Source: Rhizobium terricola (lineage in GTDB: Bacteria > Pseudomonadota > Alphaproteobacteria > Rhizobiales > Rhizobiaceae). From it: a stretch of DNA of 64,000 nucleotides. Both the position numbers and the translations under genes were made by a program. Location: assembly GCF_012927355.1 (NCBI RefSeq), contig NZ_JABBGK010000002.1, forward strand, positions 454,758-518,757. The letters are read 5' to 3'. The notes beneath the pieces are model-generated. The model was not told the DNA's origin. It made no database searches and worked only from the letters and a program-made list of their open reading frames with translations. Shown here piece by piece: positions 1-64,000 of the stretch. Within the stretch, counting starts at the first letter, position 1, and the number at the start of each line of letters is the position of its first letter.

Positions 1-1035
1 ACGGACGGCCAGGACGTGCCCTACACGCCGCGCAACGTGCTGAAAAACGTTTTGAAACTCTATGACGCCAAGGGCTGGCGCCCGGTCGTCGCCCCGGAAA
101 TCGAATTCTACCTCGTCGCGATGAACGACGACCCGGACTATCCGCTGCATCCGCCGAAGGGCCGTTCCGGCCGCTCCATCCTCGGCGGACAGGGCTATTC
201 GATCGCCGGGATCAACGAGTTCGACGAACTCATCGACGACATCTACCACTTCTCCGAAAAGCAGGGCCTCGAGATCGACACGCTGATCCACGAGGAAGGT
301 CCGGCCCAGCTTGAAATCAACCTGCGCCACGGCAATCCGATCGAACTTGCCGACCAGGTGTTCCTGTTCAAGCGTACGATCCGCGAGGCGGCACTGAAAC
401 ACGGCATCTACGCCACGTTCATGGCCAAGCCGATGCAGGGCCAGCCGGGCTCGGCGATGCATATCCACCAGTCGGTGGTCGATGCGGAAACCGGCAAGAA
501 CATCTTCTCCAATCCCGACGGTTCGCCGTCGAAGGAATTCTTCCACTTCATCGGCGGCATGCAGGCTTATGTGCCGAAGACGCTGGTGATGATGGCGCCC
601 TACGTGAACTCCTATCGTCGCCTGACGCCCGACATGTCGGCGCCGGTCAACAACGCCTGGGGCTATGACAACCGGACCACGGCTTTCCGCGTGCCGGTGT
701 CGGATGCCCGGGCGCGGCGCGTCGAAAACCGGCTGCCGAGTTCGGACGCCAACCCCTATCTCGCGCTCGCGGCCTCTCTTGCCTGCGGCTATCTCGGCAT
801 CATCAAGGGCGTGGAGCCGACGGGGGCTTCCGAGGGCACGGCCAATGAAGGCTCGGTCGACCTGCCGCGCGGCCTGCTCGAGGCGGTGTCGCTGCTCGAA
901 TCCGATCCGGCCCTGGGCGAAGTGCTGAGCGATGAATTCATCGGCCTCTATGCCGGCGTCAAACGCGGGGAATTCGAGACCTTCATGCAGGTGATCAGTC
1001 CGTGGGAACGCGAGTTCCTGTTGCTGAACGTTTGA
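1..1035 (+). CDS. Glutamine synthetase family protein, 5'-truncated by the window edge
   Basis: The reading frame is open from base 1 to the TGA at 1033-1035, so about 344 C-terminal residues are present and the N-terminal beta-grasp part lies outside. Catalytic-domain landmarks are visible: EIEFYL (metal-binding glutamate region), GPAQLEINL, and GSAMHIHQS near 450-475, the conserved histidine loop that contacts ATP and metal. The length and the pairing with the FAD oxidoreductase 16 bases downstream suggest a PuuA/GlnT-like ligase that gamma-glutamylates amines or polyamines rather than the housekeeping GlnA. Substrate specificity is inferred from context only. Confidence 0.85.
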   Translation, partial: TDGQDVPYTPRNVLKNVLKLYDAKGWRPVVAPEIEFYLVAMNDDPDYPLHPPKGRSGRSILGGQGYSIAGINEFDELIDDIYHFSEKQGLEIDTLIHEEGPAQLEINLRHGNPIELADQVFLFKRTIREAALKHGIYATFMAKPMQGQPGSAMHIHQSVVDAETGKNIFSNPDGSPSKEFFHFIGGMQAYVPKTLVMMAPYVNSYRRLTPDMSAPVNNAWGYDNRTTAFRVPVSDARARRVENRLPSSDANPYLALAASLACGYLGIIKGVEPTGASEGTANEGSVDLPRGLLEAVSLLESDPALGEVLSDEFIGLYAGVKRGEFETFMQVISPWEREFLLLNV

Positions 1036-1051
1036 TACGAAGGAGTTTCCC

Positions 1052-2338
1052 ATGGCTTGGCAAAGCCCGATCGCACCGGGGATCTCCTGGTATCAGTCAA
1101 CTGTGGCCGAACGGCCGGAATATCTGCCGCTCGACGGTTCCCGAACGGCGGACGTCGCCATCATCGGCGGCGGCTTCACCGGCCTGCAGGCCGCCTACAA
1201 TCTCGCGAAGGCCGGCATCTCGGTCGTGCTAATCGAGGGTTGCCGCATCGGCGACGGCGCCTCGGGCCGCAACGGCGGTCAGATGGGCACCGGCCAGCGC
1301 TGGTATCCGGAGGAACTCGAGGCGGAGCTCGGCTACGAACGCTCCAAGGCGCTCTTCGATCTCGCCGAAAACGCCAAGAAGTATGTGCTCTCCTTCGCGG
1401 GCGACCACGACATCGACATGGAGTTCATGCCGGGTCAGATGAACGTCTCCCACAAGCCGGGTCACGACAAGGAATACCAGCGCACGGTCGAGATCGCCGC
1501 GACGCGCTATGGCTATCCGCATCTGGCCTATATGGACGGCAGGGAGACCGCCGAACGCGTCGGCTCGAAGCGTTTCTTCTGCGGCGTGCGCGACAGCGGC
1601 ACCGGCCATATCCACCCGCTGAAGCTGGTGGTCGGGCTCGCGCAGGCGGCAAAAGTCGCGGGCGCCGCCATCCACGAGATGACGCCCGCCGTGTCGATCC
1701 GACAGTCGGGCGGCAAGACGCTGATCGAGACAAGGACCGGCAAGATCACGGCGGACAAGGTGCTGATCGCCACCAACGCCTATATCGGCAATCTCGAACC
1801 GGTGACCTCGGCGCATGTCATGCCGATCCGCTCCTTCATCGGTGCGACCGTTCCGCTCGGAAAGTTCCCCTCGGTCATTCCGGGCTCCGAATCGATCGCC
1901 GACTCGCGCTTCGTGGTTCGCTACTGGCGGCGGACGCGCGACGGGCGCCTGCTGTTCGGCGGGCGCGAGGCCTATACCTCGGACACGCCGCGCGACATCT
2001 CCGCCCATATTCGCCGGCAAATCGCCGAGATCTATCCGGAACTCGGCGAGATCGACATCACCCATGCCTGGGGCGGCTCGGTCGGCATTACCATGCCCCG
2101 CAAGCCGTTCGCCCGCGAGGTCATGCCCGGCGTGATTTCGATCGGCGGTTATTCCGGCCATGGCGTGATGCTGTCAAACTATTGTGGCAAGCTCTATGCA
2201 GACTTGGTGACCGGAAAGGGACGCGAACTCGATCACCTGATCGACCTGAAGATCCCGCCGTTCCCCGGAGGGGCGAAGTTCCGCAGCCCGCTGCTGTTCC
2301 TCGCGCTCACCTGGTATGCCCTGCGCGACCGGTTCTGA
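1052..2338 (+). CDS. FAD-dependent oxidoreductase (DAO family, PuuB-like)
   Basis: A 428-residue protein. Around residues 34-60 there is a Rossmann FAD-binding motif (IIGGGFTGLQAAYNL) ending in an acidic residue, followed by the GASGRNGGQ motif typical of DAO-family amine and amino-acid oxidases. The C-terminal GGYSGHGVMLSNYCGKL is the second FAD-contact motif of the family. AAGGAG lies 7 nt before the ATG. It is probably co-transcribed with the upstream glutamine synthetase-like gene, which fits oxidation of a gamma-glutamylated amine as in the Puu pathway. The precise substrate cannot be read from sequence. Sarcosine or glycine oxidase-like roles are alternatives. Confidence 0.85.
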   Translation: MAWQSPIAPGISWYQSTVAERPEYLPLDGSRTADVAIIGGGFTGLQAAYNLAKAGISVVLIEGCRIGDGASGRNGGQMGTGQRWYPEELEAELGYERSKALFDLAENAKKYVLSFAGDHDIDMEFMPGQMNVSHKPGHDKEYQRTVEIAATRYGYPHLAYMDGRETAERVGSKRFFCGVRDSGTGHIHPLKLVVGLAQAAKVAGAAIHEMTPAVSIRQSGGKTLIETRTGKITADKVLIATNAYIGNLEPVTSAHVMPIRSFIGATVPLGKFPSVIPGSESIADSRFVVRYWRRTRDGRLLFGGREAYTSDTPRDISAHIRRQIAEIYPELGEIDITHAWGGSVGITMPRKPFAREVMPGVISIGGYSGHGVMLSNYCGKLYADLVTGKGRELDHLIDLKIPPFPGGAKFRSPLLFLALTWYALRDRF

Positions 2339-2350
2339 TTTTTCCGAGGC

Positions 2351-2384
2351 GGGCAGGTTTTCGCACCTGCCCACTGGCTTTTTT
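2351..2384 (+). terminator. Rho-independent terminator after the oxidoreductase
   Basis: A perfect 8-bp stem (GGGCAGGT / ACCTGCCC, 2351-2358 and 2365-2372) with a 6-nt loop is followed 6 nt later by a run of six T (2379-2384). It separates the amine-utilisation pair from zwf. Confidence 0.75.
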
Positions 2385-2436
2385 AAATCGATTAGATTAC
2401 ATGTGGGTCCAATGTTTTCGATTGAGAGAAGCCTGA

Positions 2437-3909
2437 ATGAGCAGCCAGATCATCCCCGTCGAGCCGTTTGACTATGTCGTGTTCGGAGGCACCGGCGATC
2501 TTGCGGAACGCAAGCTCCTGCCGGCGCTCTACCACCGCCAGCTTGCCGGCCAGCTGACCGAACCGACCCGCATCATCGGCGCCTCGCGTACGCCGATGAC
2601 CGACGACGAATACCGGCAGTTCACCCTTGCGGCGCTGAAGGAGCATCTGAAGTCCGAGGAACTGGAAGAGGCACAGGTCGCGAAGTTCCTGTCGCGCGTC
2701 TTCTACGTGCCGGTCGACGCCAAGGCGGACCAGGGCTGGGACAAGCTCAAGGCCATGCTCGACAGCGGCAAGGACATCGTCCGCGCCTTCTATCTCGCGG
2801 TTTCCCCTGCGATCTTCGGCGACATCGCCGACAAGATCCGCGATCACAAGCTGATCACCAAGTCGACACGCATCGTCGTCGAAAAGCCGATCGGCCGCGA
2901 CCTCGAATCGGCGCAGATCCTCAACGACACGATCGGCAAGGTGTTCAAGGAAGAGCAGATCTTCCGCATCGACCATTATCTCGGCAAGGAGACGGTGCAG
3001 AACCTGATGGCGCTCAGGTTCGCCAACGCGCTTTACGAGCCCCTGTGGAACTCCGCGCATATCGATCACGTGCAGATTACGGTCGCCGAATCCGTCGGCC
3101 TCGAAGGCCGCGTCAGCTACTACGACAAGGCCGGCGCACTCAGAGACATGGTGCAGAACCACATCCTCCAGCTGCTCTGCCTGGTCGCCATGGAAGCGCC
3201 GAACTCGATGGACGCCGAAAGCGTGCGCGACGAGAAGCTCAAGGTGTTGCGCTCGCTCAAGCCGGTGACCAACGGCAATATCGAGAAATTCACCGTGCGC
3301 GGCCAGTACCGCGCCGGCGCCTCGGCAGGCGGACCGGTCAAGGGCTATACCGAGGAACTGGAAGGGCCGTCGGACACGGAAACCTTCGTCGCCATCAAGG
3401 CGGAGATCGCCAACTGGCGCTGGGCGGGGGTTCCCTTCTACCTGCGCACCGGCAAGCGGCTGGCAAACCGCGTTTCGGAAATCGTCGTCTCGTTCAAGCC
3501 GATCCCGCATTCGATCTTTGATGACGGCGCCGGCCGGATCGAGGCCAACAAGCTGGTGATCCGTCTCCAGCCGGACGAAGGCGTCAAGCAGTGGCTGATG
3601 ATCAAAGACCCTGGCCCGGGCGGCATGCGCCTGCGCCACGTGTCGCTCGACATGAGCTTCGCCCAGGCATTCGACGTGCGCAATGCCGACGCCTACGAGC
3701 GCCTGCTGATGGACGTGGTGCGCTCCAATCAGACGCTGTTCATGCGCCGCGACGAAGTCGAGGCGGCGTGGCGCTGGATCGACCCGATCCTCAAGGGCTG
3801 GGAAGAGACCGGGCAGAAGACGCAGGGTTATACGGCAGGCACCTGGGGCCCCAGCCAGGCCATTGCGCTCATCGAGCGCGACGGCCGCACCTGGCACGAC
3901 GCGGACTAG
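2437..3909 (+). CDS. zwf: Glucose-6-phosphate 1-dehydrogenase
   Basis: A 490-residue protein of normal family length. It oxidises glucose-6-phosphate to 6-phosphogluconolactone with NAD(P)+, the entry to the Entner-Doudoroff and pentose phosphate routes. The N-terminal dinucleotide-binding motif GGTGDLAERK is at about residues 16-26, and the diagnostic active-site signature RIDHYLGKE, with its catalytic histidine region, is at about 177-185. It is first gene of the zwf-pgl-edd set, with pgl starting 9 bases after the stop. Glycolysis in rhizobia runs mainly through Entner-Doudoroff, so this is central metabolism and fits the nearby agl sugar-uptake operon. Confidence 0.97.
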   Translation: MSSQIIPVEPFDYVVFGGTGDLAERKLLPALYHRQLAGQLTEPTRIIGASRTPMTDDEYRQFTLAALKEHLKSEELEEAQVAKFLSRVFYVPVDAKADQGWDKLKAMLDSGKDIVRAFYLAVSPAIFGDIADKIRDHKLITKSTRIVVEKPIGRDLESAQILNDTIGKVFKEEQIFRIDHYLGKETVQNLMALRFANALYEPLWNSAHIDHVQITVAESVGLEGRVSYYDKAGALRDMVQNHILQLLCLVAMEAPNSMDAESVRDEKLKVLRSLKPVTNGNIEKFTVRGQYRAGASAGGPVKGYTEELEGPSDTETFVAIKAEIANWRWAGVPFYLRTGKRLANRVSEIVVSFKPIPHSIFDDGAGRIEANKLVIRLQPDEGVKQWLMIKDPGPGGMRLRHVSLDMSFAQAFDVRNADAYERLLMDVVRSNQTLFMRRDEVEAAWRWIDPILKGWEETGQKTQGYTAGTWGPSQAIALIERDGRTWHDAD

Positions 3910-3918
3910 GGGCTGACG

Positions 3919-4617
3919 ATGGCACATGTGATGCACGCATTCGAGACCCGTCCGGCGCTGGCCGCAGCGCTTGCCGAGCGCGTTTCAGGCGCACTTCAAG
4001 CCGCAGTCGCCACCCGGGGCACCGCGACGCTCGCAGTCTCCGGCGGCTCGACCCCGAAGGCCTTCTTCGAGGCGCTTTCGGCCCAGCCGATCGCCTGGGA
4101 CCGCGTAAAGGTGACGCTGGTCGACGAACGTTTCGTCAGCCCGGACCATGAGCGCTCCAACCACAAGCTGGTCGCCACCCATCTGCTGAAGAATGCGGCG
4201 GCCGTGGCCGAATTCGTGCCGCTCTATCATCCTGCCGAAACCGCCGATGCGGCGGCAGCGTTCGCTACGGCCGCGATCGCCCCACTCGGCCACCCGTTCG
4301 ACGTGGTGATCCTCGGCATGGGCAATGACGGCCACACGGCCTCGTTCTTCCCCGGCGGCAACCATCTCGGGGCAGCGCTCGATGCCGGCACGGCGCGTTG
4401 CGTCATGACGATGGAAGCCGAAGGTGCCGGCGAACCGCGCCTCACCCTCTCCTTCTCGGCGCTCGCCGACGCCCGCCTCCTGGTTCTGCACATCGAGGGC
4501 GCCGAAAAGAAGACCGTTCTGGAAAAGGCGCTTTCCGGCCACGACGAGACCGAGATGCCGATCCGCGCCGTGCTTGAACGCGCGGCCACGGCACCCGACA
4601 TCTACTGGGCACCCTGA
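3919..4617 (+). CDS. pgl: 6-phosphogluconolactonase
   Basis: A 232-residue protein of the DevB/Pgl family that hydrolyses 6-phosphogluconolactone to 6-phosphogluconate. Visible motifs are the phosphate-binding SGGSTPKAFFEAL near residues 36-48, VTLVDERFVS and GMGNDGHTASFFPG. All three are hallmarks of the glucosamine-6-phosphate isomerase/6-phosphogluconolactonase fold. It lies between zwf and edd on the same strand. The 122-nt gap to edd is larger than the zwf-pgl gap but I see no convincing terminator in it. Confidence 0.96.
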   Translation: MAHVMHAFETRPALAAALAERVSGALQAAVATRGTATLAVSGGSTPKAFFEALSAQPIAWDRVKVTLVDERFVSPDHERSNHKLVATHLLKNAAAVAEFVPLYHPAETADAAAAFATAAIAPLGHPFDVVILGMGNDGHTASFFPGGNHLGAALDAGTARCVMTMEAEGAGEPRLTLSFSALADARLLVLHIEGAEKKTVLEKALSGHDETEMPIRAVLERAATAPDIYWAP

Positions 4618-4739
4618 ACACTGCCCGACCGCTGCCGCCCCGATCCGCGGGACGGCCTTAGCCCCGCCCGCACGAAGCGGGCTCAGAGCCGCGTCGATCC
4701 CAGACGACCCGCCGCGCGCGTTTCAAGGAGTGACATCCG

Positions 4740-6557
<1,818 letters not shown>

Positions 6558-6594
6558 TCGGCGAAGACTGGAGGCGTTGTTCGGTCACGCGATA

Positions 6595-6612
6595 CCGCCC
6601 CGTCAGGGGCGG
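6595..6612 (+). terminator. GC-rich hairpin downstream of edd
   Basis: CCGCCCC / GGGGCGG (7-bp stem, GTCA loop) about 40 nt after the edd stop. There is no T-run, so it may be an mRNA 3' stabiliser or a Rho-associated end rather than an intrinsic terminator. Confidence 0.35.
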
Positions 6613-6640
6613 GGTCGCTCCGCGTCATCGCGAAGAAGTC

Positions 6641-7066
6641 TCAGGTCGTCGGCTCGAAGCGAAGGATCCCGGCAACCCGCGACGCGTTTCCGCTGTCTGA
6701 CGGGTGGGCGACACCGTCCATCACCTGAACCTCGGGGAAATCGAAGGGGCTAACGCCCTCGATGCAGGCGACGTTGATGCCATACTGGGTGGGATCCGAG
6801 CGGCGTTGGTGATGGGTATAGATGCCGCAGGTACTGCAGAAATAGTGCCGGGCCGTACCTGTGTTGAACTGATAGAGTGTCAGGTTCTCTTCGCCCTGGA
6901 CGAACTCGATATCCGCGAGCGGAGCCGAAACGGCAATCGCCCCGCGCATCCTGCAGTAGGAACATGAGCAGCGGCGGATCGTGTTGAATTCGTCGGTCAG
7001 ACGAACACGGAACCGGACCGTCCCACAATGACAGGCTGCCTGATGCTGAATTCTCTCGTCGCTCAC
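6641..7066 (-). CDS. GFA-family (glutathione-dependent formaldehyde-activating-like) zinc protein
   Basis: A protein of about 141 residues with the zinc-binding cysteine layout of the GFA/CENP-V fold: CHCG near the N terminus, CSCSYC in the middle and CSTCG further on. The family includes S-hydroxymethylglutathione synthase Gfa, but most small members have no proven function, so the call stays at family level. I place the start at the GTG at 7066 because AGGTGG lies 5 nt upstream. A longer frame begins at the GTG at 7090 but has no ribosome binding site. It appears to be a single gene, convergent with edd. Confidence 0.8.
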   Translation of the reverse strand: MSDERIQHQAACHCGTVRFRVRLTDEFNTIRRCSCSYCRMRGAIAVSAPLADIEFVQGEENLTLYQFNTGTARHYFCSTCGIYTHHQRRSDPTQYGINVACIEGVSPFDFPEVQVMDGVAHPSDSGNASRVAGILRFEPTT

Positions 7067-7114
7067 GGCCACCACCTCGCTCTTGTCCACAAGGAAGAAA
7101 TAGCGAAGCCGGAC

Positions 7115-7138
7115 GCCGGCGGCAATGGCGCCGCCGGC
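7115..7138 (-). terminator. Perfect 9-bp hairpin downstream of pit
   Basis: GCCGGCGGC / GCCGCCGGC arms (7115-7123, 7130-7138) with a 6-nt loop lie directly after the pit stop codon. The T-run is missing on the minus strand, so termination is only probable. Confidence 0.35.
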
Positions 7139-7145
7139 TGTTGTC

Positions 7146-8150
7146 TCAACCGAAGAGCGAGCAGGCGAAGAAGGTCAGCGCCGAGATGATGGCCGCGGCC
7201 GGAAGTGTGACGACCCAGGCGATCACGATGTTGCCGGCGAGCCCCCAGCGGACCGCGGAGACCCGTCGAGCCGCCCCGACGCCGACAATGGCACCGGTGA
7301 TGGTATGGGTGGTCGAAACGGGGATGCCGAGCCAGGTGGCGCCGAACAGGGTCAACGCACCGCCGGTTTCCGCACAGAAGCCCTGCATCGGGTTGAGGCG
7401 GGTGATCTTCGATCCCATCGTGTGGACGATGCGCCAGCCGCCGAACAGCGTGCCGAGTGCCATGGCCGACTGGCAGCTGATCACCACCCAGAAGGGCACG
7501 TAGAAGTCCGAGCCGAGATAGCCTTGGGAAAACAGAAGAACGGCGATGATGCCCATGGTCTTCTGCGCGTCGTTGCCGCCATGGCCGAGCGAGTAGAGCG
7601 AGGCGGAGACGAACTGCATGACCCGGAAGGTGCGGTCGACAGCAAACGGCGTCTGGCGGACGAAGAGCCAGGAAACGATCAGCACCAGAACGAGCGCCAG
7701 CAGGAAGCCGATCATCGGCGACATGAAGATCGCACCGACGGTCTTCAGGAGGCCGGACAGAACCAGTGCGTCGCCGCCACTCTTGGCAAGCCCGGCGCCG
7801 ACGAGACCGCCGACGAGCGCATGCGACGAGCTCGAGGGAATGCCGAAGACCCAGGTGATGATGTTCCAGGAAATCGCGCCCGTCAGGGCGGCGAAAATCA
7901 CCTGCGGCGACACGATCGCCGGATCGATGATCCCCTTGCCGAGGGTTTCGGCGACGTGCAGGCCGAAGAACAGGAAGGCGATGAAATTGAAGAAGGCCGC
8001 CCAGGCCACCGCATATTGCGGCCGCAGGACGCGGGTCGAGACGATCGTGGCGATCGAGTTCGCCGCGTCATGAAGGCCATTCAGGAAGTCGAAGAAGAGC
8101 GCGACGCCGATCAGGGCGACGAGCAGCGGCAGTGCAAGGGTGGCGTCCAT
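7146..8150 (-). CDS. pit: Low-affinity inorganic phosphate transporter, PiT family
   Basis: A 334-residue polytopic membrane protein. It has the two repeated PiT signatures, DFLNGLHDAANSIAT near the N terminus and LGHGGNDAQKTMGI in the second half, around hydrophobic segments. PiT carriers import phosphate as a metal-phosphate/H+ symport. Its start codon overlaps the stop of the DUF47 gene (TGATG), so the two are translationally coupled. In S. meliloti the equivalent orfA-pit system is used under phosphate excess and repressed by PhoB. The Pho box found at 8817-8834 fits that. Confidence 0.95.
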   Translation of the reverse strand: MDATLALPLLVALIGVALFFDFLNGLHDAANSIATIVSTRVLRPQYAVAWAAFFNFIAFLFFGLHVAETLGKGIIDPAIVSPQVIFAALTGAISWNIITWVFGIPSSSSHALVGGLVGAGLAKSGGDALVLSGLLKTVGAIFMSPMIGFLLALVLVLIVSWLFVRQTPFAVDRTFRVMQFVSASLYSLGHGGNDAQKTMGIIAVLLFSQGYLGSDFYVPFWVVISCQSAMALGTLFGGWRIVHTMGSKITRLNPMQGFCAETGGALTLFGATWLGIPVSTTHTITGAIVGVGAARRVSAVRWGLAGNIVIAWVVTLPAAAIISALTFFACSLFG

Positions 8151-8794
8151 CAGACGTTCTCGATCACGATGCCGCTGATTTCATTGGCGACGTCCTCGAA
8201 GCGGTCGACCACCTTTTCCAGTTCGCCGTAGATCTCGCTGCCGATGATGTAGGCCATCGGATCGGTCTTGCCGTAGCGCTTGTAGAGATCCTTCAGGCCC
8301 TTCTCGTAGAACTCGTCCGAGCGGCCCTCGACGCGCATGACTTCCTCGGCGATCTCGGTCAGCCGATGAGCGTTGGCGCCGATCTTGTTGAGCAGCGGGA
8401 TCGCCTCGGAAATCAGGCGGGCGCATTCGGCAATCATGACGCCGATCTCGCGCATGCCCGGCTCGAAGCTAGTCTGCTCATAGAGGCGGATGGTCTTGAC
8501 GGTTTTGTGCATCATGTCGATCGCATCGTCGAGCGACTGGATCAGATCCTTGATGTCGCCGCGGTCGAAGGGGGTGATGAAGCTGCGGCGCACCGCCTGC
8601 AGGACGTCGCGCGTGATGTCGTCGGCCTCGTCCTCGAGGGCGATGATGCGCTGGCAATGGGCCTCAAGGTCGCCCTCGCCTGCCAGCAGCGACTTCATCG
8701 CATTGGCGGCGCCGACGACGGTCGCGGTGTGGCGTTCGAAAAGGAGAAAGAACCCATCTTCGCGCGGGAGAAGCTTCTTGAACAGGGAAATCAT
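8150..8794 (-). CDS. DUF47 / PhoU-like phosphate transport accessory protein (OrfA)
   Basis: A 214-residue, mostly helical soluble protein beginning MISLFKKLLPREDGFF, the common DUF47 N terminus. It belongs to the PhoU-like TIGR00153 group (ALEDEADDITRDVL and RVEGRSDEFYEKGL helices). DUF47 proteins are encoded with PiT permeases and are thought to modulate transporter activity, though the mechanism is unclear. The stop overlaps the pit start by one base. The upstream ribosome binding site is weak (TGGA about 12 nt away). A Pho box sits 23-40 nt upstream of the ATG. Confidence 0.9.
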   Translation of the reverse strand: MISLFKKLLPREDGFFLLFERHTATVVGAANAMKSLLAGEGDLEAHCQRIIALEDEADDITRDVLQAVRRSFITPFDRGDIKDLIQSLDDAIDMMHKTVKTIRLYEQTSFEPGMREIGVMIAECARLISEAIPLLNKIGANAHRLTEIAEEVMRVEGRSDEFYEKGLKDLYKRYGKTDPMAYIIGSEIYGELEKVVDRFEDVANEISGIVIENV

Positions 8795-8816
8795 GCATTC
8801 ATATCCAGTCGTGGCA

Positions 8817-8834
8817 TTGTCATAAAACTGTCAT
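8817..8834 (+). promoter_or_regulatory. Pho box (PhoB binding site)
   Basis: TTGTCATAAAACTGTCAT consists of two 7-bp direct repeats separated by 4 bp, the canonical PhoB pattern CTGTCAT-N4-CTGTCAT with one deviation. It lies between the divergent DUF47-pit operon (23 nt upstream of its ATG) and the Nudix gene. Its closeness to the DUF47 start fits promoter occlusion, as known for PhoB repression of orfA-pit. It could also act on the Nudix gene, whose direction matches the box. Confidence 0.85.
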
Positions 8835-8850
8835 AAATGAAATCAGGAGA

Positions 8851-9438
8851 GTGCAAAAGCGCGAAGTCGCCGATTATCCTGCAGAGATGCAACACTCGCC
8901 GACCGATTTGCGGCACACGAATTCCGGAACGCCCTTGGCCAAGAAAAAGACCCTTCTGCAGAAGCTCGCCGGCACCGGGCCATCGCTCTTCTCAAATCAG
9001 TGGCTGGAACAGTATGCGGCGATCTGCTTTCGGCCGGGGGACAGGCCGGGCGACTATGAGGTGATGCTGATCACCGCTCGCGGGTCCGGACGCTGGGTGC
9101 TGCCGAAGGGCGGACCGATGAAAGACCGAACCCCGCGCCAGGTCGCGGCCCAGGAAGCGTTCGAGGAAGCCGGCGTCAAGGGCAAGGTCGGCAAGGCCCC
9201 GCTCGGACGTTATTGCTACGTCAAGCGGCTCGAAACCGGCCAAAGCGCGCCCTGCATCGTCGAGGTGTTTTCACTGGAGCACAGCGAGACCGTGCCCTCG
9301 TTCAAGGAGATGGGGCAGAGAGAGATCCGCTGGGTCAAGCTTTGCGAGGCTGGGCGATTGGTCGAGGAGCCCGAGTTGCGCGGGATCTTTCTCGCCCTCG
9401 ACGACCGCTTGAAGAGCCGCGACGACAAGGCCAGGTGA
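8851..9438 (+). CDS. Nudix hydrolase with a degenerate Nudix box
   Basis: A protein of up to 195 residues with a Nudix fold: strand-loop WVLPKGGPMKDRT followed by the helix QVAAQEAFEEAGVKG. The box keeps G and the EExG end but has T where the first glutamate and Q where the arginine normally stand. The sequence resembles diphosphoinositol-polyphosphate phosphohydrolase-like Nudix enzymes, and the substrate is unknown. The start is uncertain. The GTG at 8851 follows AGGAGA too closely, and the ATG at 8887 has little ribosome binding site. The Pho box just upstream suggests possible phosphate control. Confidence 0.85.
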   Translation: MQKREVADYPAEMQHSPTDLRHTNSGTPLAKKKTLLQKLAGTGPSLFSNQWLEQYAAICFRPGDRPGDYEVMLITARGSGRWVLPKGGPMKDRTPRQVAAQEAFEEAGVKGKVGKAPLGRYCYVKRLETGQSAPCIVEVFSLEHSETVPSFKEMGQREIRWVKLCEAGRLVEEPELRGIFLALDDRLKSRDDKAR

Positions 9439-9453
9439 GTCGCCGGCATGAAA

Positions 9454-9482
9454 AAAGCCGACCAGTCATCCTGGCCGGCTTT
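9454..9482. terminator. Bidirectional terminator between convergent Nudix and DUF2778 genes
   Basis: A 12-bp stem with one mismatch (AAAGCCGACCAG / CTGGCCGGCTTT), loop TCATC, flanked by A-rich and T-rich ends. It can serve both converging transcripts. Confidence 0.75.
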
Positions 9483-9505
9483 CGTTGATCTGGACCTGAC
9501 GACCG

Positions 9506-10846
9506 TCACATCATGGCGACATATTTCGGCAGTTCCGCCATCCGCGGCACGACGATCAGCGTCCTGACCTGACCGCGCTTGAAGGCGTTGAGGAAGCGAT
9601 TGTAGTCCTCGAACACCACGCAGCCGGAGCTGTCACCCCGCTTGCGCAGCAGGTAGGTGTGGGTCAGGAAGCCGTCGCGGCCGTACATCTTGCTGTCGCC
9701 GACCGGGGTCATGCGGATCGCCTCGATACCGTGAAAGCGGCTTTCGCGCATGCGCAGATTGTAGACGTTCGGCGGGGTCGGGCCGCGGTTCTTGACATGG
9801 ACGAACTTGGGATTGTCGCGCATGTGGGCGCGGCCGGAATGGGCCTCGAGCTTCTCGCCGTTCGGCATGTGCACAACGCCGGCAGAAATGTCGTAGACGG
9901 CGACGCCGCGGCCGGGAAGCTTCGGCTTGCGACCGAAGAGCGAGGGACGCTCCTCGTCGGTGTCGCTCAGCATCGGGTTTTCGGGCTTGGCATAGGCCAG
10001 CATGTTGGACGGTGGCTTACTCCCTTTGTCCTTCGTGGCGGTCGCGTCGGGCTTTTCCGTCAGGCGGGCCGGCGCGTTCGGGCGAGAGGACGGAAGCGGG
10101 CCGTCGTCCGGCAGGGCATCGTGATCGTTTTCGGCCGGTTCGGACAGAAGTTCGACGAACGGTTCCTCGCGGGGATCGGCTCCAAGCGGCACGGCTTCGC
10201 TCGCCGGGATGGGCGCAGCATAGGCGAGCGCCGCCGGGCTGCCCATCGCAGGGTTCGTGCCGGTAAGCTTTTCCGCCGGCGAAATCGCAGTCGGGTTGAT
10301 CGATGCCGTCTGAACAGTGGCGTCCGGTGCGGCAAGCGTGTTGTCGTCTTCGGACGCAAGTCCGGCGATCGCCTTGGCGTTGCGTTCCGCGACCGCCACG
10401 GCAAGCGCCTGGCGCAGCATCTCGCGGGCCTTCGGATCGCTGGTCGCCTCTGCCCGCATTTCGAGCATGCGGCCGGACTTGTCCACCGGGGCAAGCGCCA
10501 TCGAGGCCGGCAGCATCAGCAGGCCGATTTCCTCGGTCGCGGCGATGGCATTGGCGACGCGCATGCGCGCAAGCTCGGCGGCCTGGCCGGCGTCATGCCG
10601 ATCACCGCGCTTCAGCGCCTTGCCGGCATCGAGCGGTTTGTCGACCAGTGCGAGCGACGGCGAAGCCGGCTTCGGCTCCGACGTCAGCACCTGGATGGTG
10701 GCAATGGAGGCCGTCACCCAAAGGATGCCGGCAAGCCCGACGCCGATGGCGACGGGCACTGTGAAGACCTTGCGGCCATTCCTGGATCGGGATGAGGGAG
10801 CAGCGGACGCCTTTCCCTTGGTCACTGTCTCGGTCGAGAACGCCAT
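9506..10846 (-). CDS. DUF2778 (Tlde1/L,D-transpeptidase-like) cell-envelope protein
   Basis: A protein of about 446 residues. It has a short cytoplasmic N terminus, one membrane anchor (VFTVPVAIGVGLAGILWV), a long Ala/Pro/Asp-rich periplasmic linker, and a C-terminal DUF2778 domain. The domain contains HTYLLRKRGDSSGCVVF with the candidate catalytic cysteine in SSGC and an upstream histidine. DUF2778 is related to L,D-transpeptidases and includes the T6SS toxin Tlde1, but anchored rhizobial versions probably act on their own peptidoglycan. I prefer the ATG at 10846 with GAGTGAGAG upstream. A GTG at 10873 would add 9 residues. Confidence 0.82.
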   Translation of the reverse strand: MAFSTETVTKGKASAAPSSRSRNGRKVFTVPVAIGVGLAGILWVTASIATIQVLTSEPKPASPSLALVDKPLDAGKALKRGDRHDAGQAAELARMRVANAIAATEEIGLLMLPASMALAPVDKSGRMLEMRAEATSDPKAREMLRQALAVAVAERNAKAIAGLASEDDNTLAAPDATVQTASINPTAISPAEKLTGTNPAMGSPAALAYAAPIPASEAVPLGADPREEPFVELLSEPAENDHDALPDDGPLPSSRPNAPARLTEKPDATATKDKGSKPPSNMLAYAKPENPMLSDTDEERPSLFGRKPKLPGRGVAVYDISAGVVHMPNGEKLEAHSGRAHMRDNPKFVHVKNRGPTPPNVYNLRMRESRFHGIEAIRMTPVGDSKMYGRDGFLTHTYLLRKRGDSSGCVVFEDYNRFLNAFKRGQVRTLIVVPRMAELPKYVAMM

Positions 10847-11051
10847 ACTCTCACTCGCTACCAGAGGCCTCACGGCCCGGCGGGTTTCATCGCCGCGGCC
10901 CTACACATCCGGTGAGACAAGGAGGTCTTCACTCAGGACCTCCGTTTATCCGGACATCCTAAAAATGAAGAATCTTGGTAACCAAGAGGTTTACGCCGCG
11001 TTGATTCTTTTATCCCTGGCAGAAATGGCAAGAACAAGGCAAAAACTGACA
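10847..11051. other. Intergenic region upstream of the DUF2778 gene and downstream of the SDR gene
   Basis: It holds a 7-bp hairpin (GGAGGTC at 10921-10927, GACCTCC at 10937-10943) and a perfect 7-1-7 palindrome, TCTTGGT-A-ACCAAGA, at 10973-10987 that could be an operator or part of a terminator. No gene is apparent. Confidence 0.3.
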
Positions 11052-11756
11052 TCAAATGGAGCGCATCAAACCGCCGTCGACACGGATGCCCTGTCCGGTG
11101 ATGTAGGCCGCGCCCTCCGACGCCAGGAAGGCAACCGTGGCTGCAACTTCCTCGCTGGTGCCATAGCGGGCCATGGGCACGCTTTCACGCCGTTCCTCGG
11201 TCTTCGGCAGGCTATCGATCCATCCCGGCAGGACGTTGTTCATGCGGATGTTTTCGGCCGCATAAGTGTCTGAGAAGATCTTGGTGAACGCGGAAAGACC
11301 GGCGCGGGCGACGGCCGAGGTCGGGAACATGGCGCTCGGCTCGGCGACCCAGGCCGTGGAGATGTTGATGATCACGCCATTCTTCTGGGCCTGCATGATC
11401 GGCGTGACGAGCCGGGTCGGACGAATGACGTTGAGGAGATAGACGTCGAAGCCCTTGTGCCAGTCCTCGTCCGAGATCTCGAGGATCGGTGCACGGGGGC
11501 CGTGGCCGGCGCTGTTGACCAGGACATCGACACGGCCCCAGCGGGCGAATGTCTCGTCGACGAGGCGCTTCAGGTCTTCGTTCGACTGGTTGGAGCCGGT
11601 GACGCCGATGCCGCCCAGTTCCTTGGCGAGCGCCTCACCCTTGCCAGAGGAGGACAGAATGGCAACCTTGTACCCTTCGTTCGCAAGGCGCCGGGCGGAG
11701 GCCGCACCCATGCCACTTCCGCCAGCGGTGATGATGGCAACTTTTTCTACAGTCAT
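11052..11756 (-). CDS. SDR-family oxidoreductase with an atypical active site
   Basis: A 234-residue short-chain dehydrogenase/reductase fold. It has an N-terminal nucleotide-binding loop TAGGSGMG, the NSAG motif after strand 4, and the C-terminal ITGQGIRVDGG. The usual catalytic Tyr-x3-Lys is not present. The region after NISTAW reads MFPTSAVARAGLSAFTK, so Tyr and Lys appear replaced by other residues with a shifted Arg. The protein could be a redox enzyme of a divergent subgroup or a non-catalytic member. AGGACAGGGA precedes the ATG. It is divergent from the LysR gene, which is its likely regulator. Confidence 0.85.
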   Translation of the reverse strand: MTVEKVAIITAGGSGMGAASARRLANEGYKVAILSSSGKGEALAKELGGIGVTGSNQSNEDLKRLVDETFARWGRVDVLVNSAGHGPRAPILEISDEDWHKGFDVYLLNVIRPTRLVTPIMQAQKNGVIINISTAWVAEPSAMFPTSAVARAGLSAFTKIFSDTYAAENIRMNNVLPGWIDSLPKTEERRESVPMARYGTSEEVAATVAFLASEGAAYITGQGIRVDGGLMRSI

Positions 11757-11884
11757 TTCCCTGTCCTTTGGCTATTCTGGCGCCGGAACATCCGGCCCAG
11801 CTGTCGTCTGATGGATTTTCTAGCACCATTCGCGGCGATTTCCGAACGCGATAAACTGCGCTCTGACTGTAGAAAAACTCTCGC

Positions 11885-12778
11885 ATGAACGAAAAATCCA
11901 GACACCTGCCATCCCTCAATGCCCTGCGCGCCTTCGAGGTGACATCGCGACACCTGAGCTTCCGGGCGGCGGCGGAGGAGATCGGCGTAACCCAGAGCGC
12001 CGTTGCCCAGCTGGTGCGCGGGCTGGAGACGGATCTCGGCGTGAAGCTTTTCTTGCGCCTGCCGAAACAACTCGCCCTCACCGACGAAGGTCGCGCCTAC
12101 GGCACGGACATCCGTCGGGCTTTCCAGCTGTTCGGAGAGGCGACGCTGGCCATCAGGCCGGTGCAACGCAGCCTGACGATCAGCGCGACGCCAACCTTCG
12201 CGGCCAAGTGGCTGCTGCCGCGGCTGCCGGCGTTCATGGCAGCCCATCCGGAACTCGAACTGCGCATTCTCGCCAGCGAGAGCCTCGCGAGCTTCCAGAC
12301 CGACGGCGTCGACATCGCGGTTCGCCAGGGACAACCACCCTTCGGACCCGGACTGGTCTCGGAACTGCTCTTCGAGCAGCGCGTCATCGCAGTCTGCAGT
12401 CCGGCCTATCAGCCCGCCGCTGCCGAAGCCCTGAAGAAGGAGAACCTGGACGCCCTTGTCCTGCTCCGGGATACCCACAATCTCTGGCCGGAATTCATCG
12501 GTTCGGGGCTGAGACTGGCAACGGGGACAGAGGCCAAGGGCGTGCGCTTCAACCACACCTCGCTTGCCATCGACGCAGCCATCGCGGGCCAAGGCATCAC
12601 GCTCGCCAGCGACTTCCTGGTCGAGGCGGACCTTGCTGCCGGCCGGCTGGTCAAGGCCTTCGACGTCAGCATTCACGGCCGGCATGATTTCCACGTGGTT
12701 GCGCCCCGCGAGCCGAAGCATCCCGGGGCAACGAACATCGTGCGGAACTGGCTGGTTGCACAGCGTGGGCAGCGCTGA
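11885..12778 (+). CDS. LysR-family transcriptional regulator (GcvA-like)
   Basis: A 297-residue protein with an N-terminal winged helix-turn-helix (SLNALRAFEVTSRHLSFRAAAEEIGVTQSAVAQLV, residues about 10-44) and a C-terminal LysR effector domain with the pattern of the GcvA/AmpR-like group (VDIAVRQGQPPFGPGL). It is divergently transcribed from the SDR gene across 128 bp, the common layout in which a LysR regulator controls its neighbour and itself. The inducer is unknown. The ribosome binding site is weak. Confidence 0.92.
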   Translation: MNEKSRHLPSLNALRAFEVTSRHLSFRAAAEEIGVTQSAVAQLVRGLETDLGVKLFLRLPKQLALTDEGRAYGTDIRRAFQLFGEATLAIRPVQRSLTISATPTFAAKWLLPRLPAFMAAHPELELRILASESLASFQTDGVDIAVRQGQPPFGPGLVSELLFEQRVIAVCSPAYQPAAAEALKKENLDALVLLRDTHNLWPEFIGSGLRLATGTEAKGVRFNHTSLAIDAAIAGQGITLASDFLVEADLAAGRLVKAFDVSIHGRHDFHVVAPREPKHPGATNIVRNWLVAQRGQR

Positions 12779-12784
12779 CCCGGC

Positions 12785-13192
12785 TTACCAGGAGCGGACG
12801 TCAAGCACCTTATCGCGGTGCGCCGGATGGGTCGAGAAGACGAAGATCCGGTCCATTTCCTTCTTGGTCAGCAGACGCAGGAAACGGATCTCGGCGGTGT
12901 TGTTGGCAAAGGTCTTCATCAGCAGGCAGCCGACCTTGGTGATGCGGGCATCGGGAAGATCGAGATAGAACTGCTGGGGGAGATTGTATTGGGTCAGCAG
13001 GCCGATGATGGCGCCGCTCATCGAAATCTTGATCACATCGCAGCGGCGGGCCGCCATGTGCATCACGCCCTTCTCGGTATATTCGATCCGGGCTGCGTTC
13101 ATCGTATCCTCCATCGGGAACCGCGCTTCGCGGTCGTACATGAAGGATTCCTCGCGCTGCAGATAATTGGTTCCGCCGGCTGCCGCTCTCAT
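12785..13192 (-). CDS. Small conserved protein, possibly divergent PilZ domain
   Basis: A 135-residue soluble protein. The segment RRCDVIKISMSGAIIGL resembles the second half of a PilZ c-di-GMP-binding signature (xIS-x-xGA), and the following strand-rich part (FYLDLPDARITKVGCLLMKT) fits the PilZ barrel. The RxxxR loop that contacts c-di-GMP is not clear, so binding may be lost. The ATG at 13192 has AGGGA 5 nt upstream. The stop is six bases from the LysR stop, in convergent orientation. The PilZ assignment is tentative. Confidence 0.6.
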   Translation of the reverse strand: MRAAAGGTNYLQREESFMYDREARFPMEDTMNAARIEYTEKGVMHMAARRCDVIKISMSGAIIGLLTQYNLPQQFYLDLPDARITKVGCLLMKTFANNTAEIRFLRLLTKKEMDRIFVFSTHPAHRDKVLDVRSW

Positions 13193-13288
13193 TTTCGTCC
13201 CTGTCCCTGTTTTCCAGTGGTTATGGGAGAAGCCTAGCAGTGGCCATTTAACAGATGGTATTAATCCGCGCGCCCCGACGTGGTCGCC

Positions 13289-13322
13289 AAGGCCCTGTCT
13301 TCGTTAGGGGAAACAGGACCTT
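13289..13322 (-). terminator. Hairpin downstream of aglK
   Basis: A 10-bp stem with one mismatch (AAGGCCCTGT / ACAGGACCTT), 14-nt loop, directly after the aglK stop. A T-run is lacking. Confidence 0.35.
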
Positions 13323-13334
13323 AACGCGCGGATA

Positions 13335-14423
13335 TCACTTCCTGTATGCGTGTCCCATTTCGTCGAAGAGGTGGAGTCTGGAGCGGTCGGCGACGAAGCG
13401 GAGACGGGTCCCCTTCCGGATGTCGACCGTGCCCTGAAGCTTGACGGTGATCGGCTCGTCCTCGACCGGGCCATCGACATAGAGCAGCGTGACCTCGCCG
13501 AGAGCCTCGACGATCGTGACCGTGCCCTCGAAGAGAAAATCATCGCCGGTGGCAATCGCAAGATCCTCCGGGCGGACACCGAAACTCGCCTTCTTGCCGC
13601 GGTCGCCGGCAGGCGTCTCGATATCGACGCTGACCGAGGTACCGTCCTTCAGTCGGATCACGGTCGGTCGTCCGGCCGTCTCGATGATGGCCGGCATAAT
13701 GTTCATGGCGGGCGAACCAATGAAACGGGCGACGAAGAGGTTGGCGGGACGCTCATAGAGTTCGAGCGGCGGACCGACCTGCTCGATCTTGCCGGCGGAG
13801 AGCACGACGATCCGGTCGGCGAGCGTCATCGCCTCCACCTGGTCGTGCGTCACGTAGATCATCGTGGTGTCCGGCATGGACTCGTTGAGCTTGGCGATCT
13901 CGATGCGGGTCGCGACGCGCAGCGCCGCGTCAAGATTGGAGAGCGGCTCATCAAAGAGGAAGACCTTTGGGTCGCGGCAGATCGCACGACCGATCGCGAC
14001 GCGCTGACGCTGGCCGCCGGAGAGCGCCTTGGGCAGACGGTCGAGATAGGGGGTCAACTGGAGGATCGACGCCGCGCTCTTCACCCTGCGGTCGATCTCC
14101 TCGCTGCTCTGGCCGGCGATCCGCAGGCCGAAGGCCATGTTGTCGTAGACGGTCATGTGCGGGTAGAGCGCGTAGGACTGGAAGACCATCGCGATGCCGC
14201 GCTTCGACGGGGGCACGTCGTTGACGACCTGTCCGTCGATGATCATCTCGCCGCTGGTGATGTCCTCAAGCCCGGCGATCATGCGCAGAAGCGTGGACTT
14301 TCCACATCCCGACGGGCCGACGAAGACGATGAATTCGCCCTGCTCGATCGTCAGATCGATACCGTGCAGGACCTTCACCTGCCCGTAGGTCTTGCGGATA
14401 TCCTTGAGAACCAGGCCCGTCAT
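13335..14423 (-). CDS. aglK: Alpha-glucoside ABC transporter ATP-binding protein
   Basis: A 362-residue MalK/UgpC-type ATPase. It has Walker A GPSGCGKSTLL (about 36-46), signature LSGGQRQR (about 134-141), Walker B VFLFDEPLSNLD and the switch histidine in YVTHDQ. The C-terminal regulatory TOBE-type domain follows. It powers the AglFG permease. It is last gene of aglEFGAK, with GGGAGG placed well before the ATG. Only 14 bases separate it from aglA. Confidence 0.93.
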   Translation of the reverse strand: MTGLVLKDIRKTYGQVKVLHGIDLTIEQGEFIVFVGPSGCGKSTLLRMIAGLEDITSGEMIIDGQVVNDVPPSKRGIAMVFQSYALYPHMTVYDNMAFGLRIAGQSSEEIDRRVKSAASILQLTPYLDRLPKALSGGQRQRVAIGRAICRDPKVFLFDEPLSNLDAALRVATRIEIAKLNESMPDTTMIYVTHDQVEAMTLADRIVVLSAGKIEQVGPPLELYERPANLFVARFIGSPAMNIMPAIIETAGRPTVIRLKDGTSVSVDIETPAGDRGKKASFGVRPEDLAIATGDDFLFEGTVTIVEALGEVTLLYVDGPVEDEPITVKLQGTVDIRKGTRLRFVADRSRLHLFDEMGHAYRK

Positions 14424-14437
14424 CTCATTCCTCCCAA

Positions 14438-16093
14438 TCAGGCGTGGCGCGCGAAATGTGCGCCCCAGGCCGGAAGTTCAACCCTGTCGTCTTCGGTCTT
14501 GCTGTCGAAACCGTGTCCACCCAATGCATGCCAACTGCCGGCCGGAAGAACGGCCGTTGCCGGCTCGGCGCTCATGTTGAACAGGCAGAGCAGCGTCTCA
14601 TTGCCCAAGGTCCGGGTGTAGACCAGCACATTGCCCTGAACCGGATGGAAAACGATGCCGCCTTTGGCAAAGGCGGGGTTTTCCTTCCGGAACGCCAGGA
14701 ACCGGCGGTATTGCTCAAGCACGCTGCCGGCAACGCCCTGCTGCGTATCCACGGCCTTCAGGACATGTTCCACCGGGATCGGCAGCCAGGTCTTCGGAGC
14801 GCTGGAAAAGCCCGCCTGGGCGGTCTTGCTGTCCCACACCATGGGCGTGCGGCAACCGTCGCGGCCCTTGAACTCCGGCCAGAACTGGATGCCATAGGGA
14901 TCCTGCAGGTCCTCGAAGGCGATGTCGGCTTCGGTGAGGCCGAGTTCCTCACCCTGATAGATGCAGACCGATCCGCGCTGCGTCATCAGGATGGCGGCCA
15001 ACTGCTTGGCATAGGCGTCGCGGTCGAGAACCTCCGCCCCCCAGCGGCTGACATGGCGGACGACATCGTGGTTGGAGAATGCCCAGCAGGCCCAGCCCTC
15101 GGGAGCGGCCTCGGCAAACGCCTGCTGCACTTCGGCGACACGCGCCGGCGTCAGCGGATCGGGCGCCAGAAACTCGAAGGCGTAGCACATGTGCATCTTG
15201 TCGCCGCCGGACGTGTATTCGCCGACGATTTCGAGCCCGCGCTGGCTGTCGCCGACCTCGCCGACGGCAGCGATTGCCGGGAACTGGTCGAGCAGCGCAC
15301 GGAACCGCTTGAGGAAGGCAATGTTTTCCGGGCGGTTCTTGTCGTAGATGTGCTCCTGGAAATTGTAGGGATTGACCGCCGGCGCCGTCGAGGCATTGCG
15401 GCGTTCCGGTGCGAGCGCCGGATTGTCGCGCAGTTCCTTGTCGTGGAAATAGAAGTTGATGGTGTCGAGACGGAAACCGTCGACGCCACGCTCCAGCCAG
15501 AAACGGGTCGCGGCGAGCAGCGCGTCCTGGACCTCGGGATTGTGCAGATTGAGGTCGGGCTGCGAGGTCAGGAAGTTATGCAGGTAATACTGCATGCGGG
15601 TCGGATCCCAGTGCCAGCCGGAGCCGCCGAAAATCGACAGCCAGTTGTTCGGCGGCGTGCCGTCCGGCTTGGCGTCGGCCCAGACATACCAGTCCGCCTT
15701 GGCATTGAAGCGCGACGAACGGCTCTCGACGAACCACGGATGCTGGTCGGAGGTGTGGGACATCACGAGATCGATCATGACCCTGACGCCGACGCGATGG
15801 GCCTCGGCGATCAGGCCGTCGAAATCGGCAAGCGAGCCGAACATCGGATCGACATCGACATAGTTCGACACGTCGTAGCCGAAATCCTTCATCGGCGAGG
15901 TGAAGAACGGCGAGATCCAGATCGCGTCGGCCCCGAGGGCCGCGATATGCGGCAGACGGGCCGTGATGCCCTTGAGGTCGCCGATGCCGTCTCCGTTGGA
16001 GTCCTGATAGGAGCGCGGGTAGATCTGGTAGATCACCGCGCCGCGCCACCAGTCCTTGTCGGCGGAGAGGATCGATTGGGTCGTTGCAGTCAT
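14438..16093 (-). CDS. aglA: Alpha-glucosidase (glycoside hydrolase family 13)
   Basis: A 551-residue cytoplasmic GH13 enzyme that cleaves imported alpha-glucosides such as sucrose, maltose or trehalose-type sugars. The family regions are present: VMIDLVMSHTSDQHPWF, GFRLDTINFYF with the nucleophile aspartate, the acid/base glutamate in AVGEVGDSQ, and FSNHDVVRH. The ATG at 16093 is preceded by AAGGAC, and an upstream TTG would add 7 residues without support. It sits inside the transporter operon, between permease and ATPase genes, so uptake and hydrolysis are co-expressed. Confidence 0.94.
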   Translation of the reverse strand: MTATTQSILSADKDWWRGAVIYQIYPRSYQDSNGDGIGDLKGITARLPHIAALGADAIWISPFFTSPMKDFGYDVSNYVDVDPMFGSLADFDGLIAEAHRVGVRVMIDLVMSHTSDQHPWFVESRSSRFNAKADWYVWADAKPDGTPPNNWLSIFGGSGWHWDPTRMQYYLHNFLTSQPDLNLHNPEVQDALLAATRFWLERGVDGFRLDTINFYFHDKELRDNPALAPERRNASTAPAVNPYNFQEHIYDKNRPENIAFLKRFRALLDQFPAIAAVGEVGDSQRGLEIVGEYTSGGDKMHMCYAFEFLAPDPLTPARVAEVQQAFAEAAPEGWACWAFSNHDVVRHVSRWGAEVLDRDAYAKQLAAILMTQRGSVCIYQGEELGLTEADIAFEDLQDPYGIQFWPEFKGRDGCRTPMVWDSKTAQAGFSSAPKTWLPIPVEHVLKAVDTQQGVAGSVLEQYRRFLAFRKENPAFAKGGIVFHPVQGNVLVYTRTLGNETLLCLFNMSAEPATAVLPAGSWHALGGHGFDSKTEDDRVELPAWGAHFARHA

Positions 16094-16134
16094 GTTCAGT
16101 CCTTGTCGATGCAATCAGTTTTTAAGCAACCGTC

Positions 16135-17283
16135 TCAACCGCCCTTGACCGAACCTGCGAGCAGGCCACGGACGAGATAACGTTGGAGGGAGAAGAAGAC
16201 GAAGAGGGGCACGACGATCGTGATGAAGGCCGAGGCGGTGAGGATCTCCCACTTGCCGCCGCGGCTGCCGAGCAGGTTGACCAGGCGACCGGTCAGGACC
16301 AGTTCATTGTCGCCGGTACCGAGGAAGACCATGGCCACCAGAAGGTCGTTCCAGGTCCAGAGGAACTGGAAGATGGCAAACGAGGCGAGCGCCGGATAGG
16401 AGAGCGGCAGCACGATCTTCATGAAGATGGTGAAATCGGATGCGCCGTCGACGCGGGCTGATTCCATGATCTCGCGCGGCAGACCGGCGATGTAGTTGCG
16501 CAGAAGGTAGATGGCGAGCGGCAGGCCGAAGCCCATATGGGCAAGCCAGATGCCGAGATACGTCTTCGACGGCACGCCAAAGAAGGCGCCGACGCCATTG
16601 TACATGCGCAAGAGCGGGATCAGCGACATCTGCAGCGGCACGACCAGGAGGCCGACGATGACGGCCAGAATGAGCGCCCGGCCCGGAAATTTCATCCAGG
16701 CAAGCGCATAGGCCGCAAAGGCCGCCACCAGGATCGGAATGATGGTCGAGGGAATGGCGACGGTCAGCGAGTTCAGGAAGGACTTGCCGATGCCCTCGGC
16801 AGTCAGCACCGTCTCGTAGTTTTCCAGCGTGAAGCGTGGGGGAATGCCAGCGGTGTAGAAGATGCGCTGGCCGCGGGTTCCCTCGAAGGCCTTGGGCGAA
16901 GTCAGCCGGAAGTCACCGTTTGGCGCAACCGTGAGCTTGACGCCGTCCTTCAGTTCGGCGCTGGCACCAGCCTCGAATGCAGCGGGGTCCTGGCTCGATG
17001 AACCGAAGGCCGTAACGTTGCCCTTGCCCCCCTCGAAGACGTTGCCGGAAATGACGAACTGGCCGTTTTCCTCGACCTGCTTGTCCGGCCCTGGGGCACG
17101 GTAAATGGCATTCTGGGTCGAGGTGGCGAGAGCCGTCCACCAACCGGAGGCGACGATCTGGTTCTTGTCGCGCAGTGCCGAAACGAAAAGGCCGGCGGTC
17201 GGAAGGGTCCACAGGGCGACGAGGAAGAGCACCGAAAGATGGACCGCCCAGGTCAACGGAGAGCGAATGCTGCCCTTGTGCAT
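16135..17283 (-). CDS. aglG: Alpha-glucoside ABC transporter permease (MalG-like)
   Basis: A 382-residue inner-membrane permease. TM1 is near the N terminus (WAVHLSVLFLVALWTLP). About 130 mostly polar residues follow before the next membrane span, an extracytoplasmic insertion far larger than in MalG. The C-terminal half has the EAA loop (EIMESARVDGASDFTIFMKIVLPLSYPAL form) that docks on AglK. The ATG follows the aglF stop by a single base. Confidence 0.92.
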   Translation of the reverse strand: MHKGSIRSPLTWAVHLSVLFLVALWTLPTAGLFVSALRDKNQIVASGWWTALATSTQNAIYRAPGPDKQVEENGQFVISGNVFEGGKGNVTAFGSSSQDPAAFEAGASAELKDGVKLTVAPNGDFRLTSPKAFEGTRGQRIFYTAGIPPRFTLENYETVLTAEGIGKSFLNSLTVAIPSTIIPILVAAFAAYALAWMKFPGRALILAVIVGLLVVPLQMSLIPLLRMYNGVGAFFGVPSKTYLGIWLAHMGFGLPLAIYLLRNYIAGLPREIMESARVDGASDFTIFMKIVLPLSYPALASFAIFQFLWTWNDLLVAMVFLGTGDNELVLTGRLVNLLGSRGGKWEILTASAFITIVVPLFVFFSLQRYLVRGLLAGSVKGG

Positions 17284-17284
17284 G

Positions 17285-18295
17285 TCAGCGTCCTTCCATT
17301 TCGCGGCGGGCGTTGCGGATGTTCCAGATCATGATCGGCACGACCATGATCATGATGACCACAGCGATCGAAGCGCCGCGGCCGAAATCGCCGCCGCCGC
17401 GGAACATCCAGTCGAACATCAGGTTGGCGAGAACCTGTGTCTGCCACTGGCCGTTGGTCATGGCGAGCACGATGTCGAAGACCTTGAGGACGAGGATGGT
17501 GATCGTCGTCCAGACCACGGCAATCGTGCCCCAGATCTGCGGCACCTTGATCTTCAGGAAGATCTGCCAGGGATTGGCGCCGTCGATGACCGCCGCCTCG
17601 ATGGTCTCCTCCGGAATGCCGCGCAGCGCCGCCGACAGGAGCACCATGGCAAAGCCCGTCTGGATCCAGACGAGGATGACCATCAGGAAGAAGTTGTTCC
17701 AGAACGGCAGGGTGATCCAGATCTGCGGCTCACCGCCGAGCGCCACGACGATGGCGTTCAGGATGCCGATCTGTTCGGCACCGATGTCGCGGTAGTCGTA
17801 GACGAACTTCCAGATGACCGAGGCGCCGACGAAGGAAATCGCCATCGGCATGAAGATCAGCGACTTTGCGATGTTGCCCCACCAGATGCGGTCGGTCAGC
17901 GCCGCGATGATCAGGCCGAACAGGGTCGAGGCCGCCGGCACGACGATAAGCCACAGCATGTTGTTGTAGATCGACTGGCGGAACTCACCGTCGAAGAACA
18001 TCCAGCGGTAGTTGGCGAAGCCGACGAAATTCTCGCCCGACCGGTCGTAGAGGGAATAGGCGACCGAGGAAAAGAACGGATAGACGAGGTAGACCGACAG
18101 CGAGATGAGCGCCGGCGCTAGGAAAAGCCAGGGCCGGATCATGCTGGCACGGCGGATGTTGCGCGACGCCTCCATCGCATCCGCGACGCGCGACGGGAAG
18201 ATCGTGTCGAGCAGGAAGTTCGAGCCATAGAAATAGCCAATGGCGCCGGCAACCCCGATCACGATTGTCAGTAGGGCGTAGAGTAGCTGTTCCAA
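17285..18295 (-). CDS. aglF: Alpha-glucoside ABC transporter permease (MalF-like)
   Basis: A 336-residue permease with about seven hydrophobic spans and the EAA loop EETIEAAVIDGANPWQIFLKI. I choose a TTG start at 18295 because GGGGAGGG lies 5 nt upstream and the protein then begins directly at a membrane segment (EQLLYALLTIVIGV). The longer frame to 18343 has no ribosome binding site. It pairs with AglG and receives sugar from AglE. Confidence 0.9.
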   Translation of the reverse strand: MEQLLYALLTIVIGVAGAIGYFYGSNFLLDTIFPSRVADAMEASRNIRRASMIRPWLFLAPALISLSVYLVYPFFSSVAYSLYDRSGENFVGFANYRWMFFDGEFRQSIYNNMLWLIVVPAASTLFGLIIAALTDRIWWGNIAKSLIFMPMAISFVGASVIWKFVYDYRDIGAEQIGILNAIVVALGGEPQIWITLPFWNNFFLMVILVWIQTGFAMVLLSAALRGIPEETIEAAVIDGANPWQIFLKIKVPQIWGTIAVVWTTITILVLKVFDIVLAMTNGQWQTQVLANLMFDWMFRGGGDFGRGASIAVVIMIMVVPIMIWNIRNARREMEGR

Positions 18296-18361
18296 GGTTC
18301 CCTCCCCGGCCGATCGCCGGCAGCCCGAACGGGCGTGCGGCAAAAGTCGTCCTGCCGTTTG

Positions 18362-18393
18362 CCCGCCGCGCTCCGGTTCGGGAGCACGGCGGG
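18362..18393 (-). repeat. Large intercistronic stem-loop between aglE and aglF
   Basis: 13-bp arms with a single mismatch (18362-18374 and 18381-18393) and a 6-nt loop. No T-run follows. This matches the position and style of mRNA-stabilising hairpins after binding-protein genes (as in malE-malF), which would keep AglE more abundant than the permease. Confidence 0.6.
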
Positions 18394-18412
18394 ATCGTTC
18401 ACGTCGAGAAGC

Positions 18413-19774
18413 TTACTTCAGGGAGTCCCAGACCTTCTGGATGCCGGCGGCGACGTCGGCTGCGGACTTGCCGCCGGTGTAGTCGACCATGCCCGTCCAG
18501 AATGCGCCCGCGCCGATCTTGCCCGGCATCAGGTCGGAACCGTCGAAGCGGAAGGTCGTGGCATTGAGCAGGATATCGCCCTGCTTGGCCATCGGCCCGT
18601 TGGCATAGGCCTCCTTGTTGGCAGCCTTGTACGGCGTCAGGAAGCTGGACTGTGCCATCCACAGTTCATGGGCGATCGGCGTCTTCAGGAAGTCGAAGAA
18701 GACACGGGCAGCCGGCGTATCCTTGGTGAGGATGGCGAGCGTGCCGGCGCCGAGCACCGGATTGCCGAGATCCTTCTTGGCCTCGTAGGGCGGCATGTAG
18801 AAGAAGTCGGCATCCTCGCCGACGACCGTGCCTTCAGGGAAGAAGGAGGGAATGAACGAGGCCTGGTGGTGCAGGTAGCACTTCGGCGGGGACGCGAAGA
18901 GGCCCTTCGGGCTGTCGCGGAAGTCGGTGGAGGCAACGGCGGAGGCGCCACCGTCGACGAACTTGTCGTTCTTGGCGAACCAGCCGAACTCGTCGATCGC
19001 GCCGAGAACCGCCGGATCATCGAACTTGATCTCGTTCGACACCCACTTGTCGTAGACGTCCGCCGGCTGCGTGCGCAGCATCAGGTCCTCGACCCAGTCG
19101 GTGGCCGGCCAGCCGGTGGCGCCGCCGGAGCCAAGGCCGATGCACCAGGGCGTGCCGCCGTCGGCGACGATCTTCTCGGTCAGGGCCTTCAGCTCTTCCA
19201 TGGTCTTCGGGACTTCATAGCCGGCATCCTCGAAGTTTTCCGGTACGTACCAGACCAGCGACTTCACGTCGATCTTGTAGGGGAAGCCGTAGATGGCCGG
19301 ATTGCCGTCCTTGCCCTTGTAGGTGGCGAGATCGACCCAGGACTGGCCGGCGGCGTAGTTCTCGAGAAGCCAGGTCTTCACGTCGTCGCCGAGCGGCACC
19401 AGATGACCCTTGGAGGCAAGGTCGGCAATCAGGCCGGGCTGCGGCAGGATGGCAATGTCCGGCGGGCTGCCGGCCTGCGTATCGATGACGATCTGCTGTT
19501 CGTAGTTCTCGGAGGAGGAGTATTTCACGTCGATGCCGGTCGCGTCCTCGAAGTAGGCCAGGATGCTCTCGAAGAGCGCCTGGTCTTCACCGCGCCACGG
19601 GCCGAAGATCGTCACGGACTGGCCGCTCGAACCGCCATGCGCCTTCTTGAACTCTTCATAGCTCGCCCAGTTGAACTTGGCGTCCTCACCGGGCTTGAAC
19701 TTCAGGTCGGCAGCTCCGGCAGCTCCGGCAAGGAGCCCGGCAACGGCGGCGGTCATCAGGAAAATCTTCTTCAT
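18413..19774 (-). CDS. aglE: Alpha-glucoside ABC transporter substrate-binding protein
   Basis: A 453-residue periplasmic protein with a clear Sec signal peptide (MKKIFLMTAAVAGLLAGAAG, cleavage after AGA). The mature part is a type 1 extracellular solute-binding fold, rich in Trp/Tyr positions expected for sugar stacking. It is first gene of the operon. An operator palindrome lies 67 bp upstream of its start. It captures alpha-glucosides for AglFGK. Confidence 0.93.
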   Translation of the reverse strand: MKKIFLMTAAVAGLLAGAAGAADLKFKPGEDAKFNWASYEEFKKAHGGSSGQSVTIFGPWRGEDQALFESILAYFEDATGIDVKYSSSENYEQQIVIDTQAGSPPDIAILPQPGLIADLASKGHLVPLGDDVKTWLLENYAAGQSWVDLATYKGKDGNPAIYGFPYKIDVKSLVWYVPENFEDAGYEVPKTMEELKALTEKIVADGGTPWCIGLGSGGATGWPATDWVEDLMLRTQPADVYDKWVSNEIKFDDPAVLGAIDEFGWFAKNDKFVDGGASAVASTDFRDSPKGLFASPPKCYLHHQASFIPSFFPEGTVVGEDADFFYMPPYEAKKDLGNPVLGAGTLAILTKDTPAARVFFDFLKTPIAHELWMAQSSFLTPYKAANKEAYANGPMAKQGDILLNATTFRFDGSDLMPGKIGAGAFWTGMVDYTGGKSAADVAAGIQKVWDSLK

Positions 19775-19840
19775 GTGATTTACCTCCCATCACATTTCGG
19801 ACGGGCAGTGTCCCGTCTCGCAAATTGAAAGACATACATT

Positions 19841-19852
19841 CAAAGCGCTTTG
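19841..19852. promoter_or_regulatory. AglR operator 1 (aglE side)
   Basis: A perfect 12-bp palindrome CAAAGCGCTTTG in the context ATTCAAAGCGCTTTGG, of the central-CG type bound by LacI-family regulators. It lies upstream of aglE. The same core recurs in opposite orientation 164 bp away before aglR. Confidence 0.75.
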
Positions 19853-20004
19853 GCCTTTAGGACATCACATCCAGCTCGAAGGGGAGTCAAGCACAAATCC
19901 GGATTTGCCGCAAATGGTCGCAACTTGCCGCTGAAGATTTGGGCGGCTGCCCTTCATTCAACCATTTTCCTGTTCCTGAGCCCTGCCGCTCCTGATAGAC
20001 AGAC

Positions 20005-20016
20005 CCAAGCGCTTTG
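20005..20016. promoter_or_regulatory. AglR operator 2 (aglR side)
   Basis: CCAAGCGCTTTG is the same palindrome with one mismatch. Its reverse complement context AATTCAAAGCGCTTGG matches site 1 over ATTCAAAGCGCTT. It sits about 57 bp upstream of the aglR start, suited to autoregulation and possible looping with operator 1. Confidence 0.7.
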
Positions 20017-20072
20017 AATTTCCGGGTGACGAAACGGGGTTGCGAGAGGCAAAGCGCAGGAGGAAAGCCGCC

Positions 20073-21098
20073 GTGAATCTGAAGCAGTTGTCGCAGTTGC
20101 TTGGCCTGTCCCAGACCACGATCAGCCGTGCCATCAACGGCTATCCGGAGGTTAGCGAGGAGACCCGCCAGCGCGTGCTGAAGGCCGCAAAGGAGACGGG
20201 CTACAGGCCGAACAGGGCCGCACAGAGGCTCGCCACCGGCAAGGCAGGATCGATCGGTCTCGTGATGCCGATCGAGCCCAACGACAATTCCGACATCCAC
20301 TTCGCGGAATTCCAGCGCGGCCTTGCGGAGGAGGCGCTCAAGCACGACTTCCATTTCGTCATCATGCCTGCCCATCCGCACGACGAGGAACAGGCGATCC
20401 GCTGGCTGGTCGCGAGCGGCAGCGTGGATGCCTATTACCTCGCTTATCTGCGCGAGAAGGACCCGCGCATCGCGATGGCAAAGTCACTTCCGGTGCCGTT
20501 CATCGCTCATGGCCGTTCCTTTGGCCTGGAAACAGATTATCCGTTCCTCGACGTCGACAATGAAGGTGCCTTTCGCGATGCCGCCCGCCTGCTCGTGCAA
20601 TTGGGCCATCGTCGCTTCGGGTTACTGAACGGGCCTGAGGAATTCGATTTCGCGATCCGCCGCAAGCTCGGCACACTGTCCGCACTCGGAGAGAAGGGCA
20701 TCACGCTTGCGCCTTCGGCCATGCGCCACACGGCGATGACCGACGAAGCGGGGTTCCGCGGTATGTCCGAGCTTCTGGAACTGCCGGAGCGGCCGACGGC
20801 CGTGCTCTGTGCCAGTACCGTGCTGGCACTCGGCGCCGTGCGCGCCATCAACCGGGCCGGACTGAAGCTCGGCGAGGACATTTCGCTGATCGCCCATGAC
20901 GACGTCCTGCCGCTTCTGAAGCCGGAAAACTTCACGGTGCCGCTGACGACGACGCGGTCGTCTCTCCGTGCGGCCGGCATACGCATCGCGCAGCGGCTTA
21001 TTGCGGCGATCATGAAGAGCGAGCCGCAGCCTGCGCAGCACGAACTTTGGACGGCCGACCTCGTGATCCGAGCGTCGACAGGCCCCGCTCCTCAATAG
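20073..21098 (+). CDS. aglR: LacI-family repressor of the alpha-glucoside operon
   Basis: A protein of about 341 residues with an N-terminal LacI helix-turn-helix and hinge (LKQLSQLLGLSQTTISRAIN, then GYRPNRAAQRLATGKA), followed by a periplasmic-binding-like effector domain. The GTG at 20073 is preceded by AGGAGG. A TTG at 20040 would add 11 basic residues and is less likely. It is divergent from aglE across an interval holding two matching operators. It probably represses aglEFGAK until an alpha-glucoside is present. Confidence 0.9.
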   Translation: MNLKQLSQLLGLSQTTISRAINGYPEVSEETRQRVLKAAKETGYRPNRAAQRLATGKAGSIGLVMPIEPNDNSDIHFAEFQRGLAEEALKHDFHFVIMPAHPHDEEQAIRWLVASGSVDAYYLAYLREKDPRIAMAKSLPVPFIAHGRSFGLETDYPFLDVDNEGAFRDAARLLVQLGHRRFGLLNGPEEFDFAIRRKLGTLSALGEKGITLAPSAMRHTAMTDEAGFRGMSELLELPERPTAVLCASTVLALGAVRAINRAGLKLGEDISLIAHDDVLPLLKPENFTVPLTTTRSSLRAAGIRIAQRLIAAIMKSEPQPAQHELWTADLVIRASTGPAPQ

Positions 21099-21142
21099 AA
21101 AACAAGGGGGAACAAAGCCAAGGCCTGCCCCCTCTCATTGGA

Positions 21143-22042
21143 TCAGAACTTCGGCGCCACCTTGCCCTGGGCACGGTAGGCGGCAATGACGGTGTTCGCC
21201 ATCAGCATGGCGATGGTCATCGGGCCGACGCCACCGGGAACCGGGCTGATGGCTGCCGCAACCGGCGCGCATTCCGCGAATGCGACGTCGCCCACCAGCT
21301 TGTACTTGCCTTCGCCCTTTTCCGGCGCCGGCACGCGGTTGATGCCGACGTCGATCACGGTTGCGCCCGGCTTCAGCCAGTCGGCCTTGACCATTTCGGC
21401 ACGGCCGACGGCTGCGACCAGAATGTCTGCATTGCGGGCGATCGCCGGAAGATCACGGCTGCGCGAATGACCGATCGTGACCGTCGCATTGGCAGCCAGA
21501 AGAAGCTGAGCCATGGGCTTGCCGAAAAGGTTGGAGCGGCCGATCACCATGGCATTGAGGCCGGAAAGATCGCGGCCGTGGATCTGCCGGACCAGCAGCA
21601 TGGCACCGGCCGGAGTGCAGGATACGAGGCCGGTCTCGGCGTCGCCGGTGGCGAGCTTTCCGGCGTTGACGACATGCAGGCCGTCGACGTCTTTCTCCGG
21701 CAGGATCGACTGGATGACCGGATCGGAATCGAGATGCTTCGGCAGCGGCAGCTGCACGAGGATGCCATCGATCTCGGGATCGGCATTGAGCTCTGCGACC
21801 AGCCCCATCAGAGTTTCCTGCGAGGTCTCCTCCGGCAGCGTGTGCTGGACGGACTTGAAGCCGCACTGCTTCGCCATCTTGCTCTTCGAGCTGACATAGG
21901 CATGGCTGGCCGGGTCGTTGCCGACAATCACCACCGCAAGACCGGGCTTGCGACCCGTGTCGCGCTCCAGCGCCGTTGCTGCCGACGTTACTGCATCCAC
22001 CACCGAAGCGGCGGCCTTCTTGCCATCAATCACCGTTGTCAC
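21143..22042 (-). CDS. folD: Bifunctional methylenetetrahydrofolate dehydrogenase / methenyltetrahydrofolate cyclohydrolase
   Basis: A 299-residue cytoplasmic enzyme that interconverts 5,10-methylene-THF and 10-formyl-THF. Conserved motifs are [14 protein letters not shown] with the catalytic lysine, [16 protein letters not shown]-equivalent SCTPAGAM and [14 protein letters not shown] (NADP-binding). The C-terminal [14 protein letters not shown] is diagnostic. It is convergent with aglR. Confidence 0.96.
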
Positions 22043-22276
22043 GAGAGCACCCCTTGCTTGCGTTTGCCGACAATCTAGCCGCCGGAAATGGAGCGTATTT
22101 GCCTCTTCCCGCCCTATCGTGTCAAATTCAACCGCATCGCCGTCGGGAATGAGCGACCGGACGCCGCAGGCGGTGCGATCGGGCCTTTTCGGTGAAAATG
22201 CAGGCTGAGACAGGCGCGAGATCGCGACCGCGCGCGATGGCGCCGGGTCATGGTCTTTTCCGTTGTCGCGACAGGT

Positions 22277-23062
22277 TTATCCGTCGAGGGCGGCCGGCGG
22301 CCCCAGCACCTTGAAGCGGACGACATGGGCGAGAAAGACCGGGATGCCGATCACGTAGCGGTACCAGAGGCGTTGGGGCTCCCGCCAAAGCCGGTAGACC
22401 CATTCGCAACGAACGCGCCGCATCCAGCCGGGCGCACGCGGGACGCGGCCGGAGATGAAATCGAACAGAGCCCCGACGCCGAGCACCAGGCGCGCATGCT
22501 CCGGCCGGATGTTGCGGTCGATCCAGATTTCTTGGAGCGGCGTACCCATCGCGACGAGCAGGATGTCGAGGCGTGCCTGCTCAAGATCCTGCAGGATCTT
22601 CGCACAATCGGCCTTGTCGAAGAAACCGTCGGAGATCTCGATGAACTCGTGCCAGGGCGCGTGCCTGCGGAAGTTCTCCGCTGCCGCCTTGAGCACGTCC
22701 GGCTTTCCGCCGATCAGCCCGATCCGCCGCGGCCCCTCCATGTAAGTGAGCATGGCCGGGACGAAATCGGTGCCGTTCAGGTTGGCGAGGAATTTCTCGC
22801 CGTTGAGCACCCGCGAGGCGATATCCACGCCGATGCCGTCCGGCAGCAGGAGCGTGCGGCTCAGCGCCAAGCGATAGTCCGGGTCCGTCATCATGACATT
22901 GGCGTTGTTGGCGTTGATGAACGCCATGTGCGTCTGTCCGATCGGCAATGCGACGAGCTCGTTGACGAAGGAAAGCGCGCTATCCCAGGTCAGGTCGTAG
23001 ATCGGCATGCCGAACAACGGCATCCGCGGGGCCGGAAGCTGCAGGGCGGTGGGAGAGTTCAT
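22277..23062 (-). CDS. WecG/TagA/CpsF family glycosyltransferase
   Basis: A 261-residue glycosyltransferase (family 26). Motifs are HMAFINANNANVMMTDPDYR, LPDGIGVDIASRVL (catalytic Asp region), GLIGGKPDVLKAAAENF and the MGTPLQEIWI segment, with a basic C terminus (RLWREPQRLWYRYV) that docks on the membrane. It should transfer an N-acetyl-mannosaminyl-type sugar to a lipid-linked acceptor in exopolysaccharide or surface-polymer synthesis. The ATG at 23062 has GGGAG upstream. The frame extends to 23203, but that 47-residue extension is Arg/Gly-rich and looks non-coding. Confidence 0.88.
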   Translation of the reverse strand: MNSPTALQLPAPRMPLFGMPIYDLTWDSALSFVNELVALPIGQTHMAFINANNANVMMTDPDYRLALSRTLLLPDGIGVDIASRVLNGEKFLANLNGTDFVPAMLTYMEGPRRIGLIGGKPDVLKAAAENFRRHAPWHEFIEISDGFFDKADCAKILQDLEQARLDILLVAMGTPLQEIWIDRNIRPEHARLVLGVGALFDFISGRVPRAPGWMRRVRCEWVYRLWREPQRLWYRYVIGIPVFLAHVVRFKVLGPPAALDG

Positions 23063-23403
23063 GCCCGCTCCCGACGCCGGCCGCCACCGGAACGCAGGCG
23101 GCCCGCCCCCTCGCCGGACACGCCGACGATGCCCGCGACAAGGGCTCTGCGAAAAACGGGATGGGCGAGAAACGAGACCAGGAAACGCATGATGCCACGC
23201 CATACGAGGAAAGATGGTGGCGTTGTATCAGCAGAACTTCAAATTCAAATTAAACCGATGCGACGCATTTTCCGTCACGCAACAAGACTTCGCTAACCCT
23301 GTTGCGGCGTGAGCCGGAAAGCCGGAGGAGCCCCCCAACGCAAGAGCGGCGGAACCAGTCCGCCGCTTTCGTTTTCGTACGCGAGATGCCAGGCGGCGAG
23401 ACC
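23063..23403. other. Intergenic region between the glycosyltransferase gene and the fliR operon end
   Basis: About 340 bp without a supported gene. It contains the promoter region of the leftward glycosyltransferase gene, an AT-rich stretch around 23240-23270, and the hairpin described at 23345-23367. Confidence 0.4.
23345..23367 (-). terminator. Hairpin ending the fliR-side flagellar operon
   Basis: A perfect 9-bp stem AGCGGCGGA / TCCGCCGCT with a 5-nt loop, 37 nt past the last gene stop. The T-rich side lies on the plus strand (TTCGTTTT), so as a minus-strand terminator it is weaker. Confidence 0.5.
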
Positions 23404-23943
23404 TCAATGGCCCGATTTCGCCGGCTCTTCGACCTTGTCGCCCTCGATGACCTTGACCGGCTTACCCGGCGGCTTGGCTTCGCCCTCGCCGCTCGCACGC
23501 ACATCATCCTTGGACAGATAGTCGAGCTGTTCGACGAGCACCTCCGAGACGAAGCCCTCGCCGAGATGGGCATTCAGGTCCGTCTTGATCTTCTCGCGGA
23601 AGGCCGCGACGTCGAAGGCACCCATGTTGGAGATGTCGACCATCTTGCTGCCGACCAGAAGGGTGAACAGCTCATCGGTCATCAGCTCGGTCATGGGCAG
23701 GTGCACGCCCTTGATCTTTTCCTTGTCCATCATGAAGGACACGCGGCCGAGGAAATAGCCACGCACGCTTCCGTCGGCAATCCAGGGAATGGTGATCGGT
23801 TCGCCGCGCACGAGTTCGAGAGCCGCCTTCTTGGCGTCCTCCTCGCTGACCTCTGCAGGTGCGGTTGCCAGATGGATCGAAAAATAGACCGCGCCCAGCG
23901 TGACCAGGCATGCCCACAATCCGGCGGCGATGATCTTGACCAT
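23404..23943 (-). CDS. Membrane-anchored FliL-like flagellar protein
   Basis: A 179-residue protein with one N-terminal membrane segment (IIAAGLWACLVTLGAVYFSI) and a periplasmic domain. The part TDELFTLLVGSKMVDISNM...FREKIKTDLNAHLGEGFVSEVLVEQL follows the FliL pattern of a helix, a loop, a second helix with Asn and a final strand. The C-terminal tail is Lys/Pro/Glu-rich. The start overlaps the preceding stop (TGATG). A canonical fliL also lies at 46792-47316, so this would be a second FliL-like protein. The function is inferred from its place at the end of the fliR operon. Confidence 0.6.
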   Translation of the reverse strand: MVKIIAAGLWACLVTLGAVYFSIHLATAPAEVSEEDAKKAALELVRGEPITIPWIADGSVRGYFLGRVSFMMDKEKIKGVHLPMTELMTDELFTLLVGSKMVDISNMGAFDVAAFREKIKTDLNAHLGEGFVSEVLVEQLDYLSKDDVRASGEGEAKPPGKPVKVIEGDKVEEPAKSGH

Positions 23944-24308
23944 CAGACCTCGCTGTACCGGAACTGTTCCTGGGAATAGGTGCCGTCGGCATCAGCATCA
24001 CGCACAGCATTCTTCAACAGGTCGGCAACAGCCCGCACTGCGTTCATGTGCGCCTCGACGCGACGCGCGTTGAGCGCGAGCTTGTTCTTCACGCTGTGCA
24101 TCTGCTCGACGTAGCCGAGCGCCAGTTCGCGCGGATCGGTGTCGCGGAACAGCATGGTGAGCTCGTAGAGGCAACGGCTCTTGTGCGCATTCGAGACCTT
24201 GAGATCGAACTCCGGATCCTTGCCGATGCGCTGGTTTTCATTGTCGATGATCGCTTCGAGCCGGCCGAGAACCGTCTTGATACGATAATCGCTGTTGATG
24301 ACTTCCAT
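23943..24308 (-). CDS. FlgN-like flagellar export chaperone candidate
   Basis: A 121-residue all-helical protein. The C-terminal part (VKNKLALNARRVEAHMNAVR, then a DGTYS motif) resembles FlgN, the chaperone that delivers hook-filament junction proteins FlgK and FlgL to the export gate: a long helix with an Asn-rich face and a final Tyr-Ser-Gly type tail. Similarity is by pattern only. It lies 24 bp after the rod-binding gene and overlaps the next gene by one base. Confidence 0.5.
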   Translation of the reverse strand: MEVINSDYRIKTVLGRLEAIIDNENQRIGKDPEFDLKVSNAHKSRCLYELTMLFRDTDPRELALGYVEQMHSVKNKLALNARRVEAHMNAVRAVADLLKNAVRDADADGTYSQEQFRYSEV

Positions 24309-24332
24309 GTGTGTTGCCCCGATTTTCGGTTG

Positions 24333-24887
24333 TTATGCTGTCGTTTGTTCGGTGGAGGAAACGCCGAGCGTCCGGCGTTCAAGGTCCATGACCATGTTGA
24401 GGGCAGCGCTGCGATCCTTTTCATCAGTCGCGGCGTTGACCACGTTGTCGCCACGATGGCGGGCGAGCTCCTCGGCGTACATCTGATCGGCGATGCCGAC
24501 GCCACCGCTCTCGGAAATGACCTCGCCGATCTTCTCGGCCATCATGCTCTTCCAGATTTCGCCGGCATTGCCCTTGCCGTAGACCGCTTCGCTGTCTTCC
24601 GGCATCATCGAGGAGACGAAGTTCTGCAGAACGACGGCTTCGAATTCGCGGTAGACCTTCGGCGTCTCTTCCGTCTCGGTCTTCTTGACGTTGCCGAGAC
24701 CCGCCGCGGAAGCAACGCTGTTGAGAATGTCGACGGCAGCCCCGAAGCCGACCCCCTTGGAGGTCAGGCTGCTCGCTTCCATCGCCACGCGACTGGTCTT
24801 GAGTTTTTCCTGGGCTGACGCCAGGACCATAGGATCTGCCGCGCGGACTACGTCCAGCACGAGATCGCTCGGAGGTGAAATGGCCAC
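24333..24887 (-). CDS. FlgJ-type flagellar rod-binding protein (no muramidase domain)
   Basis: A 184-residue protein. The segment FEAVVLQNFVSSMMPEDSEAVYGKG...IWKSMMAEKIGEVISESGGVGIADQM is the FlgJ N-terminal rod-binding domain. The peptidoglycan-hydrolase half of enterobacterial FlgJ is absent. That activity may come from the separate lytic transglycosylase at 34757-35332. The start is the GTG at 24887 with GGGGAC upstream, and the longer frame has no ribosome binding site. It probably caps or scaffolds rod assembly. Confidence 0.8.
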   Translation of the reverse strand: MAISPPSDLVLDVVRAADPMVLASAQEKLKTSRVAMEASSLTSKGVGFGAAVDILNSVASAAGLGNVKKTETEETPKVYREFEAVVLQNFVSSMMPEDSEAVYGKGNAGEIWKSMMAEKIGEVISESGGVGIADQMYAEELARHRGDNVVNAATDEKDRSAALNMVMDLERRTLGVSSTEQTTA

Positions 24888-24924
24888 GATAATTGTCCCC
24901 GATGCCTTCGCTTCGTGACGACTA

Positions 24925-25335
24925 TCACTCGTGAAGCTTGCTGGAGGCTGTCGTGGCAAAACGCAAGTCGACGAGATCGTAGATGGCATTGTCGTCGGCT
25001 TCGCGCTGCTCGAGTTCGCGCGCATCCTTGCGGTTTTCCTCCAGCCGGTCGCCCTTGGCGCGTTCCCGCAACACCTTCATTTCCTGGCTCTGTTGAAGGC
25101 TTGCCAGCTGTTTTTCCGTATTGGAGAGGCGGTCGAAGCGATCGGCGTAGTTTTGCGCAAAGAGGCGATGCAGGGGATCGAGCGATCCGATCGCGTCCAT
25201 CACCGTATCCATCGCTGCGGAATTTTCCTCGCGGCGCTGGGCTGTCATCGCCAGATCGTTCTCCGCCATGCGCTCCATGTGGCGCTGGACGGTGACAAGC
25301 CGCTTCAGTTTTTCGGATTTTGTTTTCGGTGCCAT
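24925..25335 (-). CDS. FliJ-like coiled-coil flagellar protein
   Basis: A 136-residue, strongly charged helical protein with heptad-like Leu/Met/Ala spacing (RHMERMAENDLAMTAQRREE; QLASLQQSQEMKVLRERAKG). Size and make-up match FliJ, the stalk of the export ATPase FliI that also helps open the FlhA gate. No fliJ is annotated next to fliI here. It is placed directly after fliR. Assignment rests on composition and context. Confidence 0.55.
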   Translation of the reverse strand: MAPKTKSEKLKRLVTVQRHMERMAENDLAMTAQRREENSAAMDTVMDAIGSLDPLHRLFAQNYADRFDRLSNTEKQLASLQQSQEMKVLRERAKGDRLEENRKDARELEQREADDNAIYDLVDLRFATTASSKLHE

Positions 25336-25365
25336 GCAAGCTCCTTTACCCGGCTCGCTCCGGGA

Positions 25366-26115
25366 TCACCCCTGGAACACAGTCAGGAAATTCTCGGCGA
25401 ACTGGCGGATCATCGCCGCGATCGAAAAATAGAGAAGGAAGAGGCCACCCATCAAAAGGTATGGCGTGGAGATGAAGTAGATCGGGATCTGTGGTGCCAG
25501 CTTGTTGATCATGCCGATCGAGAAGTTGAACATCAGCCCGAAGATGATGAAGGGGCTCGCCAGCCGCAGCATCAGCATGAAGGTTGCGCCGAGCGTATCG
25601 GTCAGCGTGATCAACATCTTCTGCGTGTCGGGAACGCCGCCGAGCGGCATCAGGCCATAGGAATCGATCAAGGCCCTGATGACCACATGATGGAAATCAA
25701 ACATGAAGAGCAGCAGCAGGCCGCCAAAACTGATCATGTTGGTCAGCTGGTTTTCGGCCGTGTCTTCGATGACGTCGGGCGTACCCGGTGCGCTGAAACC
25801 GATCGACATTGACATTGCCGAGCCGGCGAACTGAAGGCCGATGACATAGAGGCGCGGAATGAGCCCGTACATCGTTCCAATCAGCGTTTCGCCAAGAATG
25901 AGATGGATATACGCATAACCGCCGCCCGAAACCCGCGGATAGATCGTGTCCCACATGACCGGCAGGATGGCAAAGGAGATGGTCGCGGCCGACAACAGCC
26001 GGACCATCACGGGAATGCGGGCCGAGGAGAAACCCGGAAGCACCATGAAACAGGCGCCGATCCGGCAGAAGGCCACGAACATGGCCAGAACCGTCCCCTC
26101 GGGGTCGCTTATCAT
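25366..26115 (-). CDS. fliR: Flagellar type III export gate protein FliR
   Basis: A 249-residue integral membrane protein of the FliR/SctT family that forms the export gate with FliP and FliQ. It has six hydrophobic segments and conserved [21 protein letters not shown] and NQLTNMISF regions. Its ATG overlaps the flhA stop (ATGA). It is followed by four small flagellar genes on the same strand. Confidence 0.95.
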
Positions 26116-28199
26116 GAAATGGAACCCAGGATCTTGATCTCGATGCCCTTGGCGAGTTCCACATGCGAGAGGACCGGAAGGGTAGCGAACAGACGCTCGA
26201 TAATCATGCGGACATAGGAGCGCGTTTCCGGCGACGTGACAAGCACGAAAGGCAGGCCGCGGTCCATGAATTCACGGATAACGCGGCTTGCCTCTTCCGA
26301 GAAGTCCTCGAGTGCACGTGGATCGATGTCGAACTCGACGATTTCACCCTTGGCATCACGCTTCAGGGCCTGGTGGAATGCGAGATCCCACTTCGAGCCG
26401 AGTCGCAGCACGCGCAGAACGCCGTTGTCGGTCAGGTCGCCGCACAGCTGCTGGGCCATGCGAACGCGCACATGCTCGACAATCTGCTCGGTCTTGCGGA
26501 CATGCGGCGCGAGTTCGGCGACGGCTTCCAGGATCAGGTGCAGGTTGCGGATCGAGACGCGCTCGGCCAGCAGCAGCTTCAGCACGGCCTGCAGACCGGA
26601 ATAGGACATGTGCGAGGAGCAGATCTCGTCCGCGAGCTTCTTGTATTCCGGGTCGAGGCGATCGATGAGGATCTTCACGTCCTTGTAGGACAGGAGCTGC
26701 GGCAGGTTGTTGCGGATGACTTCCGAAACGTGGGTGAGAACCACCGAGACGTTGTCGATCGGATGGAAGCCCTCGCGCTTGAGCTCTTCTGTGAAGGTTT
26801 CCAGCACCGACACGGCCGGCATGCCGAAGGCGGGTTCGCGGATCTCGTCCCCGGGCACCTTGGGCTTTCGGCCGGATCCGGTGACGACCAGCACTTCGCC
26901 GACACGCAGGTTGTTGGACGCAACCGTCGTGCCGTGGATGCGGATCTGGTAGGAGCGCTCCGGTATGCCAATGTCGTCGGTGACCTTGATTTCCGGAACG
27001 ACGAATCCGTACTGGCTGGCGAACTTCTTGCGCATCTTGCCGACGCGGAAGGCCAGTTCCTGGTGGGCACCGAGCAGACGGGTCGACACCAGCTTGCCAA
27101 GCGCGAGCTCGATCTCGGCGGTCTTGAGCACCGACTTGACGGAGTCCTTTTCGGCTTCCTTGTTCTGGATGACCTTCTTTTCTTCCTGTTCGCGCTTGAT
27201 CTTGTTCTCGGCCTCGATCTGGCGCGGAATGAACCAGCTGCCGAAAGCCATGATGCCGCCGAGGGCGAGGAAGGGGACCATTGGCAGGCCCGGCACGATC
27301 GAGAGCATGACCATCAGGCCTGCAGCAACGGACAGGGCACGCGGATAGCCGCTCAACTGATTGACGACAGCCTGGTCGGTGGAGCCCGGCGTGCCGCCGC
27401 GCGAAACCAGAAGGCCGGCGGCGAGCGAGACGATGAGGGCCGGAACCTGCGAAACGATACCGTCACCGACCGAGAGCTTGACGAAGACGTCTGCCGCCTC
27501 GCCGATTTCCATGCCGTGGCGGAAATAGCCGATGATGATGCCGCCGAAGACGTTGATGGCGGTGATGATGAGACCGGCGATGGCATCGCCGCGCACAAAC
27601 TTCGAGGCACCGTCCATCGCGCCGAAGAAGGAGCTTTCCTGCTCCAGCTCGCGACGACGGAACTGCGCTTCCTTCTCGTCGATGATGCCGGCCGAGAGGT
27701 CGGCGTCGATCGACATCTGCTTGCCGGGGATGGCATCGAGGGTGAAGCGAGCGCCGACTTCCGCGATACGCGTGGCGCCCTTGGTGATGACGATGAAGTT
27801 CACCGTGATCAGGATCAGGAAGACGATCAGACCGATCACGAAGTCGCCGGACATCACGAGGCTGGAGAAGCCGGCAATGACGCCGCCCGCAGCCCCATGC
27901 CCCTCATGACCGTGGGACAGGATGACGCGCGTCGTCGCAATGTTGAGCGACAGGCGGATCATCGTCGAGATCAGCAGAATGGTCGGAAAGGACGAGAAAT
28001 CCAGCGGGCGCTGGATCCATAGCGACACCATCAGGATCAAGACCGAGAACGCGATCGAGAACGCGAGGCCCATATCGATCAGGAACGGCGGAATGGGCAG
28101 GAAGAGGATGCAGAGGATGCCGACAATGCCCATTGCAAAGCCGATATCCCGGCCATTCGGGCTGACCTTCGGAATAATGATCGAGGTGGGCTGCGCCAT
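26112..28199 (-). CDS. flhA: Flagellar export gate protein FlhA
   Basis: A 695-residue protein. The N-terminal half has eight hydrophobic spans with the FHIPEP-family signature ([26 protein letters not shown]). A linker and the large cytoplasmic domain that forms the nonameric substrate-docking ring follow. I start at the ATG at 28199 (GGA 7-8 nt upstream) rather than the ATG 12 bases earlier. It overlaps fliR by 4 bases. Confidence 0.96.
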
Positions 28200-28328
28200 G
28201 TATCGTTCCATCTCTTCATGAGAGGTCGACCGGAAACGCGGAGTTTTCGGCCATGTTCAACGAAGCGATAGCGGTCGAAGCTTGCGCGAGGGTGGCAACG
28301 GGGTCGAGGCGGACGCGCCTAGACGCGA

Positions 28329-28595
28329 TCAGAAGCCAGACTGGACGCGCGAAAAGACGAGATTGGCAAAGAGCGAGATCTGCGCGCCGACAAAGGGGGC
28401 GCTGATGCCGATCGTCAGCATGATGGCGACGATCTTGGGTACGAAGGTCAGGGTCATTTCCTGGACCTGGGTCAAAGCCTGGATGAGCGCGATGGTGACG
28501 CCCACGACCATGGCTGCAAGCACGGCGGGACCGGATGCGATCAGCACGGTCCAGACGGCTGCCTGCATGATATCGAGAGCGTCGGCCTCATTCAT
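28329..28595 (-). CDS. fliQ: Flagellar export gate protein FliQ
   Basis: An 88-residue protein with two hydrophobic helices and the conserved ALIQALTQVQEMTLTFVPKI signature between them. It assembles with FliP and FliR in the membrane export channel. It is upstream of flhA in the flaF-flbT-flgD-fliQ-flhA-fliR order. Confidence 0.95.
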   Translation of the reverse strand: MNEADALDIMQAAVWTVLIASGPAVLAAMVVGVTIALIQALTQVQEMTLTFVPKIVAIMLTIGISAPFVGAQISLFANLVFSRVQSGF

Positions 28596-28641
28596 GGAAC
28601 TTGTCCCTTAACCCGAGCGGGGAGAATCACTCCCCGGCCCA

Positions 28642-29100
28642 TCAGGTGCTGGAATCAGTACCAGTGTCGGTCTCGCTGGTCGAGGGCGTGCCGACGCGGA
28701 CACCGACAACGATCGGGATTTCGTCGCCTTCGGTGGTCGTGGCTACCATGGTATCGCTGTAGACGCGAACAGAAGCGATGACACCGGAGGTCTTTTCATC
28801 GGCACTGGTGATGGTCTTGCCGATGTAGTTGGATGCGTTGGTCAGCGCGTTGCCGGTGATCAAAGTCTCGAGGTTCGAGTTCGTCTGGATCGTCTGCTCG
28901 ACCTGGGAGAAGGTCGCGAGCTGGGCAATCTGCTCACTCGCGTCCATCGGATCCGTCGGGTCCTGGTTCTGCATCTGCGCGATCAGGAGCTTCAGGAAAG
29001 AATCGTAGTCGAGCGATGCAGAGGCGGCCGCCGACGAGGCACTCTTGTCGGTCGTCGTCGTGTTGGTGCCCGAGACGCCGTTTACGCCGCTTACCGCCAT
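28642..29100 (-). CDS. flgD: Hook-capping protein FlgD (short alphaproteobacterial form)
   Basis: A 152-residue protein. It has the FlgD N-terminal cap motif ([41 protein letters not shown]), then a short beta region. Enterobacterial FlgD has about 230 residues with tudor-like and Ig-like domains. Here the C-terminal part is reduced and ends in a Ser/Thr/Asp-rich tail. It directs hook subunit polymerisation. Its start overlaps flbT by 10 bases. Confidence 0.92.
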
Positions 29101-29540
29101 GGTGCGATCTCCTTGCGAATCTGCTCGACGGTCGCCGGCGTCATCTCCTGGCTGTTGAGGATCTTGTCCTCGATGGCGTAGAGGCCACGGATCGCCTTGA
29201 GGGCGTCGAAAGCACGGCCGGACGAAACCATCGCGTCGATGCGCTTCAGCTCGGCCAGGATCTCTTCGTTCTCGAAGCAGGTCAGCAGCATGATGATCGA
29301 CTTGCGGAACATCGCCATCGACTGATCGCGGCCTTCCGGGTTGATCAACATCATCTGGGCGATGAAGTAGAGCTGCCGCAGCGGGGTCGTCGCCTGCTCG
29401 GGCTGGAGGACGTGGTTTTCCAGAAGGAAGGTCACGTCGTTCAAGAACTCCAGCGCAACCTTGCGGTCGACGCGCAGAACCGCTCCGTTGATGAAAATAC
29501 GTTCGCCCGACTTGAGCGAGATGCGCAAAGTGCTCTTCAT
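29091..29540 (-). CDS. flbT: Flagellin post-transcriptional regulator FlbT
   Basis: A 149-residue protein of the FlbT family ([20 protein letters not shown] near the start, [21 protein letters not shown] in the middle). In Caulobacter FlbT binds the 5' leader of a flagellin mRNA and promotes its decay. In other alphaproteobacteria it can activate. The conserved flagellin leader hairpins in this window are the obvious candidate targets. The ATG overlaps the flaF stop by 4 bases. Confidence 0.95.
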
Positions 29541-29884
29541 TTCAGTCCATCCCTGATGATGGTTGTCACGTCAATAATGCCCTGGAAATTGGTGGACTGC
29601 CGTTTCCGGATCCGATCGCATTCCTTCAAGATCCAGATGGCGATCGAAATCAGATTGGCACGTAATTCCGTATCCAATTGGTTTTCTGGGTGTTTCAAGT
29701 CTTCGATGAAGCGGATCCAGACCCGGCGCGTATAGAACAGCGCCTCGATGGCCTCACGATTGTACCCCTCTTCGTCGCGCGCCGCGCTCAGAAGCTCAAT
29801 GCAACGCGTCAGTGCCTGCCTCTCACGATCCTTGGCGTCGGCGACGCCATCCTCCATGATTTCGGCATATGAAAACTGGTACAT
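29537..29884 (-). CDS. flaF: Flagellar biosynthesis regulator FlaF
   Basis: A 115-residue helical protein ([10 protein letters not shown]-type N terminus, here [21 protein letters not shown]) typical of FlaF. It is needed for flagellin synthesis or export and works with FlbT, with which it overlaps. First gene of the flaF-flbT-flgD-fliQ-flhA-fliR unit, 38 bp after flgL. Confidence 0.93.
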
Positions 29885-29922
29885 TCATCTGTCCTTCATT
29901 TTCATTTCATTCCCTTTGGTCA

Positions 29923-30987
29923 TCAAAGGTAGTTGACGAGACTCAGTGCCTGGATCTTCGACGTCAACGTGTAGGAGGCCTCCACGAGGGAGAGCAGGGT
30001 GTTTACGCGGGTCGACGCCTCGTAGGCGTCAACCTCGGTCTTGGCACCGAGACTGGTCTCGATGATATCGACCTGGATCTTCAAGGAGGCATCCGCCTTC
30101 TCGATGCGGTTCTCTGAGAGACCGAGTTCGGTTCTCGTCGAGTTGATGCCGGTGATGGCCTTGCCGGTGTAGCTGACCGCTTGGTCGACGGCGACAGCGA
30201 CGGCATCCGAAGGCGCGCCGATGTTCAACAATTCCTGCGTAATGACCGATGCGAGCGCAAAGTAACGAAAGCCGTTATTGTTTGCCGACGCGGAGCTATT
30301 GACTGTCTCCGACTGACTGATGCGGCTTGTCATCACCTGATCCGTCGCGCTGGACCAGTCCGTGGTGAAGTCGGTGCCGGTGAACATCGGCTCCAGCACG
30401 TTGGTGATGAAATCGTCCATGCTGGGCGCAGCGCCACTGGCGACGATGTTTGCCGTGTCGACCGTGCTCGTCGGCGCAAAGCCAAAGTAGGAAGTGAATG
30501 CCGCATCGAACGTCGCCTTGGCGGCCGATGTCTCCGTGTAGTCGGCCATTGGCTGAACATCGGTGTTGATGCCGGCAAAAATGAACTCGCCGTTCACCGA
30601 CGTGTTCACCATGCTGACCATCGTGTCGAGCGAGTTCTTGACCGTCTGGATCGTCGTATTGATCGTGTCGGTGTTCGAAGCGCCCGAGATCGTGATGAGC
30701 GAGGTGTTCATCTGTTCGGCGGCGGTTGCGATCTGGTTGAGCGCTTCCTGCGAGGCCGACAGCCGCTGGGTGGCGATACTGTTGTTGCTGATGATCGAGT
30801 TCAGCCGCAGACTTTCGCGGCTGAGGTCCACGACGGTCGACGTCTTGCTGCCCAGCTCCGCTCCGATGTCGGCGAACTGTCCGGTACTGACTTCCTGTTG
30901 CGCCTTGAGAAGCTCGGACTGGGCCTCGCGGATCGTCAACCGCATCGAGGTCTGGACCGAAAGATTGGAGATACTGGACGTTGACAT
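29923..30987 (-). CDS. flgL: Hook-filament junction protein FlgL
   Basis: A 354-residue flagellin-like protein (HAP3). The N-terminal coiled-coil (SMRLTIREAQSELLKAQQEV) and C-terminal helix (YEASTRVNTLLSLVEASYTLTSKIQAL) flank a variable middle. It joins hook and filament with FlgK, whose gene ends 6 bp upstream. The FlgN-like chaperone at 23943-24308 may serve both. Confidence 0.93.
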   Translation of the reverse strand: MSTSSISNLSVQTSMRLTIREAQSELLKAQQEVSTGQFADIGAELGSKTSTVVDLSRESLRLNSIISNNSIATQRLSASQEALNQIATAAEQMNTSLITISGASNTDTINTTIQTVKNSLDTMVSMVNTSVNGEFIFAGINTDVQPMADYTETSAAKATFDAAFTSYFGFAPTSTVDTANIVASGAAPSMDDFITNVLEPMFTGTDFTTDWSSATDQVMTSRISQSETVNSSASANNNGFRYFALASVITQELLNIGAPSDAVAVAVDQAVSYTGKAITGINSTRTELGLSENRIEKADASLKIQVDIIETSLGAKTEVDAYEASTRVNTLLSLVEASYTLTSKIQALSLVNYL

Positions 30988-30993
30988 TATGGC

Positions 30994-32451
30994 TTACCCC
31001 GCCATTTCGAGGACGGCTTGCAGCATCTCGTCGATCGTCGAGACAAGCTTGGCTGCCGCTTTGTAAGACTGCTCAACATCGAGCAGCAGTGAAAGTTCTT
31101 CGTCGAGGCTGACGCCCGTCTTCGTCGAATAGGTCTGATAGGTGCGCTCGTAGAGCGCAGTCTTGTTCTCGGACGCAGTCGTTGCGTTCGAACGGTATTC
31201 TTCGAGCCAGCCGATCGAGTCCGACGAGAAGGACATGAGGCTGGTGGCCGTGGTCAGGTCCGCATCAGCTGAGAACGAGCGGTCCGCGGAAAGTTCGTCG
31301 ACATAGGCGTTGATCAGGTCGGTGAAGCCGGAGGATCCGCCGGTGTTCTGAACATAGGTCGCGCCATTGATGCCGCCGTCGCGGATCAGCATCGGATCGC
31401 CGCCGGAATCGGAGCGCACCGCGGTATTGACCCTAATGAGCGCCGACAGGCCAGGCTCGACCACACCCGAGGTCAGCGTCGTGCCGCCCGGCCAGGTGAA
31501 GAGACCCGGCATGTCCGGATCGACGCCATTGGGATCGCTCTCGGCAAAGGCCTCGATCAGACCGCGGGCGACCTCATCGAGCTGGGTCTGAAAGGTCGGC
31601 GCGATGACGTCGCGGAGCTGAACCAGGGCGCTCAGCGTTCCCTGGCCATCGGTGTTGCCGCCGACACCGGCGCGGACCGGGGTGCCGTCGATGTAGACCG
31701 CATTGCCCGATACCGTCGCATCGTAGGTGTTGGTGCGCGTGAAGGTGACTTCGCGGGGGTCGGTCTCGAACAGCGTCGTGCCGTCGGACGTGTAGAGCAC
31801 CATGTCACCGAAGTCGCGCATGTTGATGCTGACGCCGACGATACCGGAGATCTCCTTGACCAGGGTGTCGCGCCGGTCGAGGTAGTTGTCCGCATCAGCA
31901 CCCGTTGCAGTCAGGCGCACAACCGTATCGTTGACCGTTTTGAACTCGGCGAGAAGCTTGTTGAGCGACTCGACCTGCTCGGCGATCTGCGCATCGGTGT
32001 CCGCACGCAAGGACTGCGTGGCGGCTGCGGCGTTGTTCAGCGAGTTCGCAACGTCGATGGCGTCGGTCACGACGGTCGAGGCAAGCGCATATTCGCCAGG
32101 TGCCGCAGCAAAGGACTGCAGGCTGCTCTGAAGATTTGCGAGATAGGTCGCAGTCGAGAGCTCGTAGTCGTTGCCGCCGAGCGTGCTCGACAGTGTCTCC
32201 AATCCCTCCAGCAGAGTATCCTGGGCACTCTGCTGGGAGGTCGAGTTGGAGAACTGGCGCAGAAGCGCCATCTGCTGGGAGCGCTCCGTCTGCACCATCG
32301 TCGCGCCGTAAACGGTCTGAACGACGACGGTCTGGCGCCTGGCGTAGTTATCATTCCCGTCATTGGAGACGTTTGTCGTGAGCACGGAGGTTTGCTGCCC
32401 CGTGTTCCGGAAGATTGCCTGAGCGGTGCCAAGCGACGATGCAAGCGACAT
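30994..32451 (-). CDS. flgK: Hook-filament junction protein FlgK
   Basis: A 485-residue protein (HAP1). It starts MSLASSLGTAQAIFRNTGQQTS and has the conserved TNVSNDGNDNYARRQ motif of the rod/hook/HAP family (usually SN-x-N-x-x-GYxR). It ends with VEQSYKAAAKLVSTIDEMLQAVLEM, the FlgK C-terminal helix. It lies between flgE and flgL on one leftward transcript. Confidence 0.94.
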   Translation of the reverse strand: MSLASSLGTAQAIFRNTGQQTSVLTTNVSNDGNDNYARRQTVVVQTVYGATMVQTERSQQMALLRQFSNSTSQQSAQDTLLEGLETLSSTLGGNDYELSTATYLANLQSSLQSFAAAPGEYALASTVVTDAIDVANSLNNAAAATQSLRADTDAQIAEQVESLNKLLAEFKTVNDTVVRLTATGADADNYLDRRDTLVKEISGIVGVSINMRDFGDMVLYTSDGTTLFETDPREVTFTRTNTYDATVSGNAVYIDGTPVRAGVGGNTDGQGTLSALVQLRDVIAPTFQTQLDEVARGLIEAFAESDPNGVDPDMPGLFTWPGGTTLTSGVVEPGLSALIRVNTAVRSDSGGDPMLIRDGGINGATYVQNTGGSSGFTDLINAYVDELSADRSFSADADLTTATSLMSFSSDSIGWLEEYRSNATTASENKTALYERTYQTYSTKTGVSLDEELSLLLDVEQSYKAAAKLVSTIDEMLQAVLEMAG

Positions 32452-32473
32452 TGGGCTACCCTAACTTCCGTAA

Positions 32474-33679
32474 TTATCTCTTCAGGTTGACCAGGACGTC
32501 CATCAATTCGGAGCCGGTCTGGAAAACCTTGGAGTTGGCTGTGTAATTGCGCTGGGATTCGATCATCGCCGTCAGCTCTTCCGCCACGTCAACGTTGGAA
32601 TCCTCGAGGGCACCCGACAGAATGGAGCCGAAGCCGCTGGAGCCCGCATAACCCATGACGATAACGCCGGAGTCGTTCGACTGGGTGTAGAGATTGCCGG
32701 CAACCGGATTGAGGTTGTCCGGGCTCTGCACGCTGGCGAGCGCCACGCGGAACTTCGGAACAAGGTCACCGTTCTCATAGGCAATCGACACCACGCCAGT
32801 GTCGTCGATTTCGTAGCCCTTGACCTTCGAAGCGGCGTTGCCGTTGACTTCACCTTCTTCGACGGAGAAGCCCGAAGCGAGCTGGGTGGTGTCGCCGACC
32901 TGCAGCGTGATCTGAGGAACTTCAGCACCGTCGATGGTGAAGGTGTCGAGGGTCAGCTCGCCCGACGCAGGATCGATGAGGTTGCCGTCGACGTCGAATT
33001 CCATGGTCGTGGTCGCGAGAACGGTGGCGGGTGTACCGGGGCCCGTCGCCGTCACGGTCCACATATTGTCGGCCGTCTTTTCATAGGTGAACTCAATCAG
33101 ACGGCTGGAGCCCTGACTGTCGAAGACCTTCAGCGAGGTCTTCTGTGTGAAGCCGACAGCCTCACCGTTCGGCAAGTTGACGTTCAACGTGCCCGTATCC
33201 GACGCTACAGCCGAGATGCCGGAACCCGACAGATCGACCGGCTCGAGACCGTCGAAACCGTTGACGACGATCGTCGGATCAGCGGTCGAGTCGTATTCGT
33301 AACCCATCAGGGTATAACCAGCGGTATTCTTGAGCGTGCCGTCATCCTGAAGGACGAAGGAGCCGGCGCGGGTCAGATACTCGACACCGTCCTCACCGGA
33401 GACGATGAAGAAGCCGTCGCCGTTGATCGCCAGATCGGTGGTCGAGGTGGTGTAGCTGAACGTACCCTGGGCCGAAATCGAATAACGCACGTCGGTTTCA
33501 ACGCCACCGGAATTGTAGGCGCCGGCCGTGCTTGGCAAAATCATCGATGAAAATTGAACAGAGGCCTTCTTGTAGCCGACCGTGCTCGAGTTGGCGATGT
33601 TGTCGGCGACCGTGCCGAGACGATTTGCCTGGGCATTCATCCCGGACACGCCGGTCCGCATCGTTCCATAAAGGCTCAT
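32474..33679 (-). CDS. flgE: Flagellar hook protein FlgE
   Basis: A 401-residue hook subunit. The N-terminal SGMNAQANRLGTVADNIANSSTVGYK rod motif, central DLAINGDGFFIV and C-terminal NVDVAEELTAMIESQRNYTANSKVFQTGSELMD are all diagnostic. Hook length is set by FliK (35262-36770). It lies 22 bp upstream of flgK. Confidence 0.96.
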   Translation of the reverse strand: MSLYGTMRTGVSGMNAQANRLGTVADNIANSSTVGYKKASVQFSSMILPSTAGAYNSGGVETDVRYSISAQGTFSYTTSTTDLAINGDGFFIVSGEDGVEYLTRAGSFVLQDDGTLKNTAGYTLMGYEYDSTADPTIVVNGFDGLEPVDLSGSGISAVASDTGTLNVNLPNGEAVGFTQKTSLKVFDSQGSSRLIEFTYEKTADNMWTVTATGPGTPATVLATTTMEFDVDGNLIDPASGELTLDTFTIDGAEVPQITLQVGDTTQLASGFSVEEGEVNGNAASKVKGYEIDDTGVVSIAYENGDLVPKFRVALASVQSPDNLNPVAGNLYTQSNDSGVIVMGYAGSSGFGSILSGALEDSNVDVAEELTAMIESQRNYTANSKVFQTGSELMDVLVNLKR

Positions 33680-33807
33680 AGTAAATCCTCGTTTGCGTAG
33701 TCATTGCAGACATTAAGAGGCGGGCCTTGCGTGAAGCTGTCTGGTGCGGCGGGCAATTTCGAAATCATCCGAACGGCCCGCTCGCCAGGCCCCCTAGCCT
33801 TCAAAGG

Positions 33808-34479
33808 TCATTCCCAGTCGATGCAGTAACCGAGGAAACGCTTGGAATCGACCGGATCGAAACCGAGCTTCTTGCGCAGCTTCTTGCGCAGCTTGGAGAT
33901 ATGGCTCTCAACCACGTTCTCCTCGACCTCTTCATCGAAGATGCCGTAGATCGCGTTGAAGATCTGGGTCTTCGAAACACGACGGCCGCGGTTTGCGACC
34001 AAGTATTCCAGAATGCGGCGCTCGCGTCGCGGCAGAGGGAAGACCTCGCCAGAGATCTCCGGATCGCGACCATCCGAGAAGACACGGATCGGGCCGATCT
34101 CGGTGAAGTTTGCAATCGCCTTCAGGCGCCGGCGGATCGCCGCCGCCCGAGCCAGGATCTCGCGCGGATGAACCGGCTTGCGCACGACATCATCAACACC
34201 GCAGTCGAACAGCGCCAGCGTCGCCTCGAGCGACGGCTGATCGCTAACCGCGATCACAGGGGCCGTCGTCCGATCGCGGATCGCCCGCGGCAACTCAAGC
34301 GTGCGATCGCCCTGCCCAAGCAGGAAAGCCTCGACCGCAGCGATGTCAGAATCTGCCGCCGTATTGACCCACTCTCCGAATTCGATCGGATCAAATCCGG
34401 TCGATGGAATGCCTTCACGTCCAAATAAGGAAGTGTACCCTTCTTTCACGAGCTCTCGCTCATCTACCACTACGATCAC
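33808..34479 (-). CDS. rem: Motility regulator Rem (orphan OmpR-type response regulator)
   Basis: A 223-residue protein from a GTG at 34479 with GGAGG 7 nt upstream, which matches the length I recall for S. meliloti Rem. The N-terminal receiver-like domain has an acidic pocket (D6, E7) and a K-P loop, but the usual phospho-acceptor aspartate position appears to be Glu (E50 in AAVEAFLL). The C-terminal winged helix ([29 protein letters not shown]...[15 protein letters not shown]) binds DNA. In S. meliloti Rem is activated by VisNR and drives later flagellar genes and its own promoter. Confidence 0.95.
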
Positions 34480-34568
34480 GTCCGCCTCCGAATCAGTGTG
34501 GTGCCTCGATGTACTATCGGTACGAATCGGGGGATTCACGGACAACTAGATGATGTTAATGGTGGAAG

Positions 34569-34583
34569 TTAATAATTGATTAA
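34569..34583. promoter_or_regulatory. TTAA-N7-TTAA (CtrA-type) box, rem-proximal
   Basis: TTAATAATTGATTAA lies 90 bp upstream of the rem GTG. It matches the full-site pattern of CtrA (TTAA-N7-TTAA), an OmpR-family cell-cycle regulator of alphaproteobacteria. The region is AT-rich, which raises the chance rate. Confidence 0.5.
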
Positions 34584-34654
34584 GATTTTTGTGCCGATTT
34601 GAACTACATATAGTGGCTTTATTGTTTTATAGGCACTATTTTTGCGCGCAGAAG

Positions 34655-34669
34655 TTAACGAATGGTTAA
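34655..34669. promoter_or_regulatory. TTAA-N7-TTAA (CtrA-type) box, rem-distal
   Basis: TTAACGAATGGTTAA is a second full site 176 bp upstream of rem, followed by a further TTAAC half-site at 34685. It is nearly identical in layout to the box upstream of the last flagellin gene. Confidence 0.55.
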
Positions 34670-34756
34670 TGTAGCTCCGCGCAATTAACCATCTTCCACA
34701 TTCTGGACACAATGTAGCAAATCGGCACTTTCGTGGCTGTCTAGCCCCAAATATGG

Positions 34757-35332
34757 TTAGTCACCGCAAAATTTCTGGGCGTTGGCGGTCCATTTGCCAT
34801 AGCCGGTCGCCACCAGATTGGCGATCACCCGACACACGTATCGCTTCTGTGCAGGGTCGTTGTTGGGCCCCGCATGGTAGCGGGCCACTGCCATCGTCCA
34901 GGTTTCATGACGAACGTGCAGGTTGTTGAGAAAGCGCGCCGCGTACTCGACATTTGCGCGCGGATTGAACATCGCTTGAACCGAAGAGAAATGCTCTCCG
35001 TGGAAGTGCTGGTTGATCTGCATGCACCCCACATCGATCAGCTTGGCACCCTGTTGCCGAGCGATCGAGAAGGCCTGCAGCGCATCCCCCTCGCTGTCGA
35101 AGTACATGGCCTTGCCCTCCACGTTGAGTGCAAAGGCTTGAAGCGAGCCCTTGCGCCCTGTCTCCGTCAGACCGACAGAATAGAGGATACCCTCCGGGAT
35201 CTGGTACTTCTCGGCAGCGGCGCGGATCTCCCGCTCACAGGCTCCTGTGGAAGCGCCGGCCTCAGAGATAGACGTGGCCAGGGCGAGAAGAGCCAGACCC
35301 GCCAGAGACTGTTTGAACCGTGCTCGCGCCAT
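34757..35332 (-). CDS. Lytic transglycosylase (SLT domain), exported
   Basis: A 191-residue protein with a Sec signal peptide (FKQSLAGLALLALATSISEAGA) and an SLT-fold domain: catalytic glutamate in SVGLTETGRKG, then DVGCMQINQHFH and AVARYHAGPNN. It cleaves peptidoglycan and, given its place between fliK and rem, probably opens the wall for the rod. That would complement the FlgJ-type protein that lacks its own hydrolase. The ATG at 35332 lies inside fliK, so the first 71 bases overlap it in another frame. Confidence 0.9.
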   Translation of the reverse strand: MARARFKQSLAGLALLALATSISEAGASTGACEREIRAAAEKYQIPEGILYSVGLTETGRKGSLQAFALNVEGKAMYFDSEGDALQAFSIARQQGAKLIDVGCMQINQHFHGEHFSSVQAMFNPRANVEYAARFLNNLHVRHETWTMAVARYHAGPNNDPAQKRYVCRVIANLVATGYGKWTANAQKFCGD

Positions 35333-36770
35333 CTGCCATCGTCCCCGTCTGATTGGCCGTTTCCTGACGTTCTGCCGCCATGCGGCGCTCGCCACTGCCG
35401 TTGCCACCCTGGTTGCCGCTCTGCGATGCCTGCTGGCCCGTCTGCTGGCCCTGGCCGCCCGTCTGGGCGGAATCGGTGCGGTCCGCGCTGCTCACGGCCA
35501 GACTGACCTGGATCTGGTCAACAGCGAAGCCCTGGGCTCTGAGAGCCTTCAGCATGTCGCTCTGATCGTCGCTCAACTGCTTGTAGGCAGCGTGGGTTTC
35601 CACCGTCAGCTGGACCGAGAGCTCCTCGCCGGTCAACCTGAGCGTTGCCGTGACATTGCCGAGTTCGATTGGGCTCATCTGCAACTTGAGCGTATTCACG
35701 ACCTTGCCGGAGCTCGACTGCGTCGCTGCATTGGCCAGCTCGGAACCGGGCGCCATGGCGCTTGCCCACTCGCCGTCGCCCATCAGGGCTGCCGTAATGC
35801 CCACCGCATTGCCGGATGCAGGGGCGATGTAACGACGAGCCTCGAGCACGGCGATGGGCGCGCCGCCATCCTTGGCGGAACCCGCTTCAACCTTGACCGG
35901 CTCGCCCTCGGCCGCGCTGGTGCGCATCGACAGGGCCTGCCCCTTGCCGTCGGCCCGCAGGAAGCGGAAAGATCGATCCGTTTCCGTAGCGTCAGCGCCC
36001 TGCTCGGTATCCGCATTTGCGGCCAGCTCGGCTGCATCACTGGTGTCGGAGTGTCTTTCCGCTTTTCCGATGGCCGCCGCCAGCGCAGCCTCATTGTCGA
36101 GACCGTTCGCAGCGTGCTGCGCAGAGTTGCGCCCTGCCTGGTGAACCTGGACATTGGCCTGGGCGGCATCGGCCGCACCACCCGAAAGAAGGCTCAGAAC
36201 TTCGTTCAGCTCCGCGGATGCGGCACCCGTGTCATCCTGGTCGGCACCTTCAACCGTTTCCGCGTCGTCCACCGTCTTGTCGGACTTTTCGGATTTGACC
36301 GATTGGGCATGCTTGGCGACGGCAGCGCGCTGTGCGCCGTCAAGGACCGTCGCCTGAGCGCCGCCATGGGACGCGGTGTCGTTACCGATCGCAACCTTTG
36401 CAGACTTGCGGGTATCGGCTTCGGTCACGCCATCCGCAGTCTCCTGACCGGTCTTGCCGACCTCCGACTGCTCCTTGCCGTCCGCATTGTTCAGTGCCCG
36501 CGAAATCGCCGTACGAGCGATCTCGATCAGCGGCTTGCGCGTATTGTCAGAAGAGACTTCACCCGTCTGATCTCCGGTTGGGGTTTCGCCAGTGGCCGAC
36601 GGCTGTGCCTCGGTGTCGGCATCCTGACGGTGCCGGTCGTGATGACCCGCCGTCGACAATGCATCATAGAACCCGTTGCCGGCCGAATTGTCCGCCTTCG
36701 CCGCCGCCGCGCTTGAATAGGCCGTAGTGTCGGGCGTCGAAACTTTGGGGGCCATGGCCGGGTCTATCAT
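35262..36770 (-). CDS. fliK: Flagellar hook-length control protein FliK (formerly MotD)
   Basis: A 502-residue protein. A long Ala/Asp/Glu/Gln-rich disordered N-terminal part serves as the ruler. The C-terminal FliK domain (LKLQMSPIELGNVTATLRLTGEELSVQL ... LRAQGFAVDQIQVSLA) signals FlhB to switch export substrate. The ATG overlaps the motC stop (TGATG). The 3' end overlaps the lytic transglycosylase start by 71 bases. Confidence 0.92.
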   Translation of the reverse strand: MIDPAMAPKVSTPDTTAYSSAAAAKADNSAGNGFYDALSTAGHHDRHRQDADTEAQPSATGETPTGDQTGEVSSDNTRKPLIEIARTAISRALNNADGKEQSEVGKTGQETADGVTEADTRKSAKVAIGNDTASHGGAQATVLDGAQRAAVAKHAQSVKSEKSDKTVDDAETVEGADQDDTGAASAELNEVLSLLSGGAADAAQANVQVHQAGRNSAQHAANGLDNEAALAAAIGKAERHSDTSDAAELAANADTEQGADATETDRSFRFLRADGKGQALSMRTSAAEGEPVKVEAGSAKDGGAPIAVLEARRYIAPASGNAVGITAALMGDGEWASAMAPGSELANAATQSSSGKVVNTLKLQMSPIELGNVTATLRLTGEELSVQLTVETHAAYKQLSDDQSDMLKALRAQGFAVDQIQVSLAVSSADRTDSAQTGGQGQQTGQQASQSGNQGGNGSGERRMAAERQETANQTGTMADGASTVQTVSGGSGSSRPGHVYL

Positions 36771-38110
36771 CAGTCGGTGCCTTCTTCGTTCAGGAGCTTG
36801 TCGATCGCATCGAGCTTGGTGCGGCCCGTATCGACGAAAGAGCGGAACTCCGGATCCTGGTCTTTTTCACTTGCTGTCTGCGGTGCCTCGGCCTTGGCCG
36901 CGGCTTCCGCAGGAGCCGCAGGCATCTGCGCCTTCGGATCCTGCTGTCCTTCCGCCACCGGGTTCTGCTGCGTCTCTTCTGACGCTGCCGAAGCAGGTAC
37001 ATCACCGCTGCCTGATATACTCGGCTCTTGAACTTGCGCCGGGCTTTCCACCGCGGGAGCGGCAACCGGCTTGCGCAGAACCTCCTCCCCAATCGCCGCG
37101 GCAGCGTCACGGAGGGCGCGATCCGAGGGGGACAGGGTCTCGTCTGGAATTGCCGCGATGGCCGCGATCGCCGCGCTCACCTCATTGGTCGGTATGCCGG
37201 CGAGCCCCCCATAGAGGTTGGCCAGGGCGTCAGCGCCTTCCGCCGTACCCGACAGGATGCGCGCCTTATCAGCGGACGACCGGGCCAGTTCGTTCTTGCC
37301 CTTGATCGCCGCCTGACGGGCTATGCGCAGATAGACCTCACGCTGGCGGTCGGAATCCATGTGGGCGAGGGTTTCGTCAATGGTGTCCTGGCTAAAGGCG
37401 TCGTTGTGCTCGACAACCAACTGAACGAAGAGATCGGCGAACTGGCTTGCGTACGGCGAATGGAGAAAGCGCCGCGCATAGCGGTTCGCGTAACCGGACG
37501 CCTTGTCCACCATGCCACCTTCCACGGCAACGGCCAGCGAACGGCGCAAGGCCGCCTCCTCGACGATCGTCCCCGGCGCCGTGAGACGAGCCCAATCGTA
37601 GAACTTCAACGCAGCGGTGGGATCACGGGAAATGGAGACATTGCCGGCGACGAGGGCAAGGTAGGGCGCGATCTTGCTGCCACGATACTCCGTGGCCATG
37701 TCGCCGAGACTCTTGGCAATGAGTGTGCCCTTGCCGGAGAGATACTTGCGCAACGCGTCCGTGACCCGATCGTCGAAATTGCCGTCGACGTCGCGCGCCA
37801 CGAGAAATTCGAGGGTCGCCGGATTACCGCCACTCATCGCATAGATAAGCGCGGCATCGACGTTGCGCGGCTCCTCGAACACGCCGGATTCGGCATTCCG
37901 CAGGCGCTTGTCGATCGTCTCCAGCATGAAACGCTGCATCTCGGCGGCCGAGTGGTCACCGAGGACAACCGAATCCTGCACGAATTGCAGCGAGCGCAAC
38001 ATCTTGTAGGGATCGATGTTATCGAGATCCTGGGCATGTGCGCCAACGCCCCCCATCGTTGCGAGGAGGGCCAAGGCAGGCACGAGCGCTGGCAGTCTCA
38101 GGCGCCGCAT
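36770..38110 (-). CDS. motC: Periplasmic motor protein MotC
   Basis: A 446-residue protein with a signal peptide (LPALVPALALLATMGGVGAHA) and a mostly helical periplasmic body (DNIDPYKMLRSLQFVQDSVVLGD), ending in a low-complexity Ala/Glu/Pro-rich stretch and a short conserved tail. In S. meliloti MotC binds the periplasmic part of MotB and is required for motor function and speed control, with MotE as its dedicated chaperone. It sits between motB and fliK. Confidence 0.93.
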   Translation of the reverse strand: MRRLRLPALVPALALLATMGGVGAHAQDLDNIDPYKMLRSLQFVQDSVVLGDHSAAEMQRFMLETIDKRLRNAESGVFEEPRNVDAALIYAMSGGNPATLEFLVARDVDGNFDDRVTDALRKYLSGKGTLIAKSLGDMATEYRGSKIAPYLALVAGNVSISRDPTAALKFYDWARLTAPGTIVEEAALRRSLAVAVEGGMVDKASGYANRYARRFLHSPYASQFADLFVQLVVEHNDAFSQDTIDETLAHMDSDRQREVYLRIARQAAIKGKNELARSSADKARILSGTAEGADALANLYGGLAGIPTNEVSAAIAAIAAIPDETLSPSDRALRDAAAAIGEEVLRKPVAAPAVESPAQVQEPSISGSGDVPASAASEETQQNPVAEGQQDPKAQMPAAPAEAAAKAEAPQTASEKDQDPEFRSFVDTGRTKLDAIDKLLNEEGTD

Positions 38111-38114
38111 ATCG

Positions 38115-39425
38115 TCACCCCTGATCTGCTTGAATCAGGATCTCGATGCGACGGTTGGCATCGGCGAGCGGATCCTCGGGCACCTGCAGGCGGCGGTCGG
38201 CAAAGCCGGACACCTGCTCCACCCGATCCTCGGCCAAGCCACCCTTGAGCAGCATGTAGTAGGCACTATGGGCGCGCGACATCGACAGACGCCAGTTGTC
38301 GTTCTCCGTTCCCTTGAACTGACGGCCGTCGGTATGACCGCGAATGACGATCGCACCGGGACGCTTCTGCAGCAGCTTGCCGATCCGCTCCATGGCCAGC
38401 ACCATTTCCTTGCGCGGCACCGCGGAACCGACGTTGAACATCGGCGTGTCGGACTGGTCGGTGATCGTCACCAGCATTCCGCCTTCGGCCGGCTTGACGA
38501 TCAGGCCCTCGGCGAGCTTTCCGGAAACGCCGCCGATCTCCTTTTCGATCTCGGTCTTCAGATCCTTGGCGACCTTCTCCTTGGCCTCGAGGTCAGCGAC
38601 GAACTGTTCTTCCTCGCTCTTCGGCGCGGTTGCCTGTTCGGTCTCGGTCTTCGTTTCCTTGCCGTCGTCAGGCAATTTCGTCGTGGCGCTCTGCTCGATT
38701 ACTTCGGCGAGCGGATCGTCCGGCTTTTCGTCTGGCTCGGACTTCTGATCTGGCGTGGCGAGGGCGACCTGCTCCTCGGTTTTGGTCGGGTCGGTGTTCT
38801 CGACGGGGGTCGGCAGGGTTTCCTGCTTGCCCGGCTTGCCCTTGGTCGACTGGACCTGCTGAGTCCAGAAATCAGGATCGAACGGGTCGCGATAGGCTTC
38901 GCCGCCTTCTGCACCGGTCGAGGGACCGGAGTCCGCCGCACCGCCCTCGCCCTTGGCGCTGACATTGGCCTGCTGGCCGACTTCCTGGGCAATTTCCGCC
39001 AGGACCGAATAGGGATTTTCGAAAAAGTCGGCTTCGGAGTAGTTGGCCTGATCGCCGGAACTCGCAGTCTGGTCTTCACCACTCGCAGCGGCCGCGCCCA
39101 CCGTCTGTTGCTCTTCCTCGACCTGCGAGCGCTCCTGCTTCTGCTCACCCTCGGCCTGATCGACCGGCTTCTTCAACCCCTTTTCCGTCGGCTTCTCGTC
39201 GGAGAGCTTGATCGGGTTGAAATAACTCGCGACAGAGGCCTTGGTCTCCTCATTGGCCGCGTTGACCAGCCACATCACCAAGAAGAATGCCATCATTGCG
39301 GTCATGAAGTCGGCATAGGCGATCTTCCAGGCGCCGCCATGGGCGCCGTCATGATCGCCGCCGCCATGTCGCTTGATGATGACGATTTCGTTCTTGCCGT
39401 GGTGGTGGTTCTCGCCTTCGCTCAT
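38115..39425 (-). CDS. motB: Stator protein MotB
   Basis: A 436-residue protein with one N-terminal membrane helix carrying the essential proton-binding aspartate ([19 protein letters not shown]). A very long acidic, low-complexity periplasmic linker (residues about 80-240) precedes the C-terminal OmpA-like peptidoglycan-binding domain ([26 protein letters not shown]). The linker is much longer than in E. coli MotB and probably binds MotC. The partner motA is 18 kb away on the other strand. Confidence 0.95.
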
Positions 39426-40078
39426 CCCAGCACCTTCTTCAAGCTAGCCGCGAAGGCCGAGATACGGGTCACGAGGACCGTACCGGCGACATCAACGGAC
39501 AAATCGAGATCTTCGGCCTCGACATGGCGCAGGCCGGCGGCTGCTTCCTGCATATGGCCAGCCAGAAGATCGAACAGTTTCTTCGGTCCCTTGACCGTAA
39601 TTGTGCCGGCTTCACCTTCAGCGAGCGCAGCTTTCAACAGATCCGCGAGGTCGGCCGTCGCCTTGTCTGCCACTTCCTTCTCAAGGAAGGGCACCAGAGC
39701 CGCGACCGCCTGCTCGCTGACAGAAAGAGCGAGGTCTGACGACAACTTCTTCAGGCCATCGGCCACCAGTCTCGCGGAATCCTCGGCGAGACGCGTCTGC
39801 AACTGTGAGATCGCCTCGTCGTTCGCCGCGTCGCTCGCCAGTCTTTCGGCGGCGAATTTCTCGGTGAGTTCACGTGTCGCGGCCTCAAACCCTTCCGCGT
39901 AAGCCTCGCGACGCACGGCCTCGACGTCGACAGGTTCCGGCTCTGGCGCCGCAGGAAAATCGAGATCGAAGGATCCGAGATCAGGCGCACCGAAATCAGA
40001 ACCGACGAGGTCCGGTGCAGGGCTTGACGGCACCTGCGCCGAGAAATCCTTGAGATAGTGGGCGAGCGGCATGCTCAT
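39422..40078 (-). CDS. FliH-like protein, probable export-ATPase regulator
   Basis: A 218-residue protein with three parts like FliH: an acidic disordered N terminus, a coiled-coil starting [20 protein letters not shown], and a C-terminal domain ([23 protein letters not shown]...[16 protein letters not shown]). The AYxEGF start of the coil and the final Asp-rich strand pair fit FliH/SctL. No other fliH candidate is seen near fliI. It overlaps motB by 4 bases. The call is inferred from architecture only. Confidence 0.6.
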
Positions 40079-40374
40079 CGACGATCGACTCCAATGACGT
40101 GGAAGGCCGGTTTCCGGTCAGCGCGATGGGTGAGCACCGTTGAACGTTCAAGGATATTTGCGACGCGCAATTTCATCATGCCACTCAAAGCCAGGTTCGC
40201 CTTCGCTGAATTTTCACCCGCGCCTGGCGAAACCGCCATTTGCCTCGACCGAACCTAGAAGTCCAAACTTGTGCGAGGATGAAGGTGGAAGGCGCCGGAC
40301 CCGGCCGAGCGTGCTCCTCTTCAAGCCTCGAACGCGGACTGCCGCCGGATGCCGGCGGCAAGCGAACCCGCGCC
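40079..40374. other. Intergenic region between the fla cluster and the fliH-like gene
   Basis: 296 bp. It contains the 3' end signals of the last flagellin (hairpin at 40340-40360) and the upstream region of the fliH-like/motB/motC/fliK/transglycosylase unit. No gene is supported. Confidence 0.4.
40340..40360 (-). terminator. Hairpin downstream of the fourth flagellin gene
   Basis: TGCCGCCGG / CCGGCGGCA arms with an ATG loop, 15 nt past the stop. No T-run, unlike the other three flagellin ends, so read-through towards the fliH-like gene is possible. Confidence 0.4.
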
Positions 40375-41340
40375 TTACTTGAACAGGGTCAGGATGTTTT
40401 CCGCATTGGTGTTGGCGATCGACAGGGCCTGGATGCCGAGCTGCTGCTGCGTCTGCAGGGCCTTCAGGCGGGTCGATTCCTCGTTCATGTCGGCATCGAC
40501 CAGACGACCGACACCCTTGTCGATAACGTCCATCAGGTTGGACACGAAGCTGTCCTGCATCTCGATGCGACTGGTGATGGCACCGAGCGTCGATGCGGCG
40601 TCGGTCAGCTGGCCCAGAAGTTCTTCCACGACGCTGATCATGTCGCTCAGTTCGTCGTCGGTGGTCGCCATGCTGATCTCGATCTCGGTGCCGGTCGCCG
40701 GCGTGGTCGAGGAAATATCGAGGAGGAAGTAGTTGCGGGCGGTGCCTGTCGGGGTCGACATCAGGGCATCCGCATCGATATCCTTGGTCAGAAACCCGCG
40801 CGACGCATCGAAGCTATCGAGCAGCACGGACTCGGCGGTATCGAAATTGAGGGTCGTCACCTCCACGGAGCCATCGGCACCGCGCACGAAGGACGACACG
40901 ACCTGCTTGGTGCCAAGCGCAGCCGGATTGGTATTGTAGAGCCAGTTCTCGCCGGAGAAGGATGCCGATTGCGCCGAGGAAACCAGCTGGTTCTTCAGCT
41001 GTTTCATTTCCTCGTTAATCTTTTCCTTGTCGACGCCCGGCTCGCTTGCCGCGACCAATTTGGCCTTGATCTGGGTCATCACGTCGATGACGTTGTCGAG
41101 CGCCGTGTAGGCCGTATCGACGGTCGCGGCGCCAAGGCCCAGCGCGTCGGCGACGGTCGAGAGTGCCGCATTGTCAGAACGCATGGTGGTGGCGATCGAC
41201 CAGTAGCCAGCATTGTCGGCCGCGGTCTCAACCCTGTAGCCGGACGACACTCGCCGCTGCGTGGTTTCCAGATTCGTGTCGATGGTCCGAAGCGTCTGGA
41301 GTGCAGCCATCGCCGCAGCATTGGTCATAATACTGGTCAT
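40375..41340 (-). CDS. flaC: Flagellin (fourth in the array)
   Basis: A 321-residue flagellin. Conserved N terminus (MTSIMTNAAAMAALQTLRTID, then RVSSGYRVETAADNAGYWSI) and C terminus (DADMNEESTRLKALQTQQQLGIQAL...NILTLFK) flank a short variable middle. It is the most divergent and shortest of the four here. The ATG at 41340 has GGGG upstream; the frame opens 4 residues earlier. The symbol follows the S. meliloti order flaA-flaB-flaD-flaC and is positional only. It carries its own CtrA-type box and a variant of the leader hairpin. Confidence 0.92.
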   Translation of the reverse strand: MTSIMTNAAAMAALQTLRTIDTNLETTQRRVSSGYRVETAADNAGYWSIATTMRSDNAALSTVADALGLGAATVDTAYTALDNVIDVMTQIKAKLVAASEPGVDKEKINEEMKQLKNQLVSSAQSASFSGENWLYNTNPAALGTKQVVSSFVRGADGSVEVTTLNFDTAESVLLDSFDASRGFLTKDIDADALMSTPTGTARNYFLLDISSTTPATGTEIEISMATTDDELSDMISVVEELLGQLTDAASTLGAITSRIEMQDSFVSNLMDVIDKGVGRLVDADMNEESTRLKALQTQQQLGIQALSIANTNAENILTLFK

Positions 41341-41369
41341 CTGATGCCCCAATTCTCAATGAAATCACA

Positions 41370-41387
41370 TCCGGCGGACACGCCGGA
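41370..41387 (-). promoter_or_regulatory. Flagellin leader hairpin (flaC)
   Basis: 7-bp stem TCCGGCG / CGCCGGA with a GACA loop, next to an ACAT that corresponds to the ATGT following the hairpin in the other flagellin leaders. It starts 29 bases upstream of the ATG. The GCATGATG-type block is 12 nt further upstream (41399-41409). Confidence 0.6.
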
Positions 41388-41443
41388 GGCGACAGGAGGG
41401 CATCATGCTGACAAGACGCAAAGCTGCGTCGTCCCCGTCACCG

Positions 41444-41458
41444 TTAACAAATCGTTAA
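41444..41458. promoter_or_regulatory. TTAA-N7-TTAA (CtrA-type) box upstream of flaC
   Basis: TTAACAAATCGTTAA is a perfect full site within a perfect 10-5-10 inverted repeat (arms CACCGTTAAC, 41439-41463). A second partial copy of GTTAACAAATCGTT begins at 41467. It sits about 104-118 bp upstream of the start codon. Confidence 0.6.
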
Positions 41459-41561
41459 CGGTGGCAGTTAACAAATCGTTGCTTTCATTGGCAAGTCCAG
41501 AAAGTGCTAACGATAGCAAAATCGGAAACACGTACAGTTTCGCGCAAGGCAATAAAGGAAA

Positions 41562-41586
41562 ACCCGCGCCCTTTCGAGGCGCGGGT
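41562..41586 (-). terminator. Terminator of the third flagellin gene
   Basis: A 9-bp perfect stem ACCCGCGCC / GGCGCGGGT followed on the minus strand by TTTTCCTTTA. A good intrinsic terminator separating flaD from flaC. Confidence 0.85.
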
Positions 41587-41647
41587 CTCACCGAACACAT
41601 CCGACATGTCAGGCCGGGACGAAGTCGCCCTTAGCCGAGGGCGCCGG

Positions 41648-42880
41648 TTACTGACGGAAGAGCGTCAGGATGTTTTCGGAAGCGGTGTTGGCGATGGACA
41701 GCGACTGGATGGCGAGCTGCTGCTGGGTCTGCAGGGCTTTCAGGCGGGTCGATTCCTCGTTCATATCGGCATCGACGAGACGGCCGATACCGGAGTCGAT
41801 CGAGTCGGTCAGCGAAGCAACGAACTCTTCCTGCATGCCAATGCGCATGGCGATCGAACCGAGATCGGAGCTTGCGCTGATGACAGTTTCGAGGGCGAGA
41901 TCGACGGCGCTGACCATGACGTCAAGTTCGTCGTTGGTGAGGGTGGTGATGTCCACGGTATCGATCGAATTCGGCGCCGGGATGTTGGTGGCCGGCAGAT
42001 TTGCCGTATCAACACCATAGTAGACACCAGCCTCGTCGTGCAGTGCCTCCTGGCCGGTACCAGTCACGTCCGTGGCGAGGACCCAGGTGTCCGCGTCGGC
42101 CTGGACGAAGTAGCTGCCGTTGGTGATGACGGTGACGCCACCGACGATCAGGTCGGCGGTTGCCTGGGCAAGCTGGGTCGTCGTGCTGCCAACGGTGTTG
42201 GTGGTGAAGGTTGCAGCCGAGCCGATCAGTTGGTCGATGGTGTAAGCGGCTACCGTCTGGGAGGTGACGACACCATTGGTGTTGACATCCAGCGTGACGG
42301 CGTTCTGGGAAACGTTGTAGGTGCGATCGAGGATGCCGGTGTCGCCGACGGTGTCGAAGAGCACGGTATCGCCATTGAGTTCGTAGTCTATCTTCTTGAC
42401 CGAGACCGAACCGTCTTCGGCGCGGACGAAGGAACCAACGACGTTCTTGAAAACTGAGCCACCGGAGAGGTCGGCCTGGAGCCAGTTTTCACCGGAGAAG
42501 GATGCGGCCGACGAGATCGTGCGCAGCTGTTCCTGCAGCTGGGCGATCTCTTCCTGGATCTTGGAGCGGTCAACGCCTTCTTCCGTGGCGGCGACCATCT
42601 TGGCCTTGATTTCCTTGACCACTTCAACTGCGGTTTCCATCGCAGAATAGGCGGTGTCCACCTTTGCTGCGCCGAGGCCGAGGGCGTCCTGGACGGCGGA
42701 GAGCGCCATGTTGTCGGAACGCATGGTGGTCGCGATCGACCAGTAGGCGGCGTTGTCGGAAGCGGTACCGACGCGCAGGCCCGACGATACCCGTGCCTGG
42801 GTGCGTTCCATGCTGTCGTCGATGGAGCGGAGTGTCTGCAGTGCCGCCATTGCGGCGTTGTTCGTCAAAATGCTGGTCAT
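41648..42880 (-). CDS. flaD: Flagellin (third in the array)
   Basis: A 410-residue flagellin, the longest of the four. N terminus MTSILTNNAAMAALQTLRSID and C terminus SIANTASENILTLFRQ are typical. The central domain differs from the first two genes (VVSNG-type insert VTVITNGSYFVQADADTW) and lacks homogenisation with them. It has its own leader hairpin and terminator, so it is probably monocistronic. The symbol is positional only. Confidence 0.92.
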   Translation of the reverse strand: MTSILTNNAAMAALQTLRSIDDSMERTQARVSSGLRVGTASDNAAYWSIATTMRSDNMALSAVQDALGLGAAKVDTAYSAMETAVEVVKEIKAKMVAATEEGVDRSKIQEEIAQLQEQLRTISSAASFSGENWLQADLSGGSVFKNVVGSFVRAEDGSVSVKKIDYELNGDTVLFDTVGDTGILDRTYNVSQNAVTLDVNTNGVVTSQTVAAYTIDQLIGSAATFTTNTVGSTTTQLAQATADLIVGGVTVITNGSYFVQADADTWVLATDVTGTGQEALHDEAGVYYGVDTANLPATNIPAPNSIDTVDITTLTNDELDVMVSAVDLALETVISASSDLGSIAMRIGMQEEFVASLTDSIDSGIGRLVDADMNEESTRLKALQTQQQLAIQSLSIANTASENILTLFRQ

Positions 42881-42916
42881 GATATTTGCCCCTGAAATTG
42901 GCTAGATAGAGGGACA

Positions 42917-42933
42917 TCCCGGATCAGCCGGGA
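42917..42933 (-). promoter_or_regulatory. Flagellin leader hairpin (flaD)
   Basis: 6-bp stem TCCCGG / CCGGGA, 5-nt loop, immediately followed on the mRNA by ATGTCCC (42911-42917) and then 30 nt to the ATG. A GCATAAGGCC-type block lies 11 nt upstream (42944-42954). Confidence 0.7.
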
Positions 42934-42974
42934 ACGATGGGGAGGCCTTATGCCGTTAACCGTTTCTTCGTCTA

Positions 42975-42996
42975 GGTTAACCCATCGTTTCGATGG
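42975..42996. promoter_or_regulatory. Conserved distal flagellin upstream element (flaD)
   Basis: GGTTAAC...CGTTTCGATGG, identical at 19 of 22 positions to the element upstream of flaB (44407-44428) and at the same distance (41 nt) from the leader hairpin. It contains a TTAA-N7-TTT half-type CtrA/OmpR pattern and a CCATCG-AAA-CGATGG dyad. Confidence 0.6.
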
Positions 42997-43064
42997 TTGC
43001 AGTTAAGACGGTGTTGGTTAACAAACCTTAAACGGCCCAATAAAAAGATTACCAAAATGAAAAA

Positions 43065-43091
43065 GGGCCGCGCCCCGGAAGGGCGCGACCC
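43065..43091 (-). terminator. Terminator of the second flagellin gene
   Basis: An 11-bp stem with one mismatch (GGGCCGCGCCC / GGGCGCGACCC) followed on the minus strand by TTTTTCATTTT. A strong intrinsic terminator. Confidence 0.85.
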
Positions 43092-43114
43092 GAATTCGGC
43101 TCGATGCGCTAGGA

Positions 43115-44311
43115 TTAGCGGAAGAGCGACAGAATGACTTCCGAAGAAGAGTTGGCAATCGACAGCGACTGAACGGCGAGCTGCTGCTGGGTCTGCAGGG
43201 CCTTCAGGCGGGTCGATTCTTCGTTCAGGTCGGCGTCGACGAGTCGGCCAACACCCTTGTCGATCGAGTCCGAGAGCGAGTTGACGAACTCGGTCTGCAA
43301 GTCGATGCGCATGCCGATCGAACCGAGGTCCGCAGCCGCGCTGGTCATGTCGGTCAACGCTTCGTCGACGCCGGAGATCATGGCATCGAGCTGTGCCGGG
43401 GTCAGACCGGTGATGTCGAGGTTCTCGATCGAGGACGGAGCGGCGATGGAAGCCGGAAGGTTGGCCGTATCTACACCGTAGTAGGTGCCGCCCTCATCAT
43501 GAACGGTTTCCTGGCCCGTGCCGGTGACATCAACCGCCTGAACCCAGGTGGTGTCATCGATCTTGACATAGAACGTGCCTGCAGCATCAGCGAGCTGAGT
43601 GGTCTTGCCCGCTGCCGTCGTGTTGGTCGTGAACGTCGCGTTGAGAGCGATCAGGTCGTCCACTGTGTAAGCAGCAACGGTTACCTCTGCGGAAGCACCG
43701 TCGGTGTTAACGGAAAGAGTGACAGAATTCGAGGTGACGTTGTAGGTCTTGTCAAGAATGCCGCCTGCACCGGTGTTGTCGAACAGCACGTTGTCGGTGT
43801 TCAGCTCATAATCAACCTTCTTGACCGAAACGCTGCCGTCCTCGGCGCGGACGAAGGAGGCCACGACGGACTTTGCGACCGTGCCGGCCGTGCCACCGAG
43901 GTCAGCCTGGAGCCAGTTTTCACCCGAGAACGAAGCTGCCTGGGCGATCGAGGACAGCTGATCCTTCAGCTGGTCGATTTCTTCCTGGATCTTGGCCTTG
44001 TCGACGCCGTCTTCGGTCGCAGCAACGAGCTTGGCCTTGATTTCCTTGACGACTTCGATAGCCGAGTCCATGCCGGAATAGGCGGTGTCAACCTTTGCAG
44101 CGCCGAGGCCGAGAGCGTCCGAAACGGCCGAGAGGGCCATGTTGTCGGACTTCATCGTCGTGGCGATCGACCAGTAAGCGGCGTTGTCCGAAGCGGAACC
44201 GACGCGCAGACCGGAGGAGACGCGATCCTGCGTTTCTTCCATGCCCGAGGAAATCGAACGAAGGGTAGAGAGCGCAGCCATTGCTGCGACGTTGGTCAAA
44301 ATGCTAGTCAT
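43115..44311 (-). CDS. flaB: Flagellin (second in the array)
   Basis: A 398-residue flagellin, same length as the first gene and nearly identical to it in the central domain. Of 479 bp (43332-43810), only one base differs from 44839-45317. The conserved ends differ more (N terminus TNVAAMAALSTLRSISSGMEET versus TNTSAMAAL...). It has its own leader and terminator. This suggests recent duplication or gene conversion. Confidence 0.93.
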   Translation of the reverse strand: MTSILTNVAAMAALSTLRSISSGMEETQDRVSSGLRVGSASDNAAYWSIATTMKSDNMALSAVSDALGLGAAKVDTAYSGMDSAIEVVKEIKAKLVAATEDGVDKAKIQEEIDQLKDQLSSIAQAASFSGENWLQADLGGTAGTVAKSVVASFVRAEDGSVSVKKVDYELNTDNVLFDNTGAGGILDKTYNVTSNSVTLSVNTDGASAEVTVAAYTVDDLIALNATFTTNTTAAGKTTQLADAAGTFYVKIDDTTWVQAVDVTGTGQETVHDEGGTYYGVDTANLPASIAAPSSIENLDITGLTPAQLDAMISGVDEALTDMTSAAADLGSIGMRIDLQTEFVNSLSDSIDKGVGRLVDADLNEESTRLKALQTQQQLAVQSLSIANSSSEVILSLFR

Positions 44312-44348
44312 AGTTGCATTGCCCCTATTGGCTTACTGTGAAGGGACA

Positions 44349-44365
44349 TTCCGGCTTCACCGGAA
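44349..44365 (-). promoter_or_regulatory. Flagellin leader hairpin (flaB)
   Basis: 6-bp stem TTCCGG / CCGGAA, 5-nt loop, followed on the mRNA by ATGTCCC (44343-44349) and 31 nt to the ATG. A GCATGACGC block lies 11 nt upstream (44376-44386). Confidence 0.7.
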
Positions 44366-44406
44366 ACGGCGCACAGCGTCATGCTTATCAACCCCTTAAT
44401 TTTTCA

Positions 44407-44428
44407 GGTTAACTCGCCGTTTCGATGG
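44407..44428. promoter_or_regulatory. Conserved distal flagellin upstream element (flaB)
   Basis: GGTTAAC...CGTTTCGATGG, the counterpart of the flaD element at the same spacing from the start codon (about 96-117 nt). Confidence 0.6.
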
Positions 44429-44555
44429 AGCCAGTAAACGGCAGTAAGGTTAATGAAGCGCTAAACGAAACGAGAATTTTCACGATTCGGGGAAAAATGG
44501 CAGCACAGCCTTAACGGGTACGCGCGCGTAACACGAAAGGCTTAAAACAATAATA

Positions 44556-44583
44556 AAGCCGCACCCGTTTCCGGACGCGGCTT
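44556..44583 (-). terminator. Terminator of the first flagellin gene
   Basis: Imperfect stem (AAGCCGC / GCGGCTT plus three more pairs after two mismatches) followed on the minus strand by TTATTATTGTTTT. Confidence 0.7.
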
Positions 44584-44621
44584 CTTTTCTCAGGACCAGA
44601 AAGTTGGCCGGCTTCGCGCTA

Positions 44622-45818
44622 TTAGCGGAAGAGCGACAGGACGTTCTGCGTGTCGGAGTTTGCGATCGACAGCGACTGGATGGCGAGCTGCTGCTGGGTC
44701 TGCAGGGCCTTCAGGCGGGTCGATTCTTCGTTCAGGTCGGCGTCGACGAGACGGCCGACACCCTTGTCGATCGAGTCCGAGAGCGAGTTGACGAACTCGT
44801 TCTGCATGTCGATGCGCGAGGAGATCGAGCCAAGTGCTGCAGCCGCGCTGGTCATGTCGGTCAACGCTTCGTCGACGCCGGAGATCATGGCATCGAGCTG
44901 TGCCGGGGTCAGACCGGTGATGTCGAGGTTCTCGATCGAGGACGGAGCGGCGACGGAAGCCGGAAGGTTGGCCGTATCTACACCGTAGTAGGTGCCGCCC
45001 TCATCATGAACGGTTTCCTGGCCCGTGCCGGTGACATCAACCGCCTGAACCCAGGTGGTGTCATCGATCTTGACATAGAACGTGCCTGCAGCATCAGCGA
45101 GCTGAGTGGTCTTGCCCGCTGCCGTCGTGTTGGTCGTGAACGTCGCGTTGAGAGCGATCAGGTCGTCCACTGTGTAAGCAGCAACGGTTACCTCTGCGGA
45201 AGCACCGTCGGTGTTAACGGAAAGAGTGACAGAATTCGAGGTGACGTTGTAGGTCTTGTCAAGAATGCCGCCTGCACCGGTGTTGTCGAACAGCACGTTG
45301 TCGGTGTTCAGCTCATAGTCAACCTTCTTGACCGAAACGCTGCCGTCATCGGCGCGGACGAAGGAGGCTACGACGGACTTTGCGACCGTGCCGGCCGTGC
45401 CACCGAGGTCAGCCTGGAGCCAGTTTTCACCCGAGAACGAAGCTGCCGAAGCGATCGAGGTCAGCTGGTCCTTGAGCTGGGTGATTTCTTCCTGGATCTT
45501 GGTCTTGTCGACGCCGTCTTCGGTGGCGGCAACGAGCTTGGCCTTGATTTCCTTGACGACTTCGATAGCCGAGTCCATGCCGGAATAGGCGGTGTCAACC
45601 TTTGCAGCGCCGAGGCCGAGAGCGTCCGAAACGGCCGAGAGGGCCATGTTGTCGGACTTCATCGTCGTGGCGATCGACCAGTAAGCGGCGTTGTCCGAAG
45701 CGGAACCGACGCGCAGACCGGAGGAGACACGAGCCTGGGTTTCTTCCATGCCGGAAGCGATAGAGCGGAGCGTGGACAGCGCAGCCATTGCGCTGGTGTT
45801 GGTGAGAATGCTGGTCAT
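44622..45818 (-). CDS. flaA: Flagellin (first in the array)
   Basis: A 398-residue flagellin (TNTSAMAALSTLRSIASGMEE at the N terminus; SLSIANSDTQNVLSLFR at the C terminus). By position it corresponds to S. meliloti flaA, the principal and indispensable filament subunit. The central domain is shared almost base for base with flaB. It lies downstream of fliP with a 239-bp promoter and leader region. Export needs the gate proteins and probably FlaF/FlbT. Confidence 0.94.
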   Translation of the reverse strand: MTSILTNTSAMAALSTLRSIASGMEETQARVSSGLRVGSASDNAAYWSIATTMKSDNMALSAVSDALGLGAAKVDTAYSGMDSAIEVVKEIKAKLVAATEDGVDKTKIQEEITQLKDQLTSIASAASFSGENWLQADLGGTAGTVAKSVVASFVRADDGSVSVKKVDYELNTDNVLFDNTGAGGILDKTYNVTSNSVTLSVNTDGASAEVTVAAYTVDDLIALNATFTTNTTAAGKTTQLADAAGTFYVKIDDTTWVQAVDVTGTGQETVHDEGGTYYGVDTANLPASVAAPSSIENLDITGLTPAQLDAMISGVDEALTDMTSAAAALGSISSRIDMQNEFVNSLSDSIDKGVGRLVDADLNEESTRLKALQTQQQLAIQSLSIANSDTQNVLSLFR

Positions 45819-45856
45819 TAGTTTGTCCCTTAAAAACGAGATACTGAGGGGGACAT

Positions 45857-45879
45857 ACCGGGCTAAAAAAACTACCGGT
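45857..45879 (-). promoter_or_regulatory. Flagellin leader hairpin (flaA)
   Basis: 5-bp stem ACCGG / CCGGT with a 13-nt loop rich in U on the mRNA, followed by TATGTCCC (ATGTCCC at 45850-45856) and 31 nt to the ATG. A GGCATGATGCC block lies 12 nt upstream (45891-45901). The looser loop differs from the other copies. Confidence 0.6.
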
Positions 45880-46057
45880 CACGACAGTTCGGCATCATGC
45901 CATTCGGTAACTTTTTCTTGGGCTACCAGACCTGTTGTACGAGGACCAAACTCGCAGCCAATTATTGCCAAGAGCTTAACCGACCGGGGATCGGTAAACT
46001 TGGACAAATCTATGGTAAACAAGGAAGAAACGATTTCGCGGAGGGTGTTCCGAACTG

Positions 46058-46795
46058 TCAGGAAAAGGAGCGCACGAGGCTTCCGACCAGGAGGTTCCAG
46101 CCGTCGATGAGGACGAAGAAGAGGATCTTGAACGGCAGCGAGATCGACGTCGGCGGCAGCATCATCATACCCATGGCCATGGTGATCGTCGCAACGATCA
46201 TGTCGATGACCAGGAAGGGCAGAATGATCAAGAAGCCGATTTCGAAACCGCGGCGGATCTCCGACAGCATGAAGGCGGGAACGAGCACGCGATAGTCGAT
46301 CTTGTCATCGGAAATCGTCGCCTGGCCGCGTTCGTTGGCGATGTCGACAAAGAGCTTCAGATCCTTGTCGCGCGTGTTTGCGGCCATGAAGGTGCGGAAC
46401 GGTTCGGCGATTGCCTTCACGGAGTCCGCCTCGCTCATGCGGTTCTCGAGCAGCGGCTGCACGCCATCCGTCCATGCCCGGTCCATGGTCGGCGCCATGA
46501 CGTAGAACGTCATGAACAGCGCCATGCTGGTCAGGATCATGTTGGACGGGGTGGAGGCGAGCCCCATGCCGGAACGCAGGATCGAAAAGGCGATGACGAA
46601 GCGCGGGAAGCTCGTCACCATGATGAGGATGCCGGGGGCAACCGAGAGGACCGTCAGAAGACCGAAGGTACGGATGATCCAAGCAGCGACCGAACCGTCG
46701 ATCGGCGCATTGAGAAGATCCGTGGGCAGTTGCTGCGCAGCAGCAAGCCCTGGCGCCATCGTCATGACGGCAAGAAGAAGGAGGAACCGAATCAT
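46058..46795 (-). CDS. fliP: Flagellar export gate protein FliP
   Basis: A 245-residue membrane protein with a cleavable signal (FLLLLAVMTMAPGLAAAQ). It has the FliP signatures VTSFPRFVIAFSILRSGMGL and FLIILPFLVIDMIVATITMAMGMMMLPPTSISLPFKILFFVLIDGW. It nucleates the FliPQR export gate. Its ATG overlaps fliL by 4 bases, and it is last gene of the flgB operon. Confidence 0.96.
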   Translation of the reverse strand: MIRFLLLLAVMTMAPGLAAAQQLPTDLLNAPIDGSVAAWIIRTFGLLTVLSVAPGILIMVTSFPRFVIAFSILRSGMGLASTPSNMILTSMALFMTFYVMAPTMDRAWTDGVQPLLENRMSEADSVKAIAEPFRTFMAANTRDKDLKLFVDIANERGQATISDDKIDYRVLVPAFMLSEIRRGFEIGFLIILPFLVIDMIVATITMAMGMMMLPPTSISLPFKILFFVLIDGWNLLVGSLVRSFS

Positions 46796-47316
46796 TCGAT
46801 CACAAAAGTCCTGAACATCACCTTCGATACGCGCCCTTCGGATCGAAGGTCAACACGCTCCTGGATGTCATCCTTCAAATACTGGAAGCCGCGCGGGCCC
46901 TCGATCTGCTGGAGGGAAACGGTGCGCAGGTAGGCAAGGATATCCTGATGAACGTCCTCGGCGATCTTAACGTCCGGGGCGCCGTTGAAGAGCAGTGCCA
47001 CCTCAAGCCGGATCCAGTTTTCGGAGGGATAAGCGAGATTGGTGGTGATCGGCTCGAGCTGGACGATGCCGTTCGCCTCGGTGGCGATGTGGGGAAGCCC
47101 CTCCTCGGCCTTGCCCTCGCCATGCGCGCCGGCCGCCTTGGCGGCTTCCGCCTCTGCCGCCTTGTTGGCATCCTCGACGGCCTTGATCTTCGGCGCGAGC
47201 ATGGAGCCGATTACCCAGCCCCCTCCTCCGCCGACGAGCGTCAGCACGGCGATCGCGGCAATCAGCATCACCGTGCCGGATTTCTTTTTCGGTTCCGTCG
47301 CTTCGGCCTGTTCCAT
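46792..47316 (-). CDS. fliL: Flagellar basal body-associated protein FliL
   Basis: A 174-residue protein with a short cytoplasmic tail, one membrane helix (GTVMLIAAIAVLTLVGGGGGWVIGSML) and a periplasmic FliL domain ending FLQQ-type DDIQERVDLRSEGRVSKVMFRTFVIE. FliL rings surround stator units and help torque at high load. It lies between flgH and fliP. Confidence 0.94.
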   Translation of the reverse strand: MEQAEATEPKKKSGTVMLIAAIAVLTLVGGGGGWVIGSMLAPKIKAVEDANKAAEAEAAKAAGAHGEGKAEEGLPHIATEANGIVQLEPITTNLAYPSENWIRLEVALLFNGAPDVKIAEDVHQDILAYLRTVSLQQIEGPRGFQYLKDDIQERVDLRSEGRVSKVMFRTFVIE

Positions 47317-47355
47317 GTGCCTTGCCGTCCCTTCCAGCTTGCCTTGTTGCGCGCG

Positions 47356-48069
47356 TCAGAGCGGCGAGAAAAGATCGACCACCTGCTGACCGACCGGCGG
47401 CTGCTGGACTTCCGTCAGGCGACCGCGTCCGCCGTAGGAAATGCGGGCTTCGGCGATACGCTCGTAGGAGATCGTGTTTTCCGCATCGACGTCCTGCGGA
47501 CGGACGATACCGGCGACGTTCAGGATCCGGATCTCGTGGTTGACGCGGACCTCCTGCGAACCGCTGATCAGCAGGTTGCCGTTTTCCAGGATGCCCGTCA
47601 CGACGGCGGCCACCAGCAGGTTCAGCTTTTCGGAGCGCTCGGTCGAGCCCTTGCCCTGCGTGCTGGTGTCCGAACCGGAGCTCAGGTCACCTGTGGTCGC
47701 GGGGACTTCGGTGCCGAAGAGGTTGGCCTGGGTCGACCAGTTTATGCCGCTCGAATTGGTGCGGCTGCGGTCCGTTTCATTGTTGAAGGACGCCTTGTCG
47801 TTGATCTCGATGTTGACCGTCAGGATGTCGCCGACGTTCAAGGCGCGCGCGTCCTTGAACAGCGCCGATTGGTTGTCGCTCCAGAGAGAATAGCCGCTCG
47901 CCACCGCACGCGGTTGCTTCGGATAAAGCGCCATCTGCGGGGTCTGGCTGTAACGCAGACCGCTGCCGATCGGCGACATGGACGGCGCGTTGCCGATTTC
48001 CTTCAGGGTCTGGCTCTGGCAACCCGCCAGAAACAGAACGGCCAGGATTGCCGGGGAACGCTTGATCAT
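47356..48069 (-). CDS. flgH: Flagellar L-ring lipoprotein FlgH
   Basis: A 237-residue protein with a lipoprotein signal (ILAVLFLAGC, lipidated cysteine about residue 17). It has the FlgH body (SLWSDNQSALFKDARALNVGDILTVNIEINDKASFNNETDRSR) and the C-terminal SYERIAEARISYGGRG. It forms the outer-membrane L ring. It overlaps motE by 4 bases. Confidence 0.95.
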   Translation of the reverse strand: MIKRSPAILAVLFLAGCQSQTLKEIGNAPSMSPIGSGLRYSQTPQMALYPKQPRAVASGYSLWSDNQSALFKDARALNVGDILTVNIEINDKASFNNETDRSRTNSSGINWSTQANLFGTEVPATTGDLSSGSDTSTQGKGSTERSEKLNLLVAAVVTGILENGNLLISGSQEVRVNHEIRILNVAGIVRPQDVDAENTISYERIAEARISYGGRGRLTEVQQPPVGQQVVDLFSPL

Positions 48070-48599
48070 GACGGGTCCTTCGAAGTGGTCGGATCGCCGG
48101 CACTCGACATGATGGCCGCGACCATGGCAGCCTTGTCGGCCTTCATTTCGCTGAGGATGAGGCTCGACTGGCGGGCCGGGAGCTTCATGATGATTGCCGC
48201 GGCGAGGATCGTGTCGATCTCCTGCAGTTGGGGGGCGGCCGCATCGGGCTTCATCTTCTTGTAGATCTCGACGAGGTTGCCCTCCGCCTGCTTCATGAAG
48301 GCATTGCGGCGGGACAGCCAGTCTTCGTATTCCTCGCGCCGCTTTTCGAGCACGGCGATACGCGCGTCGACGTCGGCCTGCAGTTCTTCGAGTTCCTGCT
48401 TCTGCAGCAGGTAGCGCTGGTCGCGCGCCGAGTCGGCGATACTGGTGCAGAACTGCTGGATCTCGTCCTGCGTCGCCTTGCCCGGGGCGGCCTGTTCCTG
48501 TGCACTTCCCGACGCCAACGGCAGGGCGGCGAGCGCACCAACGAGAAGGACATTGCGAGCGTGCGACTTGATCATGAGCGAAGGTCTTGTGGTGGTCAT
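48066..48599 (-). CDS. motE: MotC chaperone MotE
   Basis: A 177-residue exported helical protein. Signal peptide (NVLLVGALAALPLASGSA), a long coiled-coil (QKQELEELQADVDARIAVLEKRREEYEDWL) and an MgtE-N-like helical C terminus (AAIIMKLPARQSSLILSEM). In S. meliloti MotE is the periplasmic chaperone that folds and stabilises MotC. The start overlaps the flgI stop (ATGA). A second ATG 24 bases on is possible. Confidence 0.92.
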   Translation of the reverse strand: MTTTRPSLMIKSHARNVLLVGALAALPLASGSAQEQAAPGKATQDEIQQFCTSIADSARDQRYLLQKQELEELQADVDARIAVLEKRREEYEDWLSRRNAFMKQAEGNLVEIYKKMKPDAAAPQLQEIDTILAAAIIMKLPARQSSLILSEMKADKAAMVAAIMSSAGDPTTSKDPS

Positions 48600-49717
48600 T
48601 GCAGTACGAGCTCCGCCTGCAGGGCGCCGGCCGACTTGATACCCTGGAGGATCGCGATGATGCCGTCGGGCTTGACGCCGATGTTGTTGAGGCCGGCGAC
48701 GAGGGTCCGAAGATCCGGACCTTCGACGATGGCGATCTTGTCGCCGGTCTTCGCGGCCATGATGTCGGTCTGGTCCTGGATCGCTGTCTGGCCGCGCGAG
48801 AAGGGTTCGGGCTGGATGACCTGCGGCGTCTCGGTGACCTGGACGGTCAGCGTGCCGTAGCTGACCGCGACCTTAGACACCCGCACATCCGCGCCGATGA
48901 CGATCGTGCCAGTGCGTTCGTTGATGACGACCTTTGCCGGAGAATCGGTCTCGACCTGCAGGTTCTCGATATCGGCCATCAGACGCGCAAGATCAGCCGT
49001 TCGCGGCTTCTGGACCACGACTTCCTGGCTGTCGCGCGACTCGGCGATGGGCCCGCCATAGGTCGCCTTGGCATAAGCGTTGACAGTATCCGCGATGCGG
49101 ATGGCAGTGGTGAAGTCGGGGTTGCGAAGCTGCAGGACGAGATTGACCGAATCCTTGAACTTCGACGGCAACTCGCGCTCGATGATGGCACCATTGGGCA
49201 CACGGCCAGAGGTCGTGATGCCCTCCTGAACGCTTGCTGCCTGGCCCTGGGCATTAAAGCCGGAAACGATGACGGATCCTTGAGCGACGGCGTAAATCTG
49301 GCCATCGGCACCGGTCAGCGAGGTCATGACGAGAGTGCCGCCGCGCAGCGATGTCGCGTCGCCAAGCGAGCTGACGGTCGCGTCGATGCGGCTGCCGGGG
49401 CTGGAGAACGGCGGCAGGTTGGCCGTAACCATGACCGCCGCCACGTTCTTGGCATTGGACTGGCCACCCTGTGTCGAGATGCCGAGGTTCTGCAGCATCG
49501 CACGCATCGACTGATCGGTGAAGGGCGATGAGCGCAGACTGTCGCCGGTCCCCTGGAGACCAACGATCAGGCCGTAGCCGATCAGCTGGTTGTCACGGCC
49601 GGACTGCAGCGAGGCGATATCCTTGATACGCGAGCCTGCGGCCTCGGCGCCGAGAACGGGCCAGAGGAACGCCGCGAACGCGACGAGCGCGATCCGGGAC
49701 AAACGGAAAGTCTTCAT
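48596..49717 (-). CDS. flgI: Flagellar P-ring protein FlgI
   Basis: A 373-residue periplasmic protein with a signal peptide (IALVAFAAFLWPVLGAEA). It has the family motifs RIKDIASLQSGRDNQLIGYGLIVGLQGTGD and KNVAAVMVTANLPPFSSPGSRIDATVSSLGDATSL. It forms the peptidoglycan ring around the rod. It overlaps flgA and motE by 4 bases each. Confidence 0.96.
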   Translation of the reverse strand: MKTFRLSRIALVAFAAFLWPVLGAEAAGSRIKDIASLQSGRDNQLIGYGLIVGLQGTGDSLRSSPFTDQSMRAMLQNLGISTQGGQSNAKNVAAVMVTANLPPFSSPGSRIDATVSSLGDATSLRGGTLVMTSLTGADGQIYAVAQGSVIVSGFNAQGQAASVQEGITTSGRVPNGAIIERELPSKFKDSVNLVLQLRNPDFTTAIRIADTVNAYAKATYGGPIAESRDSQEVVVQKPRTADLARLMADIENLQVETDSPAKVVINERTGTIVIGADVRVSKVAVSYGTLTVQVTETPQVIQPEPFSRGQTAIQDQTDIMAAKTGDKIAIVEGPDLRTLVAGLNNIGVKPDGIIAILQGIKSAGALQAELVLQ

Positions 49718-50196
49718 TTCGCCATCACCTGTACTGTTCCGTCCGCCAGCACGGTGCCGGTGACGATTACGCCCGAATCGAGATTGCGAACCTTGATGAC
49801 ATCGCCGATCGAGGCATCCGTGAGCGGCGTGCCCGATGCGGAGATGGTCATGTTTCCGATGGTGAAGGTCAGCCGGATGTTGGCACCGCGATTGATTGCG
49901 TAGGGCGGGCGCAGGCTGGCGACCGGGATGGTCCGGCCCGGCAGCAGCGTCCGCTTGGAAACCATGCCCTCGACCTCGGAGATCGACCGAGCATAGCCTC
50001 CGGCCAGGTTCGGATTGGTGACCTTTACCTCTTCCAGTTGGGACGCGGACACGGTTTCGCCAGGATAGATGGTCTGCGTCGGCACGACCGCAAGACCCTG
50101 CGCAAGCGCGGCTCCGGTTGTCGTAAGCACCGATGCGGCAACGGCCAAGGGGGCCGACACGCGTACCAAGTATCTGATCATCTGGCGAAACGTCAT
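49714..50196 (-). CDS. flgA: P-ring assembly chaperone FlgA
   Basis: A 160-residue periplasmic protein with a signal peptide (VSAPLAVAASVLTTTGAALA), an SAF-type domain and the C-terminal FlgA domain (GANIRLTFTIGNMTISASGTPLTDASIGDVIKVRNLDSG). It chaperones FlgI into the P ring and is encoded just upstream of it. Confidence 0.93.
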   Translation of the reverse strand: MTFRQMIRYLVRVSAPLAVAASVLTTTGAALAQGLAVVPTQTIYPGETVSASQLEEVKVTNPNLAGGYARSISEVEGMVSKRTLLPGRTIPVASLRPPYAINRGANIRLTFTIGNMTISASGTPLTDASIGDVIKVRNLDSGVIVTGTVLADGTVQVMAK

Positions 50197-50214
50197 GTTT
50201 GCCCGCCTCCGTTC

Positions 50215-51003
50215 TTACTTCAGGTTCTTGCTGACGATCTGAGCCATTTCATCAGCGGTCTGGATGACCTTGGAGTTCATTTCGTAAGCGCGCTGGGCCG
50301 AAATCATGTCCGTGATTTCCTTGACGGAATCGACGTTCGACGACTCGAGGTAGCCCTGCTTGATGTAGCCGAAGCCCGGATCTTCCGGCGCCGCCACGAT
50401 GGCTTCGCCCGATGCCGCGGTTTCGGCGAACAGGTTGTCGCCGAGCGGCTTCAGGCCGGCCTCGTTGACGAAGTTCGCGATCGTCAGCTGACCGAGTTCG
50501 GTATAGTCGGAGCTGTTGCCGATGCGGGCCGAAACCTGACCGGTGCGGGACACGACAACTTCGCTGGCGTCCTGCGGAATGGTGATGCCCGGGACGACAG
50601 CATAGCCGTCGATCGTCACCAGCTGGCCGTCGGCATTGGTGTTGAAGGCACCGGAGCGGCTGTAAAGCGTCGTGCCATCCGGCGATTCGATCTGGAACCA
50701 ACCGCGACCGACGAGCGCCATGTCGAGTTCGTTCGACGTCTGTGCGAGCTCGCCCTGGGTGTGAATGTTACGGACAGCAGCCGTCTGAACACCAAGACCG
50801 ATATTGGCCCCTTCCGGCACAATCGCCTGGTTGGCGCGGTTCGGCACGCCCTGGGCCCGTTCGGTCTGGTAGAGCAGATCGGCGAACTCGGCGCGGGCGC
50901 GCTTGTAGCCGGTCGTGTTGATGTTGGCGATGTTGTTCGCGATGACCTCAAGATTGGTCTGCTGGGCATCCATGCCGGTAGCTGCGATGGCGAGCGCTCT
51001 CAT
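50215..51003 (-). CDS. flgG: Distal rod protein FlgG
   Basis: A 262-residue rod protein. N-terminal [30 protein letters not shown], central [18 protein letters not shown] and C-terminal [25 protein letters not shown] are diagnostic. It lies between fliE and flgA. Confidence 0.96.
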
Positions 51004-51022
51004 GTGTTCGTCCTCAAATCCG

Positions 51023-51361
51023 CTAGATCTGCATCTTCGTTATTTCGAGATAGGCCGAGACAATCTTGTCCCGGAGCGCGATCGCCGTTTGCAGCGACTG
51101 TTCTGCCGCGAGGACCGCATCGACGACCTCGCGAGGGTTGGCCTTGCCGGAAATCCCGTCAAAGGACGTGGCCTCCGCCTGCTTCAGATTGTTGACGGCG
51201 CCGGTTGCCATCTCTCCCAGAACGCTGGCGAAGCTCACGCCGGTCTGCGTGCCGGGGGTCGTGCCGATGGCGGACGAAGAGGAACTAACGGCATCCGTGG
51301 TTACGGAGCCGAGCCCTGCGGCCTTGGCCAGCGAACTTACGGTATTGATTTGATCGATCAT
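51023..51361 (-). CDS. fliE: Flagellar hook-basal body adaptor FliE
   Basis: A 112-residue protein with Ser/Ala-rich N terminus and the FliE C-terminal region ([38 protein letters not shown]). It joins the MS ring to the rod and overlaps flgC by 4 bases. Confidence 0.95.
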
Positions 51362-51780
51362 TGTGAGGCCTTCAGAAGGGCGATGGTCTGCGAAATCAGG
51401 TCGCGTGTCTGTTTGACGGTCTGGAGATTGGCTTCGTAGGTGCGGTTTGCTTCCCGCATGTCGCCCATCTCGATGAGCATGTTGACGTTCGGCATCTTGA
51501 CGACGCCGTTTGCGTCGGCTGCCGGATGACCGGGTTCGTATTCCTCGATGAAGTCGGAATCATCGACGCCGAGGGTCTTGACCTTGACCAGATCGACTCC
51601 GCTTGCGCGGTCCAGTTCGGTACCGAAAGTCACCGTCTTGCGGCGATAGGGATCGGCACCGGGCGTGTCGCCAGTCGAACGGGCGTTGGCGATGTTTTCC
51701 GAGACGACGCGCAGGCGGGTCGACTGGACTTCCAGGCCGCTGCCGGCAATCTTCAGGGCGGATGACAAGGGATCAGTCAT
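51358..51780 (-). CDS. flgC: Proximal rod protein FlgC
   Basis: A 140-residue rod protein. N-terminal [30 protein letters not shown] and C-terminal [37 protein letters not shown] match the family. It is second gene of the flgB operon. Confidence 0.95.
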
Positions 51781-51782
51781 TT

Positions 51783-52175
51783 TTATCTCTTCACCGTCAT
51801 AAGCATCATGCGATGGAAGGAAGCGACGAGCGACGTATTGAGTTCGCTCTGGCGCTTGATTTCGCCGGTCTTGGTCAGTTCCTCGGCGATCGAAACGGAG
51901 TTGCCGGATTCCTGCATGCCGATTTCGTTGTTGAGTTCTGCCTCTTCGACGGCGATGTTCTCGTCGGTCAGGTCGCTCGCGGCCATGTGGCCGGGCTGGG
52001 TCCGCGCCATCTGCGTCATGGCCGTGGTATCCAGGACCGCGCTGAAGGGCGTAATATCCTTGGCCAGATATTTCGGGGTGTTGGCATTAGCAATGTTGCC
52101 CGCCACGACCTCCTGGCGCACGGCGAGCCATTCGGCCTGCCTGGATGCCACGCTGAATAACTGGATGGGGTTCAT
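51783..52175 (-). CDS. flgB: Proximal rod protein FlgB
   Basis: A 130-residue rod protein from the ATG at 52175 with GGAG 8 nt upstream. The frame runs much further upstream but that part is antisense to the phosphoribosyltransferase. It has the [20 protein letters not shown] motif and an [27 protein letters not shown] terminus. First gene of the flgB-flgC-fliE-flgG-flgA-flgI-motE-flgH-fliL-fliP operon, about 6.1 kb long with several 1-4 base overlaps. Confidence 0.95.
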
Positions 52176-52290
52176 AGACTTTACTCCGCCATTTTCTGTC
52201 CTGAACCTAGGGCGGTAAACTTGCGTGGGACTTACGGAAGAAGAAGCCTGGCATTCGACCGTCGAAAGCTTGCGAAGGAGGCGCGTGACA

Positions 52291-52953
52291 ATGTCGTTCA
52301 AGGACAGGATCGAAGCCGGGGAACGGCTTGCGGACGCACTCGAGCGCTTCCGGAACGAAGACGCGGTGGTCATCGCGCTGCCACGCGGCGGGGTGGACGT
52401 CGCCCTACCTGTCGCCCGCCGGCTTGCCGCGCCGCTGACCCTGCTGCTGGTGAGAAAGATCGGCCTGCCGGAGCAACCCGAACTCGCGATGGGGGCAATC
52501 GTCGACGGAGACTGGCCGATAACCGTCAGGAACGAGAGCGTGATCGGATTTTCGGGGGTGGATGATGCCACATTCGAGGCGGTCGCCGAGCGCGAGCTGG
52601 CGGAAATCCATCGCCGCCACACGCTCTATCTCGGCGGCCGCAAACCCGTGCCGGTCGAGGGACGCCTGGCAATCGTCGTCGACGACGGCATAGCCACAGG
52701 CGCGACTGTGCGTGCGGCGATCAAGGGCCTAAAGGCTCGAAAACCGAGGAAGATCGTGCTTGCAGTGCCCGTCGCGTCAGACGACGCTCTCACGCTCCTG
52801 CGGGACGACGTGGATGAAATCGTCCGCCTCGAGCCGATGCACATGTTGGGGGCGATCGGCTTCAGCTACCGGCATTTTCCGCAACTCACCGATGCCGATG
52901 TCATTGCCGCCCTGGATGCGGCGGAAGCCGAGCGGGACAGGCCGGAGACATGA
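52291..52953 (+). CDS. Phosphoribosyltransferase-like protein inserted in the flagellar cluster
   Basis: A 220-residue protein with a type I PRTase fold. VVDDGIATGATVRAAI (residues about 127-142) is the PRPP-binding loop, and VIALPRGGVDVALPVAR near the N terminus is typical of stand-alone PRTases of unknown substrate often found with erythromycin-esterase or dienelactone-hydrolase domains. GGAGG is 9 nt before the ATG at 52291. It is the only rightward gene between flgB and fliI and has no known flagellar role. Confidence 0.88.
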   Translation: MSFKDRIEAGERLADALERFRNEDAVVIALPRGGVDVALPVARRLAAPLTLLLVRKIGLPEQPELAMGAIVDGDWPITVRNESVIGFSGVDDATFEAVAERELAEIHRRHTLYLGGRKPVPVEGRLAIVVDDGIATGATVRAAIKGLKARKPRKIVLAVPVASDDALTLLRDDVDEIVRLEPMHMLGAIGFSYRHFPQLTDADVIAALDAAEAERDRPET

Positions 52954-52974
52954 GGGCCCCAAAGGGCCTTCCCA

Positions 52975-53553
52975 TCAATTGTTCTCGTAAACCTCACCGG
53001 TCGAGGTCACGATCACCCACTTGCCATCACGCTGTTCAAGCGTCGCGACGCGGCTGTTGTCCGGCAGGATCGAACCGACACGCACCATATACATGCCCGA
53101 TGTATCCTCGATCAGAGCCCGACCGTTGGCGACGTGCAGCAGGCGGAAACCGCTGCGGCCGGGGAACGGTTGCGCTTCCGGGTTCTCGGGACCTTTCAGC
53201 TTTTCCTCACCGAGCTTCGACACGGTCGCGGTGACCAGCGGGTCAACCTGAGCGCCGGTTTCGCCCGGCGTGCCGTCGTCGTCCCTGTCGACGAGGGCAA
53301 GCGGCGAGACGCTGAAGACATTGCGGCCCGGCCCCTCCGGGAGGTCGCGCGTGCGTTCCCAGTTAGCCACGCGAACGCCGAACTTCTCCTCGTTGAAGAA
53401 AACGTACCAGGGGAAGAAGGCGGCCGCGCAAGCGAGCGCCACCCCGGTGGCGCCCAGAATGCGGTCCGTCAGCGAAATCCGGCCACGTTCCTGCGGTGCA
53501 GGCCTCAGCGGTGCTACGGGTTCGTCGGCTTCGATTTCGGTCACGATATTCAC
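52975..53553 (-). CDS. Conserved flagellar-cluster membrane protein of unknown function
   Basis: A 192-residue protein with a basic cytoplasmic start, one membrane helix (ILGATGVALACAAAFFPWYVFF), a Pro/Asp-rich linker and a small C-terminal beta domain (RLLHVANGRALIEDTSGMYMVRVGSILPDNSRV). This domain resembles small PilP/GspC-like modules that contact other envelope machines, which is only a suggestion. The ATG overlaps the fliI stop by 4 bases, so it belongs to the fliI transcript. Convergent with the phosphoribosyltransferase. Confidence 0.75.
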   Translation of the reverse strand: MNIVTEIEADEPVAPLRPAPQERGRISLTDRILGATGVALACAAAFFPWYVFFNEEKFGVRVANWERTRDLPEGPGRNVFSVSPLALVDRDDDGTPGETGAQVDPLVTATVSKLGEEKLKGPENPEAQPFPGRSGFRLLHVANGRALIEDTSGMYMVRVGSILPDNSRVATLEQRDGKWVIVTSTGEVYENN

Positions 53554-54944
53554 CTCGTTCTTCCTGCAGCCGCCGCATTGCCGCCGAGGGCGGCCTTCAA
53601 GGCATTCGCGAGATCGGCATAGGCATCTGCCGCCGGCTTGTCGCCCGGCGTCTGTTTCAATACGTCATAGATCACCGGCACCTGCCTGATCGCCATGTCG
53701 AGATCGGGATCGCTACCGGCGCGATAACCGCCGATGAGACGGAGATCGCGGGTTTCCTCGAAACGATGGATCAGCGTCTTGAGGCGGGAGACGAGCTTTT
53801 CCTGCTCGCCGCTCCAGGCCTTGCGCGCCAGTCGCGAAATCGAGGTGAGAGGATTGATCGGTGGGTAGCGTCCTTCGTCGGCGAGACTGCGCTCGAGCAC
53901 GATATGGCCGTCGAGAATACCGCGCACGGAGTCGGCGATCGGATCGTTGTGGTTGTCACCGTCGACCAGGATCGAGATGATCGCGGTGATCGTCCCCGCT
54001 CCCTCCTCGCCCGGGCCTGCGCGCTCCAGCAGTCGCGGCAGTTCGGTGAAGACCGAAGCAGGATAACCGCGGGCGATCGGAGCCTCGCCGGCTGCGGTCG
54101 CAACCTCGCGGATTGCGTGGGCAAATCGCGTCACGCTGTCAGCGATAAACAGCACGTTTTCCCCGCGATCACGGAAGTGCTCGGCGATCGTCATCGCGGT
54201 CAGCGGCGCCATCTTGCGCAGCATTGGGCTTTCGTCGCTGGTTGCGACGACGGCAACCGATTTGGCCATGTTCGGACCGAGCGTATCCTCGATGAATTCA
54301 CGAACTTCGCGGCCACGTTCGCCGACCAGCGCGATCACGACCTTGTCGAAGGCATCGGCCCGCGCAAGCATCGACAGGAGCGTCGACTTGCCGACACCCG
54401 AGCCGGCGAAAATGCCGAGACGCTGGCCGAGGCAGAGCGGCGAGAAGATGTCGATCGCACGAACGCCGGTACGAAAACCCTGCTCGACTCGCCGGCGCGT
54501 CATCGACGACGGGGCGCTGTTGGCAATGGCGCGGCGCATGTCGCCTGGAGCGAGCGGACCGAGACCATCGATCGGATCACCCAGAGCGTTGATGGTGCGC
54601 CCGCACCAACTGTCGCCAGGCGCCACGCGGAAGGCACCCTTGCGGATGACCACGTCATGAATGCCGATCGGCTCACCCGGTTCGATAGGGCAGACATAGG
54701 CAAGGTCCGGCTCGACGCGGACAACCTCGCCGAGATGGATACCGGTGCGGCTGCGATGGGCGACGAACTCGCCGAGCCGTACGTGACGGGAAAGGCCCGT
54801 CACCGTGTAGTGGCCGGCCGCGATGGTGCGTACGTGACCGCCATGGGTCACGGAGAATTCCGGACTGGCGTAGCGGGCGGCAAGGCCTGCCATCTGGGCC
54901 AGTTTCGGGGATAGCACAGGCATCTGCGACATCTCTTCCGCCAT
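53550..54944 (-). CDS. fliI: Flagellar export ATPase FliI
   Basis: A 464-residue hexameric ATPase. Walker A GIFAGSGVGKSTLLSML (about 175-190), Walker B with VVIALVGERGREVREF and the SLADEGRYPPINPLTSISRL signature are typical. It energises chaperone release at the export gate. Its stator partner FliH and stalk FliJ may be the proteins at 39422-40078 and 24925-25335. It overlaps the downstream membrane-protein gene. Confidence 0.96.
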   Translation of the reverse strand: MAEEMSQMPVLSPKLAQMAGLAARYASPEFSVTHGGHVRTIAAGHYTVTGLSRHVRLGEFVAHRSRTGIHLGEVVRVEPDLAYVCPIEPGEPIGIHDVVIRKGAFRVAPGDSWCGRTINALGDPIDGLGPLAPGDMRRAIANSAPSSMTRRRVEQGFRTGVRAIDIFSPLCLGQRLGIFAGSGVGKSTLLSMLARADAFDKVVIALVGERGREVREFIEDTLGPNMAKSVAVVATSDESPMLRKMAPLTAMTIAEHFRDRGENVLFIADSVTRFAHAIREVATAAGEAPIARGYPASVFTELPRLLERAGPGEEGAGTITAIISILVDGDNHNDPIADSVRGILDGHIVLERSLADEGRYPPINPLTSISRLARKAWSGEQEKLVSRLKTLIHRFEETRDLRLIGGYRAGSDPDLDMAIRQVPVIYDVLKQTPGDKPAADAYADLANALKAALGGNAAAAGRTR

Positions 54945-54961
54945 TTTTCAGAGCCTCAAGG

Positions 54962-55696
54962 TCAGTTCGAGCCGCCGAGTACCTTGATGGCCTCGCTCAA
55001 CGAGCTTTCGCTGTCGCGCATCAGCGAGCTGATGCTCTCGAAGGCGCGGTTCACCTGGATGAGCTGCGTCATCTCGCCGATGCCGTTGACATTGGAATTT
55101 TCCAGATAGCCCTGCAGGACGGAGACTTCCGGATTGTCGACGACGGGTTGCGGTTCGTCGACGGTGGTCACGCCGCTATTGTCGTGGCGGATGAAACCCT
55201 TGCTGATATCGGCCGTGAAAAGGCCCAGAGATGCGACCTGGCGGTCGTCCTGGAGGATCTTGCCGTCGGCTCCGACGACCGGCGTTCCGCCGCCACGGTT
55301 GAGCTGGATCGGGGCGCCGCCCGCGTCGAGCACCGGGTAACCGCGAACCGAGACGAGTTCGCCGGTATCCTTGATCGTGAAGCGGCCGTCGCGGGTCAGG
55401 ACCTGACCTTCCGGCGTCTCGAGGGCGAACCATGCGTCACCCTTGATTGCAAAGTCGAGCGTATTGCCGGTGTTGGCCAGCTCGCCCGTCTTGGTCGACA
55501 GGTAGTCGTTACCCTGGTTGACGAAGGCGATCTTGGCGTTGATGTCGTTCTGCGTCTTGCTCAACACCTCGTCGAACTTGACCTCGGTAGAGCGAAAGCC
55601 AACCGTATTGAGGTTGGCCATGTTGTCGGCGATGGTCGTCAGGCGACGTTCCAGAGCGATTTGGGACGAGAGGGATACGTATAGTCCGGATTGCAC
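54962..55696 (-). CDS. flgF: Proximal rod protein FlgF
   Basis: A 244-residue rod protein. N-terminal ALERRLTTIADNMANLNTVGFRSTEVKF, DFAIKGDAWFALETPEG and C-terminal GEMTQLIQVNRAFESISSLMRDSE are diagnostic. It directly abuts the DUF1217 gene and precedes fliI. Confidence 0.94.
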   Translation of the reverse strand: MQSGLYVSLSSQIALERRLTTIADNMANLNTVGFRSTEVKFDEVLSKTQNDINAKIAFVNQGNDYLSTKTGELANTGNTLDFAIKGDAWFALETPEGQVLTRDGRFTIKDTGELVSVRGYPVLDAGGAPIQLNRGGGTPVVGADGKILQDDRQVASLGLFTADISKGFIRHDNSGVTTVDEPQPVVDNPEVSVLQGYLENSNVNGIGEMTQLIQVNRAFESISSLMRDSESSLSEAIKVLGGSN

Positions 55697-56476
55697 TCAA
55701 CTGCCTCCGAGTTTCAGGGAATTGATGGAAATGAGCAGGTCCGCGGAAATGCCGTGGCCGGACGAGGCCCCGAACACCGCGAGCGGGTCGTAGGTCTCCG
55801 AAGGATTGTCCAGCTCCCACATCGCGGTGAAGCGCTCGAGGAATTTTCCGGTCTTCTCCGGATCCTGGAAGTCCTCGATGTTGAGGGCCTTTTCCAGGTA
55901 GGCCGCCTGGCCATCGATGTCCGAGGCGGCGAAACCTTCCGGTAGTCCGAGCGTGGTGCGAACGACTTCGGCGAGCGCGTCGTCGGCGAGGATGTCCATG
56001 GCGGAACTGATCTTGGAGGCGCTGCGCTCGAAATAGAGCGCCAGCCGGACGCCGGTATTGTCGTTGCCTGCATCCTGTTCGAGCGTCTGGCGCATGAAGA
56101 GGTCGACGACGCCCTGGCGGGCTGCCTCGGACGACGTCGCCGCCTCGCCTTCTGCGGCGAAGTTGAACGTCTTCGCAAGATCGGCGTAACGATTGTCGCT
56201 GAGCTGGTTGGCAAAGGCTTCTTCGTTCGCGACGCCTTCAGTCAGAACCTTGCGGATGAGTGCCTTGGCGTAGCCCATGTCCTCGAGGCCGTGCGCCTTC
56301 AGCGCGTAATTATAAAGACGGGTGTCCGCCATGAAATCATCGACCGACTTCACGTTACCGATGTTCGCCAGATAGTATTCGGTCTCGCGCGCAACATCCG
56401 GAGCTTCGGCGACGCGCTCGATCGATTTGTCAATGTTCTGCGTAATCAGCTTGTAGCTCGTATAGGTCGTCGTCAC
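55697..56476 (-). CDS. DUF1217 flagellar-cluster protein
   Basis: A 259-residue, mainly helical protein (TSYKLITQNIDKSIERVAEAPDVARETEYYL; LEDMGYAKALIRKVLTEGV) of the DUF1217 family, which occurs with flagellar genes in Rhizobiales. It was first described as an unnamed reading frame between motA and flgF. The start is the GTG at 56476 with AAAGG upstream. The frame is open to 56638 but the extension overlaps the motA promoter. Role unknown, possibly an axial or rod-associated component. Confidence 0.8.
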   Translation of the reverse strand: MTTTYTSYKLITQNIDKSIERVAEAPDVARETEYYLANIGNVKSVDDFMADTRLYNYALKAHGLEDMGYAKALIRKVLTEGVANEEAFANQLSDNRYADLAKTFNFAAEGEAATSSEAARQGVVDLFMRQTLEQDAGNDNTGVRLALYFERSASKISSAMDILADDALAEVVRTTLGLPEGFAASDIDGQAAYLEKALNIEDFQDPEKTGKFLERFTAMWELDNPSETYDPLAVFGASSGHGISADLLISINSLKLGGS

Positions 56477-56658
56477 GGTCGTTGCGCCTTTCGATATGGA
56501 CAATCGGAAAATGCGTCCGTTATCGCTCTTCTTGGGGCAAAAGGCTTGCGCGAAGCTGTCTGTAGGTTCACAAACCGTGAAGGCCCGGGGTTCAGCCTCA
56601 CGCAAGGAAGCGCCCGTATCGCTTAGTCTGAAAAGCAACGTTCAGATGCGGGCACGAA
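56477..56658. promoter_or_regulatory. Divergent promoter region between the DUF1217-flgF-fliI unit and motA-fliM-fliN-fliG
   Basis: 182 bp between two divergent flagellar transcription units and therefore likely to carry both promoters. I could not identify reliable -35/-10 hexamers or a VisNR site by eye. Confidence 0.5.
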
Positions 56659-57537
56659 ATGAATATCATTATTGGATTTGTCATAACCGTCGGCTGTGTC
56701 CTCGGTGGCTTCATGGCCATGGGCGGCCATGTGGACGTTCTCGTGCAGCCCTTCGAGCTGATGATCATCGGCGGTGCCGGTGTCGGCGGCTTCATCATGG
56801 CCAACCCGATGAAGGTGGTGAAGGATTCCGGCAAGGCGCTGGGTGAGGCCTTCAAGCACGCCGTCCCGAAGGAGCGCGCCTATCTCGACGTTCTCGGCGT
56901 TCTCTATTCGCTGATGCGCGATCTCAGGACCAAGTCGCGCAACGAGATCGAAGCCCACATCGACAACCCGGACGAATCCACGATCTTCCAGGCCGCACCG
57001 ACGGTGCTGAAGAACAAGGAACTTACCGCGTTCATCTGCGACTATGTCCGCCTCATCATCATCGGCAACGCCCGCAGCCATGAGATCGAGGCTCTGATGG
57101 ACGAGGAAATCAACACCATCCTCTACGACAAGATGAAGCCGTATCACGCGATTACCGCGATGGGCGACAGCTTCCCGGCCATCGGTATCGTCGCGGCCGT
57201 TCTCGGGGTTATCAAGGCGATGAGCAAGATCAACGAATCGCCGGAAGTGCTCGGCGGCCTGATCGGTGCCGCACTCGTCGGCACCATGCTCGGCATCTTC
57301 CTGTCCTACTGCCTCTGCAACCCGCTGATTTCGCAGATCAAGGTGGTCCGCACGAAGCAGCACCGACTCTACATCATCGTGAAGCAGACGCTGCTTGCCT
57401 ATATGAACGGCTCCGTTCCCCAGGTGGCTCTCGAATACGGCCGCAAGACGATCTCCGCCTATGAGCGGCCTTCGATCGACGCGGTCGAGCAGGAAATGAT
57501 GAATCCCGGCGGCGGCGGCGACAGCAAGGCGGCATGA
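56659..57537 (+). CDS. motA: Stator protein MotA
   Basis: A 292-residue protein with four hydrophobic spans. It has the MotA signatures [15 protein letters not shown] near the first pair and the cytoplasmic loop ([23 protein letters not shown]) that meets Fli[23 protein letters not shown] and [18 protein letters not shown] follow. It forms the proton channel with MotB and overlaps fliM by 4 bases. Confidence 0.96.
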
Positions 57538-58484
57538 CGATGACGGAACCCAAAACGAAGACCCCGGCGATCGATCCGGCGCTGCTTGCGCGGCTCACCG
57601 GGGCGCTTGGCGACCGAGCGACGCTCGAAAAGCTCTGCTCGGAGTTCGGCGATCTCTACACCGAATTCCTGCCGGACATCTTTCACAGCGAAACCGGTCT
57701 CACCATGGAAGTGAGCTATGCGGGCCACGAGACCGGACTGATGAACGATCTGATCGCCGATCTCGGCGACAATGTCGTTCTCGCTGACACCCAGCTGCGC
57801 AACTGGTGCCCGCGCTTTGCCCTTGCCTGCGGCAACAGCTTCGTCATCACCCTGATGGAAAACCTGCTCGGCGCCCTGCCCGAGACGATCGAGGAGCCGA
57901 TCCATCGGCCGCTCTCGCGCATCGAGCTCGACCTGGCGGCGATGATCTTCGACAAGATCGGCAACGTGCTGCGATCCGGCGTAAACGCCGCCGGCGGCTT
58001 CGAGCCGCTGATCGAGCGTCCGCACAATGCCGAGGACCGGCCGAAGCCCGAACCGGATCACGTCGACGAATTCGCCGCGACGATCAAGCTCAAGATCGAG
58101 CTCGGCAGCGTGGCTTCCGAATTCTACCTGGTCGTGCCGCAGAAGGCACTTCTGAAGACCACGGTCACCGTGCCGAAGTCGAAGAGCCAGATGTCGCGCA
58201 ACAAGAAGGAATGGGCCGAACAGATCGCCGAGCAGGTTCGCCGCTCGCAGATCACCCTCGAGGCGAAGATCCGTCTTCAGACCCTGACGCTCAACACCAT
58301 CTCGCGCCTCGCCGCCGGCGACGTCATCGCCTTTCGCGACAAGGGCGATGTGATGGTCAATGTCAGCGCCAACGGGAAGGACATGTATCGCTGCGAATTC
58401 GGTCGTGCCGGCGACCACTACACGGTTCGGGTGAAGGACAACATCAGCAGCGAAGATGAAATTCTAAAACATTTGATGGGGTAG
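57534..58484 (+). CDS. fliM: Flagellar motor switch protein FliM
   Basis: A 316-residue switch protein. The middle CheC/FliM-like domain ([20 protein letters not shown]) and C-terminal SpoA domain ([26 protein letters not shown]) are visible. The short EIDALL-type CheY-binding peptide is not obvious at the N terminus. It overlaps motA (ATGA). Confidence 0.92.
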
Positions 58485-58551
58485 GCCCCCTCAACCGAGC
58501 CATTCACGGCAAGGCAGGTTGAGGCAAGTTTCAACGGGAATAATCAAATCC

Positions 58552-59154
58552 ATGGCTACGAAGAAGACACCCATTATCGAAGACGACGCGCTGGCGATGC
58601 CCGGCAGCGGTACCGATTTCGACCAGGCGATCGACGATCTGCGTGGCGTGCTGAAGAATGATGCCGAGGGCACGCTGCCGGATCTCGGATCGGACTTCGG
58701 TGGCGGCCTCGGCGACGACTTCGCCATGCCCAGCGCTGGCTCGGATTCCCTTTCGTCCTTCGAAAGCGATTTCGGCGGCGGCGCGATCGGCGGCCCGACC
58801 ACCGACTTCGGATCCGACAGCTTCGGCGGTTCGAGCTTCGGCGACACCTCGTTCGGATCGAGCACCGCTTCGGCCAGCCCGGAACCGGGCAGCGCGCTGA
58901 CCGCCAATCTCGACCTGATCATGGACATTCCGATCGAGGTCCAGATCGTGCTCGGCTCCAGCCGCATGCAGGTCTCCGGCTTGATGAATCTCGAGGAAGG
59001 CGCCATCATCGCGCTCGACAAGAAGATCGGCGAACCGGTTGAAATCATGGTGAACGGCCGGCGCATCGCGCGCGGCGAGATTACCGTACTGGAGAATGAT
59101 GATACGCGCTTCGGCGTGAAGCTGATCGAAGTAATGGGTAGCAAGATGTCCTGA
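58552..59154 (+). CDS. fliN: Flagellar motor switch protein FliN with a long repetitive N terminus
   Basis: A 200-residue protein. The last 85 residues are the FliN SpoA domain ([51 protein letters not shown]). The first part is unusually long and of low complexity: residues about 40-110 are rich in Gly, Ser, Asp and Phe with repeated DFG/SFG units. Start at ATG 58552 with GGGAA some distance upstream; a longer frame from 58519 is unlikely. Confidence 0.94.
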
Positions 59155-59183
59155 CCCCACCCCAGGGCCAGAGAGGAAAGACC

Positions 59184-60221
59184 ATGATGGACTTTGACGA
59201 TTTCGGCGGCCCGATGACGGGCAAGCCGCTTTCCCAGGCAGACAAGGCGGCCGCCGTCCTGCTTGCCATGGGAAAGGGCGTGGCCGGAAAGCTGCTGAAA
59301 TACTTTACCCAGGCTGAGCTGCAGACGATCATCGCATCGGCGCAGACGCTCAGGACCATTCCGCCGGATGAACTCCTGCAGCTCGTCAACGAATTCGAGG
59401 ACCTGTTCACCGAAGGTGCAGGCCTCATGGACAACGCCAAGGCCATCGAGAGCATCCTCGAAGAGGGGCTGACACCGGAAGAAGTCGACGGCCTGCTCGG
59501 CCGTCGAACCGCCTTCCAGGCCTATGAGTCGTCGATCTGGGACCGCCTGCAGGACGCCGATCCGGATTTCATCGCCAAGTTCCTGATGCGCGAGCATCCG
59601 CAGACCGTCGCCTACATCCTTTCCATGCTGCCGTCGTCCTTCGGCGCCAAGGTGCTGCTGAAGCTGCCGGAAAGCCGTCGAGCCGACATCATGAACCGCA
59701 CCGTCAACCTGAAGGGCGTCAGCCCCAAGGCGGCGCAGATCATCGAGAACCGGGTCCACGACCTGATTGCCGAGATCGAGGCCGAACGCAACTCGACGGG
59801 TTCGGCGAAGGTGGCGGAACTGATGAACGAGCTGGAAAAGCCGGAAGTCGATACCCTGCTCAACTCGCTCGAGTCGATCAGCAAGGACGCCGTCAACAAG
59901 GTCCGTCCGAAGATCTTCCTGTTCGAGGACCTGCTGGCCATGCCGCAGCGCAGCCGTGTCATGCTGCTCAACGACATCTCCGGCGACATCCTCACCATGG
60001 CGCTGCGTGGCGCCAGCGCCGAGATCAAGGAATGCGTGCTTTCGGCCATCAGCCCGCGCGCACGCCGCATGATCGAATCGGACCTCTCGACGGGCACGAC
60101 CGGCATCAACCCGCGCGAAATCGCGATTGCCCGTCGCGCCGTCGCACAGGAAGCGATCCGTCTCGCCAATGCCGGCCAGATCCAGCTCAAGGAAGCCGAA
60201 GGCGACCAGCAGGCCGCCTGA
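59184..60221 (+). CDS. fliG: Flagellar motor switch protein FliG
   Basis: A 345-residue protein. It has the three FliG parts: N-terminal domain that holds FliF (LSQADKAAAVLLAMGKGVAGKLLKYF), the middle domain with REHPQTVAYILSMLPSSFGAKVL, and the C-terminal torque domain with charged helices (RSRVMLLNDISGDILTMALRGASAEIKE). GAGGAAAG precedes the ATG. A terminator follows at 60256-60298. Confidence 0.96.
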   Translation: MMDFDDFGGPMTGKPLSQADKAAAVLLAMGKGVAGKLLKYFTQAELQTIIASAQTLRTIPPDELLQLVNEFEDLFTEGAGLMDNAKAIESILEEGLTPEEVDGLLGRRTAFQAYESSIWDRLQDADPDFIAKFLMREHPQTVAYILSMLPSSFGAKVLLKLPESRRADIMNRTVNLKGVSPKAAQIIENRVHDLIAEIEAERNSTGSAKVAELMNELEKPEVDTLLNSLESISKDAVNKVRPKIFLFEDLLAMPQRSRVMLLNDISGDILTMALRGASAEIKECVLSAISPRARRMIESDLSTGTTGINPREIAIARRAVAQEAIRLANAGQIQLKEAEGDQQAA

Positions 60222-60255
60222 GCCCGCTCCGCTGTTGAAAACCCGCTCTCTGCCG

Positions 60256-60298
60256 CGCCCGCCGATTGAATGACAATCGGCGGGCGTCTAGCGTTTTT
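60256..60298 (+). terminator. Intrinsic terminator after fliG
   Basis: A 12-bp perfect stem CGCCCGCCGATT / AATCGGCGGGCG with a 7-nt loop, then TCTAGCG and five T. It separates motA-fliM-fliN-fliG from flhB. Confidence 0.88.
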
Positions 60299-60427
60299 GG
60301 CACAGATGACGGGTGCCGGACCGAATGAACGGACGGCGCCCGAACCGGGATCCGGGCGAAGCCTACGGAGTGCAGGACGGCAAAGGCGGTGCCTTGCCGT
60401 GCATTTCTGACCAAAGGGGAAGAAGGC

Positions 60428-61510
60428 GTGTCCGACGATCAGGACAAGGACAGCAAAACAGAAGACCCGACAGAGAAAAAACTTCGCGACGCGGCGGAGA
60501 AAGGCAACACGCCGTCATCACGCGAAGTCCCGATCTTTGCTTCTGCCCTGGCCTTCTACTTCTATCTGGTCTTCTTCCTGCCGTCCGGCGTGGCGCGGCT
60601 TGGCGAGACCTTGCGCGACCTTTTCGAGCAGCCCGACCAATGGAAGATCGCCACCGCGACCGATGTGATCTCGCTCTTTACCCATCTTGGCTGGGAGGCG
60701 AGCGCCCTTCTGCTTCCGGCGGTAGCGCTGTTCATGCTGTTCGGCGTCGGCTCGAATGTCATTCAGCACATGCCGGGCTTCGTGCTTGAGCGAATCAAGC
60801 CGCAGGCTTCGCGCATTTCTTTGGTGAAGGGCTGGGAGCGCCTTTTCAGCCTTCCGGGCCTCGTCGAGTTCGGCAAGTCGGTGTTCAAGATCGTCATCGT
60901 CTCGATCATCATGGTCTTCGCGCTGAAATCCGAATATTTCGGCACGCTCGACGCGATGTTCTCCGATCCGCAGGTCATCTTCGTCAAGTTCGCGGCGATC
61001 CTGAAGAAGATCATGATCGTAATTCTGATGGCGACCGCCGTTCTCGCCGTCATCGACTTCTTCTGGACGCGCCACCACTGGTACACCCAGCTGCGCATGA
61101 CGAAGCAGGAAATCAAGGACGAATACAAGCAGGCGCAGGGCGACCCGATCGTGAAATCGCGCCAGCGCTCGATCGCGCGCGACCGCGCCCGCCGTCGCAT
61201 GATCAACAACGTACCGCGCGCAACCCTGGTGATCACCAACCCGACTCACTACGCGGTTGCACTGCGGTATGTCCGCGAGGAGAACGAGGCACCGGTCGTC
61301 GTCGCAAAAGGGCAAGACCTTGTCGCTCTCAAGATACGAGAGATCGCCCGAGAGAACGACATCCCCATTTTCGAAGATCCGCCGCTTGCACGCTCCATGT
61401 TTGCGCAAGTCTCGGTGGATAGTGTCATCCCGTCGGTATTTTACAAAGCCGTCGCGGAACTCGTGCATCGGGTCTACGCGGCAAAGACAAAGAAGAGACG
61501 GGTGCGCTAG
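60428..61510 (+). CDS. flhB: Flagellar export apparatus protein FlhB
   Basis: A 360-residue protein. Four N-terminal membrane spans and a cytoplasmic domain with the self-cleaving NPTH motif ([12 protein letters not shown]) that controls the export substrate switch with FliK. GTG start at 60428 with AAGGGGAAG upstream. A longer frame to 60389 is not supported. Its own promoter probably lies in the 206 bp after the fliG terminator. Confidence 0.95.
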
Positions 61511-61515
61511 CTGCG

Positions 61516-61956
61516 ATGAAGAAATGCCCCTACACCACTCAGCGTGAACGCATCGTGGCCGAGGCGATCAGCCCGGTCGCCAGCGAATTGCGGTTGCTCG
61601 ATGCGGCAGACCTGATCTCCCTGCTGCGGTTCGAGCTTTACGGCAACATCTCCGACCTGGTTTCATCGGCGGCGGAGCTCTATTTCCATCCGGGCACCGT
61701 CAACTTCGGCGCAGGTGGCGAATACCGCCTCGAATGGGGTGGCCCGCCGGAGGTTATCCTCGACCTCGAAATCAAACCGAAGGGCATCACGATCTATGCG
61801 CAGCTATCGCTGGCGCGCGACCATGCCGGTCTCGAGATCAATCACATTGCCTTCCAGAATTCATCCGGCGACCCCGACGAGAACACGCGCATTCTGGAAC
61901 GGCGCCTTCGCGAAGCGCGCTTCGTGAAATCGAGCTCTGACGCGCTCTATTCCTGA
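61516..61956 (+). CDS. Conserved rhizobial flagellar-cluster protein of unknown function
   Basis: A 146-residue soluble protein (SELRLLDAADLISLLRFELYGNISDLVSSAAELYF; VNFGAGGEYRLEWGGPPEVILDLEIKPKGITIYA). It has a helical N-terminal half and a beta-rich C-terminal half. I do not recognise a domain. It lies 5 bp after flhB and convergent with visR, as I recall an unnamed gene doing in S. meliloti. Possibly a motor or export accessory. No clear ribosome binding site. Confidence 0.75.
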   Translation: MKKCPYTTQRERIVAEAISPVASELRLLDAADLISLLRFELYGNISDLVSSAAELYFHPGTVNFGAGGEYRLEWGGPPEVILDLEIKPKGITIYAQLSLARDHAGLEINHIAFQNSSGDPDENTRILERRLREARFVKSSSDALYS

Positions 61957-61971
61957 CAGAAACGGATTGTT

Positions 61972-62721
61972 TCAGGTGATGTAGCCGAGGCGAATGGCCT
62001 TGGCGATCGCCTGAATTCGATTCACGGAATCAAGCTTGATGGTCGCCGAGCCGAGATAGGCATTGACGGTGTGCACCGAGAGCTTGAGCCTTTCAGCGAT
62101 CTCCTCGCTGATGCGGCCGTCACCGGCAAGTTGCAGACAGGCGATCTCGCGATCGCTCAGTGTTTCCGACGGCATCGAGCGTCGCTCCTCGAGCGACAGG
62201 ATATCCATCATGACCGAGCAGCAACGGCCGTGCACGTCGAGGATCGCCTCGCCGGGCAAGTCCACCGCACCCGTCGTCGCGAAGACGATGTAACCGTTGC
62301 CGACCGCCCCGAGCCGAACCGGGAAGGCCACACCTGAATAGTCCAGCACCCGCGGTTCCAGTTGCACCACGAACGGCACGAAATCGGAGGCCTCGGCGAA
62401 GCTCGCGCTATCCTCGGCACTCCAGAGAACCGGCAGGAGCGAGGACTCGATGTGATTGATCAGGGTCTCGCCATAGGCTGCTATGAATGGTTCGCATCCC
62501 GTGCCCAGCGCGGCCGCCCAGTTTTCATATTCCGCAACGAGACGGCGCTTCGACGGCATACCGCCGCCGGCGACCTTCAGGACCGCAAAGCTGCGCGCGT
62601 TGAGTGCGCGTTGCAGGGAGACGAGCTTCGGGAAGATATCCGAACGGGACGTCACCTTGCGAGCGGAAGACGGTCTGCTTTCCTCCCGCGTGGTATCGAA
62701 CGGCCCTTCCGTAGACGCCAT
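61972..62721 (-). CDS. visR: LuxR-type motility master regulator VisR
   Basis: A 249-residue protein with an N-terminal autoinducer-type ligand domain of unknown signal and a C-terminal LuxR helix-turn-helix (SDREIACLQLAGDGRISEEIAERLKLSVHTVNAYLGSATIKL). VisN and VisR work together as the top (class I) activator of flagellar and chemotaxis genes in S. meliloti. AAAGGGGC precedes the ATG. It lies 17 bp downstream of visN. Confidence 0.94.
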   Translation of the reverse strand: MASTEGPFDTTREESRPSSARKVTSRSDIFPKLVSLQRALNARSFAVLKVAGGGMPSKRRLVAEYENWAAALGTGCEPFIAAYGETLINHIESSLLPVLWSAEDSASFAEASDFVPFVVQLEPRVLDYSGVAFPVRLGAVGNGYIVFATTGAVDLPGEAILDVHGRCCSVMMDILSLEERRSMPSETLSDREIACLQLAGDGRISEEIAERLKLSVHTVNAYLGSATIKLDSVNRIQAIAKAIRLGYIT

Positions 62722-62738
62722 GCCCCTTTTCCCTTTCC

Positions 62739-63485
62739 CTAGACGAGGTTGTTGCGGACCGCGTAGGCGATCGCTTCCGAGCGTGTCTTGGTCGCAGTCT
62801 TGCGCATGACGCTGGTGATGTAATTATTGATCGTGTTGCGCGAAATGCCGAGAATGGTGGCGATCTCGTCGCTGGTCTTGCCTTCCGCTATCCAGAAGAG
62901 GCATTCAAGCTCACGCTCGGTGAGGTCGAATTCGCGATCACTCTTATGCGACGTACCGGTCGAAAGGCTGACACAGTAGCCAGTCAGCAAAGCGACTTCG
63001 CGCAGCCTTTCCGGCGACAACACGAAATTCTCGTCAAATAGCAGCATCAGCGACAGGCGTGTCCGGCCGACACTCACCGTGAGCGAACAGTATTGCCGGC
63101 CAATACCCGCCGGGACGGTCGCGTCGTCCGGCAGAAGATCGAATTTCGGCTGCAGCACCGAGAGACATTTTTCCAGCTCGGTGGAGCGGGAATAGGTCGC
63201 GGCAATTTCGCTCTCCAGACGCCGAACCAGATCGAAAGGCCAATTGGAGGAAACGACGAAATCCAGGCCGTGCTCCTGGACCAGATCATAGCGCGCGAGC
63301 AGGTAGTGGGACGCTCCGACATACTCGCCGAGTATCGCGAGACTGGCACTCATATGTCCCGCCTGCGACACTGTCGCCAGGCGGCGAATGAGCTGGTCCC
63401 TCGACGAAAGCCGATCGGAGGCGTCGGCCGCCACGAGGGGCGCCCTCCTGCTTCCGGCTTTGTCCTCGGATAGCTCCGCGTCCAT
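62739..63485 (-). CDS. visN: LuxR-type motility master regulator VisN
   Basis: A 248-residue LuxR-family protein. N-terminal ligand-type domain (SQAGHMSASLAILGEYVGASHYLLARYDLV) and C-terminal helix-turn-helix (TERELECLFWIAEGKTSDEIATILGISRNTINNYI). It pairs with VisR. The ATG has GGGGGC 6 nt upstream. It lies between fliF and visR on the same strand. Confidence 0.94.
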   Translation of the reverse strand: MDAELSEDKAGSRRAPLVAADASDRLSSRDQLIRRLATVSQAGHMSASLAILGEYVGASHYLLARYDLVQEHGLDFVVSSNWPFDLVRRLESEIAATYSRSTELEKCLSVLQPKFDLLPDDATVPAGIGRQYCSLTVSVGRTRLSLMLLFDENFVLSPERLREVALLTGYCVSLSTGTSHKSDREFDLTERELECLFWIAEGKTSDEIATILGISRNTINNYITSVMRKTATKTRSEAIAYAVRNNLV

Positions 63486-63836
63486 CTAATTGCCCCCTTT
63501 GGGACATGCGCGTCGAAGGCCCCGACCGCATCGATATCCGGATTTTCCGCCGCCCGAATACCGCCCCGTTTTGTTCCCACCGCTAACGAATCACAGTCAC
63601 TCCCGAAGATAAAGAGCCAAAGATCACAGTTGCGGGTCATCACCTTCCGTTACGGAAGAATTCCCCAACATTCGAATCAAGGCGGGTCCACGGGGTCTTT
63701 GTGAGCGAATCCTCATATTCTAGACCCACCCCGCTTGCGCGTACACCCATAACGTTCGTTGTAGTTCCTTCGTGGAACAGAAAGACCGCGCCGGAAACCG
63801 GCGCGGTCCATATTGTGCTTCGGCTTTCTGCCCCGC
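63486..63836. other. Intergenic region between fliF and visN
   Basis: 351 bp holding the fliF terminator (63784-63808) and the presumed visNR promoter. An imperfect inverted repeat (GGCGGGTC at 63681-63688, GACCCACC at 63723-63730) is present. No gene or clear known operator seen. Confidence 0.45.
63784..63808 (-). terminator. Terminator of fliF
   Basis: An 11-bp perfect GC-rich stem GACCGCGCCGG / CCGGCGCGGTC with AAA loop, 28 nt past the fliF stop, followed on the minus strand by TTTCTG. Confidence 0.75.
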
Positions 63837-64000
63837 TCAGGCGGCCTTGTCGACGGCCCACTTGCGCAGGATCTTGGCGGCGCGCTCTTCCGAGATCTCC
63901 ACCATGCGCGAGAGGCGACGTTCCGGACCTTCCTTGACGCGGCGGTTGAAGCCGCCATTGGCATCGTCGTCCATGGTGAGCAGGTCGTCGGTGCTGTCGA
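63837..64000 (-). CDS. fliF: Flagellar MS-ring protein FliF, C-terminal end only
   Basis: The last about 54 residues are in frame to the TGA at 63837-63839. They end RLSRMVEISEERAAKILRKW plus AVDKAA, the conserved FliF cytoplasmic tail that docks on FliG. The rest of the gene lies beyond base 64000. It is encoded upstream of visN on the same strand, as in S. meliloti. Confidence 0.93.
   Translation of the reverse strand, partial: DSTDDLLTMDDDANGGFNRRVKEGPERRLSRMVEISEERAAKILRKWAVDKAA

Follow-up and report, generated by a model that had tools for sequence, protein, structure and literature searches.

A two-stem mRNA leader predicted to occlude the ribosome-binding site of rhizobial flagellin genes, with FlbT as its candidate regulator

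Introduction

Leaders that sequester the Shine-Dalgarno (SD) sequence are known from RNA thermometers, translational riboswitches and ribosomal-protein operators. ANTAR proteins, which work in antitermination, bind RNA at targets made of two stem-loops in tandem. A flagellin 5′ UTR regulated by FlbT was reportedly described in Caulobacter crescentus by Anderson and Gober in 2000. One paper, which also names ANTAR, describes as unresolved how the 5′ UTRs of flagellin mRNAs are acted on by FlbT, with opposite effects in Caulobacter and Brucella and with no RNA motif given (PMC4347634). Two other papers report that Bradyrhizobium LafA1/2 are translationally induced by FlbT (PMC8429497) and that a motility screen in Agrobacterium hit flbT and flaF (PMC9812332).

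Here, we describe the flagellin leaders of Rhizobium terricola, in which a hairpin with CCGG arms (H1) abuts a predicted second stem (H2) that includes the ribosome-binding site. The locus resembles that of C. crescentus in having a flagellin leader, FlbT and FlaF in the genome and, as far as the rhizobial control can be deduced, post-transcriptional control tied to assembly. Across the class, in a set with no Caulobacter leader identifiable by name, our covariance model R1 has only eight marginal matches among the 285 genomes that do not belong to the order, and no flagellin ORF adjoins any of them. As in SD-sequestering leaders, an anti-SD strand lying upstream is predicted to pair with the SD on its own mRNA; unlike them, the rhizobial leader matches no Rfam family, carries a constant extra hairpin (H1) abutting the SD stem and is dedicated to one protein family. 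The tandem stem-loops, probably read by an RNA-binding protein, recall ANTAR targets, from which the rhizobial leader differs by holding the ribosome-binding site in its second stem.

Materials and Methods

The window, i.e., the whole stretch analyzed, comprises 64,000 nt of R. terricola (GCF_012927355.1, NZ_JABBGK010000002.1, 454,758-518,757, forward strand). The relatives' leader set, 77 named loci plus the window, gave 233 flagellin starts (three matches had no start), of which 232 had leaders of sufficient length and were kept for the counts. CCGG..CCGG occurs in 133 of the 151 non-redundant leaders, and 132 were aligned, one being left out because of its minus strand. The alignment (A3) and the covariance model (R1) were built from leaders chosen for having H1. 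A second set of 146 leaders came from further genomes and partly overlaps the training of R1 through shared assemblies (G566=L080, G580=L014, G393=L036, G521=L064). For flagellin leaders outside the order, an AGAA pattern was defined on the first 38 leaders and then applied unchanged; its set left out L295 (FlbT-less genome) and L307 (no start).

Results

Leader blocks of the four flagellin genes

The genes for FlbT and FlaF lie in the same cluster of the window as the four flagellin genes (Table 1). The GCATGA-type blocks, the CCGG hairpins and the TGTCCC(T) blocks were found on the minus strand where the preliminary description had placed them. They are more than a chance resemblance, since relatives share CCGG..CCGG in 212, ATG[T/C]CC in 169 and the GCATGA block in 215 of the 232 flagellin leaders (77 named loci and the window). 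The distance from the end of ATGTCCC to the start codon, given previously as 30, 31 and 31 nt, was recounted as 31 (flaA), 31 (flaB) and 30 (flaC).

Table 1. Coordinates of the flagellin genes, their leader elements and putative regulators in the window.
Feature	Coordinates	Strand	Basis
flaA flagellin	44622..45818	-	Homology
flaB flagellin	43115..44311	-	Homology
flaC flagellin	41648..42880	-	Homology
flaD flagellin	40375..41340	-	ATG start by homology; ORF list: upstream TTG at 41352
FlbT, candidate leader-binding regulator	29091..29540	-	Pfam PF07378
FlaF, flagellin secretion chaperone or FlbT partner	29537..29884	-	Pfam PF07309
flaA block GCATGATGCC, probable promoter -10 or start region	45891..45900	-	Sequence; fixed spacing to H1 in relatives
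flaA H1, arms ACCGG 45875-45879 and CCGGT 45857-45861	45857..45879	-	Fold; flank covariation
flaA H2 5′ strand TGTCCC (anti-SD)	45850..45855	-	Fold; comparative support
flaA H2 3′ strand GGGACA, overlapping ribosome-binding site AAGGGA	45824..45829	-	Fold
flaB block GCATGACGC, probable promoter	44376..44384	-	Sequence
flaB H1, arms TTTCCGG 44360-44366 and CCGGAA 44349-44354	44349..44366	-	Fold
flaB H2 5′ strand TGTCCCT, directly 3′ of H1	44342..44348	-	Fold
flaB H2 3′ strand AGGGGCA with ribosome-binding site	44320..44326	-	Fold
flaC block GCATAAGGC, probable promoter	42945..42953	-	Sequence
flaC H1, arms TCCCGG 42928-42933 and CCGGGA 42917-42922	42917..42933	-	Fold
flaC H2 5′ strand TGTCCCT, directly 3′ of H1	42910..42916	-	Fold
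flaC H2 3′ strand AGGGGCA with ribosome-binding site	42887..42893	-	Fold
flaD CtrA-type box TTAACGATTTGTTAAC, upstream of flaD	41443..41458	-	CtrA motif form
flaD block GCATGATGCC, probable promoter	41399..41408	-	Sequence
flaD H1, arms TCCGGCG 41381-41387 and CGCCGGA 41370-41376	41370..41387	-	Fold
flaD weak alternative H2, GATGT 41367-41371 and GGCATC 41343-41348, noncanonical	41343..41371	-	Fold of 54-nt stretch

The three-part leader had been ascribed to all four flagellin genes, which holds for flaA, flaB and flaC. The flaD leader is divergent: H1 is present, the canonical H2 is absent, with GATGTGA standing where TGTCCC(T) would be, and R1 missed it even at E = 10. The weak alternative H2 of flaD shares two letters with H1. 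Another pairing, between TGATGCCC (41398-41405) and GGGGCATCA (41342-41350), is possible and was not counted because the TGATGCCC strand lies within the probable promoter block. We named TTAACGATTTGTTAAC upstream of flaD from the form of the CtrA motif. The flaD gene of S. meliloti is given with a CtrA motif in PMC3616915.

The GCATGA block and hairpin H1

The GCATGA block is probably a promoter, as had been guessed for GCATGATGCC: its distance to H1 is fixed, 183 of the 203 leaders having it at 21-23 nt, and GCATGA.GC can still be read in at least five leaders without H1 (L032, L039, L038:2396, L047:4370 and L058:6000). Apart from the flagellin leaders, intergenic GCAT[GC]ANGC occurs in the window only as GCATCACGC (23995-24003, plus strand) and as the reverse-strand flaA block. 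The search with this pattern for a class III promoter block before other window genes was thus unsuccessful, and promoter and hairpin are therefore inseparable within the window. We also looked for published transcript-start positions of rhizobial flagellins and found none in the parts of the literature that were accessible.

Of the 212 leaders, 90 have Watson-Crick pairs between the letters that flank the two CCGGs; the mean after shuffling is 41.5, and 90 is not attained in any of 5000 shuffles. The gap between the H1 arms varies from 3 to 18 nt among the relatives' leaders, a range more in keeping with an RNA loop than with a DNA operator. Flank covariation and variable arm spacing together support the earlier proposal of selection on RNA pairing. 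The loops and outer pairs of H1 vary freely among relatives, and shuffling its sequence hardly lowers its stability (mean z -0.64, with 13 of 138 under the 5th percentile).

Pairing of ATGTCCC with the ribosome-binding site

In flaA, flaB and flaC, the ribosome-binding site (AAGGGACA or AGGGGCA) lies some 20 nt downstream of ATGTCCC and is complementary to it. The two form the predicted H2, which abuts H1, and the minimum-free-energy folds contain both stems. Judged by this complementarity, ATGTCCC is the anti-SD strand, a role overlooked in the preliminary description. We considered whether its ATG in flaA opens a short upstream frame and dropped the idea, since by eye the frame stays open throughout in relatives, L007 among them. 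Among the 232 leaders, of which 225 were anchored, an H2 of at least 6 bp is possible in 175 (mean of SD shuffles 10.8, maximum 19); it is possible in 98 of the 146 leaders of the second set (138 anchored; mean 17.0, maximum 25), the two strands being separated by a variable loop of 6-46 nt.

In the second set, the anti-SD:SD duplex energy is -8.64 with own partners vs. -7.36 with permuted ones, the best of 2000 permutations reaching -8.13; eight of the 146 leaders lacked an anchor in this test and several anchors were visibly misplaced. The largest divergent class keeps the pairing, with UGUCUUUC/GAAAGAC vs. UGUCCC/GGGACA. When SDs were swapped between classes, to which 41 of 138 leaders could not be assigned, UGUCCC leaders (n = 65) went from -10.6 with their own SDs to -5.3 with those of the UGUCUUU class, and UGUCUUU leaders (n = 13) from -10.4 to -6.9 with UGUCCC-class SDs. 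A named-structure count over 132 leaders gave a covariation score of 0.159 vs. 0.116 (0 of 500 shuffles), with changes on both sides in six of the seven H2 pairs; double changes were read from the alignment in Jiella (L038, UGUUCC/GGAACG) and Aurantimonas (L043, UGUCU/AGACA). The comparison shows that the leader is conserved and that, in the main divergent class, the predicted H2 keeps its complementarity although its sequence has changed.

An upstream strand complementary to the SD and kept by compensatory change is found in the main classes, not in the small ones. Own partners were not favored over UGUCCC-class SDs in the UGCCC (four leaders; -4.4 vs. -9.3), UGUUCCC (three; -6.4 vs. -8.1) and UGUUUCC (two; -5.9 vs. 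-8.2) classes. With one leader per family, the own-partner advantage is small (-0.62); in 81 of the 300 draws it is lower than each of the 40 derangements. RNAalifold predicted 0 pairs on the mixed 132-leader alignment. The predicted SD pairing of 0.82 for flaC, 0.67 for flaA and 0.41 for flaB, where the SD window is poorly placed (flaD is absent from the list), falls inside the spread of the other window genes, whose average is 0.61, and does not set the flagellin leaders apart.

The weak thermodynamic support from RNAalifold, SD occlusion and H1 stability, the palindromic nature of CCGG itself and the fixed distance to the promoter-like block would all suit a CCGG inverted repeat that is a DNA operator or promoter part, the anti-SD match being a by-product of composition. 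We regard this as very improbable, as the H1 arm spacing ranges over 3-18 nt, H2 complementarity lies far above the SD-shuffled controls despite its 6-46 nt loop, and the complementarity outlasts the change to UGUCUUUC/GAAAGAC.

Distribution of the element

In its own genome, R1 finds three strong matches (E 3e-11 to 2e-10), the leaders of flaA, flaB and flaC, the next best having E = 0.29. Across the order, R1 gave 89 matches, which are spread over 58 of the 297 genomes. At least 80 of the 89 stand directly before a flagellin start among the flagellins listed, adjacency being judged against the best 150 (about E 3e-31 or better), and by this comparison the predicted H1-H2 element is shown to be restricted to flagellin genes. 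Absence from related species would have spoken against the preliminary description and was not what we found, although genus g226 of the same family (seven genomes without a model match) is an exception, in which H2 is mostly missing. FlbT is encoded in 56 of the 58 matched genomes (lists compared by eye), and the two FlbT-less ones, G408 and G542, have marginal matches that are not beside a flagellin among those listed. Since 210 of all 297 genomes carry FlbT, its presence hardly discriminates. Rfam gave 0 matches in the window (gathering score), in 41300-46100 (E up to 1) and in eight relatives' loci, and a search of solved structures for a FlbT relative gave none at E up to 1. Beyond the order, the sampled leaders are built differently; hairpins with AGRAN loops were seen in other alphaproteobacterial flagellin leaders.

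H1 might mainly stabilize the 5′ end of an abundant flagellin mRNA, with H2 as a constitutive brake on translation and with no dedicated binder. Its fixed 21-23 nt from the probable promoter (183 of 203), near the expected 5′ end, and the free variation of its loops and outer pairs fit such a role, which we nevertheless consider unlikely: the element is confined to flagellin genes, the loop of H2 repeatedly contains the motif GTAT..CGT (in 14 leaders out of 151 vs. 1.5 shuffled; 13 of 146 vs. 1.2), and action of FlbT on flagellin 5′ UTRs is already in the literature.

Discussion

The best reading of these comparisons, which we consider probable, is a leader RNA by which the ribosome site of flagellin is occluded and which FlbT controls. 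The mRNA would probably begin a few nucleotides before H1, which is followed directly by H2, in which UGUCCC would pair with the purine-rich ribosome-binding site and occlude it, so that the free leader RNA would be poorly translated. The hairpin pair may be recognized by a trans-acting factor, most likely FlbT with FlaF or cytoplasmic flagellin, which would hold or open H2 depending on the assembly state of the flagellum. Concerning both the binder and the sign of its action, we infer that leaders of the rhizobial type are switched on by FlbT, as in the reports for Brucella and the lateral flagellins of Bradyrhizobium.

The opposite sign, in which FlbT keeps H2 closed until the hook-basal body is built, would follow the repression of translation by FlbT and FljJ that PMC7591256 and PMC3930126 report for Caulobacter, and a closed H2 would be a natural target of a repressor. 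This appears rather unlikely against the activation reported for Brucella (PMC8781033) and for Bradyrhizobium lateral flagellins (PMC8429497), both closer to R. terricola. A wider proposal can be made, albeit tentatively: FlbT may be a class-wide reader of RNA hairpins with two target lineages, the rhizobial H1-H2 leader and, in the flagellin leaders of the other Alphaproteobacteria, a set of AGRAN-pentaloop hairpins that includes one holding the SD. In both, the last stem-loop before the gene would carry the ribosome-binding site, and FlbT would set whether it opens.

The compact two-stem leader, found at three of the four flagellin genes and in 58 of 297 genomes, would make the mechanism of FlbT experimentally approachable by breaking and restoring the stems, and the leaders with AGRAN loops may provide a second, independent target for the same protein family.

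The Flagellin Locus and Its Leaders

Four tandem flagellin genes reside on the minus strand of the window, followed on the same strand, 11–12 kb further along, by flaF and flbT. The three leader blocks of the preliminary description were found in the window sequence at the positions it had assigned to them. FlaA and FlaB are 95% identical, and long stretches of their DNA look identical while the leaders differ, which suggests a recent duplication or a gene conversion that spared the leaders.

Features of the flagellin locus and of related loci
Feature	Position	Strand	Remark
flaA	45818-44622	minus	flagellin
flaB	44311-43115	minus	flagellin
flaC	42880-41648	minus	flagellin
flaD	41340-40375	minus	flagellin
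flaF	29884-29537	minus	Pfam PF07309
flbT	29540-29091	minus	Pfam PF07378
CtrA-type box TTAACGATTTGTTAAC	41443-41458		upstream of flaD
CtrA-type box	34568-34583
CtrA-type box	34654-34669
GTAT..CGT motif	45834-45845	minus	H2 loop
Divergent MTYKITS-type flagellins	L009:8987, L067:9733, L069:1536, L072:8313, L074:9480, L075:7211, L079:7731, L083:8364		loci of relatives

The ATGTCCC block is indeed present, and it is complementary to the ribosome-binding site (SD) of flaA (AAGGGACA), flaB and flaC (both AGGGGCA), a relation overlooked in the preliminary description. Minimum-energy folding of the flaA, flaB and flaC leaders (100 nt) places the CCGG-armed hairpin (H1) and a second stem between this anti-SD strand and the SD (H2) side by side, with zero unpaired nucleotides separating them in flaB and flaC. 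flaD has a 7-bp H1 (TCCGGCG/CGCCGGA), but for H2 it offers no more than GAUGU/GGCAUC or an alternative nested pairing. The predicted SD pairing of the window flagellins is unexceptional among the 62 window ORFs.

Conservation of H1 in Relatives

By scanning genome contigs with a flagellin alignment, we obtained 77 named loci from Rhizobiaceae, Aminobacter, Mesorhizobium, Tardiphaga, Afifella, Pseudovibrio and others, including Jiella, Aurantimonas and Fulvimarina, which we take to be Aurantimonadaceae. These loci hold 233 flagellin starts, 232 of them with sufficient upstream DNA. Further genomes of the order supplied another 146 leaders (the second set), at least four genomes being common to both sets. 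CCGG..CCGG was found in 212, ATG[T/C]CC in 169 and the GCATGA block 5' of H1 in 215 of the 232 named-locus leaders.

The letters flanking the CCGGs, which stand 3–18 nt apart, form Watson-Crick pairs in 90 of the 212 leaders compared with 41.5 after shuffling. The commonest non-pairing flanks, C.A (55) and G.A (23), mostly belong to the form TTx-CCGG..CCGG-AA, in which the unpaired x may be bulged. Outright different arms occur in the second set (CATGTCGG/CCGACATG in leader L147; GCCGA/TCGGC in L139). Stability alone leaves H1 unproven: measured against their own shuffles, the segments have a mean z of -0.64, and only 13 of 138 lie under the 5th percentile.

Predicted Pairing of H2 with the Ribosome-Binding Site

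Counting from the UG that follows H1, at least six contiguous pairs can form with the final 26 nt of the leader in 175/232 named-locus leaders (SD-shuffled mean 10.8, maximum 19) and 98/146 second-set leaders (mean 17.0, maximum 25). The mean anti-SD:SD duplex energy is -8.64 kcal/mol with own partners, -7.36 when permuted and -8.13 in the best of 2000 permutations. The decisive contrast for the predicted pairing is family f176, whose leaders are without UGUCCC and unmatched by the covariance model: in 13 of them UGUCUUU pairs with GAAAGAC at -10.4 but only at -6.9 with UGUCCC-class SDs, whereas UGUCCC leaders reach -10.6 with their own SDs and -5.3 with those of the UGUCUUU class. Other pairings read from the sequences are UGUUCCU/AGGAACA (L137, L138), GUUUCC/GGAAAC (L272), UGUUCC/GGAACG (L038) and UGUCU/AGACA (L043). 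The small classes UGCCC (n=4), UGUUCCC (n=3) and UGUUUCC (n=2) show no preference for the SDs of their own class; of 138 leaders, 41 are unclassified. When each family is represented by a single leader, the own-partner advantage averages only -0.62 kcal/mol; over 300 draws, own pairings beat the swapped mean 283 times and all 40 derangements 81 times.

RNAalifold predicted no structure on the mixed 132-leader alignment, which was selected for presence of H1. The H1-H2 structure, supplied by hand before scoring, gave 85.8% paired cells compared with 82.2% shuffled and 32–63% when slid, and a covariation of 0.159 compared with 0.116 shuffled.

The H2 loop carries GTAT..CGT in 14/151 non-redundant leaders (shuffled 1.5) and 13/146 of the second set (1.2), examples besides the window being L007, L043, L052, L147, L261 and L273; this motif is possibly a protein contact site. 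AGCCA occurs in the loop of 28/151 non-redundant leaders (shuffled 4.4) but only 6/146 of the second set (4.7).

Distribution of the Element

In its own genome, the covariance model R1, likewise selected for H1, matched flaA, flaB and flaC (E 3e-11 to 2e-10), the next match having E 0.29. Across the 297 genomes of the order, R1 gave 89 matches in 58. Set against the 150 flagellin starts listed, at least 80 of these matches lie directly before a start and nine lie before none of those listed; conversely, 80 of the 150 flagellins have a match. Outside the order, matches in 8/285 genomes were marginal (E 2e-4 to 9e-3), none having a flagellin ORF within the surrounding 3 kb. Rfam left the leader unmatched, and we found no description of an H1-H2 leader in our searches of open-licence literature.

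Comparison with related species did not refute the element, although R1 leaves seven genomes of genus g226, which belongs to the window's family, unmatched. Several g226 leaders keep H1 and have lost H2 (L134-L136, L238, L244). In these leaders (H1 is CATACCGG/CCGGTATG in L134), an A run such as UGUCAAAAAAA takes the place of the anti-SD strand, so one flagellin leader in these genomes is without H2. At the ends of Rhizobium clusters lies a divergent flagellin type (start e.g. MTYKITS) whose leader combines the GCATGA block with a CCGG hairpin; no H2 is recognisable there.

A Putative Promoter Element

The GCATGANGC block starts 21–23 nt before the first CCGG in 183/203 leaders and lies 65–91 nt before the start codon; GCATGA.GC is also present in at least five named-locus leaders without H1. 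Because its spacing is fixed and it is kept without H1, the block fits a -10-like element, with a putative transcript start directly 5' of H1. PMC12826043 states that Alphaproteobacteria have no known flagellum-specific sigma factor. Three CtrA-type boxes (TTAA-N7-TTAAC) occur in the window, where 0.01 matches are expected. CtrA motifs at flaA, flaC and flaD are listed in an S. meliloti TSS study (PMC3616915).

Flagellin Leaders of Other Types

Outside the order, flagellin leaders have a different appearance. A pattern at the SD, [CT][CT]T0-2 AGAA N0-4 GG, defined on 38 leaders (22 hits), recurred in 15/32 further leaders of FlbT-bearing genomes, some already among the 38, and in 0/30 leaders of 20 FlbT-less genomes (Fisher 7.7e-6, relatedness uncontrolled). 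Within the order, it occurs in 15/36 other-type flagellin leaders compared with 0/45 control ORFs. Looking more broadly, AGRAN-pentaloop hairpins with a stem of 4 bp or more were found in 20/36, 7/38 and 11/31 leaders of the FlbT-bearing sets, 2/146 rhizobial-type leaders and 1/157 control ORFs; their occurrence in 6/30 FlbT-less leaders disfavours a strict tie to FlbT. Among the non-rhizobial-type leaders L279-L318 and L350-L409, the SD often lies inside an AGRAN hairpin (e.g. L409, L399, L406, L397).

A Possible Link to FlbT

FlbT is encoded in 56 of the 58 genomes with an R1 match, the lists being compared by eye; in the two others (G408, G542) R1 matched only marginally and away from the listed flagellins. 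This co-occurrence is consistency only, since 210/297 genomes of the order encode FlbT anyway. In the literature, the mechanism of FlbT is described as unresolved and its effect as opposite in Caulobacter and Brucella (PMC4347634), FlbT and FljJ repress in Caulobacter (PMC7591256), LafA1/2 are induced by FlbT in Bradyrhizobium (PMC8429497), and a motility screen in Agrobacterium fabrum hit both flbT and flaF (PMC9812332).

Across the compared leaders, two predicted stems abut, and in most of them the second involves complementarity to the ribosome-binding site; the pair is dedicated to flagellin genes. Transcription would start directly 5' of H1, and the closed H2 form would be poorly translated. 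The reader of the leader may be FlbT with FlaF or a flagellin; FlbT would open H2, the sign we prefer, or keep it closed. The leader would thereby be of an SD-occluding type, assigned as a candidate target to the already known regulator FlbT.
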